Assembly (NCBI GenBank): GCA_022844345.1
Contig: JALHLU010000004.1
Location: 62,001-126,000 of the forward strand
Source of the DNA: Hyphomonadaceae bacterium
Lineage (GTDB): Bacteria; Pseudomonadota; Alphaproteobacteria; Caulobacterales; Hyphomonadaceae
Direction: 5' to 3'
DNA length: 64,000 bases
Part shown: positions 1-64,000 of the stretch, one piece after another
How positions within the stretch are numbered: position 1 is the stretch's first letter
Layout: each line of letters starts with the position of its first letter
The notes under the pieces: generated by a model
What the model saw: only the letters and a program-made list of their open reading frames with translations
Databases searched by the model: none
What the model was told of the DNA's origin: nothing
Program-made: the position numbers and the translations under genes

Positions 1-29
1 ACGCCAAGCCGCCGATGGGCGGCCGCTAG
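1..29 (+). CDS. 3' end of an upstream gene (partial)
   Basis: An open frame entering from the left edge reads AKPPMGGR and stops at TAG (27-29). Twenty-five bases later a strong intrinsic terminator follows, which fits the end of a transcription unit. Eight codons are too few to name the product. Confidence 0.3.
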
Positions 30-54
30 GTCTCATCGAACCAACAGAATGCAG

Positions 55-82
55 CGCCCCGGCCCAAAAGGCCGGGGCGTTT
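55..82 (+). terminator. Rho-independent terminator
   Basis: Perfect 10-bp stem CGCCCCGGCC (55-64) / GGCCGGGGCG (70-79) with loop CAAAA, followed by TTT. It closes the transcription unit entering from the left edge. Confidence 0.75.
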
Positions 83-166
83 GCTTGCATGGCTGCCGCT
101 ACGGCGCGACTGGTCAGATTGCCCGGCGGCGGTAAGGTCTCTCAAAACGACACTTGGGAGAACGCC

Positions 167-1792
167 ATGATCCGGATGGTCTGTGCTGCGTCCATGCTCG
201 CTCTGGCTGCCTGTGGCGGCGAGGCAGCGAAGCCCGTCACTTGGGACGTCACCGAGTTCATCGGCCCATCGCCCTTCCACGGCCTGCACGGCCTCGCGGT
301 GGAAGAGGACGGAACGATCCTCGCGGGCAGCGTGGTCGGACAAGCGATCTATGCGGTGAACCCGCAGACCGGCGAAGTCACTGAACGCTTGGGCCCGCCC
401 GATGGCATGGCTGACGACATCGCCTTCGGCCCGAACGGAGAGATGGCGTGGACCGGCTATCTCACCGGCAAGGTCTTCATCCAGGACAAGGGCGGCCAGC
501 CGCGCATGATCTCGTCCGGCCTGCCAGGCTCCAACTCGCTGGCCTTCACCAAGGAGGGTAAGCTGTACTTCACGCAGGTCTTCCTCGGCGATGCGCTCTA
601 CGAAGCCGACGTGACGGGTGCAGCCCCAGCGCGCCTGATCCGCAAGGACCTCGGCGGCTTCAACGGCTTCGAAGTCGGGCCAGATGGCATGCTCTACGGT
701 CCGCTGTGGTTCAAGAACGCGATCGTGAAGATTGATCCGAAGACAGGCGCGGACACCGTCGTCGCCGATGGTTTTCAGATCCCTGCAGCGGCAAATTTTG
801 GCCCCGACGGCAATCTCTACGCCATCGATACCAAGACCGGCGAAGTGAAGCGCATCGACATGAAGACCAGGGCGGTCACGGTCATCGCAACGCTGGCCCC
901 GGCGCTCGACAATCTCGCCATCGCCAAGGACGGCACGATCTACGTCTCCAACATGGCCGACGCCACGATCTACGCCGTGAACCCCGCCGATGGCGCCGTG
1001 CGCACCGTGGTCAGCGGCCCGCTCGCAACGCCCACCGATCTTGTCATCACCGATGGTCCCGAAGGCGAGAAGCTGCACGTCGCGGACGTGTTCAGCTATC
1101 GCGTCATCGACACGGCCACGAAAGCGATCACTGACCCGCTGCGCATGTATCGCGACGAGACCGAGAACCAGCTCGGCATTGGCGCGGGAAAGACGAAAAT
1201 CCTGATCACCTCATGGGCTGCCGGAATGGTTCAGGTGGTCGATCGCGCCACCGGCCAGTCCGAAATCCACCATGGCTTCATGGCTCCGAGCGATGCGATC
1301 GAACTCGCAGACGGCCGCCTGATCGTGCTTGAGGCAGCCACCGGCAAGATCCGGCCGGTCAGCGTCGATGCAACGACGCCGCAGGTCGAGGGCCTCAACT
1401 ATCCTGTTTCGATGGTCGAGGCGGCTGGGGGCAAGCTCTACGTGACCGAAACCAATCCGACGGCCAAGGGTGCGCTCGCCAGCGTTGATCTTGCCACCGG
1501 AGAGGTCACGCGCGTGCTGGAAGGTCTTGAAGGCCCCGAGGGCGTGGATGTCGGCGCGGATGGCAGGGTCTACGTCGCCGAAGCCGGCGCTGGCCGCGTC
1601 ATTGCCTTCGACCCAACTGACAAGTCGGTCACAGTCCTCGCCGAAGGCCTCAAGACCGGGCTCGTCTCGGCCGAGGGAGCGCTCCCAGCCTACACCACCA
1701 CAGGCGTCGCCGTCTCGAAGAAGGACGGGTCAGTCTATGTCGCGTCCGACATCACCAACGCCATCTACCGGATCGCGCCAAAGTCCGAATGA
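167..1792 (+). CDS. Beta-propeller (NHL/SMP-30-like) lipoprotein
   Basis: A 541-aa lipoprotein. The signal peptide ends in lipobox LAAC with the lipidated Cys at residue 16, so it is probably anchored in the periplasm or outer membrane. The body is built of repeated blades carrying patterns such as GPDGNLYAID and AKDGTIYVSN, typical of NHL or SMP-30/gluconolactonase propellers. The blade pattern is seen in the sequence; ligand or activity is unknown. The ATG at 167 is chosen over an upstream in-frame ATG at 89 because GGGAG (156-160) lies just upstream and the signal peptide begins there. The gene stands alone after a terminator and is followed 79 bp later by a small DGPF-domain gene. Confidence 0.8.
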   Translation: MIRMVCAASMLALAACGGEAAKPVTWDVTEFIGPSPFHGLHGLAVEEDGTILAGSVVGQAIYAVNPQTGEVTERLGPPDGMADDIAFGPNGEMAWTGYLTGKVFIQDKGGQPRMISSGLPGSNSLAFTKEGKLYFTQVFLGDALYEADVTGAAPARLIRKDLGGFNGFEVGPDGMLYGPLWFKNAIVKIDPKTGADTVVADGFQIPAAANFGPDGNLYAIDTKTGEVKRIDMKTRAVTVIATLAPALDNLAIAKDGTIYVSNMADATIYAVNPADGAVRTVVSGPLATPTDLVITDGPEGEKLHVADVFSYRVIDTATKAITDPLRMYRDETENQLGIGAGKTKILITSWAAGMVQVVDRATGQSEIHHGFMAPSDAIELADGRLIVLEAATGKIRPVSVDATTPQVEGLNYPVSMVEAAGGKLYVTETNPTAKGALASVDLATGEVTRVLEGLEGPEGVDVGADGRVYVAEAGAGRVIAFDPTDKSVTVLAEGLKTGLVSAEGALPAYTTTGVAVSKKDGSVYVASDITNAIYRIAPKSE

Positions 1793-1871
1793 CCGTCGGC
1801 AGAATCGCGTTGTCGAAAATGTCGGATCAGCGCCGCCGCCTGCGTCCTTGGGGCCAGGACAGGAGAAACCC

Positions 1872-2324
1872 ATGCGCTTCGTGATGCTGATGTACCCCGG
1901 CCCGCAGGCCGAGACCGAAACCAACCCCGTTCCGCCCGGGCCGGAAGGCCAACAGCTGCTTCAGGACATGATGGCGTTCAACCAGCGCATGGTCGATGCC
2001 GGCATCATGCTGGGCGGGGAGGGGCTGAAGCCGACGCGGATGGGCGCTCGCGTCAAATGCGATGGCGCTGGCAAGACCACCGTGGTCGATGGTCCCTTCA
2101 CGGAGACCAAAGAAGTCCTCGGCGGCTACTGGATCATCGAGGCGGCGTCTCTTGAAGAAGCGGTCGCCTGGGCCCGCCAGGCCCCATGTCCGGCCGGCGA
2201 GTTCATCGAGATCCGCCCGGTCTGGACGCCCGAGCATTTCGGGGGGGAGGTCGCCGCCATCGAGCGCGCCCAGATGGATCAGATGGCGGTTCAAGCTGCG
2301 GAGAAGGCGTCGAAAGGCGGCTGA
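1872..2324 (+). CDS. YCII-related / DGPF-domain protein
   Basis: A 150-aa soluble protein beginning MRFVMLMYPGP and carrying VDGPFTETKEVLGGYWII, the hallmark of DGPF/YCII-related proteins. These form small ferredoxin-like alpha/beta folds, often next to ECF sigma factors. No sigma factor gene is adjacent here. The start is supported by AGGAGA (1861-1866) six bases upstream of the ATG. Biochemical function is unknown for most of the family. Confidence 0.85.
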   Translation: MRFVMLMYPGPQAETETNPVPPGPEGQQLLQDMMAFNQRMVDAGIMLGGEGLKPTRMGARVKCDGAGKTTVVDGPFTETKEVLGGYWIIEAASLEEAVAWARQAPCPAGEFIEIRPVWTPEHFGGEVAAIERAQMDQMAVQAAEKASKGG

Positions 2325-2421
2325 CGCGGACGGTCGATGAAAATTCACCGGTCTCGATTTACGAAAAAATCCCCTCTGTCTGGCAGGGTCTGGTTGCAGG
2401 CTTAGTCAGGATCATGTCCCC

Positions 2422-3519
2422 ATGCGGGTCGAGTGTGTCAGTCCCCTTGCGTTGAACGCGCAGGACGTCGCGCAGTGGCGCGCCGTTCTTGCCGCCGATG
2501 GCGAACTGACCAGCCCGTATCTCGCCCCGGAATGGGCGCAGACCGTCGCGCGCCGGCGCGGCGATGTCAGCGTGGCCGTGTTCCGCGATGGCGATGGCGC
2601 GCCCGTTGGCTTCCTCCCTGTGCAGTTGTCCAGCGGCCACGCGGCCATGCCGGTGGGTGGGCCAATCTGCGACTATCAGGCTTTCATCGGGCCCGCCGGG
2701 GCCGACCTGCCATTGGCGGTGCGTGAGCTTGGAGTCGGGCGTATCGACCTTACCGCGGGCCTTGCCAACAATGCAGTCGGCGAATGCCTGCTTGCTCACG
2801 ATGTCGGCCATGTCGTGCGGTTTGCAGACGGTTGGCAGGCCTGGTGCGATCAGCGTGCCGCTGCCGGATCGAAAACCATCGCGCGCACGCGGAAGAAACT
2901 TACGAAGCTGACGCGCGATCATGATGGCGATGTCGCCCTCGAAGCGTTCTCGACTGACCCGCATGCCTTCGAGACGCTGCTCCGCTGGAAGCGCGCGCAG
3001 ATGAAGCGCACCGGCGTCACCGACATATTCGAACACGCCTGGATCGACGGCGTCGTCCGCGACTGCTTTGCGTGGGACCCTGCCGATCCGCATTTTGGCG
3101 GCGCGATGTTCGTCCTGCGCGTAAAGGGTCAGCCTGTAGCTGTCCTGTTCTGCCTGCGCGCCGGCCGCGCGCTGCACGCCTGGTTCGTTGCCCACGACGA
3201 CGCGCTGTCGGCACATTCGCCGGGCATCATCGTCTTCGTCGAGGCCATCCGCGCGGCGGCGAATGCGGGCTATACCGAGATGGATCTCGGGCCCGGCAAT
3301 TATGCGTTCAAGCAAAGCCTCGCCAACCATGCGCGCCCCATCGGCGCCGGCTTTGTCGGCCGCCCGGGCTTTGCGGCGGCCTTCAAGGCGGCCCAGTTCC
3401 AGATGCGCGCGCTGGTCGAAAGCCTGCCGGTAGGCCCGGTGCGCGAATGGCCGGCCAAGGCCATGCGGCGCCTCGATGTCGCCCGCGGTCTTGCTGTTCC
3501 GGCCGATCGCGCAGCCTGA
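2422..3519 (+). CDS. FemAB/BioF2-like GNAT acyltransferase
   Basis: A 365-aa cytoplasmic protein with no signal peptide. The C-terminal half (about residues 150-330) contains RFADGWQAWCDQ, a basic SKTIARTRKKLTKL stretch, and a final GYTEMDLGPGNYAFKQSLA segment, as in the acetyltransferase family linked to CelD/BcsL polysaccharide proteins (Acetyltransf_6). Such proteins transfer acyl or aminoacyl groups, often in envelope polysaccharide metabolism. No polysaccharide genes adjoin it, so the substrate cannot be inferred. The threonine ammonia-lyase gene follows after 84 bp on the same strand. Confidence 0.75.
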   Translation: MRVECVSPLALNAQDVAQWRAVLAADGELTSPYLAPEWAQTVARRRGDVSVAVFRDGDGAPVGFLPVQLSSGHAAMPVGGPICDYQAFIGPAGADLPLAVRELGVGRIDLTAGLANNAVGECLLAHDVGHVVRFADGWQAWCDQRAAAGSKTIARTRKKLTKLTRDHDGDVALEAFSTDPHAFETLLRWKRAQMKRTGVTDIFEHAWIDGVVRDCFAWDPADPHFGGAMFVLRVKGQPVAVLFCLRAGRALHAWFVAHDDALSAHSPGIIVFVEAIRAAANAGYTEMDLGPGNYAFKQSLANHARPIGAGFVGRPGFAAAFKAAQFQMRALVESLPVGPVREWPAKAMRRLDVARGLAVPADRAA

Positions 3520-3603
3520 ACAGCCCCACCGGCCGGCGGGCTTTCACCCTGGCCGAATTGGGTATAGGGGACGGCCAGTTCCGATCCCAGAAAGGCAGCC
3601 GCC

Positions 3604-4848
3604 GTGACCGCAACGCCCGCAAATACCCTTGAGTCTGAAGGCCCCTTGCCGGTCACCCTGGCCGATATTGAAGCGGCCGCCAAAGCCATCGCGGGCCAGG
3701 TCGAGCACACGCCGCTCCGCTATTCGCGCACGCTCAGCGAGATCACCGGCGCGCAGGTCTGGATCAAGTTCGAGAACCTGCAATTCACAGCCTCGTTCAA
3801 GGAGCGCGGAGCGCTCAACAAGCTGCTTTCGCTCTCGAACTCGGAAAAGGCTGCGGGTGTCATCGCCATGTCGGCCGGCAACCACGCGCAGGGCGTCGCC
3901 TATCACGCTGCGCGCCTTGGCATTCCGTCCACCATCGTGATGCCGAGAGGAACGCCTTTCGTGAAGATCGAGCACACGCGCAATTTCGGTGCGACGGTCA
4001 TCATCCATGGCGAGACCCTCGCCGACGCCGACGCCCATGCGCGCAAGCTTGAGAAGGAGCAGGGCCTCACATTCGTCCATCCGTTCGACGACAGGCACGT
4101 GATCGCCGGGCAGGGCACGATCGGTCTCGAAATCATGGAAGCGCTGCCTGATTTCGACGTGATGGTCATCCCGGTGGGCGGCGGCGGTCTTTCTGCGGGC
4201 ATTGCAACCGCGATCAAGTCGCGGCGCCCCGCGACATCGATCATCGGGGTTGAGCCTGCGCTCTATCCCTCTCTCTCCGCTGAACTGCGTGGCGAGGAGG
4301 CCAAGGTCGGCGGCGCCACCATTGCGGAAGGCATCGCTGTCAAGAAGGTCGGCAAGCTGACGGCGCAGATCCTGCGCAAGCTGATGGAGCGCGTCATCCT
4401 TGTCAGCGAGGATGATCTCGAGCGCGCCGTGACGCTGTTCGCCACCGTCGAGAAATCCGTCGCCGAGGGCGCGGGGGCTGCGGGCCTTGCCGCCCTGCTG
4501 GCCGAGCCGCACCTGTTCCGGGGGCGCAAGGTGGTTCTCGTGCTGTGCGGTGGCAATATCGACACGCGCCTGCTGGCGTCCGTCCTCACCCGCTCGCTGG
4601 TCCGCGAGAAGCGCATCACCTCCATCCGCATCATTGGTAACGACCAGCCGGGTCTGCTGGCGGCGGTGGCGACCGTCATCGGCGAGAATGGCGGGAACAT
4701 CATCGAGGTCAGCCATAACCGCATGGCGCTCGACGTTCCCGCGAAAGGCGCCGAGTTCGATATCACCATCGAAACGCGCGACGCCCTGCACACGCAGGAA
4801 ATCATCGACGCCCTGAACCGGGCGGGCTACCCGCCCCGGACGAACTGA
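3604..4848 (+). CDS. ilvA: Threonine ammonia-lyase (catabolic/biosynthetic type, ACT domain)
   Basis: A 414-aa PLP enzyme that deaminates threonine to 2-oxobutanoate, feeding isoleucine synthesis or threonine breakdown. The PLP lysine is K66 in FTASFKERGA, and the glycine loop that binds the cofactor phosphate is VGGGGLSAG near residue 192. The C-terminus holds a single ACT domain (about 338-410, IRIIGNDQPGLLAAVATVI). One short ACT domain matches the TdcB-like/short IlvA form rather than the long biosynthetic form with two ACT-like modules. The start codon is GTG. The gene symbol is a family call; tdcB would also be acceptable. Confidence 0.88.
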   Translation: MTATPANTLESEGPLPVTLADIEAAAKAIAGQVEHTPLRYSRTLSEITGAQVWIKFENLQFTASFKERGALNKLLSLSNSEKAAGVIAMSAGNHAQGVAYHAARLGIPSTIVMPRGTPFVKIEHTRNFGATVIIHGETLADADAHARKLEKEQGLTFVHPFDDRHVIAGQGTIGLEIMEALPDFDVMVIPVGGGGLSAGIATAIKSRRPATSIIGVEPALYPSLSAELRGEEAKVGGATIAEGIAVKKVGKLTAQILRKLMERVILVSEDDLERAVTLFATVEKSVAEGAGAAGLAALLAEPHLFRGRKVVLVLCGGNIDTRLLASVLTRSLVREKRITSIRIIGNDQPGLLAAVATVIGENGGNIIEVSHNRMALDVPAKGAEFDITIETRDALHTQEIIDALNRAGYPPRTN

Positions 4849-4968
4849 TTTGACGGACTGATTCCGGGCTCAGGAAGGCGTGAATGTTCGGCCCTCGCGT
4901 GGGGCCGAAAGCGATGCTAACACCCCCACGACATTCCCGGCGGGAATCAGAAAAAGAGGGATTCGCCG

Positions 4969-5886
4969 ATGATCCGCATGGCCCTGGCCGCACTGGCCGT
5001 CCTGACGCTTGCCGCGTGCAACCGCGCGGCCGTCGATGCCAAGGATCCCTGGGCGTCGCTGCAGCCTTGGGACCATGGCCGCCCTGGCGTTGAGAAGCTG
5101 GACTCCGGCGTCGAATACCTCGTCATCACCAAGGGCGATGGAAAGGGCGCCAGCCCCACGGCGCGCGACCGGGTCGAAGTCCGCTATGACGGCCGCATCG
5201 CCAAGTCCGGCCTGAAATTCGATTCCTCCTACGACCGTGGCGAGACCTCGACCTTCGAGGTCAACGGCGTCATCCCCGGCTGGCGCGATGGCCTGCAGAA
5301 GATGCAGCCGGGCGACATGTTCATGTTCTGGATCCCGTCAGCCCAGGGCTATGGCGAGCGCGGCGCCGGCATCGAGATCCCGCCCAATGCCGATCTGATG
5401 TTTCAGGTCGAACTCGTTCGCGTGCTTTCTGATCCGTGGCCCAGCGCCATGCCGTGGCCGACCGATGCGTCCGACATCGTGCGCCTGCCGTCCGGCCTCG
5501 AATACCGCTCCATCGAATCCGGCGCCCCCGAGGGCGGATCGCCCACCGATGGCGATGTCGTTCTGGTGCAGTTCGAAGGCCGCCTCGAAGACCCCGACTA
5601 TCAGGTGGGCGACACGCTGGAGGAGAAGCTGGATTCCAGCCTTGTCGTCTCCACCTACGACGAAGGCCAGCCGAAGCAGTTCCTCGTGTCCGGCCTCACG
5701 CCCGGCTGGCAGGAAGTGGTCAAGCTGATGCGCCCGGGCGATCGCTGGATGGTCCGCATCCCCGCACAGATCAACTATGGCGAGGACAGCGCGGATCGCA
5801 TCCCGCCGAACTCGACGGTGATCTACGAGATCGAGCTCCTGGCCTTCCAGGCGCCGGACCCGACGCAGATGCCGCCGCCGCAATAG
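4969..5886 (+). CDS. FKBP-type peptidyl-prolyl isomerase lipoprotein with two FKBP domains
   Basis: A 305-aa lipoprotein with lipobox LAAC (Cys17). Two FKBP modules follow in tandem, about residues 60-155 and 190-295. The first has VEVRYDGRI, GVIPGWRDGLQKMQPGD and IPPNADLMFQVEL; the second has VLVQFEGRL, GLTPGWQEVVKLMRPGD and IPPNSTVIYEIEL. These are the substrate-cradle strands of FKBP prolyl isomerases, so the likely role is folding of exported proteins in the periplasm. The second module carries a longer insertion after its first strand. SD-like AAAAAGAGGG precedes the ATG. The gene converges on the short GST-like gene with a 4-bp gap. Confidence 0.88.
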   Translation: MIRMALAALAVLTLAACNRAAVDAKDPWASLQPWDHGRPGVEKLDSGVEYLVITKGDGKGASPTARDRVEVRYDGRIAKSGLKFDSSYDRGETSTFEVNGVIPGWRDGLQKMQPGDMFMFWIPSAQGYGERGAGIEIPPNADLMFQVELVRVLSDPWPSAMPWPTDASDIVRLPSGLEYRSIESGAPEGGSPTDGDVVLVQFEGRLEDPDYQVGDTLEEKLDSSLVVSTYDEGQPKQFLVSGLTPGWQEVVKLMRPGDRWMVRIPAQINYGEDSADRIPPNSTVIYEIELLAFQAPDPTQMPPPQ

Positions 5887-5890
5887 GCCG

Positions 5891-6316
5891 CTAGATTGCA
5901 AACACGCCCATGCCGCGGCCGAGTTCGGGCCGCAGGCTGAGGCGGTGGCGCCAGGCATCCACCACTGGCGGAAGCCCGCTTGCGAACGCATGGCGCGGAT
6001 ACATCGCCATGTCGGCGATGGAGTAAGGGCCGAGGATGTATTCCCGGTCGGCCAGCGCCGTTTCCAGCTCGGCAAGGTCCGGCGGCGTCTTCGTCAGCCA
6101 GCGCTGAGCCGCCTGCAGGTCGGGCGGCAGGAACCGGCCAGATTGGCGCGCCATGGCGACCAGTATGTTCGCGGCATCAGGCAGCCGCGCCTGACCCACG
6201 ATCATCACAGGCACCGGCGCGCGCTTATCCGCCAGCGTATAGCTGATGAACATTTCTTCCAGCGCGATTCCGATCGCCTGCGTGTCCGGGCCGGCGCCAG
6301 CGTGAAAGTGGTACAT
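5891..6316 (-). CDS. Short glutathione S-transferase-like protein
   Basis: A 141-aa protein whose second half (YILGPYSIADMAMYPRHAFA) is the helical C-terminal domain of GSTs, especially the YfcG/Ure2p-like group where the family has YSIADIA. The thioredoxin-fold N-terminal domain is mostly missing: the family is usually about 200-230 aa, and the first 40 residues here only loosely resemble the end of that domain. It could be a degraded gene or a stand-alone C-domain. It lies between the FKBP gene (convergent) and argE (divergent). Confidence 0.6.
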   Translation of the reverse strand: MYHFHAGAGPDTQAIGIALEEMFISYTLADKRAPVPVMIVGQARLPDAANILVAMARQSGRFLPPDLQAAQRWLTKTPPDLAELETALADREYILGPYSIADMAMYPRHAFASGLPPVVDAWRHRLSLRPELGRGMGVFAI

Positions 6317-6366
6317 GGCCTCCGCTTAAGCCTTGCGCGGCGATTGTCCATCGCTAGCGTGCCGGC

Positions 6367-7527
6367 ATGACATCCCTTGCCCGCGTCCGCGACATCCTTC
6401 ACCGCCTCTGCGCGTTCGACACCACGTCGCGCGACACCAACCTGCCGCTCATTGACTGGGTCGAGGACTTCCTGCGTCCGCTCGGCGCGCAGCTGGTGCG
6501 CGTACCCAGCGACGATGGGAAGAAGTCAAACCTCTGGGCGCGCCTTGGGCCTGATCTTCCAGGAGGAATCGTCCTCTCCGGGCATACAGATGTTGTGCCC
6601 GTTGATGGCCAGCCCTGGGTCACCGATCCCTTCGACATGATCGAGGCCGGCGGCAAGTGGTTCGCACGCGGCACGACAGACATGAAGGGCTTCATCGCCC
6701 TCTCGCTCGCCCACGCCGAGGAAATCTCGAAAATCGCGCTGAAAAAGCCGGTGCATTTCGCGTTCAGCTATGACGAGGAGGTCGGCTGCGCCGGCGTCGA
6801 GCCCATGATCGCCGAGATCGGACGCCGGGGTGCGGCCCCCGCCGTGGTCTGGATCGGGGAGCCGACGCTTTGGGGCGTGCTCTCCGCCCACAAGGGCATC
6901 CGCGACTACGAGGTGCACATCACCGGCAAGGCCGCGCACTCCTCAGACCCGCGCATGGGCGCCTCCGCCATCCATGAGGCAATCGACCTTCTGACCACGC
7001 TCCGCCGCATCGCGCGCGAACAGGAAGAGGCAGCGCCCACAAATTCCGAGTTCGACCCGTCATGGACGACCATCACTGTCGGCGAGATTGGCGGCGGCAC
7101 GGCGGCGAACATCCTCGCTCGCGAATGCCGCTTCGTGTTCGATGTGCGCACCGTGCCGGGCAATAATCCGGACGCGATGCTCCAGCCCTTCTTCGATCAG
7201 GTCGCCGCAGCCCACGCGCGCCTTGCGAAACGCGGCCCGGAATGCGGCATTGAGGTGAAACTCACGGCCGACGCTCCGCCGATGGAGCTGCGCCGCGACA
7301 GCGCAGCCGAGGCTTTCATGCGCAAGCTCACGGGCGACAACGCCGTCCGCGTCGCAGCCTTCGCCACCGAAGGCGGGCAGTTCCAGAAAGCTGGCTTTCC
7401 CGCCGTGATCTGCGGCCCCGGCTCGGTCGAGCAGGCGCACCAGCCGAACGAATTTGTGGCGGTGTCGGAAATCGAGAAAGGCCTGCAGGTCTTCTCGCGC
7501 TTCCTCGACACGCTGCGTGCAGGATAG
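6367..7527 (+). CDS. argE: Acetylornithine deacetylase
   Basis: A 386-aa M20-family zinc amidohydrolase, the usual length for ArgE. It removes the acetyl group from N-acetylornithine in arginine biosynthesis. Metal and catalytic motifs are visible: SGHTDVVPVDG (His and Asp ligands), TDMKG, FSYDEEVGCAGV (general-base Glu and a Glu ligand), and HQPNEFV near the end. The central dimerisation insert starts at about residue 180 after VLSAHKGIRDYEV. The start lies in a compact intergenic region and the gene is not in an arginine operon here. Confidence 0.9.
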   Translation: MTSLARVRDILHRLCAFDTTSRDTNLPLIDWVEDFLRPLGAQLVRVPSDDGKKSNLWARLGPDLPGGIVLSGHTDVVPVDGQPWVTDPFDMIEAGGKWFARGTTDMKGFIALSLAHAEEISKIALKKPVHFAFSYDEEVGCAGVEPMIAEIGRRGAAPAVVWIGEPTLWGVLSAHKGIRDYEVHITGKAAHSSDPRMGASAIHEAIDLLTTLRRIAREQEEAAPTNSEFDPSWTTITVGEIGGGTAANILARECRFVFDVRTVPGNNPDAMLQPFFDQVAAAHARLAKRGPECGIEVKLTADAPPMELRRDSAAEAFMRKLTGDNAVRVAAFATEGGQFQKAGFPAVICGPGSVEQAHQPNEFVAVSEIEKGLQVFSRFLDTLRAG

Positions 7528-7535
7528 GGCGCGCA

Positions 7536-7565
7536 GGCTGGAACACCGCGTGAGATGCTCCAGCC
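7536..7565. terminator. Hairpin between convergent genes
   Basis: Inverted repeat GGCTGGA (7536-7542) / TCCAGCC (7559-7565) sits between the end of argE and the end of the leftward membrane protein gene. There is no T-run, so a terminator role is only suggested by position. Confidence 0.3.
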
Positions 7566-7578
7566 CGGCTCCAAGATT

Positions 7579-8184
7579 CTACATGCTGTCAGGCCGTACA
7601 GAGGCGCCGCCGCCCTTGCTGGCAAGCGCAATGCCGCTTGCGCCGGCCGCCACCAGCAGTCCGCCGATCGCCAGCCAGAAGCCGAGACGCTCCTGCACCA
7701 TTTCGTTCAGCATGCTCGCGCCCATCTGGTTCATGGCGCTCATGTCGCCCATGCTTCCTGCCGCGCCGCCGCCCTGTTGCTCGGCCATGTCGGTCTTCAC
7801 CAGTTCCTTGAACTGCCAGACCGCGCCATAGACCAGGCCCGCTGCGAGCAGGCTGGTCGCCAGGGTGGCCGCCGGCGCAATCCTGCCGAGGAAGGAGAGA
7901 CCAAGCCCAACCGCAACCACCACGGCGGCCGCCAGCGCGAAGATGTTCATTTCCAGCTCGGGCGTTTCCATCGAGCTGGAGCCCGACGTCGTCTCGCCCG
8001 GGGGCATGCCCATGGCCGCAGCCATCTGGTTTGCCGCATCGGGGTTTTCCGACATCGTGCCCTGGATTAGCTCGATGCCCGAAGCCGTCGCGAGATCTGT
8101 GCCGTTGCACGACACCGCCACCCACGGCAGCACGAAGGCCAGCAGCGCCACAACCTTGGCGATGCGTACGATGTTCATGATCAT
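7579..8184 (-). CDS. Uncharacterised four-helix membrane protein
   Basis: A 201-aa protein with four hydrophobic segments, at about residues 8-26, 79-99, 108-127 and 172-192. A soluble loop of about 50 residues, rich in Met, Gly and Ser, lies between helices 1 and 2. No recognised domain. The ATG is preceded by AGGGAGGG at a spacing of about ten bases. It lies downstream of moxR on the same strand, 89 bp away, so the two may be cotranscribed, but nothing in its sequence links it to MoxR function. Confidence 0.6.
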   Translation of the reverse strand: MIMNIVRIAKVVALLAFVLPWVAVSCNGTDLATASGIELIQGTMSENPDAANQMAAAMGMPPGETTSGSSSMETPELEMNIFALAAAVVVAVGLGLSFLGRIAPAATLATSLLAAGLVYGAVWQFKELVKTDMAEQQGGGAAGSMGDMSAMNQMGASMLNEMVQERLGFWLAIGGLLVAAGASGIALASKGGGASVRPDSM

Positions 8185-8273
8185 GTTGTGCGTCCCTCCC
8201 TGGATCGAACAGGGGCGACACTAGTCCGATCCGCGAGACAAAGCACGCCTGCCGTTAGGGCGTGTCGTAGACG

Positions 8274-9131
8274 TCAGCCGTTTTCGCGCCGCGCGAGAAA
8301 GGCGAGGCGTTCGAACAGCTGGATATCCTGCTCGTTCTTGAGCAGCGCGCCATGCAGGGGAGGGACCAGCTTGTTGGGGTTCTTCTCGCGCAGTGTCTCG
8401 ACGTCGATGTCTTCGCTCATCAGCAGTTTCAGCCAGTCGAGCAGCTCGCTCGTCGACGGCTTTTTCTTCAGGCCCGGTACGTCCCGCATCCGGTAGAAGG
8501 TCGCCAGCGCCTCGCTGACGAGGCGTTTCTTGATGCCTGGGAAGTGCACGTCGATGATCGACGCCATCACCTGATCATCGGGGAACTTGATGTAATGGAA
8601 GAAGCAGCGGCGCAGGAACGCGTCCGGCAGTTCCTTCTCGTTGTTCGAGGTGATGATCACGACCGGGCGCACCTTCGCCTTGATCGTCTCGTCGAGCTCG
8701 TAGCAATAGAACTCCATACGATCGAGTTCCTGCAGGAGATCGTTCGGGAATTCGATGTCCGCCTTGTCGATCTCGTCGATCAGCAGGACGGGGCGCACCG
8801 GTGCGGTGAACGCCTCCCACAGCTTGCCCTTCTTGATGTAGTTGCGGATGTCGCGGGCGCGTTCCTCGCCCAGCTGGCCGTCGCGCAGACGGGCCACCGC
8901 GTCGTATTCATAGAGGCCCTGGTGGGCCTTGGTCGTCGACTTGATGTGCCATTCGATGATTGGCATGCCCAGCGCGCGGGCAACCTCCAGCGCCAGCATT
9001 GTCTTGCCGGTCCCCGGCTCGCCCTTCACCAGCAACGGCCGCTCCAGCGCGATCGCGGCATTGACCGCCACCCGCAGGTCGTCGGTCGCGACATAGGTGT
9101 CGGAACCCTCGAAACGCTTCTTCTCGGACAT
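8274..9131 (-). CDS. MoxR-family AAA+ ATPase
   Basis: A 285-aa AAA+ ATPase. Walker A is GEPGTGKT, Walker B is VLLIDEIDKAD, and sensor-type residues appear in VVIITSNNEKELPDAF. MoxR ATPases act as chaperones, often with von Willebrand factor A partner proteins encoded next door. No VWA gene adjoins it in this window. ATG at 9131 is preferred over GTG at 9137 because GGGGAG lies seven bases upstream of the ATG. It is transcribed away from flbT, across a region with a long palindrome. Confidence 0.88.
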   Translation of the reverse strand: MSEKKRFEGSDTYVATDDLRVAVNAAIALERPLLVKGEPGTGKTMLALEVARALGMPIIEWHIKSTTKAHQGLYEYDAVARLRDGQLGEERARDIRNYIKKGKLWEAFTAPVRPVLLIDEIDKADIEFPNDLLQELDRMEFYCYELDETIKAKVRPVVIITSNNEKELPDAFLRRCFFHYIKFPDDQVMASIIDVHFPGIKKRLVSEALATFYRMRDVPGLKKKPSTSELLDWLKLLMSEDIDVETLREKNPNKLVPPLHGALLKNEQDIQLFERLAFLARRENG

Positions 9132-9165
9132 AGGCACTCCCCGCTGGAACGATCATTACGGTAAT

Positions 9166-9231
9166 GGGCAATAAGCCTTAGGCAATAGGCAGCAGGGACG
9201 GGGCGTCCCTATTGTCTGTTGCCGATTGCCC
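9166..9231. repeat. Nested intergenic palindrome
   Basis: Outer arms GGGCAAT (9166-9172) / ATTGCCC (9225-9231) enclose an inner perfect hairpin AGGGACG (9194-9200), loop GGG, CGTCCCT (9204-9210), with further imperfect pairing between. It lies in the divergent moxR/flbT intergenic region, so it is more likely a dispersed palindrome or regulatory structure than a terminator. Confidence 0.5.
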
Positions 9232-9351
9232 CTGCCTGCCCCCTTAAGGCGGCACAAGCAAAACTTAAGGAACGGCCGCTAGACCGGCTCTTTGGCCACG
9301 TCCAGACTCCCGGTGCGAATCCGGGGACTGGCGCCCGGCCGGGAGGTTCTA

Positions 9352-9777
9352 ATGGCGCTCAAACTGTCGCTCAAGCCGGGCGAACGCTTCGTGGTCAACG
9401 GGGCGGTTCTGCAGAACGGCGACCGCCGCGCGGTGCTGCTGCTGCAGAACAAGGCGTCGATCCTGCGCGAGAAGGACATCATCCAGCCGGAAGACGCGAA
9501 CACGCCGGGCCGCCGGATCTATTTCCCGATCATGATGATGTACCTGGACCCGGCCGGTGCAAACCAGTTCTACGACGAGTTCGTGATGCGCCTGAACGAG
9601 TTCATGGGCGCGATCCGCTCCACCGAAATTCTCAAGGAATGCGTCTCGCTGTCCCGCGAGGTCATGTCCTCGGACTATTACAAGGCGCTCACACGGTGCC
9701 GGAAACTTCTAACTTTCGAACAGGGATTGCTGGGCAATGTCCATCCAGGCGTATCAGAACGCGGTGAGGAAGACTGA
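9352..9777 (+). CDS. flbT: Flagellin translation regulator FlbT
   Basis: A 141-aa protein beginning MALKLSLKPGERFVVNGAV, the conserved FlbT start, with YFPIMMMYLDP in the middle. In Caulobacter, FlbT binds the 5' untranslated region of flagellin mRNA and represses or destabilises it until the hook is complete. The ATG is supported by GGGAGG (9341-9346). It overlaps flaF by 41 bases, the normal pairing of these two genes, and lies directly upstream of the flagellin genes whose leaders it would be expected to control. Confidence 0.93.
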   Translation: MALKLSLKPGERFVVNGAVLQNGDRRAVLLLQNKASILREKDIIQPEDANTPGRRIYFPIMMMYLDPAGANQFYDEFVMRLNEFMGAIRSTEILKECVSLSREVMSSDYYKALTRCRKLLTFEQGLLGNVHPGVSERGEED

Positions 9778-10108
9778 AGGCCCGCGTCAGACCGAGTATC
9801 GCGCCTTTGCGGTCGCGACGCGCGGTCTGATCGACGCCTCCGGTCTGCCGGAAACCGAGGTCGGGCGCCGCGCCGAGGCGCTGGCGGCCAACCGCCGCCT
9901 GTGGTCGCTGCTGGCGTCCGATTGCGCCGCTGAAGGCAATGGCCTGCCACAATCCCTGCGCGCCCAGATCATCTCCCTGTCCATCTTCGTCGACCGGCAT
10001 TCCAGCTCCGTCATGCGCAATGGCGCCGCCTTCGACGTGCTGATCGACATCAACCGCACCATCATGCAGGGCCTTGCGCCCGCACAGGCGGTAGCCGTTC
10101 CAGCCTAG
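9737..10108 (+). CDS. flaF: Flagellin synthesis regulator FlaF
   Basis: A 123-aa protein with the FlaF pattern (MSIQAYQNAVRKTE at the start, LRAQIISLSIFVDRHSS in the second half, ending with INRTIMQGL). In Caulobacter FlaF is needed for flagellin production and works opposite FlbT. Its start lies inside the 3' end of flbT, so the two are translationally coupled. The first flagellin gene begins 171 bases after the stop. Confidence 0.93.
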   Translation: MSIQAYQNAVRKTEGPRQTEYRAFAVATRGLIDASGLPETEVGRRAEALAANRRLWSLLASDCAAEGNGLPQSLRAQIISLSIFVDRHSSSVMRNGAAFDVLIDINRTIMQGLAPAQAVAVPA

Positions 10109-10212
10109 GCTGTGCGGGCATTTACGATTTGTTTTGGTTAGCCTTTTGGCAGTACTTTCGGTGTTCGCGCCACACCACTGATTAAGACCTCTCCGGCATA
10201 GTCGAACGATGT

Positions 10213-10278
10213 TGGCGCAAAACGCGCCAGCGGCCGATCAAAACGATCGGTCTTCGATCTAGAACGGAGACGTCCCGT
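10213..10278 (+). promoter_or_regulatory. Tandem hairpins in the first flagellin leader (candidate FlbT target)
   Basis: Two hairpins of matching design sit 17 to 67 bases upstream of the first flagellin start region: TGGCGC (10213-10218)/GCGCCA (10224-10229) and CCGATC (10234-10239)/GATCGG (10245-10250). Both have the same five-base loop AAAAC. A third small stem, ACGG (10264-10267)/CCGT (10275-10278), would hold the Shine-Dalgarno GGAGA in its loop. The structures are seen in sequence; FlbT binding is inferred from Caulobacter biology. Confidence 0.5.
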
Positions 10279-10279
10279 C

Positions 10280-11491
10280 ATGCTTAGCGTGAACTCGAAC
10301 TATGGCGCGTCCATCGCGCTCCAATCCCTCAACTCGACAAACAAGGAACTGAACGAAGTCCAGAACAGGATTTCGACAGGTTTCAAGGTTTCGAGCGCCC
10401 GTGACAACGGTGCCGTCTATGCCATCGCCGAAGGCCAACGCGCTCGCGTGTCGTCCGTCGCCGCTGTGAAAGATGGTATCGACCGCGCTTCCTCCACGGT
10501 CGACGTCGCCCTTGCCGCCGGCAAATCGGTTGGCGAAATCCTGCAGAAACTCAAGTCCAAAGCTGTCGCCGCCCAGGCCGATGACCTGACCGCCGACCAG
10601 CGCACAGCCCTGCAGACCGACTTCGCCAGCCTGCGTTCGCAAATCGACACCATCGCCAATGCCGCGCAATTCAACGGCGCCAACCTGGCTGTTGGCGGAA
10701 CTTCGCTCAGCGTTCTGATCTCAGACCTCGGCGGTTCGGTTGCTGCAACTTCGGACGGCGTCCAGTCGGCCGGCCTTACGACCCCGATCTCGGGCTCGGC
10801 CCTCATCATCGACGCCGGCGACTCCACCGGCGACCTGGCTGACGGCGACCTGATCACGTTCGACCTGACTGACTCGGTCAACGCCGGCACGTTCTCGATC
10901 GCGGTCGAACTGACCGCGGGCATGACTGTCGATGACTTCGTCGAGGAAGTGAACGCTGCGTCAGGCGGCAAGATTTCGGCCTCGTACGACGACACGACGG
11001 GCGAATTCACCTACCTGATCAACGACACCAACTTCGATGACCTGGCCGTCACGACCTCCGGGACCGACGGCACGAATATCGGCGTCGGCGTCGCCACGGC
11101 GTCGGTCTCCTCATCCGGCTCCAACACCTTCTCGGTGACGGGTGCTGACTTCTCGCTGTCCGGTTCGATCCTGTCCTCGCTCGCTTCCTCGGACATCTCC
11201 ACGTCCACTGCGTCGGCGACGACTGCGTCGAACTCCATCGACACCGCGATCACGGGCCTCAACAACGCGATGGCCACGATGGGCTCGCAGGCTGCTGCTC
11301 TGGACATCCAGAACGACTTCCTTTCGAAGCTCTCGGACACCATCGAGCAGGGCATCGGCAACCTCGTCGACGCTGATCTGGCGAAGGAATCCGCCCGCCT
11401 CCAGTCGCTGCAGATCAAGCAGCAGCTGGGTGCGCAGGCGCTCTCGATCGCCAACCAGGCGCCGTCGCTGATCCTGTCGTTCTTCCGCTAA
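10280..11491 (+). CDS. Flagellin (large form)
   Basis: A 403-aa flagellin. The N-terminus (MLSVNSNYGASIALQSLN) and C-terminus (QIKQQLGAQALSIANQAPS) are the coiled D0/D1 regions that form the filament core. Between them lies a central insert of about 140 residues absent from the third flagellin in this cluster, containing GDLITFDLTDSVNAGTFSI and a LINDTNFDDL stretch like flagellin hook-IN motifs. The ATG is preceded by GGAGA at nine bases and by tandem hairpins. An intrinsic terminator closes the gene. It is very similar to the next gene, evidently a tandem duplication. Confidence 0.93.
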   Translation: MLSVNSNYGASIALQSLNSTNKELNEVQNRISTGFKVSSARDNGAVYAIAEGQRARVSSVAAVKDGIDRASSTVDVALAAGKSVGEILQKLKSKAVAAQADDLTADQRTALQTDFASLRSQIDTIANAAQFNGANLAVGGTSLSVLISDLGGSVAATSDGVQSAGLTTPISGSALIIDAGDSTGDLADGDLITFDLTDSVNAGTFSIAVELTAGMTVDDFVEEVNAASGGKISASYDDTTGEFTYLINDTNFDDLAVTTSGTDGTNIGVGVATASVSSSGSNTFSVTGADFSLSGSILSSLASSDISTSTASATTASNSIDTAITGLNNAMATMGSQAAALDIQNDFLSKLSDTIEQGIGNLVDADLAKESARLQSLQIKQQLGAQALSIANQAPSLILSFFR

Positions 11492-11556
11492 AAGGCTCGC
11501 CGGCGGCCCCCCAAGAGGCAGTCCGGCCAACCTGAACTGAAGAGCCTCACCAAATG

Positions 11557-11596
11557 GAGGGGCGGAGCTTCCGGGCTCCGCCCCTCTGTCGTTTTT
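11557..11596 (+). terminator. Rho-independent terminator after flagellin 1
   Basis: Perfect 12-bp stem, GAGGGGCGGAGC (11557-11568) / GCTCCGCCCCTC (11575-11586), loop TTCCGG, then a TTTTT run at 11592-11596. The 328-bp gap between flagellins 1 and 2 holds only this terminator and the promoter of flagellin 2. Confidence 0.88.
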
Positions 11597-11742
11597 GCCT
11601 ACCTCATGTGGCGGTCCGGCCCGGCAAATCGTGCCGGGGGGCAAATTCGATTCAGCCTTCCGTAAGCAGCCCGCACAGCACGTTAACTCCTGTTACCCCG
11701 AAATCCTGCGCTTCCGGGGGGCGGCTGTTAACCTTAACGGAC

Positions 11743-11757
11743 TGGCACGCGACTTGA
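11743..11757 (+). promoter_or_regulatory. Candidate sigma-54 promoter of flagellin 2
   Basis: TGGCAC (11743-11748), five bases, then TTGA (11754-11757), against the sigma-54 consensus TGGCAC-N5-TTGC. Only the last C is off. It would start transcription near 11769, giving a leader of about 50 nt that includes hairpin GCCC (11776-11779)/GGGC (11785-11788). Caulobacter flagellins are likewise sigma-54 dependent. Confidence 0.55.
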
Positions 11758-11819
11758 ACACTCCTGTCTGTCCAAGCCCGCATTGGGCATGAACAACAGT
11801 CTGCGCAGGAGCATCAGCC

Positions 11820-13034
11820 ATGCTGAGCGTCAATACGAACTACAGCGCCATGGTCGCGCTCCAGAACCTGAACTTCACGAACACCGAGCTGGAAGGTGTC
11901 CAGAACAAGATTTCGACGGGCCTCAAGATTTCGAGCGCCCGCGACAACGGCGCGATCTACGCCATCGCCGAAGGCCAGAGGAGCCGGGTTTCCTCTGTCG
12001 CGGCGGTCAAGGACGGTATCGACCGCGCCAACTCCACCATCGATGTCGCCCTCGCGGCCGGCAAGTCGATCGGCGATATCCTCCAGAAGCTGAAGGCCAA
12101 GGCGGTCGCCGCCCAGGCCGACGACCTGACGCCCGATCAGCGCAACGCGCTGCAGGCCGACTTCAACTCGATGCGCGCGCAGATCGACACGATCGCCAAC
12201 TCGGCGCAGTTCAACGGCGCCAACCTGGCCTCCGGCAGCTTCAACCTCAACGTGCTGATCTCCGACCTCGGCGGATCGGTCGCGGCCACCACCGATGGCG
12301 TGCAGAGCGCCGCGCTGACGACGCCACTCTCCGGATCGGCCCTTGTCACCGGTGTTTCCGGCGCGGCCGGCGATGTGGATGATGGCGACCTCATCACCTT
12401 CGACCTCACCGACTCGGTCAATCTTGGCACCTTCTCCATCGCGGTCGAACTCACCGCCGGTATGACGATCGATGAATATGTCGAGGCGGTGAACGCCTCC
12501 TCTGGCGGCAAGATCTCGGCCTCCTACGACGATGTGGCCGGCCAGTTCACCTACCTGATCAACGACACCAATTTTGATGATCTTGATATCTCGACCGATG
12601 GCGTCGACGCCACCAATCTCGGCGCCGGCGTCGCCACCGCGACGGTCACCAGCGCCGGCTCGAACGTGTTCGTCGTCAACGGCACGGACATGACGCTGGC
12701 CTCCTCCATGTTCTCGACATTCGCCACGGTCGACATCTCGACGTCGGCCGCCTCCGCCACCACCGCCGCCAACGCGCTGGAACAGGCGATCACCGACCTC
12801 AACGTCACGCTGGCGTCCCTCGGCTCGCAGGCAACCGCCCTCGACGCCCAGCAGGACTTCCTCGCGAAGCTGTCGGACGAGATCGAGAACGGCATCGGCA
12901 ACCTCGTCGACGCCGACCTCGCGAAGGAATCCGCCAAGCTCCAGTCGCTGCAGATCAAGCAGCAGCTGGGCGCGCAGGCCCTGTCGATCGCCAACCAGGC
13001 GCCCCAGGTCATCCTCTCGCTGTTCGGCCGCTAG
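11820..13034 (+). CDS. Flagellin (large form)
   Basis: A 404-aa flagellin paralogous to the preceding gene: the first 160 residues are nearly the same and the same roughly 140-residue central insert is present (GDLITFDLTDSVNLGTFSI). D0/D1 segments at both ends are complete. CAGGAG (11806-11811) is the Shine-Dalgarno, eight bases before the ATG. It has its own sigma-54-type promoter and its own terminator, so each flagellin is probably transcribed separately. Confidence 0.93.
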   Translation: MLSVNTNYSAMVALQNLNFTNTELEGVQNKISTGLKISSARDNGAIYAIAEGQRSRVSSVAAVKDGIDRANSTIDVALAAGKSIGDILQKLKAKAVAAQADDLTPDQRNALQADFNSMRAQIDTIANSAQFNGANLASGSFNLNVLISDLGGSVAATTDGVQSAALTTPLSGSALVTGVSGAAGDVDDGDLITFDLTDSVNLGTFSIAVELTAGMTIDEYVEAVNASSGGKISASYDDVAGQFTYLINDTNFDDLDISTDGVDATNLGAGVATATVTSAGSNVFVVNGTDMTLASSMFSTFATVDISTSAASATTAANALEQAITDLNVTLASLGSQATALDAQQDFLAKLSDEIENGIGNLVDADLAKESAKLQSLQIKQQLGAQALSIANQAPQVILSLFGR

Positions 13035-13070
13035 GGCCGCAAGCGCTCAACGGGGATTTCCACTGAAAAC

Positions 13071-13103
13071 GCCGTCTCCGCCACCGCGCGGAGGCGGCTT
13101 TTT
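13071..13103 (+). terminator. Rho-independent terminator after flagellin 2
   Basis: Stem GCCGTCTCCG (13071-13080) / CGGAGGCGGC (13089-13098) with one G-T pair, followed by TTTTT (13099-13103). Confidence 0.8.
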
Positions 13104-13198
13104 CCCATAATCCCCCACCGATGTCCGCCACAGCAACGTCTCGTTAACCCCTACTAACGAAAACTGACCGTCGAATTGACGATTCGTTTGCCACGTTT

Positions 13199-13212
13199 CG
13201 TCTGTGGAGACG
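13199..13212 (+). promoter_or_regulatory. Hairpin enclosing the Shine-Dalgarno of flagellin 3
   Basis: CGTCT (13199-13203), loop GTGG, AGACG (13208-13212). The ribosome site GGAGA (13206-13210) is split between loop and stem, so the hairpin would block initiation at the ATG at 13219. A second hairpin, CGTC/GACG (13169-13181), lies just upstream. Confidence 0.45.
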
Positions 13213-13218
13213 GCCAAA

Positions 13219-14055
13219 ATGGTCGACAGACTCAGTAATGCGACCGGGGTGCTCGGCGCGTTGAAGCACCTACAGTCCGCCAGCCGTGAGCTGTCGGGCG
13301 CCGAATCGCGTCTGTCATCCGGCCTCAAGGTGTCCCGCGCCCGCGATGATGCAACAGCCTACCATTCCGCCGCCATCATGCGCGGCCAGGGTGGCTCGCT
13401 TGCCGCCGTGACGCTCAGCCTCAGCCGCGCCGAATCGATCTCCGACACGGCCATCGCCGCAGCCGAGCAGATCATGAAACAGCTTGGCGAGATGAAGGGG
13501 ACAGCCGCTCAGGCGATGTCAGCGGGCCTCACCGATGACCAGCGCAACCAGCTGAACCTGCAATACCGCGACCAGATGACGACGCTGCAGGCCTTCGTCC
13601 GCAACGCCTCGTTTGACGACGCTAATGTGCTGGACGGCTCGCTTCCCAACGGCGTGTCCTTCATCGCCGACGCCGAAGCCTCGCAGACTGTCACACTCGC
13701 GGGCCGCAATTTCATGCCCGGCGGTTCGGTGATCGTCGCGCCGCCGTCCACCACGGCGCTCAACAACACGCAATCCGCCGCTGACGCGCACGCGCTACTC
13801 ACCCAGTCGATCGCGAATATCGGCGACGAGCTCGTCGAGATGGGCGCGGAGAGCAAGCGGATCGAGGCGCAGAAGGGGTTCGTCTCGCGTCTTGCCGATG
13901 CGCTGGCCGCTGGCGTCGGGCGCATGGTCGATACGGATCTTGCGGCCGAAAGCGCGCTGATCCAGGCGCTGCAGGTCAGGCAGGAACTCTCCGCCTCCTC
14001 GATCAGCATCGCCAACGCGGCGCCCCAGGCGCTGCTGCAGCTCTTCCGCGGCTAG
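13219..14055 (+). CDS. Flagellin (short form)
   Basis: A 278-aa flagellin, close to the usual Caulobacter length and lacking the central insert of the two flagellins upstream. The D0/D1 ends are recognisable (SRELSGAESRLSSGLKVSRA near the start; LQVRQELSASSISIANAAPQ at the end) but clearly divergent from its neighbours. ATG 13219 is chosen over GTG 13204 because GGAGA lies eight bases upstream of it. It may be a minor or junction-proximal flagellin; this is an inference from its divergence. Confidence 0.9.
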   Translation: MVDRLSNATGVLGALKHLQSASRELSGAESRLSSGLKVSRARDDATAYHSAAIMRGQGGSLAAVTLSLSRAESISDTAIAAAEQIMKQLGEMKGTAAQAMSAGLTDDQRNQLNLQYRDQMTTLQAFVRNASFDDANVLDGSLPNGVSFIADAEASQTVTLAGRNFMPGGSVIVAPPSTTALNNTQSAADAHALLTQSIANIGDELVEMGAESKRIEAQKGFVSRLADALAAGVGRMVDTDLAAESALIQALQVRQELSASSISIANAAPQALLQLFRG

Positions 14056-14061
14056 ATCCCG

Positions 14062-14730
14062 ATGCTGACCGAGATCCAGCTTGAGCAGGCCATCGCGGCC
14101 TTCGTCACATTCTTTGTGCTGATCGATGCGCCGGGCGTTGCGCCCATCTTTGCTTCGCTCACGGCGCCGGGCGGACCGGCCTATGCGCGCAAGACGGCGG
14201 TTAAGTCGGTCTTCGTGGCGGCGCTGATCCTGTTCTTCTTTGCCTTTGCCGGCGCATGGCTGCTTCATCACCTCGGCATATCGCTCGACGCCTTCCGCGT
14301 GGCGGGTGGCGTTCTCCTGTTCCTGATTGCGCTGGAAATGGTGTTCGAGAAGCGCCAGGCGCGGCAGAGGGACCGCGCCGATCAGGTGCTGGCCGGCGAG
14401 GAGGCCTCCGGCAAGGTGGAGGATGTTTCGGTCTTCCCGCTTGCCATTCCGATGATCGCCGGCCCCGGCTCCATCGCCACAGCCATGCTCTACATGCAGA
14501 ATGCGGGCGGCGATCCTGTCGGTATTGGCATCGTTTCCTTCGCCATCGCATCCAACCTTGTCCTGGCCTGCCTCATCTTCCTCGCCGCGGGTCCGCTGCT
14601 TAAAGTGATGGGCGACCAGATTGCCGGCGCTATCACCCGCATTTTTGGCGTCATCCTGTCGGCGCTGGCCGTCCAGATGATCATCGTCGGCATCGTCGGC
14701 GCCTTCGGCCTGCAATTGGCGGCGGGCTAG
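14062..14730 (+). CDS. MarC-family integral membrane protein
   Basis: A 222-aa protein with about six transmembrane helices and the MarC/UPF0056 pattern (FFVLIDAPGVAPIFASLT at the start, then PLAIPMIAGPGSIATAML in the middle). The family was once linked to multiple antibiotic resistance but its transport function is unproven. It begins six bases after the third flagellin stop, so it may be read on the same transcript, although no motility role is known. Confidence 0.88.
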   Translation: MLTEIQLEQAIAAFVTFFVLIDAPGVAPIFASLTAPGGPAYARKTAVKSVFVAALILFFFAFAGAWLLHHLGISLDAFRVAGGVLLFLIALEMVFEKRQARQRDRADQVLAGEEASGKVEDVSVFPLAIPMIAGPGSIATAMLYMQNAGGDPVGIGIVSFAIASNLVLACLIFLAAGPLLKVMGDQIAGAITRIFGVILSALAVQMIIVGIVGAFGLQLAAG

Positions 14731-14807
14731 GCTAGCAGCCCTGGGCTCCGAGCCGCGCTACGACCGCACACAATGACAGCGAGGGATCGCTTCGTGAAAC
14801 ACCGATC

Positions 14808-16097
14808 CTAAGCCAGGGTTTCTTCCATCAGGTAGACGGCGCTCTTCTTCACGGGCCGGTTCAGCCGGAAGGACTTCCAGAACGTCGTCATCGCCACGAA
14901 CGCCAGAAGGGCAAGGCAGGCTGCAAGGCCGGCCGCCTGGAGGCGCAGCGCATTGGTCCACGGAATCACCGTGCGCGCCGTCTCCAGCAGGTTCTCACCG
15001 TCAAAATGCTCCAGCGCCACCGCGCGCTCCCCGCCGGCCGCCGCCACCAGGCGCGCCGCACGCAGGTCGACCCCGTCCTTGACGCGGCCGACAATCGCGA
15101 TCGCCGCCTCGAACGACGTATCATGCGCGATATCGCGCAGGATTTTGAACTCATCGAGCAGCACTTCGAGCTTCACCGGATCAACGGTCGCCCGGAACGC
15201 CCGCTCGACCACCGCGATGGCATCGGGCGTGTAGCCGACTTCATAGTGCAACTCGGCCGAGAGCAGGCGCTTCATCTCCTCAACGGCGACAACATCCTCA
15301 ATGCGCCGGGTGAGGTAGGCCTTGAACGGCACGGGGGCCTGCGTGCGGGCGCGCAGGGCAGGCATGGCCACCGAGGCTCCCTCGCGGGCTTCCTCGTCCG
15401 CCATGATCAGGGCGATGCCCGACAGCAGGAACGCGTGCAGCTCGATATTGTCGTCATTGGCCCATTCCACGGCCGTATCGGTGAGGCCGCGTATGTCGCC
15501 GACGCGGTTGATCGCAACACGGCGCTCGGCGGGGGGGGCGGCCGGCCGGGCGGCAGGCGCAAGCGCTGCTGCGGGAAGGGGAACAGAGGGTGATGCGGCC
15601 GCGACGGACTCCGGCGTGGCCGATGCCGTGAATCTCGGCAGGCCCGCCTGGTTGAAGCTCAGATAGGTCTCCTGCAGTTCGCCTGGCAGGTAGGAAACGG
15701 CCGCCAGAAGCACTGCCTCGTCGTCGACCCCCTTCGCGACCTTTCCGATCCGCGCGCGCAGGGCCTCGCCGTCAGGTTCGCCAAGCATGGCGGGCGCGCC
15801 CAGCAGCAGGCCGCGCACCAGCGGCATCTCTTTTTCCTTGAGCGACTCGCGCACGAGTTCCGACCACACTTGGCGCGGCTCTGCATCTTCGCCGGCCGAG
15901 ATCGTCTGGAAACGTTCGTCCATGGCCTGTTTCGTAGCGGCAATCGCTTCGGGCGTGGTCTCGAATGCGGTTGGGCGGTCGCCATAGGCGGATGATACGA
16001 GGTGCGCCGCCATGAAGGGCGCGGCGCAAAGAGCGCCATTGAACATCAGGGCCGCATATGCCGCGAACGGCAGACGGCGCTTGCGACGGCGATTCAT
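14808..16097 (-). CDS. Uncharacterised membrane-anchored protein
   Basis: A 429-aa protein, basic at the N-terminus (MNRRRKRRLP), with one hydrophobic segment near residues 10-32 and a second near 390-412. The 350 residues between are predicted extracytoplasmic and rich in Ala and Glu, with a Pro/Ala stretch near 175-195 and helical sequence after it. No known domain was recognised. ATG 16097 is preferred to the adjacent upstream TTG. It sits between the flagellin genes and the leftward flg genes, so a motility or envelope role is possible but not shown. Confidence 0.6.
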   Translation of the reverse strand: MNRRRKRRLPFAAYAALMFNGALCAAPFMAAHLVSSAYGDRPTAFETTPEAIAATKQAMDERFQTISAGEDAEPRQVWSELVRESLKEKEMPLVRGLLLGAPAMLGEPDGEALRARIGKVAKGVDDEAVLLAAVSYLPGELQETYLSFNQAGLPRFTASATPESVAAASPSVPLPAAALAPAARPAAPPAERRVAINRVGDIRGLTDTAVEWANDDNIELHAFLLSGIALIMADEEAREGASVAMPALRARTQAPVPFKAYLTRRIEDVVAVEEMKRLLSAELHYEVGYTPDAIAVVERAFRATVDPVKLEVLLDEFKILRDIAHDTSFEAAIAIVGRVKDGVDLRAARLVAAAGGERAVALEHFDGENLLETARTVIPWTNALRLQAAGLAACLALLAFVAMTTFWKSFRLNRPVKKSAVYLMEETLA

Positions 16098-16313
16098 CAA
16101 GCCCGTTTCCGTCTACTACACGCGAACGGGTTGGGTTTGCACCCTATCCATCTGCGTTCACACCCCGGCCAGACCCCCTTTCTTTGCCGGGAGCGGCGAT
16201 AGATCAAGTGGGCAAGGCGCCCTGCGACCAAAAAAACACATGACGGAAGAATCATTGGGGCGAACCAACGAGACCTGCCTGCCATATGATCAGCGCCTTG
16301 AGCGAGGCTCGGA

Positions 16314-16757
16314 TCAGGCCTTGGCGTCGACAGCAAGGCCCGACGCTTCACGCCGCGTCATGCTGGCTGGAGCGCCCTTGGCGCCATATCCCACAGGGGC
16401 GCTGCGCGATTCAGCGATCTCGGCCGCGATCGAGCGGACCAGTCCCTCGGTGACGGTGCGCGCTGCGGAAAGCGCGCGCTCATGCGCCTGAAGCCTGTCT
16501 TCGAGATCGCGCGCAGCGGCTTTGAGCGCCTCTTTCCGGGCTTGTGACAATCCTGACATCTGGCTGGGATCGGCCTTGATACGCGATACTTCCAGCCGCC
16601 AGGCGTGCACCAGCCTTTCCTTCTCGTCCCAGTTGGCGCCGCTGGCGTCGAGCCTGCGCGCTTTCACCGCTTCGATTTCCGCGTCCACCAGCCCGGTCAG
16701 CCGCACCGTCATGGCCAGTAGCTGCTCGGCCCGCTCGTCAACATGCTCCAGCATCAT
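16314..16757 (-). CDS. FlbY/FlgN-like flagellar protein
   Basis: A 147-aa mostly helical protein (MMLEHVDERAEQLLAMTVRL start, long coiled-coil-prone stretch to residue 105). Its start overlaps the end of the flgJ-like gene by four bases, and the order flgI, flgJ-like, this gene matches the Caulobacter flgI-flbY neighbourhood. FlbY is related to FlgN, the export chaperone of hook-associated proteins. The identification rests mainly on gene order, size and helical character. Confidence 0.65.
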   Translation of the reverse strand: MMLEHVDERAEQLLAMTVRLTGLVDAEIEAVKARRLDASGANWDEKERLVHAWRLEVSRIKADPSQMSGLSQARKEALKAAARDLEDRLQAHERALSAARTVTEGLVRSIAAEIAESRSAPVGYGAKGAPASMTRREASGLAVDAKA

Positions 16758-17068
16758 TCCAGCCCCTGCATTCTCAGGATTTCCTTGAGCACCGAATCGG
16801 CGATCCCGACCCCGCCGCCCTTGGCGATGGCGTCCGAATACTGGTCGATCAGCATGGGGCGGAACGTCGCCTCGGCATTGCCGCCGCCGAACGGGCCATC
16901 CGTCTCCAGCCCTTCGAACATCGGCCGCAGCATCTCGGAAATGAACATGCGCTCGAACTGCTGGGCCACGGCCTCCGCCTGCTCGCGCGTCTTCACATTG
17001 GACAAATCCGTCGGCGGACCCGCACGGCGCGTTTCGACCGGGGGCATGGGCAGGGCGATGTCACTCAT
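16754..17068 (-). CDS. flgJ: FlgJ-like rod-binding protein (no muramidase domain)
   Basis: A 104-aa protein carrying the rod-binding domain (AEAVAQQFERMFISEMLRPM, then GIADSVLKEILRMQ). In enterobacteria FlgJ has a C-terminal peptidoglycan hydrolase domain; here only the N-terminal scaffold is present, as in most alphaproteobacteria, so a separate hydrolase must open the wall. It sits 12 bases after flgI and overlaps the FlbY-like gene by four bases, making a translationally coupled operon. Confidence 0.88.
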   Translation of the reverse strand: MSDIALPMPPVETRRAGPPTDLSNVKTREQAEAVAQQFERMFISEMLRPMFEGLETDGPFGGGNAEATFRPMLIDQYSDAIAKGGGVGIADSVLKEILRMQGLE

Positions 17069-17080
17069 CCCGGCGTCTCC

Positions 17081-18190
17081 CTACATCACTTCGATGTCGG
17101 CCTGCAGCGCGCCCGAAGCCTTAAGCGCTTGCAGGATCACGATCAGGTCGCGCGGGGATACGCCCAGCGCATTGAGGCCCGTCACCAGCTGGCTCAGCGG
17201 CACGCCATTGCCGCCGAGAATGGCCAGCCGCGCCGGGTCCTCGGCGATGGCGATGTCCGTCTGCGGCACCACGACCGGTGGCGCGTTGGTGAAGGAGTTG
17301 GGCATGGCGACGCCCGGCGTCTCCTGGACCTGGATGGTCAGATTGCCCTGCGCGATGGCCACGGTGGACACGCGCACATTCTCGCCCATCACGATGACGC
17401 CTGTGGTTTCGTTGATGATCACGCGGGCGCGCTGTTCAGGTTCGATCTCCAGTCCCTCGATCTGTGCGATCAGGCTCGACATGTCGCCGAACGCTGTCGG
17501 GCGGCGCAGTCGCACCGTCGCCGGGTCCATCGCGAACGCTGCATTCGAGCCGACGAACGCGTTGATGGCGCCGGCAATACGCGAGGCGGTGGTGAAATCA
17601 GGATTGCGCAGCGACAGGCGCAGTTCGGTCTGCGCCGACATGTCGAAGCGCAGCTCGCGTTCGATGGTCGCCCCGTTGGGAACGCGGCCATTGGTGGGGA
17701 TGTTGCGGGTCAGCGACGTACCGGAATTTCCGCCTGCCGTGAACGCGCCGACCGCCACTGACCCTTGAGCCGAAGCATAGGCCTGGCCGTCCGCGCCCAG
17801 CAGGGGCGTCGCCAGCAGCGTGCCGCCTTCGAGACTGCCAGCATCGCAAACGGCCGATACGGTCACGTCGATCCGGGTTCCGTTGGCGGCGAAAGGGGGC
17901 AGGTTGGCGGTCACCATGACGGCGGCGGCGTTCTTCGTATTCAGCACGCTGTCGCGCGTGTTGATGCCGAGGCGCTCCATCATGCTCTCGATCGACTGGC
18001 GCAGCATCGCGCAGTTGCGCAGGCTGTCGCCCGTGCCATTGAGGCCGAACACCACGCCATAGCCGATCAGCTGGTTGTCCCGTACGCCTTCGACATCGAT
18101 AATGTCCTTCAGGCGCGTGCCGGCCCCGACGGGGCTCACCAGCATGGCGGCGGCAAGGATGCAGGAGAGAATTCTGGCGAGCGCGCGCAT
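17081..18190 (-). CDS. flgI: Flagellar P-ring protein FlgI
   Basis: A 369-aa exported protein with a cleavable signal peptide (MRALARILSCILAAAMLVSP). The mature start TRLKDIIDVEGVRDNQLIGY and GTGDSLRNC are diagnostic of FlgI, which assembles the periplasmic P ring around the rod. The end, GVSPRDLIVILQALKASGAL, is also conserved. It heads a leftward operon with flgJ and the FlbY-like gene and is divergent from fliX across a 180-bp region with a perfect CtrA-type box. Confidence 0.95.
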   Translation of the reverse strand: MRALARILSCILAAAMLVSPVGAGTRLKDIIDVEGVRDNQLIGYGVVFGLNGTGDSLRNCAMLRQSIESMMERLGINTRDSVLNTKNAAAVMVTANLPPFAANGTRIDVTVSAVCDAGSLEGGTLLATPLLGADGQAYASAQGSVAVGAFTAGGNSGTSLTRNIPTNGRVPNGATIERELRFDMSAQTELRLSLRNPDFTTASRIAGAINAFVGSNAAFAMDPATVRLRRPTAFGDMSSLIAQIEGLEIEPEQRARVIINETTGVIVMGENVRVSTVAIAQGNLTIQVQETPGVAMPNSFTNAPPVVVPQTDIAIAEDPARLAILGGNGVPLSQLVTGLNALGVSPRDLIVILQALKASGALQADIEVM

Positions 18191-18314
18191 GGAGTTCCAG
18201 ACATCGGTTTGCGGAATTGATCCGACCGTTCTGGCCGCAGCGTTCTTCGCCTCCAGTTCTGATCCCCAATTGGCAACAAAGGCTTAAGCCTCCTTGCCCA
18301 AGGCCTAACGAAGC

Positions 18315-18329
18315 TTAAGCCGCCGTTAA
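18315..18329. promoter_or_regulatory. CtrA-type box in the flgI/fliX divergent promoter
   Basis: TTAA (18315-18318), seven bases, TTAA (18326-18329) followed by CC, a perfect match to the CtrA full site TTAA-N7-TTAA. It is 42 bases upstream of fliX and 125 upstream of flgI. Cell-cycle control of class II flagellar genes by CtrA is established in Caulobacter; occupancy here is inferred. Confidence 0.6.
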
Positions 18330-18370
18330 CCAACTGGGTCAAATGTGCCGGGTCAGGAGACCCGTTCGCG

Positions 18371-18808
18371 ATGAAGGTAAGCACGACCTCATCCACATCT
18401 GCAGCCGGCGCTGCCGGCAATGGCGCAAGGCCGGCCGCCCAAGGTTTTGGCGACCTTCTGGGCGCCAGCAATGTTGCGGCCCGTGCTCCGGCTTCGGGCG
18501 TCTCGGGTTCGGCTCCAGTTTCCGGAATCTCTGCGCTTCTTGCGCTTCAGGGCATTGGTGGGCCCGAAGCCCGCGCCCGCGCGCTGCGCAAGGGCCGCCG
18601 CCTGCTCGATGCGCTCGACCGGCTCCAACTGGCCATGGTCGGCGAGGGCCCCACCACCCGCCACCTCTCGCTGCTCAAGGGCGCGCTCGCCGAGCAGCGC
18701 GAAGCCTCCGGCGACCTTGGCCTGGACGACACCCTGAACTGGGCCGAAGTCCGCGTCGCGGTTGAGGCCGCCAAGCTCGAGAAGGCCAGCGAAGCCGCCC
18801 CGGCCTGA
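18371..18808 (+). CDS. fliX: Flagellar assembly regulator FliX
   Basis: A 145-aa protein with a low-complexity Ala/Gly/Ser N-terminus and a conserved C-terminal half (ALRKGRRLLDALDRLQLAMV, then ALAEQREASGDLGLDDTLNW). In Caulobacter FliX works with FlbD to couple basal-body assembly to sigma-54 flagellar transcription, which fits the sigma-54-type flagellin promoter here. Divergent from flgI with a shared CtrA-type box. Confidence 0.9.
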   Translation: MKVSTTSSTSAAGAAGNGARPAAQGFGDLLGASNVAARAPASGVSGSAPVSGISALLALQGIGGPEARARALRKGRRLLDALDRLQLAMVGEGPTTRHLSLLKGALAEQREASGDLGLDDTLNWAEVRVAVEAAKLEKASEAAPA

Positions 18809-18947
18809 GGGCTCGCCTGAACCGCGACCGGCGGCCTGAGTCGCGCGGTGCGGGTGATGCCGCAGTGCAGCAAATGCCCGATACGTGAGCTGACGCTCAC
18901 ATATAAATGTCGTGTGACAGCCATGGCCAGAAATTTGCAGCAATAAC

Positions 18948-18976
18948 AAACGCCCGGGCCCTGAGTCGGGGCGTTT
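18948..18976. terminator. Probable bidirectional terminator after fliX
   Basis: AAACGCCC (18948-18955) / GGGCGTTT (18969-18976), with A's leading in and T's leading out. Lies between fliX and dksA. Confidence 0.45.
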
Positions 18977-19055
18977 ACGGGGGGTGGCGGGTCATGTATA
19001 GGACCCGCCCATCTGAGGCGGCCGGTACCGGGGCCGACTAAGGGAGCTAGACGTA

Positions 19056-19469
19056 ATGGGCGCCAAGACCACGACGTACAGGCCGACCGAGAGCGAGCCC
19101 TATATGGGCAAGAAGCAGCTCAAATACTTCAAGGAGAAGCTGCTCGCCTGGAAGGAGGAGATCCTCCAGGGCAACCGTCAGACGATCAACGAGATGCAGG
19201 AAAACGTGGCCCCGATCCCGGACCTCGTGGACCGCGCCTCGTCCGAGGCTGACCGCGCCCTCGAACTGCGCACGCGTGACCGCGAGCGCAAGCTGATCGC
19301 CAAGATCGACGCGGCCATCCGCCGGATCGATATCGGCGAGTACGGCTACTGCGAGGAAACAGGCGAGCCGATCGGCATCAAGCGCCTCGAAGCCCGCCCC
19401 ATCGCCACGCTCTGCCTCGAGGCCCAGGAACGCCACGAGCGCAAGGAACGCACAATCCGGGACGATTGA
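19056..19469 (+). CDS. dksA: RNA polymerase-binding transcription factor DksA
   Basis: A 137-aa DksA/TraR protein: N-terminal helical hairpin, then DRASSEADRALELRTRDRER (coiled-coil with the acidic tip) and the zinc-finger region IGEYGYCEETGEPIGIKRLE. It acts with ppGpp at the RNA polymerase secondary channel. Only the first Cys of each CxxC pair is kept (CEET and CLEA), so a classical four-Cys zinc site cannot form, as in the cysteine-poor DksA versions found in many alphaproteobacteria. The gene stands alone after the fliX terminator. Confidence 0.92.
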   Translation: MGAKTTTYRPTESEPYMGKKQLKYFKEKLLAWKEEILQGNRQTINEMQENVAPIPDLVDRASSEADRALELRTRDRERKLIAKIDAAIRRIDIGEYGYCEETGEPIGIKRLEARPIATLCLEAQERHERKERTIRDD

Positions 19470-19558
19470 TCGTCCAACTGTGATGTGTCGGTAAACCCTG
19501 TGGCAGCAGCAATACCGCGTTTGCGCGGCTTTGCGCCAATCGATCTACGCAGGCGTTC

Positions 19559-20176
19559 TCACCGGCGCTCCGGCGGCTCGAACGCTGGCAGATGCCATTT
19601 CCAGCGGATTGCGCCGGCGCGCACCGCGAAGCCCAGCGCCACCGCAATCCCGCTCGCCGGCGTCCAGTCGAGGCCGAACAGCCGCAGCCCGACGAAGACG
19701 CCCGCACTCACGATGGCAGCGGAAATGTATAGCTCCCGCCGCAGCAGGATCGACGGCTCGCCCGCCAGCACGTCGCGGATGATCCCGCCGAACGTGGCCG
19801 TCAGCGCGCCCATCACGACACAGATCACCGGGTCGACGCCCAGCGACTGCGCCTTGGCCGCACCGACGCAGGCATAGACGCACAGCCCCACCGCATCGAG
19901 CCACAGCAGGGTCTGCTCATGCACGCCCCGCCCGCGCGTCAGGTAGACAAGGATCGCCACCACCGTGCAGACCACGACATAGCCCGCATCCTGCACCCAG
20001 AAGACCGGCGCCCCGATCAACAGGTCGCGCAACGTCCCGCCGCCCACGCCGGTGATCGCCGCAAAGAACACGAAGGTCAGCGCGTCCTGACGCTTCGCGG
20101 CCGCCATCAGCGCGCCCGATGCGGCGAACATCGCCACGCCGGCATAATCGAGGACGGCCAGGGGATTGATTTCCAT
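19559..20176 (-). CDS. Trimeric intracellular cation (TRIC/UPF0126) channel family protein
   Basis: A 205-aa membrane protein with seven predicted helices and the internal inverted duplication of the TRIC family: FAAITGVGGGTLRDLLIG in the first half and GALTATFGGIIRDVLAG in the second. Prokaryotic TRIC proteins are trimeric potassium/sodium-permeable channels. The start is the ATG at 20176. Confidence 0.88.
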   Translation of the reverse strand: MEINPLAVLDYAGVAMFAASGALMAAAKRQDALTFVFFAAITGVGGGTLRDLLIGAPVFWVQDAGYVVVCTVVAILVYLTRGRGVHEQTLLWLDAVGLCVYACVGAAKAQSLGVDPVICVVMGALTATFGGIIRDVLAGEPSILLRRELYISAAIVSAGVFVGLRLFGLDWTPASGIAVALGFAVRAGAIRWKWHLPAFEPPERR

Positions 20177-20236
20177 GGCTCGCTACTGAGCGCGAATTGC
20201 GTCGAGGGGCAATCGGTGAGTAGCTTCGCCATCTGA

Positions 20237-20665
20237 TTGGGAGGACGGGCCATCCGCACTCGCTCTGTCATCACCGCCATTCTCGGGCTGGCCAGCCTCG
20301 CCGCCGCCAGTCTCGGCGCAATCAGCCTTGCGCAGACGCCGGCGGCAACAGGAAAAACCGAGGCGCGCTATGCCGGCGGCTTCCGGCCTGACGCCTGCCG
20401 CTGGCCGGCGGAGGCGCGCCGCCGGCAACTCTCCGGCTGCTGCCAGATGGACCTCGAGATCGACGCCGCCGGCCGCATGGTGGCGGGCGATGGCGTCTGT
20501 TCGGACCCGATGTTCCTCGCCCCGACGCTGCGCTGCCTCGCCGCGCAGGACTTCGTGCCTGCGACGCGCAACGGCATGCCGGTGCCCGATCTTCAGCATC
20601 TCGAATACGAATGGCGCGCGACAACGCCGTCTGGAAATCTGTGCGCGAAACTGAAGACAAGTTAG
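20237..20665 (+). CDS. Periplasmic protein with a TonB-like C-terminal domain
   Basis: A protein of up to 142 aa with an N-terminal hydrophobic segment (VITAILGLASLAAASLGAIS) acting as signal or anchor. The rest follows the TonB C-terminal/energy-transducer pattern: YPaaA-like CRWPAEARRRQLSGCC, then LRCLAAQDFVPATRNGMPVP. Four cysteines could form disulphides. The start is uncertain: the frame opens at TTG (20237), but GGGAGG (20239-20244) overlaps it, so translation may begin a few codons later at a non-ATG codon. Confidence 0.55.
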   Translation: MGGRAIRTRSVITAILGLASLAAASLGAISLAQTPAATGKTEARYAGGFRPDACRWPAEARRRQLSGCCQMDLEIDAAGRMVAGDGVCSDPMFLAPTLRCLAAQDFVPATRNGMPVPDLQHLEYEWRATTPSGNLCAKLKTS

Positions 20666-20666
20666 G

Positions 20667-20756
20667 GCAGGGCGAGTCCTGCAGCCTTGTCTTGTTCCGA
20701 TCATGCTGACTCTCGTCAGGACATATAGCGATCGGTGATTTCGCTATTACCGATCG
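20667..20756 (+). promoter_or_regulatory. Hairpin-rich leader with two mutually exclusive inverted repeats
   Basis: Three structures in 90 bases: GCAGG (20667-20671)/CCTGC (20678-20682); CTGAC (20706-20710)/GTCAG (20715-20719); and a pair of overlapping repeats, ATAGCGA (20725-20731)/TCGCTAT (20741-20747) versus CGATCGGT (20729-20736)/ACCGATCG (20749-20756). The last two share bases 20729-20731, so only one can form. They precede the gene at 20797. Confidence 0.45.
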
Positions 20757-20796
20757 TGCCCTAAAGACGTCCTAGCGAGTCGCATGGGAGCCCCCT

Positions 20797-21303
20797 TTGG
20801 ATTTCGGATCGAGCTTTGCCGGCAGCGGCGACCCCGCACTCTACTGGTCGGAGCTGGCGCGCAACTGGGCGTCGGCCTTCACGTTGGTCGCCGCGCTGCT
20901 GGCCGGTTTCTTCGGCCTGTTCCGCTACCTGCGCTCCGAGCGCATGCGCCAGACCGAGCAGGTGCGCGAACTTTACACCATGTTCTTTGACAACGAGCGC
21001 TATCGCCGCATCCGCTTCGTGCTTGCCAATCCTGACTCGCCCGAATTCGCCGCCCTGCGCGCAGAACTCGCCACCGCCGGCATGCCCAAGCCGATGGAGG
21101 GCGAGTTGATCGATCTCCTCAACTTCTTCGAATTCGTCTCCGGCCTCACGCGTCGCGGTCTTGTCTCGCGCCGCGACATCGACTGGATGTTCGCCGGCTT
21201 CATTGATCGTGTCGTCGCGATCGACTTCGTGCGCGCCTATGTCCTGCGCCATGACTTCGACGAGCTGCACGACGCCTGCCGCCGGGCCGAGCGCCGGAAG
21301 TGA
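20797..21303 (+). CDS. Uncharacterised single-helix membrane protein
   Basis: A 168-aa protein with one transmembrane helix near residues 25-43, then a cytoplasmic helical domain (LRSERMRQTEQVRELYTMFF, DLLNFFEFVSGLTRRGLVSR) reminiscent of DUF4760-like proteins. The start is taken as TTG at 20797 with GGGAG (20786-20790) six bases upstream; no ATG with a ribosome site lies near. Function unknown. It is 45 bases upstream of a GDPD-family gene on the same strand. Confidence 0.6.
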   Translation: MDFGSSFAGSGDPALYWSELARNWASAFTLVAALLAGFFGLFRYLRSERMRQTEQVRELYTMFFDNERYRRIRFVLANPDSPEFAALRAELATAGMPKPMEGELIDLLNFFEFVSGLTRRGLVSRRDIDWMFAGFIDRVVAIDFVRAYVLRHDFDELHDACRRAERRK

Positions 21304-21348
21304 GCGCCGCGCCTGCGCTGCCCCCTGCGGATAACTTGGTAGGTGATA

Positions 21349-22338
21349 ATGTTGCGCATCCTTCTTTACGGCTGCGGCGGCCTGGCTCTTCTCGTGCTGG
21401 GTGTCGTGGTGTTCAACCTCTCGGCATTCGAGGCGCCGCATCGGGAGGGCGCCCCGCGCTTGATCGCGCATCGCGGCGTGCACCAGACCTACACTCGCGA
21501 CAATCTCGAGAACGAAACCTGCACCGCTGAGCTGATCAACACTCCGACGCACGGGCTTTTCGAGAACACCTTGTCCTCCATGAAGGCCGCCTTCGCTGCG
21601 GGTGCGGACGTAGTCGAGCTCGACGTTCATCTCACCCCGGAAGGGCAGTTCGCCGTCTTCCATGACTGGACGGTCGACTGCCGCACCAACGGAACAGGCG
21701 TTACTGAACAGCTGGCGATCGATTATCTCCGCACGCTCGATATCGGCTATGGTTACACCGCCGATGGCGGCGCGACCTACCCGCTGCGCGGAACCGGCGT
21801 GGGACTGATGCCAACCCTGCCGGAAGTTCTCGCGCACTTTCCGGATCAGTCCTTCCTCATCAACTTCAAGAGCAGACGTACGGAAGAGGGCGAGGCGCTC
21901 GCCGCGCTCATCGCCAGGCATCCGGAATGGCGGGGCACACTCTGGGGCGTCTATGGGGGCGCCGAGCCCACCGACCGCAGCCGCGAACTCATCCATGGCC
22001 TGACCGGCTACACTCGCCAGTCCATGATGAGCTGCCTGATCGATTATGAGCTTTGGGGCTGGACCGGCATCGTACCCGACAGTTGCCGCGACTCCGTCGT
22101 CCTCGTCCCCGCCAATTTCGCTTGGGCGATCTGGGGCTGGCCGCACAGGTTCACGAAGCGCATGGAGGCGGCAGGCTCACAGGTCATCCTGGCCGGACCG
22201 TTCGAAAACGGCGACTTCGGTACGCGTGGAATCGATTCTGTCGATGAGCTGAGCTACGTCCCTGAAGGCTTTGGCGGCTACGTCTGGACCAATCGCATCG
22301 AGGTCATCGGGCCAGCCCTGAACGCGCGCCAGCCGTAG
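21349..22338 (+). CDS. Glycerophosphodiester phosphodiesterase family protein
   Basis: A 329-aa protein with an N-terminal hydrophobic segment ([20 protein letters not shown]), so it is exported or anchored. GDPD active-site signatures are present: LIAHRGVHQ (catalytic His), [12 protein letters not shown] (metal-binding Glu/Asp) and [11 protein letters not shown] (second catalytic His). It would release glycerol-3-phosphate from deacylated phospholipids. A short stretch with two Cys after the first motif is unusual. The ATG at 21349 follows TAGGTG. Confidence 0.82.
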
Positions 22339-22365
22339 CGGGCCGCCCCCAACGCTGGCGCCGAA

Positions 22366-22461
22366 GTGACAGCCTTCCTCTATCGCTATCTCCCCTCGCT
22401 TCAGGGTGTTCCCCTCATCCCCTCGGGCGACTATGTCGAGTGGGTAAAGAGCCAGTCATGA
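22366..22461 (+). other. Short ORF before recR, possibly a gene remnant
   Basis: GTG (22366) opens a 31-codon frame containing [20 protein letters not shown] and ending in a TGA that overlaps the recR ATG by four bases (ATGA). It is in the same frame as the preceding GDPD gene, just after its TAG. Codon choice looks coding. It may be a tail fragment of a lost gene or chance; no family recognised. Confidence 0.25.
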
Positions 22462-23057
22462 TCAACCGCTCCGCCGGCCCGGAAATCCTCCGCCTGATCG
22501 ACCTCCTGTCGAAGCTGCCCGGGCTTGGGCCCCGTTCGGCCCGCCGCGCGGCCCTGCACCTGTTGAAAAAGCGCGACCAGCTGCTGGGGCCCCTCTCCGC
22601 CGCCCTGGCCGACGCCGCCTCGAAGGTTTCAGCCTGCTCCGTCTGCGCAAATTTCGACACGGTGAACCCGTGCTCCGTCTGCATCGCTCCCGGCCGCGAT
22701 GGCGGGGTGATCTGCGCCGTTGAGGATGTCGACGATCTCTGGGCGATGGAGCGGTCCGGCGCCTTCCGGGGAAAATACCATGTTGTGGGCGGAACCCTGT
22801 CGGCCCTCGATGGTATTAGGCCTGAAGATCTCAATATTGCTGCACTCGTTCAACGGGCCGGAAACCCGGATGTGCGAGAAGTAATCCTGGCGTTGAATGC
22901 CACCGTGGACGGACAGACCACCGCCCACTACATCACCGATAGGCTGTCGCATCTGCCGGTGAAGGTGACGCGTCTGGCCCATGGCGTCCCGGTGGGGGGC
23001 GAGCTGGACCATCTGGACGATGGCACGATTGCGGCTGCGATGGCTTCGCGTAGGTAG
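22458..23057 (+). CDS. recR: Recombination mediator protein RecR
   Basis: A 199-aa protein, the normal RecR length. Helix-hairpin-helix [20 protein letters not shown] near the start, a four-Cys zinc finger (CSVCANF, then PCSVC), and a Toprim core ([16 protein letters not shown]). With RecF and RecO it loads RecA at gaps. The usual upstream partners dnaX and ybaB are not present here. ATG 22458 is chosen over an in-frame GTG at 22440; AAAGAG lies upstream. Confidence 0.93.
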
Positions 23058-23078
23058 AAATTCCGGTTGGGGCGTCCC

Positions 23079-23327
23079 ATGGTGAAACGCAAGCATGTCC
23101 CGGTTGTCCTGACGGTCGCGGCCGTGACCGTTGGTGTCGGCATTGGTGTCTGGCTGATGCGCGAGCGGATCCGCAAGGTCGCCCGCGAGGCGCGCCAGAC
23201 GTCCCGCCGCATCAACGACCCGCTGGATGTGTTCGGTTCCGACGTTCCCGACCACGCCTTCGAAGGCGTCGCGAACTTCCCCCACATGCCCGAAGGCTGG
23301 CGTCCGCGCCGCGGCGCGCGCGACTAG
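23079..23327 (+). CDS. Small single-pass membrane protein
   Basis: An 82-aa protein with one transmembrane helix (VPVVLTVAAVTVGVGIGVWL) followed by a basic, then Pro/Arg-rich cytoplasmic tail. It starts 21 bases after recR, so it is probably read on the same message. No family recognised. A TTG four codons upstream is an alternative start. Confidence 0.55.
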   Translation: MVKRKHVPVVLTVAAVTVGVGIGVWLMRERIRKVAREARQTSRRINDPLDVFGSDVPDHAFEGVANFPHMPEGWRPRRGARD

Positions 23328-23477
23328 CGCTGGCTCTGACGTGCGGTATCGCCGCCCGTTCTGCCCGAGTCCCTTAATCATACGCCTTCGCCTCCCGGTG
23401 GAATCGGGCAAGCTTCCCTCCCGTGTTCGTTGAGCTTTGCGCTTGAACGGAACAAAGAAGGAACTTAAGGTCGCGGG

Positions 23478-24911
23478 ATGACATTAGACGCAATCCATAT
23501 CGTCCTGCTGCTCATCGCGCTGGCCGCGGCGGCGGCCGCCTTCGTGTTCTCGCAGCGCAAGCCGCCAGACACCGCCCACCTCTCGGCCGAGCTGGCTGAG
23601 CGCGGGCGTGAAGTCGCCAGCCTCAAATCCGAACGCGACCAGCTGCGCCAGCGCGCCGAAAAGGCCGAGCTGTCCCTCGCCGCCGAAGCCGCCCGCGCGT
23701 CCGAACGTGAAGCTGGCCTTGCACGCGAACGAGAGCAGTTCGCGAAAATGCAGGTTGAGAGCGAAGGGCGCTTCAAGGCGCTGGCCGATGCAGCCCTCCT
23801 CAAGTCCCAGCAGCAGTTCGTGGCGATCGCAGACGAGACGCTGAAGAAGCACAAGGAAGGCGCCGAGGGCGAACTCGGCAAGATGCTGAAGCCGATCCAC
23901 GAGACCTTCGGCCAGTTCCAGAAGAAGGTGGACGAGATCCAGAAGATGAGCGCCGAAGACCGCGCCAAGCTCGAGGAACAGATCCGGGGCGTCAGCGAAA
24001 GCGTGCGCAAGACCGAATCCGCCGCCGGCAAGCTCGCCAACGCGTTGTCCACCACGCGCCATGGCGGCCGCTGGGGCGAGGAGACGCTTCGCAACGTCCT
24101 CGAGATGGCGGGCCTTTCGCCCTATGCGGACTTCACCGAGCAGAACTCGTCCGAAACAGACAAGGGCAGGGTGCGGCCCGACGTCATCATACGTATGCCA
24201 GGCGGGCGCGAACTGGTGATCGATTCGAAAGTGTCGCTCGACGATTACCTCGCCGCCTCCAACGAGCCTGACCTTGCGAAGAAGAACCAGCTCCTCGCCG
24301 CCCATGCCGCCAAGGTCCGCGCCCACGTTACCAGCCTTGCGCGCAAGGACTACTGGAAGTCCTTCTCCGACCGTGTCGATTTCGTCGCCATGTTCATGCC
24401 GGGCGAGAATTTCTACGCCGCCGTCCTCGAATATGACCGCGAGATTTTTGACTTTGCCTCGAAGAACTCCGTCATCATCGTCACGCCCTCGACGCTGATC
24501 GCGCTCGCCAAGGCGGTCGCCTATGGCTGGCGTCAGGAACAGGCCGCGCGCAACGCCGAACAGGCCGTCGAACTCGGGCGCGAGCTCTACCAGCGCCTCT
24601 CCGTGATGACTGATCACATGGGCAAGGTCGGCTCAAACCTCGACAAGGCGGTCGACAGCTATAACGCCCTCGTGGGCTCCTACGAGCGCAAGGTGATGCC
24701 GCAGGTCCGCCGTTTCGAGGAACTGCAGATCCCCACCGAAGACCGCGCCGTCGCTGCGCCCGAGGAACTGGCCGTAAAGGCCCGTACGCCCCAGGCGCAG
24801 CTTGGCGATGGCCGCCAGGCCGAGCCAAAGGCGGATGCGAAATCGGGCGCCCCCCTGTTCGACGCCCTGCCCTCCGCTTCACCGGCTGCAGCGGGCGGAA
24901 AACGCAAATAG
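23478..24911 (+). CDS. rmuC: DNA recombination protein RmuC
   Basis: A 477-aa protein: an N-terminal membrane helix (IVLLLIALAAAAAAFVFSQR), a coiled coil (about 35-150), and the RmuC nuclease-like domain (about 165-400, with GGRWGEETLRNVLEMAGL, PGGRELVIDSKVSLDDYLAA and VDFVAMFMPGENFYAAVLEY). RmuC limits inversions at repeats and has been tied to phage restriction. The C-terminal 70 residues are low-complexity. Confidence 0.92.
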   Translation: MTLDAIHIVLLLIALAAAAAAFVFSQRKPPDTAHLSAELAERGREVASLKSERDQLRQRAEKAELSLAAEAARASEREAGLAREREQFAKMQVESEGRFKALADAALLKSQQQFVAIADETLKKHKEGAEGELGKMLKPIHETFGQFQKKVDEIQKMSAEDRAKLEEQIRGVSESVRKTESAAGKLANALSTTRHGGRWGEETLRNVLEMAGLSPYADFTEQNSSETDKGRVRPDVIIRMPGGRELVIDSKVSLDDYLAASNEPDLAKKNQLLAAHAAKVRAHVTSLARKDYWKSFSDRVDFVAMFMPGENFYAAVLEYDREIFDFASKNSVIIVTPSTLIALAKAVAYGWRQEQAARNAEQAVELGRELYQRLSVMTDHMGKVGSNLDKAVDSYNALVGSYERKVMPQVRRFEELQIPTEDRAVAAPEELAVKARTPQAQLGDGRQAEPKADAKSGAPLFDALPSASPAAAGGKRK

Positions 24912-25002
24912 TCCGCCCTATCAGGGTTGTCCGCGCGCGTTTCAGCTCCCCTCACGGGGTCGTTCACTTGACGTTTTTGCGTCTCGTCCATAGCTAGCGC
25001 TC

Positions 25003-25518
25003 ATGGCGATCCGCACCATCCTCACCGTACCCGATCCTGTCCTGAAGCAGGTCTCGAAGCCCGTCGACGCCGTCACGGACGAAACCCGCGCGCTGATGGA
25101 TGACATGCTGGAGACGATGTACGCCGCCCCCGGCATTGGCCTCGCCGCCGTGCAGATCGGGGTCCCCCTGCGCGTCATCGTGATGGATCTGGCGGGCGAG
25201 GGCGAACCCAGGGCCCCCCGGCATTTCGTGAACCCGGAAATCCTGGAGCTTGCCGGCGACAAGCAGCCGTACGAAGAAGGTTGCCTCTCGGTCCCGGATT
25301 ATTTCGACGAGGTCGAACGCCCCACGCGCGTGAAGCTCCGCTACCTCAACTACAAGGGCGAGCAGATCGAGGAATGGGCCGAGGGCATGTACGCCGTCTG
25401 CATCCAGCACGAGATGGACCACCTGCAGGGCACGCTCTTCATTGACCACCTGTCGCGCCTCAAGCGCGCCTATGCCATCAACAAGGTCAAGAAGGCCGCC
25501 AAGCGCAACGCGGCCTGA
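25003..25518 (+). CDS. def: Peptide deformylase
   Basis: A 171-aa metalloenzyme that removes the formyl group from new proteins. All three motifs are present: [10 protein letters not shown] (motif 1), EEGCLSVPD (motif 2, Cys ligand) and QHEMDHLQG (motif 3, two His ligands and catalytic Glu). A methionyl-tRNA formyltransferase gene often follows def; here the next gene is a leftward cytochrome gene, so the pair is split. Confidence 0.95.
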
Positions 25519-25618
25519 CCCGCGCGGCAGTCAAACTCCTGCTTGCCTTGCTGACTCCGGGAGGCGCTCTCAGCCAGAAAGCCCGGCGCTTTGCATCACC
25601 TGGAAGGCCGCCAGCACG

Positions 25619-26323
25619 TCAGCGCGCAATGAGCCAGACCGCGCCCGCCGCCAGCACGATGCCGATGCATAGCCGCAGCAGAGAAATCGGCGCGATCCCC
25701 GCTGGTGGGCCCTCGGCATTCTCCGCGCTCCGGCTGCCCGTTACCATCGGCCACACCAGGTTGATGCGCTTCACAGCCAGGTAGAACACGATCGCCGCAA
25801 GGTGCAGGCCGATCACGAACATCAGCACATTGAAGAAATCCTCGTGCAGGTCAGTAATGTCCTCGCTGGCCTCGTAGTCGACAAGGTGGCTCAGCGGCCC
25901 CGAGCTCACATAGCTCGTATCAGATGCGAACAGGCCAAGCCCCACCTGGATCGCCACCGCCAGCAGAAGCGCGATCACGCTTAACGCCCCCAGCGGATTG
26001 TGCCCGAAGCTCGCGCGATAGCCGGTCCGAAACAGCCGGCGAAGATAGCGCACCACCTCGCGCGGCCCCTTGATGAAGCGCGCAAACCGAACGGTCTCCG
26101 GCCCGGCAAAGCCCCAGTAGATGCGAAACACCAGAAGGCCGAGCGCGACGAGGCCCGACCAGTAATGGATGTCCATCCGCTTGTTCTCGACCGACCACCA
26201 GGAAAGCCCGATGCAGATCACCAGGGACCAGTGGAACAGTCGCGTCGGGATGTCCCACACCTTCTGGTGTGAAGGTGTGGGCGCAGTCCCTGGTTCGGAC
26301 GCAGCAGGCTTGTCCGCGTCCAA
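25619..26323 (-). CDS. Cytochrome b561-family di-heme membrane protein
   Basis: A 234-aa integral membrane protein with about four helices. Candidate b-heme His ligands are in TRLFHWSLV, DIHYWSG, DLHEDFFNV and GLHLAAIVFY, matching cytochrome b561/Ni-Fe hydrogenase b-type cytochromes. No ATG precedes the conserved start; TTG at 26323, two bases after the stop of the cytochrome c' gene, gives MDADKPAASEP and fits translational coupling. It probably passes electrons between quinol and the adjacent cytochrome c'. Confidence 0.82.
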   Translation of the reverse strand: MDADKPAASEPGTAPTPSHQKVWDIPTRLFHWSLVICIGLSWWSVENKRMDIHYWSGLVALGLLVFRIYWGFAGPETVRFARFIKGPREVVRYLRRLFRTGYRASFGHNPLGALSVIALLLAVAIQVGLGLFASDTSYVSSGPLSHLVDYEASEDITDLHEDFFNVLMFVIGLHLAAIVFYLAVKRINLVWPMVTGSRSAENAEGPPAGIAPISLLRLCIGIVLAAGAVWLIAR

Positions 26324-26325
26324 GC

Positions 26326-26886
26326 CTATTGGTCTTTCTTCTCTTCGCGGAACGTGTCGTGGCAGTTCTTGCAGGTGCCGCCCGTCGCCGGGAACTGCGC
26401 CTTGAACGCCGCCGCATCGGTGGCGGCGGCGAGTTTCGCAGATTCTTCCTGCAGCTTGACCGCGGCCGCATCGAACGTCGCCCGATCGGTCCAGATGTTG
26501 GCCTTGGCTTCGGACTCGATGCCGCTGTCTGGCCCGGTGCCGGCGGGGAACCACGCGCCCATCGCGTCGGCGAAGAGCTTCACATTGGCGGCCGCCGCAG
26601 TGGCCGCGGCCATGTCAGGCGTCTCGGCGCGGAAATTGTCCTGCAGCACCTTCATGTTCGCGCCCAGCATTTCGTAGTTCTCGTGGCGTGCTTTCATGAA
26701 AGCGGCGACATCAGTCGGCTCCGGCATGGCTGCCGGCCCGGTTGGCGCGGCTGCGACGGGTTCCGGCGCTGCCGGCGTCGCGTCAGCGGCAGGCGTGGGC
26801 TCGGCCGGTTTTGCGGGTTCACCTCCGCCACAGGCGGCAAGTGCAAGCGCCGTCGCGGCGGCAGCGGCAAACAGGATGGTTTTCAT
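26326..26886 (-). CDS. Cytochrome c'-family lipoprotein
   Basis: A 186-aa lipoprotein (lipobox LAAC, Cys19) with a Pro/Ala linker of about 40 residues and a helical domain ending in the heme-binding site GTCKNCHDTFR, near the C-terminus as is typical for cytochrome c'. It would be attached on the periplasmic side and is coupled to the cytochrome b561 gene downstream. The ATG has GAGGGA nine bases upstream. Cytochromes c' bind NO and CO or transfer electrons; which applies here is not visible. Confidence 0.85.
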   Translation of the reverse strand: MKTILFAAAAATALALAACGGGEPAKPAEPTPAADATPAAPEPVAAAPTGPAAMPEPTDVAAFMKARHENYEMLGANMKVLQDNFRAETPDMAAATAAAANVKLFADAMGAWFPAGTGPDSGIESEAKANIWTDRATFDAAAVKLQEESAKLAAATDAAAFKAQFPATGGTCKNCHDTFREEKKDQ

Positions 26887-27042
26887 GAGATCGTCTCCCT
26901 CAAGACGTGGCGGTGATGGTTCTGATTGGGGTTAACGCTAGGAAGGGCAGCGCCGGGCGTCAACTCAAGTCGGGGAAATCCGTTCCACACACCGGGCAGT
27001 TTCGCGTTGTCCTACGGTCACATGCCCGTCACGCGCGCGCCA

Positions 27043-27984
27043 TTACGCACGCGGGTGGGCTTCGGCGTGCACCTTCATCAGGCGCGCCGCATCAACACCG
27101 GTATAGATCTGCGTCGTCGACAGGCTGGCATGGCCAAGCAAGGCCTGGATCGACCGCAGGTCGCCGCCATTCGCCAGCAGGTGCGTCGCGAACGAATGGC
27201 GCAGCGCATGCGGCGTCGCCGTCTCGGGCAGGTTCAGCCGCGCCCGCAGCGTCTCCATCAGCCGCTGCACCAGCCGCGGATTCAGCGGCCCGCCCCGTGC
27301 GCCACGGAAGATCTGCTCGTCGGGCGCCGAAGGGTAGGGGCACACTTTCGCGTACTCATTCACCGCCTCACGCACCGCACGGATCAGCGGCACGATGCGC
27401 ACCTTGCGGCCTTTGCCATAGACCCGCAACGCTTCGGGCGCCGGCACGTCCCTGCCTGTCAACGCCAGCGCCTCCGACAGACGCAGCCCCGCGCCATAGA
27501 GCAGCGCGAGAATAGCAGCATCACGCGCGAGCATCCACGGCGCCACATCCTCGCCATCGCCTTCACCCGCCAGCTCGATCGTCTGTGCAGCAAGCTTCTC
27601 GGGCAGCGGCCGGGGCAGGCGGTGCGGCCGTCGCGGGCTCTCGAACATCATTGCCTTGGCGTTGGCTGCATCCAGGCGGCGATCGAGAAAGCGATAGAAG
27701 GCGCGCAGGCTCGACGCCGCGCGCGCGCGTGAGGACGCCGCCAGATTGTCATGGCTGCGCCGCCGCGCCAGCCAGGCGACCACGTCATGCCGCGACAACT
27801 TTTTCAGATCGGAGACCGTAGGCTCGCCACCCAGATGCTCCACCAGAAAACCGATGAAATGCCCCACATCGCGCTGGTAGGCTTCCACCGTCTTGTCCGA
27901 CGCACGGCGCTCGGTCTCGAGCCAGGCCGAGAACTCCTGCAGCGCCTCGCGTGCCGTATGGGGCGTGGTCATGGGCCGCACCAT
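27043..27984 (-). CDS. xerC: Tyrosine recombinase XerC
   Basis: A 313-aa tyrosine recombinase of the Xer type. The N-terminal core-binding domain is followed by the catalytic residues: Arg in GAGLRLSEAL, HxxR in HALRHSFATHLL, and His and the nucleophilic Tyr in GHASLSTTQIYTGV. XerC with XerD resolves chromosome dimers at dif. A second in-frame ATG lies at 27972; neither has a clear ribosome site. Divergent from priA, the usual neighbour in related genomes. Confidence 0.9.
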   Translation of the reverse strand: MVRPMTTPHTAREALQEFSAWLETERRASDKTVEAYQRDVGHFIGFLVEHLGGEPTVSDLKKLSRHDVVAWLARRRSHDNLAASSRARAASSLRAFYRFLDRRLDAANAKAMMFESPRRPHRLPRPLPEKLAAQTIELAGEGDGEDVAPWMLARDAAILALLYGAGLRLSEALALTGRDVPAPEALRVYGKGRKVRIVPLIRAVREAVNEYAKVCPYPSAPDEQIFRGARGGPLNPRLVQRLMETLRARLNLPETATPHALRHSFATHLLANGGDLRSIQALLGHASLSTTQIYTGVDAARLMKVHAEAHPRA

Positions 27985-28082
27985 GGCGGGGCGGGATTAA
28001 GGGGGTGTTTCCTCGCGCCAAACACCGGCGCCGATGACGCATCGGGTTGAACCCCGGGCCTTGCAAGGCCATCCTCCGCCCC

Positions 28083-30254
28083 ATGCCGTCTGACACCCGA
28101 ATCGTATCGGTGCTGCTGCCGCAGCCCCTGCCGGAGCCGTTCGACTACGAACTGCCCGAAGGCATGGAGGCCGCGCCCGGTTCCTTCGTCGTCGCGCCCC
28201 TGGGGCCGCGCGAGATGATCGGCGTCGTCTGGGCCGAACGCACGCGGCCGTCCAACCGCAAGCTCAAGGCGCTGAGCAATGTGGTGACGACCGCGCCGCC
28301 GCTGCCGCCCTCCATGCGTGCCTTCATCGAACGCGCCGCGCGCTATGTCTGCGCCCCGGTCGGCAATGTGCTCGCAATGGCGATGCGCTCGCGCGAAGGC
28401 CTCGAGCCGCCGCCCACCGAAACGCTCGTCGTCGCAACAGGCGCGGCGCCCGACAAGATGACGCCAGCACGCGAGAAGGTTCTGGCGCAGGCCACCACAC
28501 CGCTTTCTAGCGCCGAATTGGCGCGACAGGCCGGCGTCTCGTCCGGCGTCGTGAAAGGCCTCCTCGAAGCCGGCGCGCTGCAAACGGTCGAGCGCTCGCT
28601 TGATCCGCCCTTCGACCTACCTGACCCCGAACGCCCCGCGCGCGATCTCACCGATGAACAGCTCGAAGCAGCCCGCTATCTTCGCGAGATGATCCGGGGC
28701 GGCGGCTATCGCGCGGCCCTGCTCGACGGCATTACCGGCTCGGGCAAGACGGAAGTCTATTTCGAAGCCATCGCCGAGGCGCTGCGCAGCGATCCCGAAG
28801 CGCAGGTGCTTGTGCTTCTCCCCGAGATTGCGCTCACCCAGGCGGTCACCTCCCGCTTCGAGGAGCGCTTTGGCGCCACGCCCGCGGAATGGCATTCGGC
28901 CGCCGGCACAGCCGCACGCCGCCGCGTCTGGCGCGAGGTTGCCGCCGGCCGAGCGCGCATCGTCGTCGGAGCCCGCTCCGCGTTGTTCCTCCCTTTCGCC
29001 AAGCTGAAGCTCATCATCATCGATGAAGAGCACGACCAGTCCTACAAGCAGGAAGACGGCGTCATCTATCACGCGCGAGACCTCGGCGTGCTGCGCGCCT
29101 CGATGGAGCCGTGCTCCATTGTCCTCGCCTCAGCCACGCCCGCGCTCGAGACGATGTGGAACGCCCAGGCCGGCCGCTATTCACACCTGCGCCTCAGCGC
29201 CCGCCCGGGCCTCGCGCGCCTGCCCACAATCGCGCTCGCCGACATGCGGACATCTCCGCCTGAAGCTGGCCGCTGGATCGGCCCTGACCTCACGACCGCA
29301 ATCGAGGAAACACTTGCCGCAAAAGAGCAGGCGCTGCTGTTTCTCAACCGCCGGGGCTATGCGCCGCTCGTCCTCTGTCGCGCCTGTGGCGAGCGCCTCA
29401 AGGCCCCCGATTCGGACAGCTGGCTGGTCGAGCATCGCTACACCCAGATGCTGGTCTGCCACCTCACTGGCTTCACCATGCGCAAGCCGCTGGAGTGTCC
29501 GCACTGCCATGCCAAGGGGTCGCTCACCAGCGTCGGCCCCGGCGTCGAGCGGCTGGCCGAGGAAGTCCACACGCGCTTTCGCGGCGCCCGCGTCGAAGTC
29601 CTCTCGTCCGACACCGTCACCTCGCCGGAGAACCTGCGCGAGCTGATCGCGCGCATGGAAGGGGGCGCCATCGACATCCTCATCGGCACGCAGATCGTGG
29701 CCAAGGGCCACAACTTCCCGACACTCACGCTTGTCGGTGTTGTGGATGCAGACGCCGGCCTTCGCGGCGGCGATCTCCGTGCGGGCGAACGAACGTTCCA
29801 GCTGTTGCAGCAGGTGGCCGGCCGCGCCGGCCGCGCGGACAAGCCGGGCCGCGCGATCATCCAGACCTATTCGCCCGACAGCCCCGCCATCGCGCTGCTG
29901 GCGGCGGGCGACCGCGACGCCTTCCTCGCGCACGAGATGGACCAGCGCAGGCTGGTGTCGTTTCCGCCCTTCGGCCGCCTTGGCGCGGTCATCCTCTCCG
30001 CGCCCAGCGCTGAACAGGCCGACGAGGCGGCGGCGACGCTCGGAGAGAACCAACCCAATGCCGCCGGCGTTGAGGTCTGGGGCCCGGCGCCTGCGCCGAT
30101 CACCATTCTGCGCGGCCGCCATCGCCGCCGCTTTCTGGTGCGCTCGGACCGCAATGTCGATCTCTCGGCTTTTCTCGCTGCCTGGAAGGAGCGCGTGAAG
30201 CTGCCGTCAGCTGTGCGGGTTACGCTCGATGTCGAGCCTTACAGCTTCATGTAA
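28083..30254 (+). CDS. priA: Primosomal protein N' (PriA helicase)
   Basis: A 723-aa superfamily 2 helicase that restarts stalled replication forks. Walker A is DGITGSGKTEVYF, Walker B/DEAH is IIDEEHDQSYKQED, zinc-binding Cys pairs follow (LCRACGERL, LECPHCH), and helicase motifs V-VI appear in GTQIVAKGHNFP and QQVAGRAGRADKPGRAI. The N-terminal 3'-DNA-binding domain (VLLPQPLPEPFDYELPEGM) is intact. ATG 28083 is preferred over an upstream frame extension with no family similarity. Confidence 0.95.
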   Translation: MPSDTRIVSVLLPQPLPEPFDYELPEGMEAAPGSFVVAPLGPREMIGVVWAERTRPSNRKLKALSNVVTTAPPLPPSMRAFIERAARYVCAPVGNVLAMAMRSREGLEPPPTETLVVATGAAPDKMTPAREKVLAQATTPLSSAELARQAGVSSGVVKGLLEAGALQTVERSLDPPFDLPDPERPARDLTDEQLEAARYLREMIRGGGYRAALLDGITGSGKTEVYFEAIAEALRSDPEAQVLVLLPEIALTQAVTSRFEERFGATPAEWHSAAGTAARRRVWREVAAGRARIVVGARSALFLPFAKLKLIIIDEEHDQSYKQEDGVIYHARDLGVLRASMEPCSIVLASATPALETMWNAQAGRYSHLRLSARPGLARLPTIALADMRTSPPEAGRWIGPDLTTAIEETLAAKEQALLFLNRRGYAPLVLCRACGERLKAPDSDSWLVEHRYTQMLVCHLTGFTMRKPLECPHCHAKGSLTSVGPGVERLAEEVHTRFRGARVEVLSSDTVTSPENLRELIARMEGGAIDILIGTQIVAKGHNFPTLTLVGVVDADAGLRGGDLRAGERTFQLLQQVAGRAGRADKPGRAIIQTYSPDSPAIALLAAGDRDAFLAHEMDQRRLVSFPPFGRLGAVILSAPSAEQADEAAATLGENQPNAAGVEVWGPAPAPITILRGRHRRRFLVRSDRNVDLSAFLAAWKERVKLPSAVRVTLDVEPYSFM

Positions 30255-30292
30255 AAACAAAAGCGCAGGCCCTTTCAAGAAAAGGCCTGCGC
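30253..30292 (-). terminator. Terminator for the leftward 30.4-32.6 kb cluster
   Basis: Stem GCGCAGGCC (30263-30271) / GGCCTGCGC (30284-30292). Read leftwards it is followed by TTTTGTTTTT (30253-30262), so it terminates the minus-strand cluster; it overlaps the end of priA. Confidence 0.75.
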
Positions 30293-30380
30293 ATCAGTTC
30301 CATTGGCGGTCCGCCGGCTTCTTGTGGCTCGGCTTTGAACTCCGGGGGGTGAGCGACCGCCAGATCCTGTTCGTCTCCGG

Positions 30381-31051
30381 TTACTTCACCTTGACGCCGT
30401 CCATCATGGCGAGCTGGAATACACCGATGTCGCCCGGGCCGATGCGGTCGTAGGCGGCCTGCAACTCGCGGCGGATCGGTTCGAGCGCCAGATTGGCGGC
30501 GCTCTCGGCTTTGTAGGAGCCGTCCCAGTCCTCTTTCGCGATCAGCGGATCGACTTTCGCGAGGAAGGCCTTGCCGGTCGCATGGACCTTGTCGCAGGCG
30601 GTCTTGATCGCGGCATCAACAGCGGCCTTGTCGAAGGATGTGCGCACCTTCGAGAAATCGAATTTGTAGCGCCCGTCCTTCGGCATGTAGGCCTCGCCAG
30701 CCACCGTGACCCGCGTTTCGACATTGTTGGCGCCGAGGGCTGATTCCATCATGAACTGGCCGAGCTCATGGCGCCATCCCGCGCCATAGCGCTCATCGGC
30801 GCAAAGCTTGCCGCAAGCTGTTGGCGCGCCATTGGGCGCATGGCGGGGTCGACGCTTTGCAGCGCCAGTTCGATCGCGCGCTGCTGGTCGGGCCGCAGCT
30901 TGATCGCGCCGCCCGGCTGGGCCTCGGCGGAGGTAGGCGCCAGAAACACGGCGGCGATGCACACCGCTGCGAGCGGATAGAGGAAACGCATGCGCGGCTT
31001 CGTTGCGTCCTGCGCAACCTGGGTCGAGGGGAGGGGGAGGTGGGTCGTCAT
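30381..31051 (-). pseudogene. Secreted protein gene broken by a frameshift
   Basis: Two frames join into one protein. The first encodes a signal peptide (MRFLYPLAAVCIAAVFLAPT, from ATG 31051 or 30991) and IKLRPDQQRAIELALQSVDP up to RQQLAASFA. The second resumes with DERYGAGWRHELGQFMMES and runs to GVFQLAMMDGVKVK at 30381. The switch lies at about 30,798-30,799, where CC stands in place of a full codon, equal to a one-base deletion. Either a real pseudogene or a sequencing error. No domain recognised. It is the last gene of the GST-cytochrome cluster. Confidence 0.65.
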
Positions 31052-31131
31052 CGGAAGATTTCCTTCTTCTCTATTTGTGATTCCAGCGCCGGATGTTCCG
31101 TGTCGCCGGGGGAAGGATGAGGCCGTGCGGC

Positions 31132-31704
31132 CTATTTCGCCGCCTGCGCCGTGGGCGCTTGCGGAACGAACGCTATGTGCGGACGATCAGGCGCAACGCC
31201 GGGCGACAGCGCTGCGGGAGCCGGCTCGCCTGCTGCGCCAAGCGCGTGGATATAGGCGTAAATGGCGCTGAGATCGGCATCGCTCATCGCCTGCAGGCTG
31301 GGCCACGGCATTGGCGGACGGCCTTGGCCCTTGCGCGCCATCTCGATGAATTGTGCCTCGTCCATGTTCTGGAACGACAGGCGCAGGTTGGAGGGGTAGC
31401 TGACGCCCCACGGCCCCGAGAAGCCGACATCGCCGCCCTTGAGCCATTCGGTGTCGGGCATCTCCATGCCGGTCATCATGACGCCTTCGACATAGCCGGG
31501 CGTATGGCAGTCATTGCAGCCGCCGATCTTCACGAGGTACCGCCCGGCGTCGATCTGGCTTTCAGCTTTTACGTGCTGAGTGGGGATCTCGCCTGCCTCC
31601 TTAACCGGAGCGGCGGTGGCGCCGCCGCAGGCCTGCAGGGAGAGAATTCCGGCAACCGCCAGGAAGGCGGCATGCATGCGGATATTGGTGATGTGCGTCG
31701 TCAT
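31132..31704 (-). CDS. Mono-heme cytochrome c lipoprotein
   Basis: A 190-aa exported protein with a lipobox-like LQAC (Cys26) and one heme site, IGGCNDCHTPGY. A Met-rich stretch (GVMMTGMEMPD) and MPWPSLQAMSDADLSAIYAY further on could supply the distal Met ligand. AAGGAAG precedes the ATG. Middle gene of a leftward cluster after a GST and before a frameshifted secreted protein; the cluster is divergent from a LysR regulator. Confidence 0.82.
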   Translation of the reverse strand: MTTHITNIRMHAAFLAVAGILSLQACGGATAAPVKEAGEIPTQHVKAESQIDAGRYLVKIGGCNDCHTPGYVEGVMMTGMEMPDTEWLKGGDVGFSGPWGVSYPSNLRLSFQNMDEAQFIEMARKGQGRPPMPWPSLQAMSDADLSAIYAYIHALGAAGEPAPAALSPGVAPDRPHIAFVPQAPTAQAAK

Positions 31705-31846
31705 TGGTGCTTCCTTTCGCCGGCGTGGATCGCCGGTCGCTTGCTGGTTTGGCTATGCTCGTATTGGTCTCGGGCCGGCCGAGGCTGTTGCCTTCTGGGA
31801 GAGCCGGCGTCGTATCCGTGTCAGCTGGGCCGATGGCCCGTGTTGA

Positions 31847-32608
31847 TCATGCGCGTTCCTCTTTTTTCGTTTCTTGTTTCTTCCTGATTCCGAGCCCCTG
31901 GGCCTCGACGGCGCTGCGCCAGCCATAGAAGCCAGCATGCACTTCGTCCCAGGTCGGCAGCGACTTCATGGTGTTGAGCCAGCGCCAGATATTGCTCCAC
32001 GGCCGCAGGTCAAAGCTGATAAGCTCGCCCGCCGTGATGATTCCCGACCCGAAGTAATCTGCGATGGTGATCTGGTCGCCGCAGACGAAGGCCTTCGATC
32101 CGATCATGGCGTCCAGCGCGCGCAGGCGGCGCGCCGCGCGCGGCTCGTGCAGGGCGATGAACTGCTGCTGCGCCTGTCCCGGCATGCGGTAGTGCGCCAG
32201 CACACGCGAATAGACGAGACCGTAGACATAGTCCCGCATCAGATAGGTGTTGAAGAAGTCCATCGCCTCGTTGACGCGGGCGCGGGTCCTCAACTCCTTC
32301 GGATAGGCGGGGCTGTCTGTGAGGTCGGCGAGATATTTCAGGATCGCTGAGCTTTCGCTGAGGATGAAATCGTCATGTTCAAGCAGCGGCACCGCCTGGT
32401 TCGGCGTAAGCCGCGAATACCAGTCCGAACGGTTCTCGTCGGAGAACAGGTCGATCAGGTTGTAGTCGAGCGGTATGCCGGATTCGGAAGCGAACAGGAT
32501 GATCGGACGGCAGGTCGTGGAAGCCGGATCATAATGCAGCCGGAGAGTTCCCGGCGCCTTCCGGGCTGGAGGGGGGGAGATAAACCTGGAAGGGGCCGGG
32601 GGAGTCAT
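31847..32608 (-). CDS. Glutathione S-transferase family protein
   Basis: A 253-aa GST with an N-terminal thioredoxin fold (LRLHYDPASTTCRPIILFAS, SESSAILKYLADL glutathione-binding Ser) and a helical C-domain (CGDQITIADYFGSGI). About 20 Pro-rich residues precede the usual start, and no ribosome site lies before ATG 32608, so translation may begin later. First gene of the leftward cluster and divergent from the LysR gene, which probably controls it. Confidence 0.82.
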   Translation of the reverse strand: MTPPAPSRFISPPPARKAPGTLRLHYDPASTTCRPIILFASESGIPLDYNLIDLFSDENRSDWYSRLTPNQAVPLLEHDDFILSESSAILKYLADLTDSPAYPKELRTRARVNEAMDFFNTYLMRDYVYGLVYSRVLAHYRMPGQAQQQFIALHEPRAARRLRALDAMIGSKAFVCGDQITIADYFGSGIITAGELISFDLRPWSNIWRWLNTMKSLPTWDEVHAGFYGWRSAVEAQGLGIRKKQETKKEERA

Positions 32609-32730
32609 GGGGAGGCTGCTCGTACGATCTGGCGTCGTCTTCTTGAGTCGTCTTCTGCTTCGGCGGCGTCTTTTGACATCTCATCCGTGGGGCCGATGTA
32701 CGGCTTGCCCTACCCCGTCACAATCCGAAC

Positions 32731-32757
32731 TATTGCAGAGCGTTCGGCATTATTGCA
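32731..32757. promoter_or_regulatory. Direct repeats in the LysR/GST intergenic region
   Basis: TATTGCA occurs at 32731-32737 and again at 32751-32757, exactly 20 bases (two helical turns) apart, just before the LysR start at 32767. This arrangement suits a dimeric or tetrameric regulator binding one DNA face and could mediate autoregulation. Confidence 0.4.
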
Positions 32758-32766
32758 TAACAAACC

Positions 32767-33681
32767 ATGTTCGAATGGAGCGACCTTCGGCACTTTCTGG
32801 CTGTCGCCAAAAGCGGTAGTACCCTGTCTGCATCCAAGATTTTGAGCGTAAATCAAACAACGGTCGCCCGCAGGGTTGCAGCTTTGGAAGAAGCGCTCGG
32901 CGAAAAACTCTTCGAGAAAACCGCAGGTGGGTACCGTCTGACAGATCTGGGGTCTGCGATGGTGCAGAGCGCCGAGCGGGTCGAATCCGAGGTTGAGGCC
33001 TTTGGCCGGATGGTCGCCCAGCGCAGCCGCAAACTTCTCGGCATGATCCGGGTCACGACCAACGATGTGCTGGCGGATTGCCTGCTCACGCCGTGGCTGC
33101 GTGAATTCACGCAACGCTTCCCGGTCGTGCAGGTCGAGACCATCATCACCGACCGGCAGCTGGATCTCTCGCGCGGCGAGGCCGATATCGCGTTGCGGGC
33201 CGCCACTCTCTCCTCGGGCCCGGTGGGAGAGGGCGTGATCGTCCGCCGCCTCGCGACAGGCAAGTGGGGCGTCTATGCCTCGAAGGCTTTTGTCGCCGAA
33301 AACGGCCTGCCAACCAATCCCGAGGAGCTGGCGCTGCATCCGGTCATCGCAGGCTCCGGCGAACTTAGCCGGTTCGATCCTGCCTTCATGAAGGTCATCC
33401 GTGCGCGCGGCGGCGTGGTCCGCCAGGCCTCCTCGTCCATTCTGAACATAGCGGGCGCCATAAAGAGCGGTCTTGGCTGCGGCCCCCTCCCGTGCGTGCT
33501 CGGCGAACTCGATCCTGATCTCGTGCTCTGCTTCACCTTCGATGAAGCCGACTATGCACTGCTGCTGATGACGCGCGAGGAGATGCGCAATCTTCCCCAT
33601 GTCCGCGCCTTCAACGATTTCATCGCTTCGCGAACGTCGGCCCTTCGGCATATGATCGAGGGACGGACACAGAACCGCTAG
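32767..33681 (+). CDS. LysR-family transcriptional regulator
   Basis: A 304-aa regulator. Winged helix-turn-helix at residues 1-60 (LRHFLAVAKSGSTLSASKIL, then VNQTTVARRVAALEEALGEK), followed by a LysR substrate-binding domain (about 90-290). Divergent from the GST-cytochrome cluster with paired TATTGCA repeats between, which suggests it controls that cluster and itself. The effector is unknown. A VOC-family gene follows 26 bases downstream. Confidence 0.9.
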   Translation: MFEWSDLRHFLAVAKSGSTLSASKILSVNQTTVARRVAALEEALGEKLFEKTAGGYRLTDLGSAMVQSAERVESEVEAFGRMVAQRSRKLLGMIRVTTNDVLADCLLTPWLREFTQRFPVVQVETIITDRQLDLSRGEADIALRAATLSSGPVGEGVIVRRLATGKWGVYASKAFVAENGLPTNPEELALHPVIAGSGELSRFDPAFMKVIRARGGVVRQASSSILNIAGAIKSGLGCGPLPCVLGELDPDLVLCFTFDEADYALLLMTREEMRNLPHVRAFNDFIASRTSALRHMIEGRTQNR

Positions 33682-33707
33682 ATGCGGCAAATGCCTGGGA
33701 GGGCGCC

Positions 33708-34499
33708 ATGGGATATCTGAGGCTTCGCCAGATCTGCCTCGTCGCGCGCGATCTCGCGCCGGTCGAGGCGCAGCTGACCGCTATTCTCGAGACCGAGGTC
33801 TGCCATCGTGATCCGGGCGTCGGCAAGTATGGCCTGCACAACGCGCTCTGGGCGCTTGGGGGAACTTTCCTCGAAGTCGTCGCGCCGAAGGATCCCGACA
33901 CGGACACCGCCGCTGGCCGCTATCTTTCCCGGCGGAAGGGCAATGGCGGCTACATGTACATTCTCGATTGCGACGATCTCGATGCGCGCCGCGAGCATTT
34001 CAAGGCGATGAATGTTCGCATCGTTCAGGACCTGCATTCCGGCGACGACAGCATCTGGTCTGAGGCGATCCACCTGCACCCGCGCGACACCGGCGGTTGC
34101 CTCCTCTCCATCGACCGCCACTCAGGCGCGGAGAACACCATGGGCGGCTATCACTGGGCCGGGCCCGCCTGGCAGGAGAGAGCCAACCCCGACATCGTCA
34201 TCACCGCCGCGACCATGCAGTGCGATGATCCGCAAGCCACCGCCGAACGCTGGGGCCTCATCCTGCGCCGTCCGCTGCTGGACGCGGGCGAGAATGTTCG
34301 GGTGATGAACCTCGACAACGCCCGCGCCTTTTTCATGCCACTTGCCGATCAACGCGGCGAGGGGCTGACCGAGGTGCATCTGCGCTGCGCCGATATTGCG
34401 GGCGTCATCTCGCGCGCCGAGCAGCAAAAACTGCGCACCGGCGAGAAGGATGGCCAACGCCATGTCGATGTTTGCGGCGTACGCCTGCTGCTGACCTGA
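33708..34499 (+). CDS. VOC (glyoxalase-like) superfamily protein
   Basis: A 263-aa protein built of paired VOC/glyoxalase-like modules. The first opens with LRLRQICLVARDLAPVEAQL and continues LHNALWALGGTFLEVVAP, a pattern seen in glyoxalase_3-type proteins. Such proteins use a metal in a beta-alpha-beta fold for isomerase or dioxygenase reactions, but the specific reaction cannot be read. GGGAGG (33699-33704) supports the ATG. Probably cotranscribed with the LysR gene. Confidence 0.75.
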   Translation: MGYLRLRQICLVARDLAPVEAQLTAILETEVCHRDPGVGKYGLHNALWALGGTFLEVVAPKDPDTDTAAGRYLSRRKGNGGYMYILDCDDLDARREHFKAMNVRIVQDLHSGDDSIWSEAIHLHPRDTGGCLLSIDRHSGAENTMGGYHWAGPAWQERANPDIVITAATMQCDDPQATAERWGLILRRPLLDAGENVRVMNLDNARAFFMPLADQRGEGLTEVHLRCADIAGVISRAEQQKLRTGEKDGQRHVDVCGVRLLLT

Positions 34500-34502
34500 T
34501 CC

Positions 34503-35216
34503 TCAGATCGTCCACACCCGCGCGGACTGGATCGGATGGTTCTCGATCTCGGTCGTCGTCTGCACCGAATATTCCGCCACCTGCCGGAAGGCGTCGCGCG
34601 GAAAATACGTGCGGCCCGGATCGCCTGCGAACACAGTGATGCCCGCCTTGTGCGCGCGTTCGAGGAAGGTACGGAACATTTGCGCCGGGCGCTGTTCGTA
34701 GAACACATCCGCCGCCACGATCACGTCGAACGGTGGCGGCTCGCCTTCAAGCAGGCTGCCGCTGATATAGCGAACCGCTACGCCGTTCAGCTCTGCATTG
34801 AGACTGATCGCCGCCTCGCATATCGGGTCGATATCATTCGCCGCAACGTCCGACGCGCCGGCCAGCGCCGCAGCAATCGCCACGATCCCCGAGCCCGACG
34901 CAACATCCAGCACGCGCTTCCCCGCGAACTGATCACGGTGATCAGTCACGTAGCGCGCGAGCGCTTGTCCGCCGGCCCACGGGAACGCCCAGAAGGGCGG
35001 TGCGACATTGGCCTGCGCCAGGTCCTTCTCCGTCGCCTCCCATAGCGGCGTCAGCTCGTCGGCCTGGTAAACGCGCAGGCCCAGCCCGGGCAGGTCCGTC
35101 ACTCGCGTATTGGCGCGAATGAAGGCCTGGGCTTCATCCAGCGTGGCGATCGCCTGCTTGCCTTGCTGCAAAACCGTCTCCAGAGTGGGCTGCCCATCCG
35201 CGGCAGACCAAGACAC
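34503..35216 (-). CDS. Class I SAM methyltransferase (PrmA/ETFB-KMT-like)
   Basis: A 237-aa methyltransferase. The SAM motif is GKRVLDVASGSGIVAIAAAL and post I is VAANDIDPICEAA. WAFPWAGGQALARYV before the SAM motif is characteristic of the ETFB lysine/PrmA-related group that modifies proteins. The start is uncertain: GTG 35216 opens the frame, TTG 35171 has GGAG six bases upstream, and a strong GGAGG lies before an out-of-frame ATG at 35220. Convergent with the VOC gene (3-bp gap). Confidence 0.8.
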   Translation of the reverse strand: MSWSAADGQPTLETVLQQGKQAIATLDEAQAFIRANTRVTDLPGLGLRVYQADELTPLWEATEKDLAQANVAPPFWAFPWAGGQALARYVTDHRDQFAGKRVLDVASGSGIVAIAAALAGASDVAANDIDPICEAAISLNAELNGVAVRYISGSLLEGEPPPFDVIVAADVFYEQRPAQMFRTFLERAHKAGITVFAGDPGRTYFPRDAFRQVAEYSVQTTTEIENHPIQSARVWTI

Positions 35217-35352
35217 CCATGCCAGATACCTCCGCCCTCAGCCAGCTTGCCGGCGCGTCCGTCTGGATTTGCGGCGCTGGCGGGTTTGACAGTGTTGGCG
35301 CCGCGCGGCTTTCAAGCTTATTTCCCACACCCTTCAAGCTGCGGACAGACAC

Positions 35353-36225
35353 ATGACCGACTTCACCATGTTCGATCTCAAGGTCACGGACGGCGTCGCG
35401 GTCGCGACCTTCAACCGCCCCGACAAGATGAACACGTTCACCCCCGTCGTGATGCGTGAGATGATCCAGCTGTTCGACATGACCGACGCTGACGACGGCA
35501 TTCGCGCTGTGGTGATCACCGGATCTGGCCGCGCCTTCTGCGCCGGGGCCGAACTTGGCATCGCTGGCGGCGACACCTTCAACTACACCAAGCGCGCCTC
35601 GGGCGATGAAATCATCCATGACGGCATCCGTCGCGATGGCGGCGGCCGTGTCGTCCTGCGCATCTTCCGCAGCCTCAAGCCCGTGATCGCCGCCGTGAAC
35701 GGCGCGGCCGTCGGCGTTGGCGTCACCATGCAGCTGCCGATGGATTTCCGCATCGCTTCAACCAACGCGAAATTCGGTTTCGTCTTCTCGCGCCGGGGCA
35801 TCACGCCCGAGGCCTGTTCCAGCTGGTTCCTGCCGCGCCTCGTTGGCGTGCCGACCGCGCTGGACTGGACCTATTCAGGCCGCGTGTTCGATGCGAACGA
35901 AGCAAAGGAGAAGGGGCTGGTGCAATCGCTCCACGCGCCGGAAGACCTGCTGGCCGCCGCCATGGATCTGGCCCATCGCGTGACGGAGAAGTCTGCGCCG
36001 GTTTCAATCGCCGTCGCGCGCCAGATGATCTGGCGCATGATGGGTGCAGAACACCCGATGGACGCGCACAAGATCGATAGCCGCGCTCTCCAGGTTCGGG
36101 GCCAGTCGGCGGACGTGAAGGAAGGGATCGCCTCGTTCATGGAAAAGCGCGATCCCAACTTTCCCAACGGCGTCGGCCACGACTTCCCTGCAGACCTGTT
36201 CGCGCCCGAGCCGGAGTTCGAGTAG
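35353..36225 (+). CDS. Enoyl-CoA hydratase/isomerase (crotonase) family protein
   Basis: A 290-aa crotonase-fold enzyme. Oxyanion-hole segments are SGRAFCAGAELG and AAVNGAAVGVGVTMQLPMDF, and FGFVFSRRGITPEACSSWFL holds the region of the catalytic Glu. It would hydrate or isomerise an acyl-CoA, probably in fatty acid or aromatic acid catabolism. There is no SD close to the ATG. Isolated, with no other beta-oxidation genes beside it. Confidence 0.88.
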   Translation: MTDFTMFDLKVTDGVAVATFNRPDKMNTFTPVVMREMIQLFDMTDADDGIRAVVITGSGRAFCAGAELGIAGGDTFNYTKRASGDEIIHDGIRRDGGGRVVLRIFRSLKPVIAAVNGAAVGVGVTMQLPMDFRIASTNAKFGFVFSRRGITPEACSSWFLPRLVGVPTALDWTYSGRVFDANEAKEKGLVQSLHAPEDLLAAAMDLAHRVTEKSAPVSIAVARQMIWRMMGAEHPMDAHKIDSRALQVRGQSADVKEGIASFMEKRDPNFPNGVGHDFPADLFAPEPEFE

Positions 36226-36341
36226 GCGCGACAGCCCAACAGGCTTACCGAAACCTTTCCGGGATCGGACACAAGAGGGGATGCGCGTTCAGCGTATTGC
36301 GAGAACTCTGTGGCATGGCTTTTCGGGCCCGGAGTTGAAGC

Positions 36342-36875
36342 GTGCGCCAGAGTATCAGACACCTGTCCATCCTGGTCGTTGATGACCATCGCTTCATGCA
36401 GCAGCTGATGCGCGCGATGTTGACTGGGCTTGGCGTCCGGACTGTCGTGCCGGCCCTGACGGTGGATGAGGGGCTCCGGCTTCTCACGGCGCAGAAATTC
36501 GACATTGTGATCGCCGACTACCTGATGGGCGGACCTTCGGGCGCCGAGTTCATGCGGCTTGCCCGCTCGGAGCATTTCGCCGGCGACCGCTTTGTCCCGA
36601 TCATTGCCTGCACAGCCGATACGACGCCGCGCACCGTGGCGGCATTGCGCGACGCAGGTGCGGACGAAATCCTGTGCAAGCCGGTCTCCGCTCACATGCT
36701 GTGGAACAGACTTGCGGCGGTGGTCAATTCGCGCAGGCGTTTCGTGAAGACGCCGAAATTCTTCGGTCCGGATCGCCGCCGGCGCGCGATGGAAGTGAAG
36801 GACAGCGTTGAGCGTCGCACAAGAAAGACGGAACACGCCCAGCCGTCTTATCTCAAAGTCCTGTCAAAGCCCTGA
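36342..36875 (+). CDS. Single-domain response regulator with a basic tail
   Basis: A 177-aa protein. Receiver domain at residues 8-128: acidic pair D14/D15 in ILVVDDHRFM, phosphoacceptor D59 in DIVIADYLMGG, and the conserved Lys in DEILCKPVSAHML. The remaining 50 residues are basic (FGPDRRRRAMEVKDSVERRT) with no output domain. The start is GTG with GGAG upstream. No histidine kinase gene adjoins it. The FFGPDRRRR tail occurs in CheY-like proteins of this group of bacteria. Confidence 0.85.
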   Translation: MRQSIRHLSILVVDDHRFMQQLMRAMLTGLGVRTVVPALTVDEGLRLLTAQKFDIVIADYLMGGPSGAEFMRLARSEHFAGDRFVPIIACTADTTPRTVAALRDAGADEILCKPVSAHMLWNRLAAVVNSRRRFVKTPKFFGPDRRRRAMEVKDSVERRTRKTEHAQPSYLKVLSKP

Positions 36876-36939
36876 TCCTTGCTGGACACCTTGTAGCGGC
36901 CGGCGGCGAATTGCGCCGCAAGGCGAGTCGTCGTGCTCT

Positions 36940-38349
<1,410 letters not shown>

Positions 38350-38445
38350 GGCTGGATACCCCGACGATTCGCGCGGACCCTATCAGGTTCGCGCGCCGGG
38401 GGCAGGGCCGTCTGGCAATTCCGCCGATGTGAATTTCGCCAGACC

Positions 38446-39780
38446 CTAGTTCCGCCGCCCCGCCTGTGGCGTGCGGAACTCGATGCGCTTTCCGTCCGGC
38501 GTGATGCGGGTGCAGGGCGACTGGCGCACGTCATTGATCCAGTTGCACTCTTCCTTGGAGCCATCGCGCAGGAAGTCCGTGCCGATGCCGTTGCGCTTGT
38601 TGTTGGCGTACAGGCCCTCGAAATGGGTCCCGTTCGCATACACAACTGTCACCTTCCCGTTCAGCATCCCATTGGTCCACACGCCGTTCAGCGTTCCGGC
38701 GTTGGATTCCTCGACAGCCTGGCCGTTCGGCAGGTGGTCAACGAACTCGCCGATGATCCTGCGTCCGTCCTTGAAGGTCAGCTCGCCCGGTCCCTTCTGC
38801 ACGTCGTTGACGAACGGTCCGCGGAAAACCCGGCCGTCGCCGAACTGCACGGTCGCAGCGCCGTGTCGCTGATCGTTCACATACGGGCCGATATAGGTGT
38901 AGTCGCCGCTCACCTCGGTCATGCGGCCCTGGCCCTGGCGCTTGTCGTCCACCCATCCGCCGTCATAGGTCCATTTGCCGTCGCCGCTGGTGTAGACGCC
39001 TTGACCGGCGCGGCGGTCTTCCTTCCATTCACCGATGTAAAGCGCGCCGTCGGGAAAGCGCTGCGTGCCCTCGCCATTTCGCTTGCCGTTCAGATAGCCG
39101 CCCTCATAGGTCGACCCGTCGGTGAATGTCATGCGACCCTGGCCGCTGCGCACGCCCTGTACGAAATCACCTTCATAGCGCTCCCCCGAATCCAGCGTCT
39201 CTGCGCCACGGCCGTGAGTCAGGCCCATGTCGTAACCGCCTTCGTAGATATAGCCGTTCGGACAGGCGTAGGCGCCCTTGCCATGGCGCAGCCCGCGCAG
39301 GAAATCGCCGGTGTAGGTGCATCCGTTCGCCAGCGTCTCGACGCCCGGGCCGTTCCGCATCAATTCGATGCCCATGGAGACAAGGCCCGTGACGCCGCCC
39401 TTTTCGGCGCAGGCGCAACTGATCACCGGAGCTGCATACGTCCCACCCGGCGAGATCGAGCCGATCATGCGCTCAGGAGCGATGAAGGGCGCTGTGCCGC
39501 GCTTGCACTGTAGGGTGATGTCCTTGAGCGTGGCGTCGCCCGATTGTCGCGAGGAGTTGATCAGCCGCAGCTCCACATTCGAGCCATCGCATCCCAGCGC
39601 GGGCGTTGTGCGCCACTGAACCTCGCGTCCATCGGACCAGCGGATGCCGCTCTGCCAGTCCGGTCCCTGCCATGCGATGGCCCCCAGCGACAGCGGGCCC
39701 GCCAGAAGGCCCAGCGCAATAGCGAAGAGGCCCGCGCGCCGCATCGTTCCTGCGCGTGGTCGCTTGGCGAACATTGTCAT
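38446..39780 (-). CDS. Exported MORN-repeat protein
   Basis: A 444-aa protein with a signal peptide or anchor (GLFAIALGLLAGPLSLGAIA) and, from about residue 165 to 425, eleven or so tandem MORN repeats of the form YEGxxxxGxxxGxG, for example GEGTQRFPDGALYIGEW and GQGRMTEVSGDYTYIGPYVN. MORN repeats bind lipids or serve as scaffolds in eukaryotes; in bacteria their role is mostly unknown. The N-terminal 130 residues hold four Cys and no known domain. Confidence 0.82.
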   Translation of the reverse strand: MTMFAKRPRAGTMRRAGLFAIALGLLAGPLSLGAIAWQGPDWQSGIRWSDGREVQWRTTPALGCDGSNVELRLINSSRQSGDATLKDITLQCKRGTAPFIAPERMIGSISPGGTYAAPVISCACAEKGGVTGLVSMGIELMRNGPGVETLANGCTYTGDFLRGLRHGKGAYACPNGYIYEGGYDMGLTHGRGAETLDSGERYEGDFVQGVRSGQGRMTFTDGSTYEGGYLNGKRNGEGTQRFPDGALYIGEWKEDRRAGQGVYTSGDGKWTYDGGWVDDKRQGQGRMTEVSGDYTYIGPYVNDQRHGAATVQFGDGRVFRGPFVNDVQKGPGELTFKDGRRIIGEFVDHLPNGQAVEESNAGTLNGVWTNGMLNGKVTVVYANGTHFEGLYANNKRNGIGTDFLRDGSKEECNWINDVRQSPCTRITPDGKRIEFRTPQAGRRN

Positions 39781-39946
39781 CCACTCCCCGAAGGCTGCCC
39801 GGAAGCGGGCGCTCCCTCAAATTCATAGTCCTGTTTGGTCCGTCAAGTTAGCCAAACTGTGGCGCGGGCGGGGCGCTGGCAGGGGCCCGGAACTGACGCG
39901 TCAGGGCGGCGTTTCTGCATGACACAGTGGAATTTGGAGCTTCGCG

Positions 39947-40141
39947 ATGACACGGACCCTTGTTTTTCTTCCCGCCGCTGCTCTTCTGGCCGCTTCCTTG
40001 GCCGCCTGTGGCACCAACATGGAACAGCGCGCCGCGACGGGTGCGGCGGCAGGTATGGTCGTCGCCGGCCCGGTTGGCGCAGCGGTCGGCGCGGGCGTCG
40101 GGGCCGTCGTCAATGAAGTCGAGGAAGACAAGGCCGAGTAA
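39947..40141 (+). CDS. Small glycine-zipper lipoprotein (copy 1)
   Basis: A 64-aa lipoprotein with lipobox LAAC (Cys21), then GTNMEQRAATGAAAGMVVAG and a Gly/Ala-rich zipper stretch ending in NEVEEDKAE. A near-identical paralogue follows at 40311. Related short lipoproteins stabilise or plug the envelope, but the function of this one is unknown. Confidence 0.75.
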   Translation: MTRTLVFLPAAALLAASLAACGTNMEQRAATGAAAGMVVAGPVGAAVGAGVGAVVNEVEEDKAE

Positions 40142-40310
40142 TCCAGTCGACGGGCTGGGGGCGGGACAGGCCACGCGGCCACACCACACCGCAATACAGC
40201 GCAAGGCCGGGCGCGAGGGCTTCGCGTCGGGCCTCACTTGTGGGAAACTGAAGCAAAGCCGGATCGGCGCTTATTGCGCCAGACCGGCGCAACAAGAATG
40301 TGGACCTGAC

Positions 40311-40502
40311 ATGGCTATCCGGAACCTTACGATGCTGGGCTTGGGCCTCTCTGCGCTCATGCTCGCTGCCTGCGGTACGAACATGGAACAGCGCGCTGCA
40401 ACGGGCGCTCTCGGCGGGCTGGTTGTGGCTGGCCCGGTCGGCGCTGCTGTGGGCGCTGCCGTTGGCGTCGTTGTCAACGAAGCTGAAGAAGACAAGAATT
40501 AG
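40311..40502 (+). CDS. Small glycine-zipper lipoprotein (copy 2)
   Basis: A 63-aa lipoprotein with lipobox LAAC (Cys21) and a mature region almost the same as copy 1: GTNMEQRAATGALGGLVVAG, zipper, NEAEEDKN. The signal peptides differ much more than the mature parts. The copies are 169 bp apart on the same strand, a tandem duplication. The ATG is at 40311; the longer open frame upstream is not similar to anything. Confidence 0.75.
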   Translation: MAIRNLTMLGLGLSALMLAACGTNMEQRAATGALGGLVVAGPVGAAVGAAVGVVVNEAEEDKN

Positions 40503-40506
40503 CGCG

Positions 40507-40595
40507 AAAGGTTCGTGCGCGGTCGCGAGAATTCGCGCCGCGCACGGCTTCTGCGTTCGCTCCGCCTCCCTGGCGATCGCCCAAAGCGAACCTTT
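40507..40595. repeat. Large cruciform-like palindrome
   Basis: Outer arms AAAGGTTCG (40507-40515) / CGAACCTTT (40587-40595) enclose a very stable inner hairpin: GTGCGCGG (40515-40522), then CGCGA (40524-40528), loop GAAT, TCGCG (40533-40537), CCGCGCAC (40538-40545). The right arm runs into TTTT. It lies in the 293-bp gap between the second lipoprotein and the TonB receptor, which otherwise shows nothing recognisable. Confidence 0.5.
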
Positions 40596-40795
40596 TCCTG
40601 CAAGTTATCCTGGCGCGACACGCGGGTTACGTTTCCGCACGGGTTAGCGGCGAGGATGCAACGCTTCCCCGACAATCAGGCCCCTGACATCGTCTGAATG
40701 GCCTCTCGCCTCTGTCCCTGTACGGATGATGCGCCTATCAGCTGCGCCGCTGCCGGGGTGTGTTGCCCGCGGCCGTTTGGTGAGTGGGATGTGGC

Positions 40796-43024
40796 ATGAG
40801 TCCTGTGGGTGCGTGTCTGAGAAGCGCCGGTTTCGCAGCGCTTGTGAGCGCAGGCGCACCCGCGCTGGCGCCGGAAGCACTCGCCCAGGGCGCAGATGAT
40901 CGCATCGTCGTTACAGCGACGCGCCAGGCCGAAGACGCCAGTGACCTACCCCAAAGTGTTGTGATCCTGTCCGGCGAACAACTTTCCAGCGCCGACAGTG
41001 CAGAAGAGGTCGTGCAACGTCTTGTCGGCGTGCAGGCGGCGATTTCGAACGGCTCGCAGGCCACGTTCCAGATTCGCGGCGTAGGCGCAGTCGATCACCA
41101 GGCGCTGACGCCCAGCGCCGCCGCCGTCCATGTCGATGGCGTGTTCCTGGCCACCAACGTGCAGGCGAGTCTGCTGGCTTACGATCTTGATCGCGTTGAG
41201 GTGCTCAAAGGACCGCAAGGAACGATCCAGGGCCGCAATGCTTCCAGCGGATCGATCAACTTCATCACGGCGCTGCCAACCGATACGTTTGAAGCCTATG
41301 CCCAAGCCTCTTACGGCAGTTTTGATCGCTTCGATGCGCAGGCCGCTGCAAGCGGACCGATAGGCGAGGGCGCGCGTGGGCGCGTTGCCATGCGCATGTT
41401 GAAGCAGGGGCCAGCGCTCGAGAATATCGGTGGTCCCGGCGATGCCGGCGGCGTGCGCGACGAGTTCGGGATTCGTGGCGCGCTAGCGCTTGACCTGTCG
41501 CCGGGGGTGGACCTGCTGTTGCGCGGCCACATCGAGGCGGATCAGGGCGTCAACCCTGCGCCGCTGAATTCTGCGCTCGTGCTCAATGATCATGAGATAT
41601 CAGTAGGCGCCGATGGCGTGCAGGATACCGACAACCGCTTCTTTGGCGCGTCCGCCGAACTGACCGCGGAAGCCGGCGACTGGCGCATCACGTCGATTAC
41701 ATCGTTCGAAGGCTTCGGGCAGAACTATGGTTTCGACTTCGACGGCCAGCCTGCCGCCATCGCCAACCTGTCCTACGACCGCAAATACTGGCAGGTCGCG
41801 CAGGAACTCTATGGCCGCACCAGCTGGGATGGCGGAGACCTGCTGATCGGCCTGTCGCTGTCGGCGGATGACTTCACGCAGGACTATCTCATCTGGTGCG
41901 GCCAGCTGAATTCGACGACGCTGGTTGGAAGCTGCGCCTATCCGGCCGCCGCCGCGCGTGTGGGCCCCACGCCGGCATCCACAGCGCCGGCTGTCTCGCT
42001 GCTCACCCGCATCGCGCAGACGCGCGAGATGGCCGCACTCTATGGCGTCGTCGATCTCGATCTTGGTCCGCAGACAACGCTCACGCTTGGCGGCCGCTAC
42101 ACGATGGAAAACATCGACGGCGAAGGCTTCGGCCAGCACATCTACGCCGACGGGGTGAAGGCGTTGAACAATCGCGGCGGCCTCGGCCTCGCGCAGGGTG
42201 CAAACACGATTGAGGAAGGCCGCTTCACCGGCATGACCGCGCTCAAGCATCGCTTCAGCGACGATCTCATGGCCTATGTCTCGTTTGGCCAGGGTTACAA
42301 GAGCGGCGGCTTCAATGGCGAGGTCGCCAACAACGTCACGCATTACCAGAATGAAGGCCTGTTCGGCGCCGAGACTGTCGATGCGTGGGAGGCCGGCCTG
42401 AAGGGCGCTCTTGGCGATACGCTCTCCTTCGAAGCGGCCGCATTCTGGCAGGACTACGATGCCCCGCAGGCGCGCATCTTCGTCTCCTTCCCGCTGCCCG
42501 GCGGCGGCGCGATCACATCCAATTCGCTCGCCAACCTCGACGCTGCCACGGTGCAGGGCGCAGAACTCTCGGCCCTGTGGCGCCCATACAATGCCTTCGA
42601 GATCGGCGCGGCCATCATGGCGCTCGACACGGAAATCGAGCAGACCACCGATGCGCCCGGCGGAAGCAATGTGGCGACGTTCGATGGCAAGCCATTGCCC
42701 TTCGCATCCGACATTTCGGCGACGCTGCATGCCCGCCATGAATGGACGCTGCCCGGCGACATGCAACTCGCGCTCGAGATGAACGCCAAGCACCAGGGCG
42801 AGTACTTCCTCGATGCCGAAGGCCGCGCCGACCGCAGGCAGGGGGCAATCACTCTTCTCGATGCCGCCGCCCGCCTGCGGTTGTCTGCCGGAACCGAGCT
42901 GTCCCTCTGGGGCCGCAACCTCCTGAACGAGGACTATGCGCTCTCGGGCTATGGTTTCATCGGCTACGACACGTTCAGGTCCCAGCCGGCCAGCTGGGGC
43001 GTTTCGGTGCGCGTGGATTGGTAG
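40796..43024 (+). CDS. TonB-dependent outer membrane receptor
   Basis: A 742-aa receptor. Signal peptide to about residue 31, TonB box-like DRIVVTATR, plug domain (LPQSVVILSGEQLSSADSAE, FQIRGVGAVDHQ, VEVLKGPQGTIQGRNASSGS), then a beta barrel ending in the outer membrane C-terminal signature GVSVRVDW with a terminal aromatic residue. It imports a ligand such as a siderophore or carbohydrate, but no neighbouring genes show which. ATG 40796 with GTGGGA upstream is chosen over GTG 40784. Confidence 0.92.
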   Translation: MSPVGACLRSAGFAALVSAGAPALAPEALAQGADDRIVVTATRQAEDASDLPQSVVILSGEQLSSADSAEEVVQRLVGVQAAISNGSQATFQIRGVGAVDHQALTPSAAAVHVDGVFLATNVQASLLAYDLDRVEVLKGPQGTIQGRNASSGSINFITALPTDTFEAYAQASYGSFDRFDAQAAASGPIGEGARGRVAMRMLKQGPALENIGGPGDAGGVRDEFGIRGALALDLSPGVDLLLRGHIEADQGVNPAPLNSALVLNDHEISVGADGVQDTDNRFFGASAELTAEAGDWRITSITSFEGFGQNYGFDFDGQPAAIANLSYDRKYWQVAQELYGRTSWDGGDLLIGLSLSADDFTQDYLIWCGQLNSTTLVGSCAYPAAAARVGPTPASTAPAVSLLTRIAQTREMAALYGVVDLDLGPQTTLTLGGRYTMENIDGEGFGQHIYADGVKALNNRGGLGLAQGANTIEEGRFTGMTALKHRFSDDLMAYVSFGQGYKSGGFNGEVANNVTHYQNEGLFGAETVDAWEAGLKGALGDTLSFEAAAFWQDYDAPQARIFVSFPLPGGGAITSNSLANLDAATVQGAELSALWRPYNAFEIGAAIMALDTEIEQTTDAPGGSNVATFDGKPLPFASDISATLHARHEWTLPGDMQLALEMNAKHQGEYFLDAEGRADRRQGAITLLDAAARLRLSAGTELSLWGRNLLNEDYALSGYGFIGYDTFRSQPASWGVSVRVDW

Positions 43025-43099
43025 GGTTGTTGCCAAGGCCTGTCAGCAGCGCGCTTCCGGGCTCTGGCGAACACGGTCGGTCCGGCCCATATTGCGGGC

Positions 43100-45403
<2,304 letters not shown>

Positions 45404-45427
45404 GATGGGAGCAGCGCAAAGGCCGAA

Positions 45428-45487
45428 ATGACCTTCGACACTCGTGACTGCCTGCGCGATCAGTTCTACGTGACGCCCACAGCCCCC
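45428..45487 (+). pseudogene. 5' fragment of an aspartate/glutamate leucyltransferase-like gene (bpt)
   Basis: The first 20 codons, MTFDTRDCLRDQFYVTPTAP, resemble the start of bacterial leucyl-tRNA-protein transferases (Bpt), whose proteins go on with CPYLPGR and a conserved core. Here similarity ends sharply and the frame runs on through unrelated sequence to a stop at 45634. The rest of bpt is not found elsewhere in this window. It marks the left edge of the AT-richer reverse transcriptase island. The family match is from memory of the family pattern, not a search. Confidence 0.45.
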
Positions 45488-45560
45488 GATCTAGCGCGTC
45501 AAGCGTTCATTTCTCAGGGGATACCCATAACCTGGACAAAAAGTTATCCACGCCAAGTCC

Positions 45561-45589
45561 TTGAAAGGCATGCGGGAAAATGCTATTTT
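45561..45589 (+). promoter_or_regulatory. Sigma-70-type promoter ahead of the reverse transcriptase
   Basis: TTGAAA (45561-45566), exactly 17 bases, TATTTT (45584-45589). Transcription would begin near 45596, about 258 nt before the proposed reverse transcriptase start, leaving a long untranslated leader. Confidence 0.5.
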
Positions 45590-45595
45590 GGAAGT

Positions 45596-45853
45596 CTATT
45601 AGGACCTTATGGTGCCGAAGTAGTGCTCGTATAGACTGTCAAGGCAAATCGTTGCGTCTAGGTGTAGAATTATTTCCTGCATCTTATGATCCTCGGTTTC
45701 TTTGGTTATGTCGGCCCCACGCTCCGCGTAGAGCCAACAATACAGTATATATGACTCCGTTTTAAAAGTGGTCGGGGTGGTAACACCCAATATCGTTGAA
45801 TGGGGAAGCGGCGTCCGAGCGTAGCCACACGTAAGCTCGCTTCCCCTCACACG
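45596..45853 (+). ncRNA. Candidate structured noncoding RNA of the reverse transcriptase system
   Basis: A roughly 258-nt stretch with no convincing frame, much richer in A/T than its surroundings, lying between a good promoter and the reverse transcriptase. Hairpins: TAGAC (45632-45636) plus GCAA (45644-45647) with TTGCGTCTA (45652-45660), leaving a 7-nt bulge; ACGC/GCGT (45719-45729); GGGTG (45775-45779)/CACCC (45784-45788); and a strong final stem GGGGAAGC (45802-45809) plus GAGC (45817-45820) with GCTCGCTTCCCC (45835-45846), again with a 7-nt left bulge. The final stem ends eight bases before the ATG. Upstream template RNAs of similar size are known for some defence reverse transcriptases; function here is inferred. 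Confidence 0.45.
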
Positions 45854-47332
45854 ATGATCGCATCCAGTCCTTGGGAACCTGAAGCCAGTGATTTGAAGCG
45901 GTACCGTCACTTTGATGGTCCGCTGAAGGTGGAAGAAATCAAGAGCTTGGTCCGCGATCCGATCGCGGTTGCGCGGCATGGGTTTCGGCCGTTGCTCCAT
46001 TTTGAAAAAGAATGGCGACGGGCGCCCAAGAAATTGCCGGACGGCACCTTGGAAAAGCGAGACAAGAAAACTCGGCCAATACGATATGCGTGCCGAAAAG
46101 ATTCTTACATCTACAAACACTATCGAGAGCTGCTGTCGGAGCTGTATGAAAAGCGGCTACACGAGCTCGCAATAGACAGCTGCGTGCTGGCTTATCGCCG
46201 CATTCCTGTCAGTGCTGGAGCTCCCGGCTGCAAGTCAAACATCCACTTCGCCGATGAAGCGTTCAAAGTCATAGCCAAGCTCGGCAAATGCTGCGCGGTG
46301 GCCATAGATGTTTCTAGCTTTTTTGACTCACTCAATCACGCGCGGTTGAAGGAGCGCTGGCAACAACTGCTCGGAGTTGATCGGCTTCCTGATGACCACT
46401 TCGCGGTCTTTCGCTCCATAACAGAATATAAGTTCGTGGATCGAGACGAGGCGTTCGTCGCCCTCGGATACTCGCGAATGGAAGATGGTGTGCCTCGCTA
46501 CGCAATTGACCCCCAAACCATCCCAACCCGACTCTGCACTCCGGCGGAATATCGAGACAAAATCGTATCGGGAGGGCTCGTCCAGCGGCATTCCGGTGTG
46601 TTTGGCATACCTCAAGGAACGCCGATCTCAGACGTGCTTGCCAACCTCTTTCTTATCGATTTTGACGTCGCAATGCAGAAGTACGCGCTCGGTCGTGGTG
46701 GTGTGTACATGCGCTATTGTGACGACATTCTCTTGATCTTACCCGGCGATGGGCGGGCGGCACGAGCCGCGTGTGCTCACGCGGCTCGTGAAATCAAAGA
46801 AGCTGGAGCTGAGCTCAAAATCAATCCGAGTAAGACGGAAGTGGTATGCTTCTCTGGCAAGCCAGAAAAGCGATGCTATGCGCTTGCGATTGCAAAAGGC
46901 ACGTCGCGCAAATTCAGAAAATCTCCGAACGACGGCATTTCGTACTTAGGGTTTCGGTTTGACGGTTCGTCTGTTTACTTGAGAAACAGCACGGTAGCGA
47001 ATTTACGCGGCAAAATCGCGCGTACTTGCCGCGCCGTGGCTCATCAACACATCAATCGTCATCCCGGGAAGGACCTAGCGTGGCTTCTCAGCCGGCTTCC
47101 AATTCGAGAGGTCGAGAATCGCTTTCTTCAAGTCCGCGACTTTGAAGAGGCAGTAAAGGATGCCAGCGAAAGGGGCGAGTCAGCATTTTCAGTCATGACC
47201 TTCTGGAGCTACGTCACCAGAGCTCAAGAGGTGTTCGGTGAAAGGGCTGTGGGACTTCTTCGTCAGTTGCGAAGCATTGATGCGCAAATAGAGTCGCATC
47301 TCCAAAAGGACGTCCAAAGAATCTACAAGTAG
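45854..47332 (+). CDS. Reverse transcriptase, probably of a defence-associated (UG/DRT-like) class
   Basis: A 492-aa protein from ATG 45854; an in-frame ATG at 45800 would add 18 residues coded by a hairpin. RT motifs are in order: N-terminal YRHFDGPLK and KKTRPIRYACRKDSYIYKHY, motif A AIDVSSFFDSL (catalytic Asp about residue 152), motif B GVFGIPQGTPISDVLANLF, motif C YMRYCDDILLIL (YCDD, about 288-291), then LKINPSKTEVVCF and ISYLGFRFDG. There is no maturase, endonuclease or protease domain, so it is not a normal group II intron RT. The C-terminal 130 residues are helical with no known domain. Codon use is AT-richer than its neighbours, a sign of transfer. No ribosome site is visible before either start. 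Confidence 0.88.
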   Translation: MIASSPWEPEASDLKRYRHFDGPLKVEEIKSLVRDPIAVARHGFRPLLHFEKEWRRAPKKLPDGTLEKRDKKTRPIRYACRKDSYIYKHYRELLSELYEKRLHELAIDSCVLAYRRIPVSAGAPGCKSNIHFADEAFKVIAKLGKCCAVAIDVSSFFDSLNHARLKERWQQLLGVDRLPDDHFAVFRSITEYKFVDRDEAFVALGYSRMEDGVPRYAIDPQTIPTRLCTPAEYRDKIVSGGLVQRHSGVFGIPQGTPISDVLANLFLIDFDVAMQKYALGRGGVYMRYCDDILLILPGDGRAARAACAHAAREIKEAGAELKINPSKTEVVCFSGKPEKRCYALAIAKGTSRKFRKSPNDGISYLGFRFDGSSVYLRNSTVANLRGKIARTCRAVAHQHINRHPGKDLAWLLSRLPIREVENRFLQVRDFEEAVKDASERGESAFSVMTFWSYVTRAQEVFGERAVGLLRQLRSIDAQIESHLQKDVQRIYK

Positions 47333-47346
47333 TTAGCGACGCTTCG

Positions 47347-47416
47347 CGTCGCGTAGGGTGCATTGAGCGCAGCGAAATGCACCATCGCGCCATGTCCGCG
47401 AGAGGTGCATTTCAGC
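47347..47416. repeat. Dispersed palindromic repeat, copy 1
   Basis: Contains GGTGCATT (47357-47364) / AATGCACC (47376-47383) and a third arm GGTGCATTT at 47404-47412. Copy 2 at 47972-48040 has the same order and close identity across about 68 bases. The pair flanks the 140-aa secreted protein gene as direct repeats. Confidence 0.7.
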
Positions 47417-47459
47417 TTCTGCCTTCAGGACACCTGCGGCGATGTCTTCATTGCCCCAA

Positions 47460-47882
47460 TTAGTCTGCGAATGGCACCCACGCCGTGGTCTCCGACCCGC
47501 CCCTGCCTGTGAGCGTGGTCAGCGTCCAAGTTTGGCCTGTGGACGTGTCCATCAGGAATGTGTGCTTCGCGGCCAGCCCGGATGAGAAAATCATGAAGCG
47601 CGCAATCTTATCCGATTTGCATTGGTCGAGCCCGACTACCGACGTCGATTCCCAAGCGTTTTCATCCTCGGCAGTACGCACGAGCTGCCAAACACTTCCG
47701 CACGTGCGATCAAGCCGAAACGTCCATTTGGCTGCCAGCTGCGACTGAACGATCTCGTATCTCGCATTGTTGGAAATAGTCGTCATCGCATGGGGGGAGG
47801 TTTGCACTTGCGCGTGTGCGGCCCCTTGTGATGCGCCGACAATCGCAATCCACAACACAGCGGCGATGACTGAAGTCTTCAT
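47460..47882 (-). CDS. Secreted protein with an internal duplication
   Basis: A 140-aa protein with a signal peptide (MKTSVIAAVLWIAIVGASQG, cleavage near AHAQ). The mature part is two similar units of about 45 residues: RYEIVQSQLAAKWTFRLD with GSVWQL, then RFMIFSSGLAAKHTFLMD with GQTWTL. Two Cys lie in unit 1 and the linker. No family recognised. ATG 47882 has GGGGGA seven bases upstream. It lies within the AT-richer island, opposite in direction to the reverse transcriptase, between two copies of a palindromic repeat. Confidence 0.65.
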   Translation of the reverse strand: MKTSVIAAVLWIAIVGASQGAAHAQVQTSPHAMTTISNNARYEIVQSQLAAKWTFRLDRTCGSVWQLVRTAEDENAWESTSVVGLDQCKSDKIARFMIFSSGLAAKHTFLMDTSTGQTWTLTTLTGRGGSETTAWVPFAD

Positions 47883-47971
47883 AGTTTGATCCCCCATGTT
47901 TCGCATGCTCAGAGTCGTAAGTCTGTCGTTTCAGATTACGGGTGTTGTTTGGCCGAGTCGACGGCTCTCCG

Positions 47972-48040
47972 CGTCGCGTCGGTGCATTGAGCAGCGCGAA
48001 ATGCACCGTCGCGCAACGTTCGCGAGAAGTGCATTTCGGC
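47972..48040. repeat. Dispersed palindromic repeat, copy 2
   Basis: GGTGCATT (47981-47988) / AATGCACC (48000-48007), followed by AGTGCATTTCGG near 48029-48040. Matches copy 1 (47347-47416) in the same orientation. Confidence 0.7.
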
Positions 48041-48147
48041 CGTTGGCCTCAATGCACGCTACGGGCGGCGTTTCTGTCATGTCATTCTCGCCGGAGCCCG
48101 AAGGGTGAAGAGCGGGAAGCCAGGGGCTGCGGGCGCCGGTGCTTGCC

Positions 48148-48195
48148 GCTCCTGGGTTCCGGCTCGCACGCTGGCGCGTGCGTCCGGAATGACAG
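48148..48195. repeat. Intergenic repeat of the GCTCCTGGG...ATGACA type, copy 1
   Basis: Begins GCTCCTGGGTTCCGGCTC, has a variable middle, and ends CCGGAATGACA. Inner arms TTCCGG / CCGGAA pair. A second copy with TCCCGG / CCGGGA arms lies at 48968-49016. Compensating changes in the arms suggest the stem is maintained. Confidence 0.6.
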
Positions 48196-48471
48196 GTGAG
48201 GATGTAGCGACATCCGCCGGGTTTTGCCGGGCGGCCCCCTTCCGCCTTCGCTGCGCTTCGGCGCGACGAGCCGTCATCCGCGCTGACGCGCGGCTGCCAC
48301 CTCCCCCGCCTTCAGCCTGCGCTCTTCGAGCTTCGGCGGACAGGTCGCCGGGGCAGGACGAGTGCTCTCCATCCTACACCTGGAATCGTCAGTGGGCTGA
48401 TGGGGTTGGGGTTTTTGGAAAAGTGCGCGGCGACTTTCCCCGTCCCCTCGGGGCGGGCGTATTATGCGCGC

Positions 48472-48867
48472 ATGACGAAACGCAGAACGCATCCGGGCGA
48501 TACCGGGGACTCGCGGCGGCTGGCTTTGGCGGACGGGCGCGGGGGACTGAATGGGTGGCTGGCGGCTGAGGAGGCTCGGCTGGCGGAGTTCGAGGCGGCG
48601 GTGGAGCGCGCGCCGATCTCGATACGGCGGGGGCGGTGGCTCGAGCGGCGCGTGCCGGAGTGGGCGGCGGATGCGCGCGTGAAGTTCGCGGCAGCGCGGA
48701 AGACATACCGGCTGGCCCTGTTGCTGGGCGGCGGGGGGAAGCATCTCGACGCGATGGAGGCGCGGCAGGCGGCGGCGTTCGCGCGCGTGCTGGAGCGGGT
48801 GGCGGAGGAGCGGGCGAAGGGATGGCCGCGGCGGACGCTTTATGGGGCGGGGCCGGAGGTGGGGTGA
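48472..48867 (+). CDS. Uncharacterised basic protein
   Basis: A 131-aa Ala/Arg-rich protein (MTKRRTHPGDTGDSRRLALA, later RKTYRLALLLGGGGKHLDAM) with helical character and no recognised domain. It has no clear ribosome site. Its codons end heavily in G, unlike genes left of 45 kb. It lies between two copies of an intergenic repeat. The coding status is plausible but not certain. Confidence 0.45.
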   Translation: MTKRRTHPGDTGDSRRLALADGRGGLNGWLAAEEARLAEFEAAVERAPISIRRGRWLERRVPEWAADARVKFAAARKTYRLALLLGGGGKHLDAMEARQAAAFARVLERVAEERAKGWPRRTLYGAGPEVG

Positions 48868-48967
48868 GCGACGGCGCCGCAGGCGCGATTTGGTCCGGGG
48901 GACCAAATCGAGGAGCGAACGCCTGAGCGCAAGCGAAGGCCGGGGGGCGGCACACACCGACCTTGCG

Positions 48968-49016
48968 GCTCCTGGGTCCCGGCTCTCCGCGCTTTGCGCT
49001 ACGGCCGGGATGACAC
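48968..49016. repeat. Intergenic repeat of the GCTCCTGGG...ATGACA type, copy 2
   Basis: GCTCCTGGGTCCCGGCTC at the left and GGCCGGGATGACAC at the right, with arms TCCCGG / CCGGGA. Same orientation as copy 1 at 48148-48195. Confidence 0.6.
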
Positions 49017-49078
49017 GTAGAGGGTGTGGGTGCAGTGTCTTCGCGCAGAGTAGATTGGGGCGCAGAGGAGATACGCTC

Positions 49079-49507
49079 ATGACCCATCCGCAGATTCCGG
49101 ACACCATTGTTCGCTGGCATCGCATTGCGCTGGAGCGGCGGGCGGACGATCTGGCGGGGATACTGGCGGAGGACTGCGTGTTCGAGAGCCCCGTGGTGCA
49201 CACGCCGCAGGCGGGGAAGGCGAAGGTCGAGACCTATCTGCGCGGGGCGCTGCATGTGCTGAACACGGAGCACTTCCGGTATGGCGGGGAGTGGTATGCG
49301 GAGCGGTCCGCCGTGCTGGAATTCTTCTCGGTGGTGGACGGGGTCACGATCAATGGCGTCGATATCATTGCGTGGAATGACGCGGGGCTGATCACGCACT
49401 TCAAGGTGATGGTGCGGCCGCTGAAGGCGATCAACACGCTGCACGCGAAGATGGCGGAGTATCTGGTCTCCGTGGGGGCCGTGCCGGCGAGCGTGCTGAC
49501 GCGCTGA
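49079..49507 (+). CDS. NTF2/SnoaL-like family protein
   Basis: A 142-aa protein with the cone-shaped NTF2-like pattern: RWHRIALERRADDLAGILAE, then EDCVFESPVVHTPQAGKAKV and DAGLITHFKVMVRPLKAINT. Members include isomerases, hydrolases and ligand-binding proteins; no catalytic residues stand out. GAGGAG lies eight bases before the ATG. Confidence 0.75.
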   Translation: MTHPQIPDTIVRWHRIALERRADDLAGILAEDCVFESPVVHTPQAGKAKVETYLRGALHVLNTEHFRYGGEWYAERSAVLEFFSVVDGVTINGVDIIAWNDAGLITHFKVMVRPLKAINTLHAKMAEYLVSVGAVPASVLTR

Positions 49508-49568
49508 AAAAAGTTATCCTACACCGCACTGACCTGAGTCGATCATGCGCCTCCTGATGGAGGTGATG

Positions 49569-50015
49569 ATGGCGCGGTCATACGCGGAGACGATGGGGCT
49601 GGAGTTCGAGGCCGAGCGGCTGGTGCGGATGGGGGAGTCGCGCGCCGAGGTGTCGCGGCGGCTGGGCGTGCATCCGCAGACGCTGGCGGGGTGGGCGCTG
49701 CGCGGCGGGTGGCGCAAGAAGGATCTCGACCTGGAGCGCAATGCGGACCTGACGCGGCGCACGCTGGCGGCGATCCGCGATGGCAATGCGGCGGTGGACG
49801 CCGAGCATGCGCTGCGGGCGCGGATGCGGGCGTTCATGCGCGAGGCGGTGGAGCTGCTGGCGGCGGGGGACGCGGAGGCGCTGGCCGAGCTCGACCGGCG
49901 GCTGGCGGGCGTCGGCCAGGTGGAGCGCCTGCCGCCGCCGGAGGGGCCAGACCTGTCGCGCGCGGGGGCAGGCGGGCTGGGCGCCCAGGCGGATGTGGAG
50001 CGGGATGCGGATTAG
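49569..50015 (+). CDS. Helix-turn-helix protein of unknown role
   Basis: A 148-aa protein with an N-terminal helix-turn-helix (ESRAEVSRRLGVHPQTLAGW, about residues 21-40) resembling those of small terminase subunits and transposase DNA-binding domains, followed by helical, Ala/Glu-rich sequence (AAGDAEALAELDRRLAGV). ATG 49569 has GGAGG five bases upstream and is preferred over the ATG at 49545. No phage genes adjoin it, so regulator versus phage remnant is undecided. Confidence 0.6.
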   Translation: MARSYAETMGLEFEAERLVRMGESRAEVSRRLGVHPQTLAGWALRGGWRKKDLDLERNADLTRRTLAAIRDGNAAVDAEHALRARMRAFMREAVELLAAGDAEALAELDRRLAGVGQVERLPPPEGPDLSRAGAGGLGAQADVERDAD

Positions 50016-50041
50016 CGGAGATTCCTGTTGCGCCGGGCTGG

Positions 50042-50086
50042 CCTGTGCGGTACATACTGTGTGGCGCACACTGTATGTGGCACAGG
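50042..50086. promoter_or_regulatory. Nested palindromic operator upstream of padR
   Basis: Inner near-perfect 27-bp palindrome: ACATAC (50052-50057) to GTATGT (50073-50078), with GTGTG/CACAC inside. Outer arms CCTGTG (50042-50047) / CACAGG (50081-50086). PadR regulators bind ATGT/ACAT-type palindromes, and the site ends 14 bases before the padR start, so autoregulation is likely. Confidence 0.65.
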
Positions 50087-50099
50087 AAACTGACCCGGA

Positions 50100-50444
50100 A
50101 TGCCCATTGCGGCTGACATATTGGAGGCGCTGCGGCTGGAGTTGCGGCGGGGGACGCTGATCCTGGCGGTGCTGGGGACGCTGCGGGCCGAGCAGTATGG
50201 CTATTCGCTGAAGACGCGGCTGGCCGAGGCGGGCGTCGATATCGACGAGGGCGCGCTCTATCCGATGCTGCGGCGGCTGGAGAGCCAGGGGCTGCTGGTG
50301 TCCGAATGGCGCGAGGAGGGGAAGCGGCAGAAGCGCTTCTATCGCCTCTCGGCGGATGGCGCGGGGGCGCTCGAACAGCTGACGGCCGAATGGCGCGCGA
50401 TGAATGCGGCGCTGAATTCCATCATTGAAGGAGGGCGGACATGA
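50100..50444 (+). CDS. PadR-family transcriptional regulator
   Basis: A 114-aa winged-helix regulator (short PadR subfamily 2). The recognition region is LKTRLAEAGVDIDEGALYPM, followed by the wing LRRLESQGLLVSEWREEGKR and a dimerisation helix. It overlaps the membrane protein gene downstream by four bases (ATGA), the common PadR-plus-HAAS-partner pair. A large palindrome just upstream suggests it represses its own operon. Confidence 0.92.
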   Translation: MPIAADILEALRLELRRGTLILAVLGTLRAEQYGYSLKTRLAEAGVDIDEGALYPMLRRLESQGLLVSEWREEGKRQKRFYRLSADGAGALEQLTAEWRAMNAALNSIIEGGRT

Positions 50445-51445
50445 CCGACCTTGTCGAACGCTATCTTGCGTCTGTCGAACGGCGCCTGCCGGAAAAGACG
50501 GCGAAGGACATCACGGCGGAACTGCGCGAGGCGCTGGAGGCCACGCTGGATGCGAAGGCGGCGGAGCTGGGGCGTCCTCCGTCCACGGATGAAGTGGCCG
50601 GGGTGCTGAAGGCGTATGGCGCGCCGGCCGTGGTGGCGGCGCGCTATGAGGGGCGGATGCACCTGATCGGGCCGGTGCTCTATCCGTGGTTCTGGCCGGC
50701 GCAGCGCACGGCGATCGGCGTCATTGTGGCGATCTTCGTCGTGCTGACGGCGATCCGCGCGCTGGCGTCCGACAATCCGGTGCAGGCCGTGCTGCAATCG
50801 GCCGACAAGGTGATCGGCTGGGGGCTGGGCACGTTCGCCGTCGTGACGCTGGTGTTCGTTCTGGTGGAGCGCACGGCCGACCCGGTGAAGCTGGCCGAGT
50901 CGTGCTGGGACCCGAAGAGTCTGCCGCGCGAGCATATCCGCAAGCCGAAATCGCTGTTCGAGAGCGGCGTCTCGCTGTTCTTCGATGTGCTGTTCATCCT
51001 GTTCTGGACGAGCCTGCTGAAATTCCCGAACGAACTGCCGCTGCGCGAGGGCGCGTCGGTGGCGATCACGCTGTCGCCGGTGTGGAGCGTGGTCTACTGG
51101 CCGGTCCTGGCGCTGGGCGTTCTGTCGGCGGCGGCGCATCTGTTCGACATGCTGCGCCCGGCGTGGAGCCGCCTGCGCTCGGCCATGAGCCTTGTGGGCT
51201 ATGCCACGGGGCTTGGCGTGCTGTGGGTCGTCTTCCAGGGGCGGCCGTTCGTGGAGGTGCAGCCGCAGCCGGGCACGAGCCCGGAAGACCTGGAGCGCGC
51301 GCTGCGGCTGGTCGATGGGGTGTTCCTGGTCGCGCTGGGCTTTGGCGCGCTGGTGTGGGCGATCACGCTGGGTGTCGAGGTGCACCGCCAGATCAAGGCG
51401 ACGAGGATGTCGCTGCCGGACGCGCGCGCGGCGGCCTGTAGATAA
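50441..51445 (+). CDS. PadR-partner membrane protein (HAAS domain)
   Basis: A 334-aa protein. The N-terminal soluble domain (LVERYLASVERRLPEKTAKD to about residue 75) matches the HAAS/DUF1700-like domain typically encoded with PadR regulators. About six transmembrane helices follow, for example AIGVIVAIFVVLTAIRAL and VSLFFDVLFILFWTSLL. The family is thought to sense or mediate envelope signals; the function is unknown. Translationally coupled to padR. Confidence 0.8.
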   Translation: MTDLVERYLASVERRLPEKTAKDITAELREALEATLDAKAAELGRPPSTDEVAGVLKAYGAPAVVAARYEGRMHLIGPVLYPWFWPAQRTAIGVIVAIFVVLTAIRALASDNPVQAVLQSADKVIGWGLGTFAVVTLVFVLVERTADPVKLAESCWDPKSLPREHIRKPKSLFESGVSLFFDVLFILFWTSLLKFPNELPLREGASVAITLSPVWSVVYWPVLALGVLSAAAHLFDMLRPAWSRLRSAMSLVGYATGLGVLWVVFQGRPFVEVQPQPGTSPEDLERALRLVDGVFLVALGFGALVWAITLGVEVHRQIKATRMSLPDARAAACR

Positions 51446-51481
51446 ACGAGCCGGCGGCAAAGCACCGCCGACCTCCCCGGG

Positions 51482-51509
51482 CCTCCTCCGCTCGCAAGAG
51501 CGGGGGAGG
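51482..51509. terminator. Hairpin terminator between convergent genes
   Basis: CCTCCTCCGCTC (51482-51493), loop GCAA, GAGCGGGGGAGG (51498-51509), one G-T pair. There is no long T-run, but it sits exactly between the ends of two convergent genes. Confidence 0.55.
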
Positions 51510-51515
51510 TTGGCG

Positions 51516-51791
51516 TTACTCGGCGGCGGCTTTCGGTGTGGCGAGGCCGCTGCGGCGGAGGAGTTCGGCGGCGATCAGGGGGATGGCGCGGCGGGCGGCG
51601 CCGTTCTTGGGGTGGGCCGGGTCCGAGCCGATGCGGGCGGCCGAGGCCTGGTAGGCGCTGAGCTTGAAATCGGTCATTTCAGGCAGGCGCTCGGACAGCG
51701 AGGGCTGTTTGGCATTGACCGAGGTGGAGGTGTCGGCGGCGGGAGCGGCGGGCACGCGCTTGTGTTCGCCAGTACGCGATGAGTTGCTCAA
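51516..51791 (-). CDS. Small uncharacterised protein
   Basis: A 91-aa protein from TTG 51791, which has AGGAAGG nine bases upstream; ATG 51677 would give a 53-aa core. The C-terminal half, MTDFKLSAYQASAARIGSD then GAARRAIPLIAAELLRRSGL, reads like a folded helical domain. The N-terminal part is low-complexity. No family recognised. Confidence 0.4.
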   Translation of the reverse strand: MSNSSRTGEHKRVPAAPAADTSTSVNAKQPSLSERLPEMTDFKLSAYQASAARIGSDPAHPKNGAARRAIPLIAAELLRRSGLATPKAAAE

Positions 51792-52112
51792 GGATTTTCG
51801 CCTTCCTGTTCGGGGACGTTCGCGTGGTCGCGGACGCGCTGTTGGTCGAGGACGTGAAGTCCTGGCAAAGTCGCCGCCCAAGCCAGAGGGCGTGTCGAGA
51901 CCGGAGCGCAGGGCAGCGGTGGATGGTGCTTCCTAGCACGGAATGCGCGCAAATACCCGTGATTTGTTTAGCGGGCGCTGCAGGCGGGGTCCGCGGGGAC
52001 TCGCAAAATTGTCCCGGGGCGCCGCAAGGGCATCCGATTGTTGACAGTGTCAATCTGAGGTAGGTTCCGCCGGAATCGGGACCATAAAAACATAATCCGG
52101 AGTCCAACGCCC
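51792..52112. promoter_or_regulatory. Intergenic region with a TTGAC-AGT-GTCAA operator candidate
   Basis: A 320-bp gene-free stretch between divergent genes. The palindrome TTGACAGTGTCAA (52041-52053) lies 60 bases upstream of the lipoprotein oxidoreductase gene; its left half also matches a -35 box, but no good -10 is seen at the right spacing. Nothing else recognisable. Confidence 0.35.
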
Positions 52113-54128
52113 ATGCAGAGCTTGAAACTGACGCTGGCCAGCCTGCTGGCCGGCGCATCCGCACTTGGCCTTGCCGCCTGCTCGAGCGAGCCGGCCGCCA
52201 CGCTGGTCGGCAAGAAGGTCGACGACTACATGCTGGTCGACCAGACCGGCATGGGTCACATCCTGAAGTATGACACGCAGACGCCGGCCATCGTGCTGGC
52301 CGCGTATGTCAATGGCGACGAGGGCGCGCGCGCGGCGGCCAAGGCGCTGCAGGAAGCGGCGGGCAAGCATGCCGGCGTGCTGGTGCACCTGATCAATTCA
52401 AGCGAGGCCGACACGCGCGAGAGCATCTCGGCCGAGGCAAAGGAAGCGGGCATCACGCTGCCGCTGCTGGACGACGAGTTCCAGCTGATCGGCAATGCGC
52501 TGGGCTTCTCCTATGCGGGCGAGGCGGTGATCGTGAACCCGAAGACGTGGGAGATCGTCTTCCACGGCCCGGCCGACAAGGTGGATGCAGCGCTTGGCGA
52601 GTTCGTCGCCGGCGGCAAGGTGGCGACGGCCGAGTATACCGAGGTGAAGGGCACGAAGCTGGCCTTCGCGGATCGCGGCAAGGATTTCACCACGATCTCC
52701 TATTCCAAGGATGTCGTGCCGGTGCTGATGGACAAGTGCGTCGAGTGCCACCAGCCCAACGGCATCGCGCCGTGGCACATGACGAACTACCAGATGGTCA
52801 AGACGTTCGCGCCGATGATTCGCGAGGCGATCCGCCGTGACCGCATGCCTCCGTTCGACGCGGACCGCCACTATCGCGCCTTCGAGAATGACGAGAACCT
52901 GACCGCCGAAGAAACCAAGACGCTGATCCACTGGATCGAGGCGGGCGCGCTGAGCGACATTCCCGAGGGCGGCGAAGACCCGTTGGCGGTGGGCGTCTCG
53001 CAGCGTCCGGACTGGCCGCTGGGCGAGCCGGACCTGATCGTCGACATCCCGTCCTATGACGTGCCGGCGGCGGGCGTGGTGGATTACCAGCTGCCTGTCG
53101 TGAAGAATCCGATGAAGGAAGGACGCTGGCTGAAGTCCACGACCTTCAAGGCGGGCGATCGCGCGGGCGTGCACCACATTCTCGCGGGCTGGATGCCGAA
53201 GATGCCGGCCTCGGGCCGCGGCTTCGACTGGAACATCTCGCTGGGCGGATATGCCGTGGGCGCGGAATCCCAGACAGCGCCGAAGGACTGGGCGACGTGG
53301 ATCCCCGGGGGCGGGGCGCTCTCGTTCCAGATGCACTACACGCCGATCGGCAAGGCGTTCACCGACAACTCCAAGATCGGTCTCTACTTCCAGGACGAGG
53401 CGCCGGCCTTCGCCAAGCGCCAGATCATCATCGCCGACCCCTCGATCGAGATCGCGGCGAATACCGCGCGTCACCATGAGACGGCGTATGTGCAGTTCCC
53501 GGCTGACGTCCAGCTCTACGCCACGCAGATCCATGCGCACTATCGCGGCTATGCCTCGAAGCTGACGGCGATCTATCCGGACGGGAAGGAGGAGATTCTT
53601 CTCAACATGCCGCACTACGACTTCAACTGGCAGCGCGAGTATGTGTTCAAGGAGCTGATCGACCTGCCGGCGGGCACGATGCTGGTGGCCGACTACTGGT
53701 ATGACAACTCGGTCAACAACAAGGCGCTGTTCGGCGAGAACACCAAGGCGCTGACCGCGCCGGAGGCCGTGGTGTTCTGGGGCGACCAGTCCTATCAGGA
53801 AATGCTGTTCACGGCCGTTCAGTACCGCTGGAAGGACGAGACCGCCGACAAGCCGCGCAACGACCTGCAGGCGCAACTCGAGCAGAGCATCATCTTCACG
53901 ATGGCGGACGACAACCGCAACGGGAAGCTGGAGAAGGCCGAACTGCGCGTCAAAGGCGTGGGGCAGGAGAATGCAGAGACGGGCGGCGGCGTGGCCGACC
54001 TGCACCTGCAGATCCTCGGCGGCTTCGACCAGATCGACGCCGACAAGGATGGCGGCATCTCGGTTCCGGAGTTCAGCGTGATGATGGAGCAGATGCAGGC
54101 CCGGGGCAATTCGGGCAGCCCGACCTAA
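52113..54128 (+). CDS. Fusion lipoprotein: thioredoxin fold, c-type heme, copper monooxygenase-like and EF-hands
   Basis: A 671-aa lipoprotein (lipobox LAAC, Cys23). Residues about 30-165 have a thioredoxin/peroxiredoxin-like fold without a CxxC pair (HILKYDTQTPAIVLAAYVNG). A c-type heme site CVECH is at 209-213. Residues about 310-590 carry the pattern of copper ligands known from peptidyl-glycine hydroxylating monooxygenase: HH at 354-355, H408 in FQMHYTPIG, HxH at 474-476 in QIHAHYRGY, and M523 in PAGTMLVADY. Two EF-hand loops follow, DDNRNGKLEKAE (from about 600) and DADKDGGISVPE (642-653). The activity is inferred from residues only; such fusions occur in marine bacteria. Confidence 0.8.
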   Translation: MQSLKLTLASLLAGASALGLAACSSEPAATLVGKKVDDYMLVDQTGMGHILKYDTQTPAIVLAAYVNGDEGARAAAKALQEAAGKHAGVLVHLINSSEADTRESISAEAKEAGITLPLLDDEFQLIGNALGFSYAGEAVIVNPKTWEIVFHGPADKVDAALGEFVAGGKVATAEYTEVKGTKLAFADRGKDFTTISYSKDVVPVLMDKCVECHQPNGIAPWHMTNYQMVKTFAPMIREAIRRDRMPPFDADRHYRAFENDENLTAEETKTLIHWIEAGALSDIPEGGEDPLAVGVSQRPDWPLGEPDLIVDIPSYDVPAAGVVDYQLPVVKNPMKEGRWLKSTTFKAGDRAGVHHILAGWMPKMPASGRGFDWNISLGGYAVGAESQTAPKDWATWIPGGGALSFQMHYTPIGKAFTDNSKIGLYFQDEAPAFAKRQIIIADPSIEIAANTARHHETAYVQFPADVQLYATQIHAHYRGYASKLTAIYPDGKEEILLNMPHYDFNWQREYVFKELIDLPAGTMLVADYWYDNSVNNKALFGENTKALTAPEAVVFWGDQSYQEMLFTAVQYRWKDETADKPRNDLQAQLEQSIIFTMADDNRNGKLEKAELRVKGVGQENAETGGGVADLHLQILGGFDQIDADKDGGISVPEFSVMMEQMQARGNSGSPT

Positions 54129-54146
54129 GCCTGATCTGTTCGCGAT

Positions 54147-54186
54147 GCAATGCGCCGGCTGGATCCGATAGGGTCCGGCCGGTTGC
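54147..54186. terminator. Imperfect hairpin between convergent genes
   Basis: GCAA at 54147-54150 and TTGC at 54183-54186 bound a GC-rich imperfect stem (GCCGG/CCGGC and TGGA/TCC segments). There is no T-run; the role as a terminator is inferred from its place between convergent genes. Confidence 0.35.
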
Positions 54187-54200
54187 GTTCGAGGTGGTAG

Positions 54201-54752
54201 CTATCTGCGCGCGACGATACCGTGTTCGCGCGTCCAGTAGGCCTTGTCGCGCGTGCAGGGCGTCCAGCCATTGAAGGGCGCGAAGGAGCCGCCGGAGAAG
54301 CGGCCAGACTCGCCCATGAAACCGCCGCCGGAAGTCCAGACATCCCGGCGGCGATAGCGATCCCACCCGCGTTCGAGCGCTTCAGCCTCACCGCTGTTCT
54401 CGAGTCCGAAATTGGTCGTGCGTCCGGGGCAATAGTCTTCGAACTTGCGTCGCCAGATCGTGTTCTTGACCTGCGCCATTTCCGCATGAGTGAGACTGGT
54501 CCGGAGTTGCAGCTGCGCCTCGCCGCCGGGCGGACAGACGACCGTGTAGAGGCAGGCATACTCGGCCGTGCCGTGCATGGTGCGCATGTGTTCATCTACC
54601 AGCCTGTCGAGCATCGGTGCGTCGAGCGTTAGCCAGAAGACGAGCTTGTAGAGCGGGGTCAGGAAATAGATCGCGAGCGCGGCGATCCAGAAGAGCGCAA
54701 GGTGGCGCAGCCTCATGTGCGGCCTGCCGAAGAAGGCTCCGATGTTCGTCAA
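54201..54752 (-). CDS. Uncharacterised membrane-anchored protein
   Basis: A 183-aa protein with one N-terminal transmembrane helix (LALFWIAALAIYFLTPLYKL) and a periplasmic part with five Cys (ACLYTVVCPPGG, FEDYCPGRTT, GWTPCTRDKAYW) that may form disulphides. No domain recognised. TTG 54752 has GGGGGA eight bases upstream; ATG 54716 is an alternative that removes 12 residues. Confidence 0.55.
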   Translation of the reverse strand: MTNIGAFFGRPHMRLRHLALFWIAALAIYFLTPLYKLVFWLTLDAPMLDRLVDEHMRTMHGTAEYACLYTVVCPPGGEAQLQLRTSLTHAEMAQVKNTIWRRKFEDYCPGRTTNFGLENSGEAEALERGWDRYRRRDVWTSGGGFMGESGRFSGGSFAPFNGWTPCTRDKAYWTREHGIVARR

Positions 54753-54982
54753 TGGCGCTGTCCCCCGGGGCGTCTATGGTGCCGCGTTCTTCTTCCGGGC
54801 GTGGGTCAACAATGTGGTGTCAGGCGGACGCTGGCGTGGCTGGTTGGGTGTGCGCCACCTTTCCGGCTGGGGCGCGGGCGGGGTGGAGCGGCCGGCGGCG
54901 CACCTGACGCGCTGGTTGCAATAAGGGCCATCACCGCGACGAAACGCCCGTGAAAGCGGGTAAAATTGCGAACTCGCCTCAG

Positions 54983-55012
54983 TTGTCACATGGGGCTGGT
55001 GCGTGCTAGTCA
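54983..55012 (+). promoter_or_regulatory. Possible promoter of the atpHAG operon
   Basis: TTGTCA (54983-54988), 18 bases, TAGTCA (55007-55012), about 107 bases before atpH. The -35-like half is reasonable, the -10 half weak. Confidence 0.2.
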
Positions 55013-55119
55013 CCCCGCGCGATAGGCAATCCGGACGCCACCCGTGTCTATGTGGCTGATTTCATAACAGATTTTGCTTCGGTCCGGGCGGGGGATTCGA
55101 GGCGCTTGGGGCGAGCGAT

Positions 55120-55680
55120 TTGGCTGGTTCAGCAACAGGTTCGATTAGCGAAGCCGCTCAGCGCTATGCCGCTGCGGTATTCGACCTTGCCCTCACTGCG
55201 GGTCAGGTCGACGCCGTGGACGCTGGCCTCACCCAGCTTGCCAAGACCATCGATGGCGACGCCGCCCTGTCGCGCGCGCTGAAATCGCCGCTCTACAAGT
55301 CCGAAGAGAAGGCCGCCGTGCTGGCGCAGATCGGCGACAAGATCGGTTTGCCCGATCTCGCCAAGCGTTTTGTCGGCGTGGCCGCGCTGAACCGCCGCGC
55401 GGGTGACATTCCCGGCATGGCGCGGGCGTTCGCCGAGAAGGCCGCCAAGCATCGCGGATCGAGCCGTGTGCTCGCGCGCGTCGCCAAGCCGATCACGAAG
55501 GAACAGACGCTGGACCTCGAATCGGCGGTGTCGAAATCGCTGGGCCGCACCGTGTCGGTGGAGGTCGAGGTCGACCCCGCCCTGATCGGCGGCCTGCAAC
55601 TGAAGATTGGATCGAAGCTGGTTGACGCCTCGATCCGGACGAAACTGAACAACCTGACGAACATTATGAAGGGGGCCTAG
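55120..55680 (+). CDS. atpH: ATP synthase F1 subunit delta
   Basis: A 186-aa stator subunit linking the F1 head to the peripheral stalk. Family pattern: [18 protein letters not shown] near the start, [20 protein letters not shown], and the C-terminal [20 protein letters not shown]. The best start is TTG 55120 with GGGGCGAG upstream; no ATG precedes the conserved region. Four bases separate it from atpA. Confidence 0.93.
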
Positions 55681-55684
55681 CCTC

Positions 55685-57235
<1,551 letters not shown>

Positions 57236-57265
57236 CCCCGAAAGCCTGAGGACAAGGCCTAGCCC

Positions 57266-58144
57266 ATGCCCAGCTTGAAGGAATTCCGTCTCCGGATCGT
57301 CAGCGTGAAGTCCACGCAGAAGATCACCAAGGCGCTGCAGATGGTGGCTACGGCCAAGCTGAAGCGTGCGCAGGAAGCAGCGCAAGCGGCGCGCCCCTAT
57401 GCGACGCGCATGGCGTCCGTGATCGCCAACCTCGCGAGCGGAGCGCAGGCGGGCGGCGGACCGAAACTGATCGCGGGCACGGGCAAGGACCAGGTTCACC
57501 TGCTTGTCGTGATGACGTCCGAGCGGGGGCTGTGCGGCGGCTTCAACACCAACATCGTCAAGCTGGCGCGGGCCGAAATCAGGCGCCTGCAACAGGCCGG
57601 CAAGACCGTGAAGATCGTGACCGTCGGCAAGAAGGGCAATGATGCGCTGAAGCGCGTGTTCGGCTCGCTGATCGTCGGCCATGTCGACCGCAAGGCCGAG
57701 CGTACGGTGACGGCGGCGGGCGCGGCCGCGATCGCGCGCATGATCACCGACCGGTTCGACGCGGGCGAGTTCGACGTGGCGACGCTGGTGTTCGCGCGCT
57801 TCAAGAACCTGCTGACGCAGATCCCCACCGCGATGCAGCTGATCCCGGCCAGGGCGCCGGCGGATGCGCCGAAGATCGACCTCAAGGGCGCGCGCTATAT
57901 CTATGAGCCCAGCGAAGAGGCGATCCTCGAGGCTCTGCTGCCGCGTTACCTGTCGACGCAGATCTTCTCGGCGCTGCTGGAGACCGAGGCCGGATTCCAG
58001 GGCGCGCAGATGACCGCGATGGACAACGCCACGCGCAACGCGGGCGACATGATCAAGTCGCTGCAGCTGCGCTACAACCGGGCGCGCCAGGCGCAGATCA
58101 CCAAGGAACTCATCGAGATCATCTCGGGCGCCGAGGCGCTTTAG
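57266..58144 (+). CDS. atpG: ATP synthase F1 subunit gamma
   Basis: A 292-aa rotor shaft subunit. N-terminal helix [40 protein letters not shown] in the Rossmann-like part, and C-terminal helix [20 protein letters not shown]. Complete. Unusually, atpD does not follow: a strong terminator comes 83 bases after the stop and then a methyltransferase gene. Confidence 0.96.
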
Positions 58145-58226
58145 GGTTCTCTGCGGTTCGCGCGGCTTTCGGCAAGATCGTTCGGTGTCATTGCGTATGC
58201 GCGCGAGAGCTTGACTGTCGAACCAG

Positions 58227-58276
58227 ACCCCCACCTGTCCGCCCCGTTCTTAGGGGGCGGACAGGTGGGGGTTTTT
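58227..58276 (+). terminator. Very strong intrinsic terminator between atpG and the methyltransferase gene
   Basis: Perfect 19-bp stem with left arm 58227-58245 (ACCCCCACCTG...) and right arm 58254-58272 (...CAGGTGGGGGT), 8-nt loop, then TTTTT (58272-58276). Together with the preceding CAG it resembles the ends of the palindrome at 59281-59405. Confidence 0.88.
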
Positions 58277-58391
58277 GTCCGCGTTCACCGGCGTTCGCGA
58301 TTAACCCAAATCCCGCTGGCATACCGTGTGCAGGCTTACGCCAAGTCAGTGGGCCCGGCAGGCCGGGCCACGTGGTTTTGCGGGGCGCGCA

Positions 58392-59249
58392 GTGAACATC
58401 CGGCATACGATCCGCCAGCTTCAGATGCGTGGCGATGTCCTGCCACAGCTGCCGGTATTCGCACTGCGGACGGTGGAATACCTCTGGATTTCGACTGTCC
58501 CGAAAAAGAGCACGCTGAAGCTGCGCTTTGGCGCAAAGACCTTCAGCATGCACTTCCGGCCGATGGGCCAGGGCGAGGGCGCGCGCGGCATGTTCATGTT
58601 CCGCGAGAATTACGAGCCGCTGCTGACGCATGGCCACAAGCTTCTGAAGGCTGGGGACGTCGCCTTTGACGTGGGCGCGAACCAGGGCCTGTTCACGGCC
58701 GCTTTCGGCGCGATCGCCGGCAAGGTGATCGCGGTCGAGCCGATCCCGTGGCAGGCCGAGCGGGTGCGGGCCAATATCGCGCTCAACAAGTATTCCCACG
58801 CCAGCGTGGTCGAGGCTGCGATCTCCGACACGGTGGGCGAGGCGACGCTTGGCCTTGCCGGGGGCGACACATCCGCCTCCATCGTGGACGAGTGGAGCAA
58901 GTCGAAGTCGATCACGGTGCGGACGGTGACGCTCGACAGCCTAGTTGAGACCCACCAGCTCTCGCGCGTTGATTTCGTGAAGCTTGACGTCGAGGGCGCC
59001 GAGCTGATGGCGCTGGATGGCGGCAAGCGCATGCTGACCGAGCTGCGCCCCATTTTCTGCCTCGAAGCCAGCGATCCGGTACTGTTTGCCAAGATTGCCG
59101 GGCGGATGGCGGCCGAAGGCTACCGGATGTTCCGTTTTGACAAGCGCGGCCGGCTGGTGCGCGTGAAGGAAGTCACGGGCTGGATCGACAATGTGTTCTT
59201 CCTGACGGCGGAACATGAGGCGAAGCACGCCGGGATCATTGTGGGCTGA
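58392..59249 (+). CDS. FkbM-family SAM methyltransferase
   Basis: A 285-aa methyltransferase. SAM motif VAFDVGANQGLFTAAFGAI, then KVIAVEPIPWQAERVRANIA, and the FkbM-typical VDFVKLDVEGAELMALDGG. FkbM enzymes O-methylate sugars or small molecules, often surface polysaccharides. The start is taken as GTG 58392. It splits the F1 ATP synthase genes, lying between atpG and atpD, flanked on both sides by related palindromes. This points to insertion, and no role in ATP synthase function is implied. Confidence 0.85.
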   Translation: MNIRHTIRQLQMRGDVLPQLPVFALRTVEYLWISTVPKKSTLKLRFGAKTFSMHFRPMGQGEGARGMFMFRENYEPLLTHGHKLLKAGDVAFDVGANQGLFTAAFGAIAGKVIAVEPIPWQAERVRANIALNKYSHASVVEAAISDTVGEATLGLAGGDTSASIVDEWSKSKSITVRTVTLDSLVETHQLSRVDFVKLDVEGAELMALDGGKRMLTELRPIFCLEASDPVLFAKIAGRMAAEGYRMFRFDKRGRLVRVKEVTGWIDNVFFLTAEHEAKHAGIIVG

Positions 59250-59280
59250 GGTCCATTGGCGGGTCTCGTGAACGCTGAGA

Positions 59281-59405
59281 CAGACCCCCGCCTGACCTCC
59301 CCCTTCCAGGGGGAGGGACCTTGTTGATCCGACTTACCATGGCCTTGAGCGCGGTGAGGCGACCGAGTTCCTCCCCCTGGAAGGGGGAGGTCAGGTGGGG
59401 GTCTG
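59281..59405. repeat. 125-bp palindromic element with 36-bp inverted ends
   Basis: Left arm 59281-59316 starts CAGACCCCCGCCTGACC; right arm 59370-59405 ends GGTCAGGTGGGGGTCTG. The arms match at 35 of 36 positions around a 53-base spacer. Each arm also folds on itself (CCCCCTTCCAGGGGG). No coding capacity. It lies in the 347-bp gap before atpD; the remaining 190 bases of the gap should hold the atpD promoter but no clear one was seen. Confidence 0.75.
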
Positions 59406-59596
59406 GTGCGGCATGGGGACCGTTTCGGCCCCCTAAAACAGCCTGAAAACGCCGTCCCGGCCGCCACCCGCCGAGGCCCCTCAAAATCCCCTGTAAAACA
59501 GTGTCGCATCGCGCTTTCTGCGCTTTGCGTTCTCGGCCAACTTGTGTATGTGCGCGGTGCAATACGGCGGTAAAGCCGAGCGTCCGAGGCAGGTAG

Positions 59597-61033
<1,437 letters not shown>

Positions 61034-61060
61034 TCTGGTCGATCAGTTCAGAGTTGGAAG

Positions 61061-61090
61061 CAGGCGCGGACAGATGTCCGCGCCTGTTTT
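61061..61090 (+). terminator. Rho-independent terminator after atpD
   Basis: CAGGCGCGGAC (61061-61071), loop AGAT, GTCCGCGCCTG (61076-61086), then TTTT. Confidence 0.88.
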
Positions 61091-61142
61091 CGTTCTGTCC
61101 GCCCCCGGCTAGGCTGGAGGGGCGACGGAGTGGGAGGTGAAG

Positions 61143-62699
61143 ATGCCGAACGGAGCGGCGCCCGAGCTGGCGAAGCGGACGTACGCGGCGTTCATAAGCT
61201 ACAGCCACAAGGACAGCGACATATGCGACCAGCTGCACAAGCGGCTGGAATCGTATGTGATGCCGCATTCGCTGGTCGGGCGCACAGGGCCGACGGGCAA
61301 GATCGGGCGTCGATTGGGCAAGTTCTTCCGCGACCGCCACGAACTTGGCGCGCATCCTGATCTTGGCAAAGAGATACGCGCGGCGCTGAATCAGTCGGCG
61401 GCGCTGATCGTGTTGTGTTCGCCGAACGCGGCGGCGAGCGATTATGTTGCGGAGGAGATCCGTCTCTTCAAGGCGGCCACGGGATCGGAGCGGGTGTTCG
61501 CGGCAATCGTCTCGGGCGAGCCGCACGCAGATGGCAAACCGGGTTGGTCAGCGGCGGACGAGTGCTTTCCCAAGGCGCTGATCCGGCGTCTGGGCGCGGA
61601 CGGCGCGGTGACCGAGGAGCTTGAAGCAGCCGAGCCGATCGCGGCGGACTTGCGCGAGAAGAAGGACGGGCTCGAGAACGGCGCTCTGAAGCTGATCGCG
61701 GGGCTGCTCGATATCGGGCTGGATGATCTGGTGCAGCGGCAGAAGCAGGCGGAAGCGCGGCGGCGGCGGCAGGCCTACATGATCAGCGGCGCAATGGCTG
61801 TGCTCGCCGCAGGCGCGGGCGCTGGGGGCGTGTTGGCGTATCTGAATGGGGAGAAGTTGAACGTCGCCAACATCAGGTTGGAGCTACAGAGCGAAGATCT
61901 GAGGAGAACGGCCGAGAGCCTCAGGACGCAGTACAAGGAAAAGCACACCCTGTCCGAGCGGATGAAAGCGGTGGTCGAAGAAATTTCCGAGGTCGCCGAG
62001 GCGGACGAGAATGTGCCCGAGCGACTGCTGTTCCTGTCGTTTGCCGCGCCGCTCGGCATCTCGGCTCGCGCCCTCAATATTATGTTCGACGGAGAGATCG
62101 GGAGCATGCGGGCTTCGGAGGTCACCAATTATGCCGGCCGCTACTGCATCGGCGTCAGTTACTGCGACACATCGTTTAGCGTCGATCAGATGCAGAAGGA
62201 TTGGGCAGAGGCGCTGTCGCCGGAAAATCTGGCGCTGCTGGCTTCTGTCTGGGGCGGCGGGGTCAAGCCCGATGACTCCGATCGGGAAGCATCCGACCCG
62301 CGCGCTGCCGCCATGGCGCGAGCGGAATCCGAGATGGCCGGCATCAAGGTCACTCGGCGCGACGCATTGCGGGTGTTCGGCCAGGCCCAGCTTCCGGCTT
62401 TTAAAGAGGATGTCAGTCGGATGTGGCCTGACGCCGACAGTCTGCCGCCGAGGTCCTTCGGCGCGCTTGTCTACGTAAGCATCTATTTCGGCCCGAACGC
62501 GATAGAGGGACTGGCCGCCGACATGGCCGCCGGCAAGTATCCGAGCGTTCCCGAGGGCATCCGCGCCATGGGCCGGGAGAGGGCCGCGTCAGCGCCAAGC
62601 GCGCGGCTGGCCGATATGATCATGGCGAGGGCGGAAGAGCAGGCAAAGCTATACCAGGAAGGGTTGGACAATGCCGTGTCGGGCACTCCCGATATCTGA
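61143..62699 (+). CDS. TIR-domain membrane protein
   Basis: A 518-aa protein. N-terminal TIR-like domain (about 10-150): RTYAAFISYSHKDSDICDQL, FFRDRHELGAHPDLGKEIRA and ALIVLCSPNAAASDYVAEEI. A transmembrane helix follows near residue 215-235 (MISGAMAVLAAGAGAGGVLA), then a coiled coil (about 245-290) and a C-terminal domain of about 220 residues with no recognised family. Bacterial TIR domains either mediate protein contacts or cleave NAD+. GGAGG lies five bases before ATG 61143. It occupies the position after atpD where atpC is expected. Confidence 0.82.
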   Translation: MPNGAAPELAKRTYAAFISYSHKDSDICDQLHKRLESYVMPHSLVGRTGPTGKIGRRLGKFFRDRHELGAHPDLGKEIRAALNQSAALIVLCSPNAAASDYVAEEIRLFKAATGSERVFAAIVSGEPHADGKPGWSAADECFPKALIRRLGADGAVTEELEAAEPIAADLREKKDGLENGALKLIAGLLDIGLDDLVQRQKQAEARRRRQAYMISGAMAVLAAGAGAGGVLAYLNGEKLNVANIRLELQSEDLRRTAESLRTQYKEKHTLSERMKAVVEEISEVAEADENVPERLLFLSFAAPLGISARALNIMFDGEIGSMRASEVTNYAGRYCIGVSYCDTSFSVDQMQKDWAEALSPENLALLASVWGGGVKPDDSDREASDPRAAAMARAESEMAGIKVTRRDALRVFGQAQLPAFKEDVSRMWPDADSLPPRSFGALVYVSIYFGPNAIEGLAADMAAGKYPSVPEGIRAMGRERAASAPSARLADMIMARAEEQAKLYQEGLDNAVSGTPDI

Positions 62700-62760
62700 G
62701 GCGCCAATCCGTTTGGAGAGCGGTACAAGTCCGACTAAACTGGCCGCCGGGAGTAAGCTC

Positions 62761-63315
62761 ATGCGCATATCGGTTTTGACTCTTCTGGCCGTGATGGTGA
62801 CATCAGCCGCCTACGCCCAGCGCACGGCCGTGTCGGCGGAGTTGTCGCCGGAGATGGCGGGGGCGGCGTTTGGGCGGACGGTGACGGATGTCTGCGTGGC
62901 GGCGGTTTCGGGGAATGGTGTGAGTTCGTTGGCCGCGACGCGTGAGGGCAAGGTCTCGCCGACGCAGGATGCTGTGACGCGCCAGCAGGCCGGGGCCGGG
63001 GTGGACGAGACGGTGTGGGACGTGGCTGAAGCGAAGGGCGTGGTGACTGTGCGCGAGACGGCGGGGCGGTGCATCGTGTCGGTCTATGGGCCGGCGGCGG
63101 CGCCGGTGATCATGCAGCTTGGGGCGGAGCTGGAGACCGGACACCGGTTCGAGCGGCTGATGTCGCCGCAGGGGCCGAACGGGCTGGGCCTGTCGCTGAT
63201 GCGCAGCGAGGGCGGCAAGTCCGTGATGGTTCAGCTGCAGGGCGTACAGCCCGGCGCGCCGGGGCATCAATCGCGCTTCAACGTGGTGACGGCGACGGTG
63301 TTCGTCGCCCAATAG
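62761..63315 (+). CDS. Uncharacterised exported protein
   Basis: A 184-aa protein with a signal peptide (MRISVLTLLAVMVTSAAYAQ, cleavage after AYA or nearby). The mature part has two Cys (VTDVCVAAVSGNG, ETAGRCIVSVYGP) likely to pair, and GHRFERLMSPQGPNGLGLSL. No domain recognised. GGGAG lies seven bases before the ATG. It starts 61 bases after the TIR gene on the same strand; the two could be cotranscribed. Confidence 0.6.
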   Translation: MRISVLTLLAVMVTSAAYAQRTAVSAELSPEMAGAAFGRTVTDVCVAAVSGNGVSSLAATREGKVSPTQDAVTRQQAGAGVDETVWDVAEAKGVVTVRETAGRCIVSVYGPAAAPVIMQLGAELETGHRFERLMSPQGPNGLGLSLMRSEGGKSVMVQLQGVQPGAPGHQSRFNVVTATVFVAQ

Positions 63316-63330
63316 GTCTGCCGGAGCTGC

Positions 63331-64000
63331 ATGAGCGACATCATCGTAATGCTGGCCTGGGCGGGTGCGATCGCCTGGCCCCTGCTGCTGGGGTTCGCGC
63401 TGTGGCGCGGGCTGAAGAAGGCGCGCGGGCCGGGATGGATCGGCTGGTCGCTGATCGGCGTGGTGAGCGTTGCGTGGTTCCTCGGGATCTGGGCCGTGCT
63501 GTGGGAGCCGCAGCAGCTGGTGATCCGCCGCGTCGAGGCGACGAGTGTGGCGTGGAGCGGGGCGCCGCTGAAGATCGGCGTGATCTCGGACACGCACACG
63601 GACGGACCGCATATGGGGATCGGCCGGCTCAACAGCATTGTCGACAGGATGAACGCGGAACAGCCGGACATTGTGGTGCTGCTGGGCGATTTCGTTGGCG
63701 GCCATGCCGCGCTTGCAGAGCGCGGGGAGGCGGAGCGTGGGGAGATCGCAGACGGGCTTGCGGTGTTCTCGCGCCTGAGGGCGCCGCTGGGCGTGCATGC
63801 CGTGCTGGGCAATCATGACTGGTGGTATGACGGCCCGATGGTGGAGGCCGCGCTGAAGCTGGCGGGTGTCAATGTGATGGAGAATGGCCGTCGCCGCATC
63901 GAGCGCGAGGGCGGGGCGCTCTGGGTTGGCGGGCTGGCGGACTATGATTCCGAACGGTCGCAGCCTTCCTATGGCGTGACGCTGGGCCAGCAGGCCGACG
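63331..64000 (+). CDS. Membrane-anchored metallophosphoesterase (runs off the window)
   Basis: The open frame continues past the right edge; 223 residues are visible. Two N-terminal helices (LAWAGAIAWPLLLGFALW, WSLIGVVSVAWFLGIWAV) precede a calcineurin-type phosphoesterase domain with metal-binding motifs KIGVISDTHTDG, VVLLGDFVGG and VLGNHDWWYDG. Similar to YaeI/PpaA-like phosphodiesterases, some of which act on lipid A precursors; the substrate is not determinable. GGAG precedes the ATG. Confidence 0.85.
   Translation, partial: MSDIIVMLAWAGAIAWPLLLGFALWRGLKKARGPGWIGWSLIGVVSVAWFLGIWAVLWEPQQLVIRRVEATSVAWSGAPLKIGVISDTHTDGPHMGIGRLNSIVDRMNAEQPDIVVLLGDFVGGHAALAERGEAERGEIADGLAVFSRLRAPLGVHAVLGNHDWWYDGPMVEAALKLAGVNVMENGRRRIEREGGALWVGGLADYDSERSQPSYGVTLGQQAD

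Follow-up and report, generated by a model that had tools for sequence, protein, structure and literature searches.

The reverse transcriptase (RT) system described here is a member of the DRT2 (UG2) family, as its protein sequence, its fold, and the layout of its template show. It lies in a 64,000-nucleotide stretch of DNA from a Hyphomonadaceae bacterium (hereafter the window). Within the family it is a variant in its jump motif and, most probably, in its product. We file it as a DRT2 variant rather than as a canonical carrier of neo because its 130-nt repeat unit has no endless frame at the junction used across the family. Our overall explanation, that this DRT2 system would give discrete Neo proteins whose translation is coupled from stop to start, is inferred from sequence alone, and we prefer it by a narrow margin. 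The defence function of the locus is likewise an inference, and there are no expression, cDNA, or phage data.

The RT belongs to DRT2

The RT open reading frame (ORF) comprises 510 codons, and its protein carries the motifs IDVSSFF, GIPQG, and YCDD, all intact. RVT_1 is its sole Pfam domain, and searches of Pfam up to E 0.1 detected no maturase, endonuclease, or protease domain. The gene has a GC content of 53.2% and a GC3 of 0.57, compared with 63.9% and 0.88 for the adjoining uvrB.

45800 to 47332, plus strand: DRT2 reverse transcriptase, starting at 45800 or 45854 (protein models, structure, motifs)

The PADLOC Drt2 model matched this protein at 432.9 bits (E=4.9e-130) and exceeded every differently named PADLOC model by >350 bits. 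The NCBIfam Drt2 model scored 360 bits, under its cut-off of 390, and therefore we consider the RT a divergent member of DRT2. The best three sequence matches in the PDB are all DRT2 (E 6.8e-68 for the DRT2 chains). Moreover, an AlphaFold model of the RT (pLDDT 90.4) had as its best Foldseek match 9c0i, a DRT2 RT with its ncRNA (E 4.6e-34, TM 0.72/0.82).

Could the RT belong to another class, either DRT9, a retron, or the remnant of a group II intron? What speaks for this reading is weak similarity of the kind common to RTs: 49.5 bits for the PADLOC Drt9 model, 43.8 bits for the highest PADLOC model described as a retron, at most 43 bits for the NCBIfam retron models (cut-offs of at least 235), and 63.6 bits for the group II maturase model TIGR04416 (cut-off 300). 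Against it stand the margin of Drt2 over the other PADLOC models, the wide margin by which DRT2 is the nearest fold (the second Foldseek match, a group II intron RT, has E 2e-11), and the lack of any Rfam match in 43000-50000 (up to E 1). We regard another class as all but excluded.

The initial annotation had described a stand-alone RT with these motifs, without maturase, endonuclease, or protease domain, and with AT-richer codon use than its neighbors. These claims held, the last of them against uvrB. Its inference of an RNA-templated defence RT is supported, with DRT2 membership resting on sequence and layout and defence still inferred. Of the two groups it had proposed as possibly near, UG2/DRT2 held and UG28/DRT9 did not (432.9 vs 49.5 bits). 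It had named placement among group II introns or retrons as a refutation; protein models and Rfam gave no such placement, although no dedicated msr-msd search was made.

Joined template copies would build a promoter

Aligning the window with its two nearest relatives revealed conserved blocks upstream of the RT. On the cDNA strand two of these blocks read TTGACA and TATACT, in an order that is wrong for a promoter. KpnDRT2 has the same inverted order of -35 and -10, and there the joining of repeats rebuilds a promoter with a 17-bp spacer and creates the endless frame neo (PMC12039810, PMC11100668). The corresponding elements of the window are as follows.

45629 to 45758, minus strand: predicted template unit of 130 nt with junction GT/GT (CGT at 45628-45630 and at 45758-45760)
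45637 to 45642, minus strand: -35 element TTGACA on the cDNA (motif model)
45744 to 45749, minus strand: -10 element TATACT on the cDNA, which comes to lie 17 bp from the -35 only when copies are joined

A two-block motif model was built iteratively from upstream DNA, using 86 regions and 19 seeds and no reading frames. The 86 regions were the window, 80 loci from a contig scan with a nine-protein alignment (the best 80 of 175 relatives; 95 weaker ones were left out), 3 loci from viral contigs, and 2 other loci. A score >20 counted as a pass. By this measure 65 of the 86 upstream regions carry the DRT2 layout (scores 29-71), including the window at 40.9, while the maximum among controls was 3.5 for 325 shuffled regions and 0.4 for 65 coding regions.

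Each unit was taken to begin 8 nt before TGTCAA and to end 9 nt past the -10, a definition under which the spacer is always 17. This value was taken from the published promoter and from our own earlier trials, which were made with multiples of three in view. Setting the spacer thus leaves open one choice among three residues, and the same choice was applied to all loci. Allowing for it leaves the family outcome unchanged, but the 130 nt of the window depends on the spacer rule.

With the 17-bp spacer, GT stands at both family junction positions in 55 of the 65 regions. After reduction of the 65 to 51 non-redundant units, 49 had a length divisible by three (binomial 2e-21). All 49 of these are open on the cDNA strand, in one register relative to the -10; shuffling the middle of the unit left a mean of 12.6 and a maximum of 22 of the 49 open. 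Of the remaining two cDNA frames 3 of 98 were open, and of the sense frames 29 of 147. The start codon picked by its ribosome site is ATG in 42 of the 49 units, and 42 reach the ribosome-site threshold (the score gives ATG a bonus). The distance from start codon to junction is 24-57 nt, with a median of 51, and spanning the junction is a motif resembling LDSLN-VVVYTV that is common to the Neo repeats. Three loci were found later and lie outside the 51: L111, which is treated below, and L012 and L112, which fit out of sample (divisible by three and open). We therefore conclude from these counts that the KpnDRT2 principle holds in the mostly alphaproteobacterial clade of the window, with a GT/CGT jump instead of ACA.

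Exact microhomology alone was tried as the junction rule and rejected. At least 3 matching nt at the 17-bp spacing occur in only 29 of 65 regions, and 46 of 65 show some microhomology at another spacing. The junction rule thus rests on the positions of the motifs.

The other 21 regions did not pass, and one of them (L063) had too little upstream DNA. Among the remaining 20, 13 gave a unit divisible by three with frame 0 open. We counted none of these 13, as 9 do not exceed the 3.5 that controls can reach. The remaining seven (L066, L086, L087, L088, L089, L091, and L097) gave no such unit. We also tried 8 plasmid loci: L124 and L126 are divisible by three and open at motif scores below the threshold (9.4 and 10.1), L131 is so at control level, and five showed nothing clear.

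Two side observations concern other loci. Four more DRT2-like RT loci (L006-L009) come from the same taxonomic order as the window, and at their best-scoring place the unit is divisible by three with cDNA frame 0 open; their motif scores are low (-4.2 to 10.7). The Vibrio loci L084, L090, and L092, with a TAACA microhomology and an endless unit of 120 nt, resemble KpnDRT2.

A conserved leader predicted to be a structured RNA

Directly upstream of the RT lies a conserved structured ncRNA. Its conservation is shown by motifs shared with relatives; the RNA itself is predicted. The predicted fold of the leader consists of a 5' hairpin, a stem that closes the template, and a 3' hairpin.

45561 to 45589, plus strand: promoter-like site before the ncRNA, TTGAAA-17 nt-TATTTT (weak alone)
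45596 to 45855, plus strand: predicted ncRNA of ~260 nt, ends inferred (fold, conserved blocks in relatives)
45596 to 45623, plus strand: 5' hairpin, analogous to the 5' handle of KpnDRT2 (predicted fold)
45802 to 45846, plus strand: 3' hairpin, GGGGAAGC.../...GCTTCCCC (fold; GGG/CCC hairpin in relatives)

The leader folds at -84.3 kcal/mol (z -2.6), and 3 of 200 shuffles were equally stable. The CCGAAGTAG block of the 5' hairpin is identical in L002 and has one mismatch in L010. Each of the 65 3' domains was also folded singly: in 43 the longest helix pairs a 5' arm containing GGG with a 3' arm containing CCC, and in the other 22 it failed this test. The arms of the 3' hairpin vary yet pair, as in GGGGAAG/CTTCCCC, GGGACAGGAGC/GCTCCTGTCCC, and GGGGCGACAAC/GTTGTCGCCCC. 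RNAalifold predicted zero pairs on a loose alignment of 28 3' domains, and therefore we claim no formal covariation for this hairpin.

The initial annotation had proposed a structured, untranslated leader of 260 nt behind its own promoter. The structured leader held, with motif conservation in relatives being much stronger evidence than the fold. The promoter site is present and is statistically weak by itself (1 found vs 0.6 expected in shuffles). That the leader is untranslated held only in part: ATG 45800 sits at the base of the 3' hairpin, and the coding start of the RT is uncertain (45800 or 45854), because in two close relatives the fourth codon after the matching ATG is a stop. The RT reading frame was seen to enter the hairpin (45800-45860). 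Within the stretch examined, L015, L061, and L019 have no ATG, GTG, or TTG after the hairpin, and therefore the RT start may lie within the ncRNA; a TTG or GTG inside the hairpin is one possibility for these relatives. An earlier idea, that the RT must start downstream of 45800, was withdrawn after the start codons of relatives were compared.

Relatives of the window system

In a tree of 84 RTs, the window falls in a four-member clade with L019, L015, and L061 (support 100/99), which adjoins the remaining DRT2s of long form, most of them alphaproteobacterial. The tree omits L018 and L044, whose straight translation breaks early. The pairs L002/L015, L010/L061, and L019/L110 are each one record present twice. 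This subclade has its own ncRNA 3' domain (TCGTTGAATGGGG).

No further members of the subclade beyond those three pairs were found at E 1e-30 to 1e-60 in overlapping genome sets: 398 genomes of the order, 385 of the class, 105 of the window's own family, 137 of the family of G247, 2 of the order of G519, 60 of the family of G072, 327 of the class (other center), and 75 of the genus of G1019. A set of 390 genomes from the family of G106 gave L111, which is outside the subclade and groups with L043, L051, and L057 (96/96).

Mobile elements were searched as well. A 16-base motif of the 3' domain matched 12 viral contigs, none of which encodes this RT (one 35-residue match, E 0.62). An initial scan of viral contigs with the protein gave no match, alignment-based scans gave 3 and 1 loci (the last being L113), and the leader DNA had no match in plasmids. 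On one IMG/VR contig, L095, the system is a close copy of the one in Sulfitobacter L040, and therefore such systems may ride on prophages. Clade members also occur in records labelled Acidobacteriota and Actinomycetota (L047, L069, and L023), labels that suggest either wide transfer or misbinned contigs.

How does the window compare with known systems? It shares with KpnDRT2 (PMC12039810, PMC11100668; PDB 9c0i) the RT fold, an upstream ncRNA with a central template, -35 and -10 elements that are out of order and come to lie 17 bp apart across the junction, and an ORF antisense to the ncRNA. The two differ in jump motif (GT/CGT in the window, ACA in KpnDRT2), in the distance from -10 to start codon (~60 nt versus 13), in RT length (492-510 aa versus 425), and in the unit, which is divisible by three in KpnDRT2, whereas that of the window is 130 nt and its ORF stops at the next start. 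With the alphaproteobacterial long DRT2 clade (L025, L050, L075) the window shares the GT/CGT junction, TTGACA/TATACT, and the 17-bp spacer. Also in common are a 3' GGGG.../...CCCC hairpin, present in many members of that clade, and an LDSLN-VVVYTV-like Neo motif spanning the junction. The units of the clade are divisible by three and endless, while those of the window, L019, and L111 are neither. The nearest relatives, L061/L010 and L015/L002, have RTs 52-56% identical to that of the window, belong to its RT subclade, and share its ncRNA 3' domain. Unlike the window, they have a 120-nt unit with an endless frame.

Three predicted ORFs stop where the next one starts

Among the 51 units, two have lengths that are not multiples of three: the window (130 nt) and L019 (125 nt). 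The third exception, L111 (122 nt), came from the later genome search and was examined after the idea had formed. In all three, an ORF of 42 codons with a ribosome site and an ATG crosses the junction, and its stop falls within 4 nt of the start in the next repeat. The ORFs of the window and L019 cross the junction in the family frame and then run through the -10 region. Stop and start meet as TAA-G-ATG in the window, where the TAA lies one nt before the next ATG; as ATGA in L019, where the TGA overlaps the next ATG; and as ATGGTGA in L111, where the TGA begins 4 nt into the next start. The shared length of 42 codons may be chance.

45680 to 45694, minus strand: ribosome-binding site GAGG (45694-45691), TAA that ends the ORF of the previous repeat (45686-45684), and start ATG (45682-45680), on the cDNA
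45629 to 45682, minus strand: codons 1-18 of the predicted 42-codon ORF, ending at the junction (ORF reading)
45684 to 45758, minus strand: last 24 codons and stop of the 42-codon ORF, in the next cDNA repeat (ORF reading)

One rival reading is that of an ordinary DRT2 system with a never-ending Neo, in which the RT would jump at CTC rather than CGT.

45626 to 45757, no strand assigned: rival junction CTC (45626-45628) to CTC (45755-45757), which would give a unit of 129 nt, a spacer of 16 bp, and an endless frame whose register differs

This junction lies two nt further out than the CGT junction of the family. In its favor are the CTC microhomology at 129 nt and a cDNA frame that stays open through the ATG; no stop interrupts the frame of the ATG itself upstream as far as the family junction. 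However, 55 of 65 regions have GT at both family positions with the 17-bp spacer, and the window has CGT there. Accidental microhomology alternatives that are divisible by three and open occur in 20 of 65 regions, hence one of them is unremarkable. Moreover, the frame after the CTC junction differs from the family frame, and the reading cannot extend to L019: both of its other frames are closed between -10 and ATG, and no junction would render it endless. We consider this reading unlikely for the window. In L111 the stretch from the junction to just short of the start is free of stops in all three frames, and therefore an endless frame could survive a shifted jump there. L019, where TCGTT matches over 5 nt at the family junction, is the firmest stop-start case, despite having the longest RT branch of the three.

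A second rival is decay: RT and ncRNA would be intact, the template would have drifted out of frame, and defence would be lost. The multiple of three kept in 49 of 51 non-redundant units speaks for this, as do the RT branches of L019 (1.46-1.63) and L111 (1.23), which are long against medians of 0.37-0.49 and could mean decay. Against it, the RT branch of the window is ordinary (0.42); the -35 and -10, the ribosome site and ATG, and the motifs of the RT have all stayed intact; and the RTs of all three loci keep YxDD and long ORFs. The positions of the stops also speak against decay. As a null, a frameshift was placed at any codon of each endless unit and the position of the first stop was recorded. 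Among 4202 frameshift positions, 12.0% stop within -4..+4 of the next start, which gives ~0.002 for three loci; in a null restricted to ORFs that get as far as the next start region, the value is 23.5% each. The interval of -4..+4 was set after seeing the three loci, and three loci are few. With three of three stops at the next start, simple decay is unlikely, yet a decayed neo remains possible, and neither it nor a CTC jump that restores the endless frame of the window is excluded.

Finally, a one-base sequencing or assembly error in the template could make the unit appear out of frame, and the window sequence does rest on one assembly. Two further loci in other assemblies show the arrangement with different lengths, which makes such an error very unlikely. 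The differing unit lengths (130, 125, and 122), together with trees that need at least 2 changes between the endless and stop-start states, also indicate that this is not one state inherited by simple descent.

Genomic setting

The RT locus is inserted after uvrB. Positions 44600-49600 were searched against 15 genomes of the genus, the window's own included. In the 14 others, the matches examined lie in uvrB, in the downstream SnoaL-like gene, and in short interspersed repeats, and none of them falls inside the RT gene; a search of these 14 with the RT protein gave no match at E 1e-30. In G385, the end of uvrB (C45:3602-4404) is ~400 bp from the SnoaL-like stretch (4813-5184). Since the RT is absent from the matches in its genus relatives, the locus looks like an insertion, probably one particular to this strain.

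Short interspersed repeats within the RT-bearing insertion (47331-47419, 48080-48194, and 48861-48944) match many places across the genomes of the genus. Just after uvrB, 45429-45540 is a short open stretch (MTFDTRDCLRDQFYVTPTAP...), possibly a cut gene start; it had no Pfam match up to E 0.01.

Discussion

By inference from published work on KpnDRT2, the RT would bind the ncRNA and copy its template. On reaching CGT at the template 5' end, it would jump to the CGT beyond the 3' end and repeat the copying, yielding tandem cDNA. The joined copies would unite -35 and -10, 17 bp apart on the cDNA strand, into a promoter, and an mRNA absent from the genome would be made on infection. We are highly confident of a DRT2 system with such a junction promoter. 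As the repeat of 130 nt is not divisible by three, the protein would not be endless: each repeat would offer a ribosome site, an ATG, and a 42-codon ORF across the junction, ending in TAA one nt before the next ATG. Ribosomes would terminate and restart, and the resulting stream of separate 42-residue Neo-like toxins would arrest the cell. That these one-lap ORFs are the working product in the window could as readily be wrong as right. The single-repeat Neo of KpnDRT2 is weakly toxic (PMC12039810), and so separate monomers might work poorly.

A bolder reading, against which we lean slightly, is that some DRT2s, the window included, make no never-ending protein at all. The rolling-circle cDNA would act as an operon in which one small gene recurs in tandem; this gene would be interrupted in the genome, and only the jump would complete it. 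Each copy would stop at the start of the next, and translation would pass along by termination and restart. The state changes, at least 2, might most simply reflect separate origins from endless ancestors. We saw no terminated or stop-start neo in the open-access literature searched, including PMC12596737 and PMC12632851; supplementary files and most subscription papers were outside this search. Neo was found by its absence of in-frame stops and is harder to annotate in divergent clades, for which alternative mechanisms have been suggested as a possibility (PMC11100668).

What would these systems offer? With the GT/CGT junction and its fixed 17-bp spacer, Neo can be read in 49 of the 51 non-redundant templates, which are varied material on which to test how the jump is set. 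The stop-start copies raise the question of whether toxicity needs one long, stop-less repetitive chain, and with it ribosome rescue, or whether separate repeats suffice. Searches that require the absence of a stop codon would miss such systems. If experiments confirm it, the making of separate small proteins instead of an endless protein would be a new twist on DRT2.
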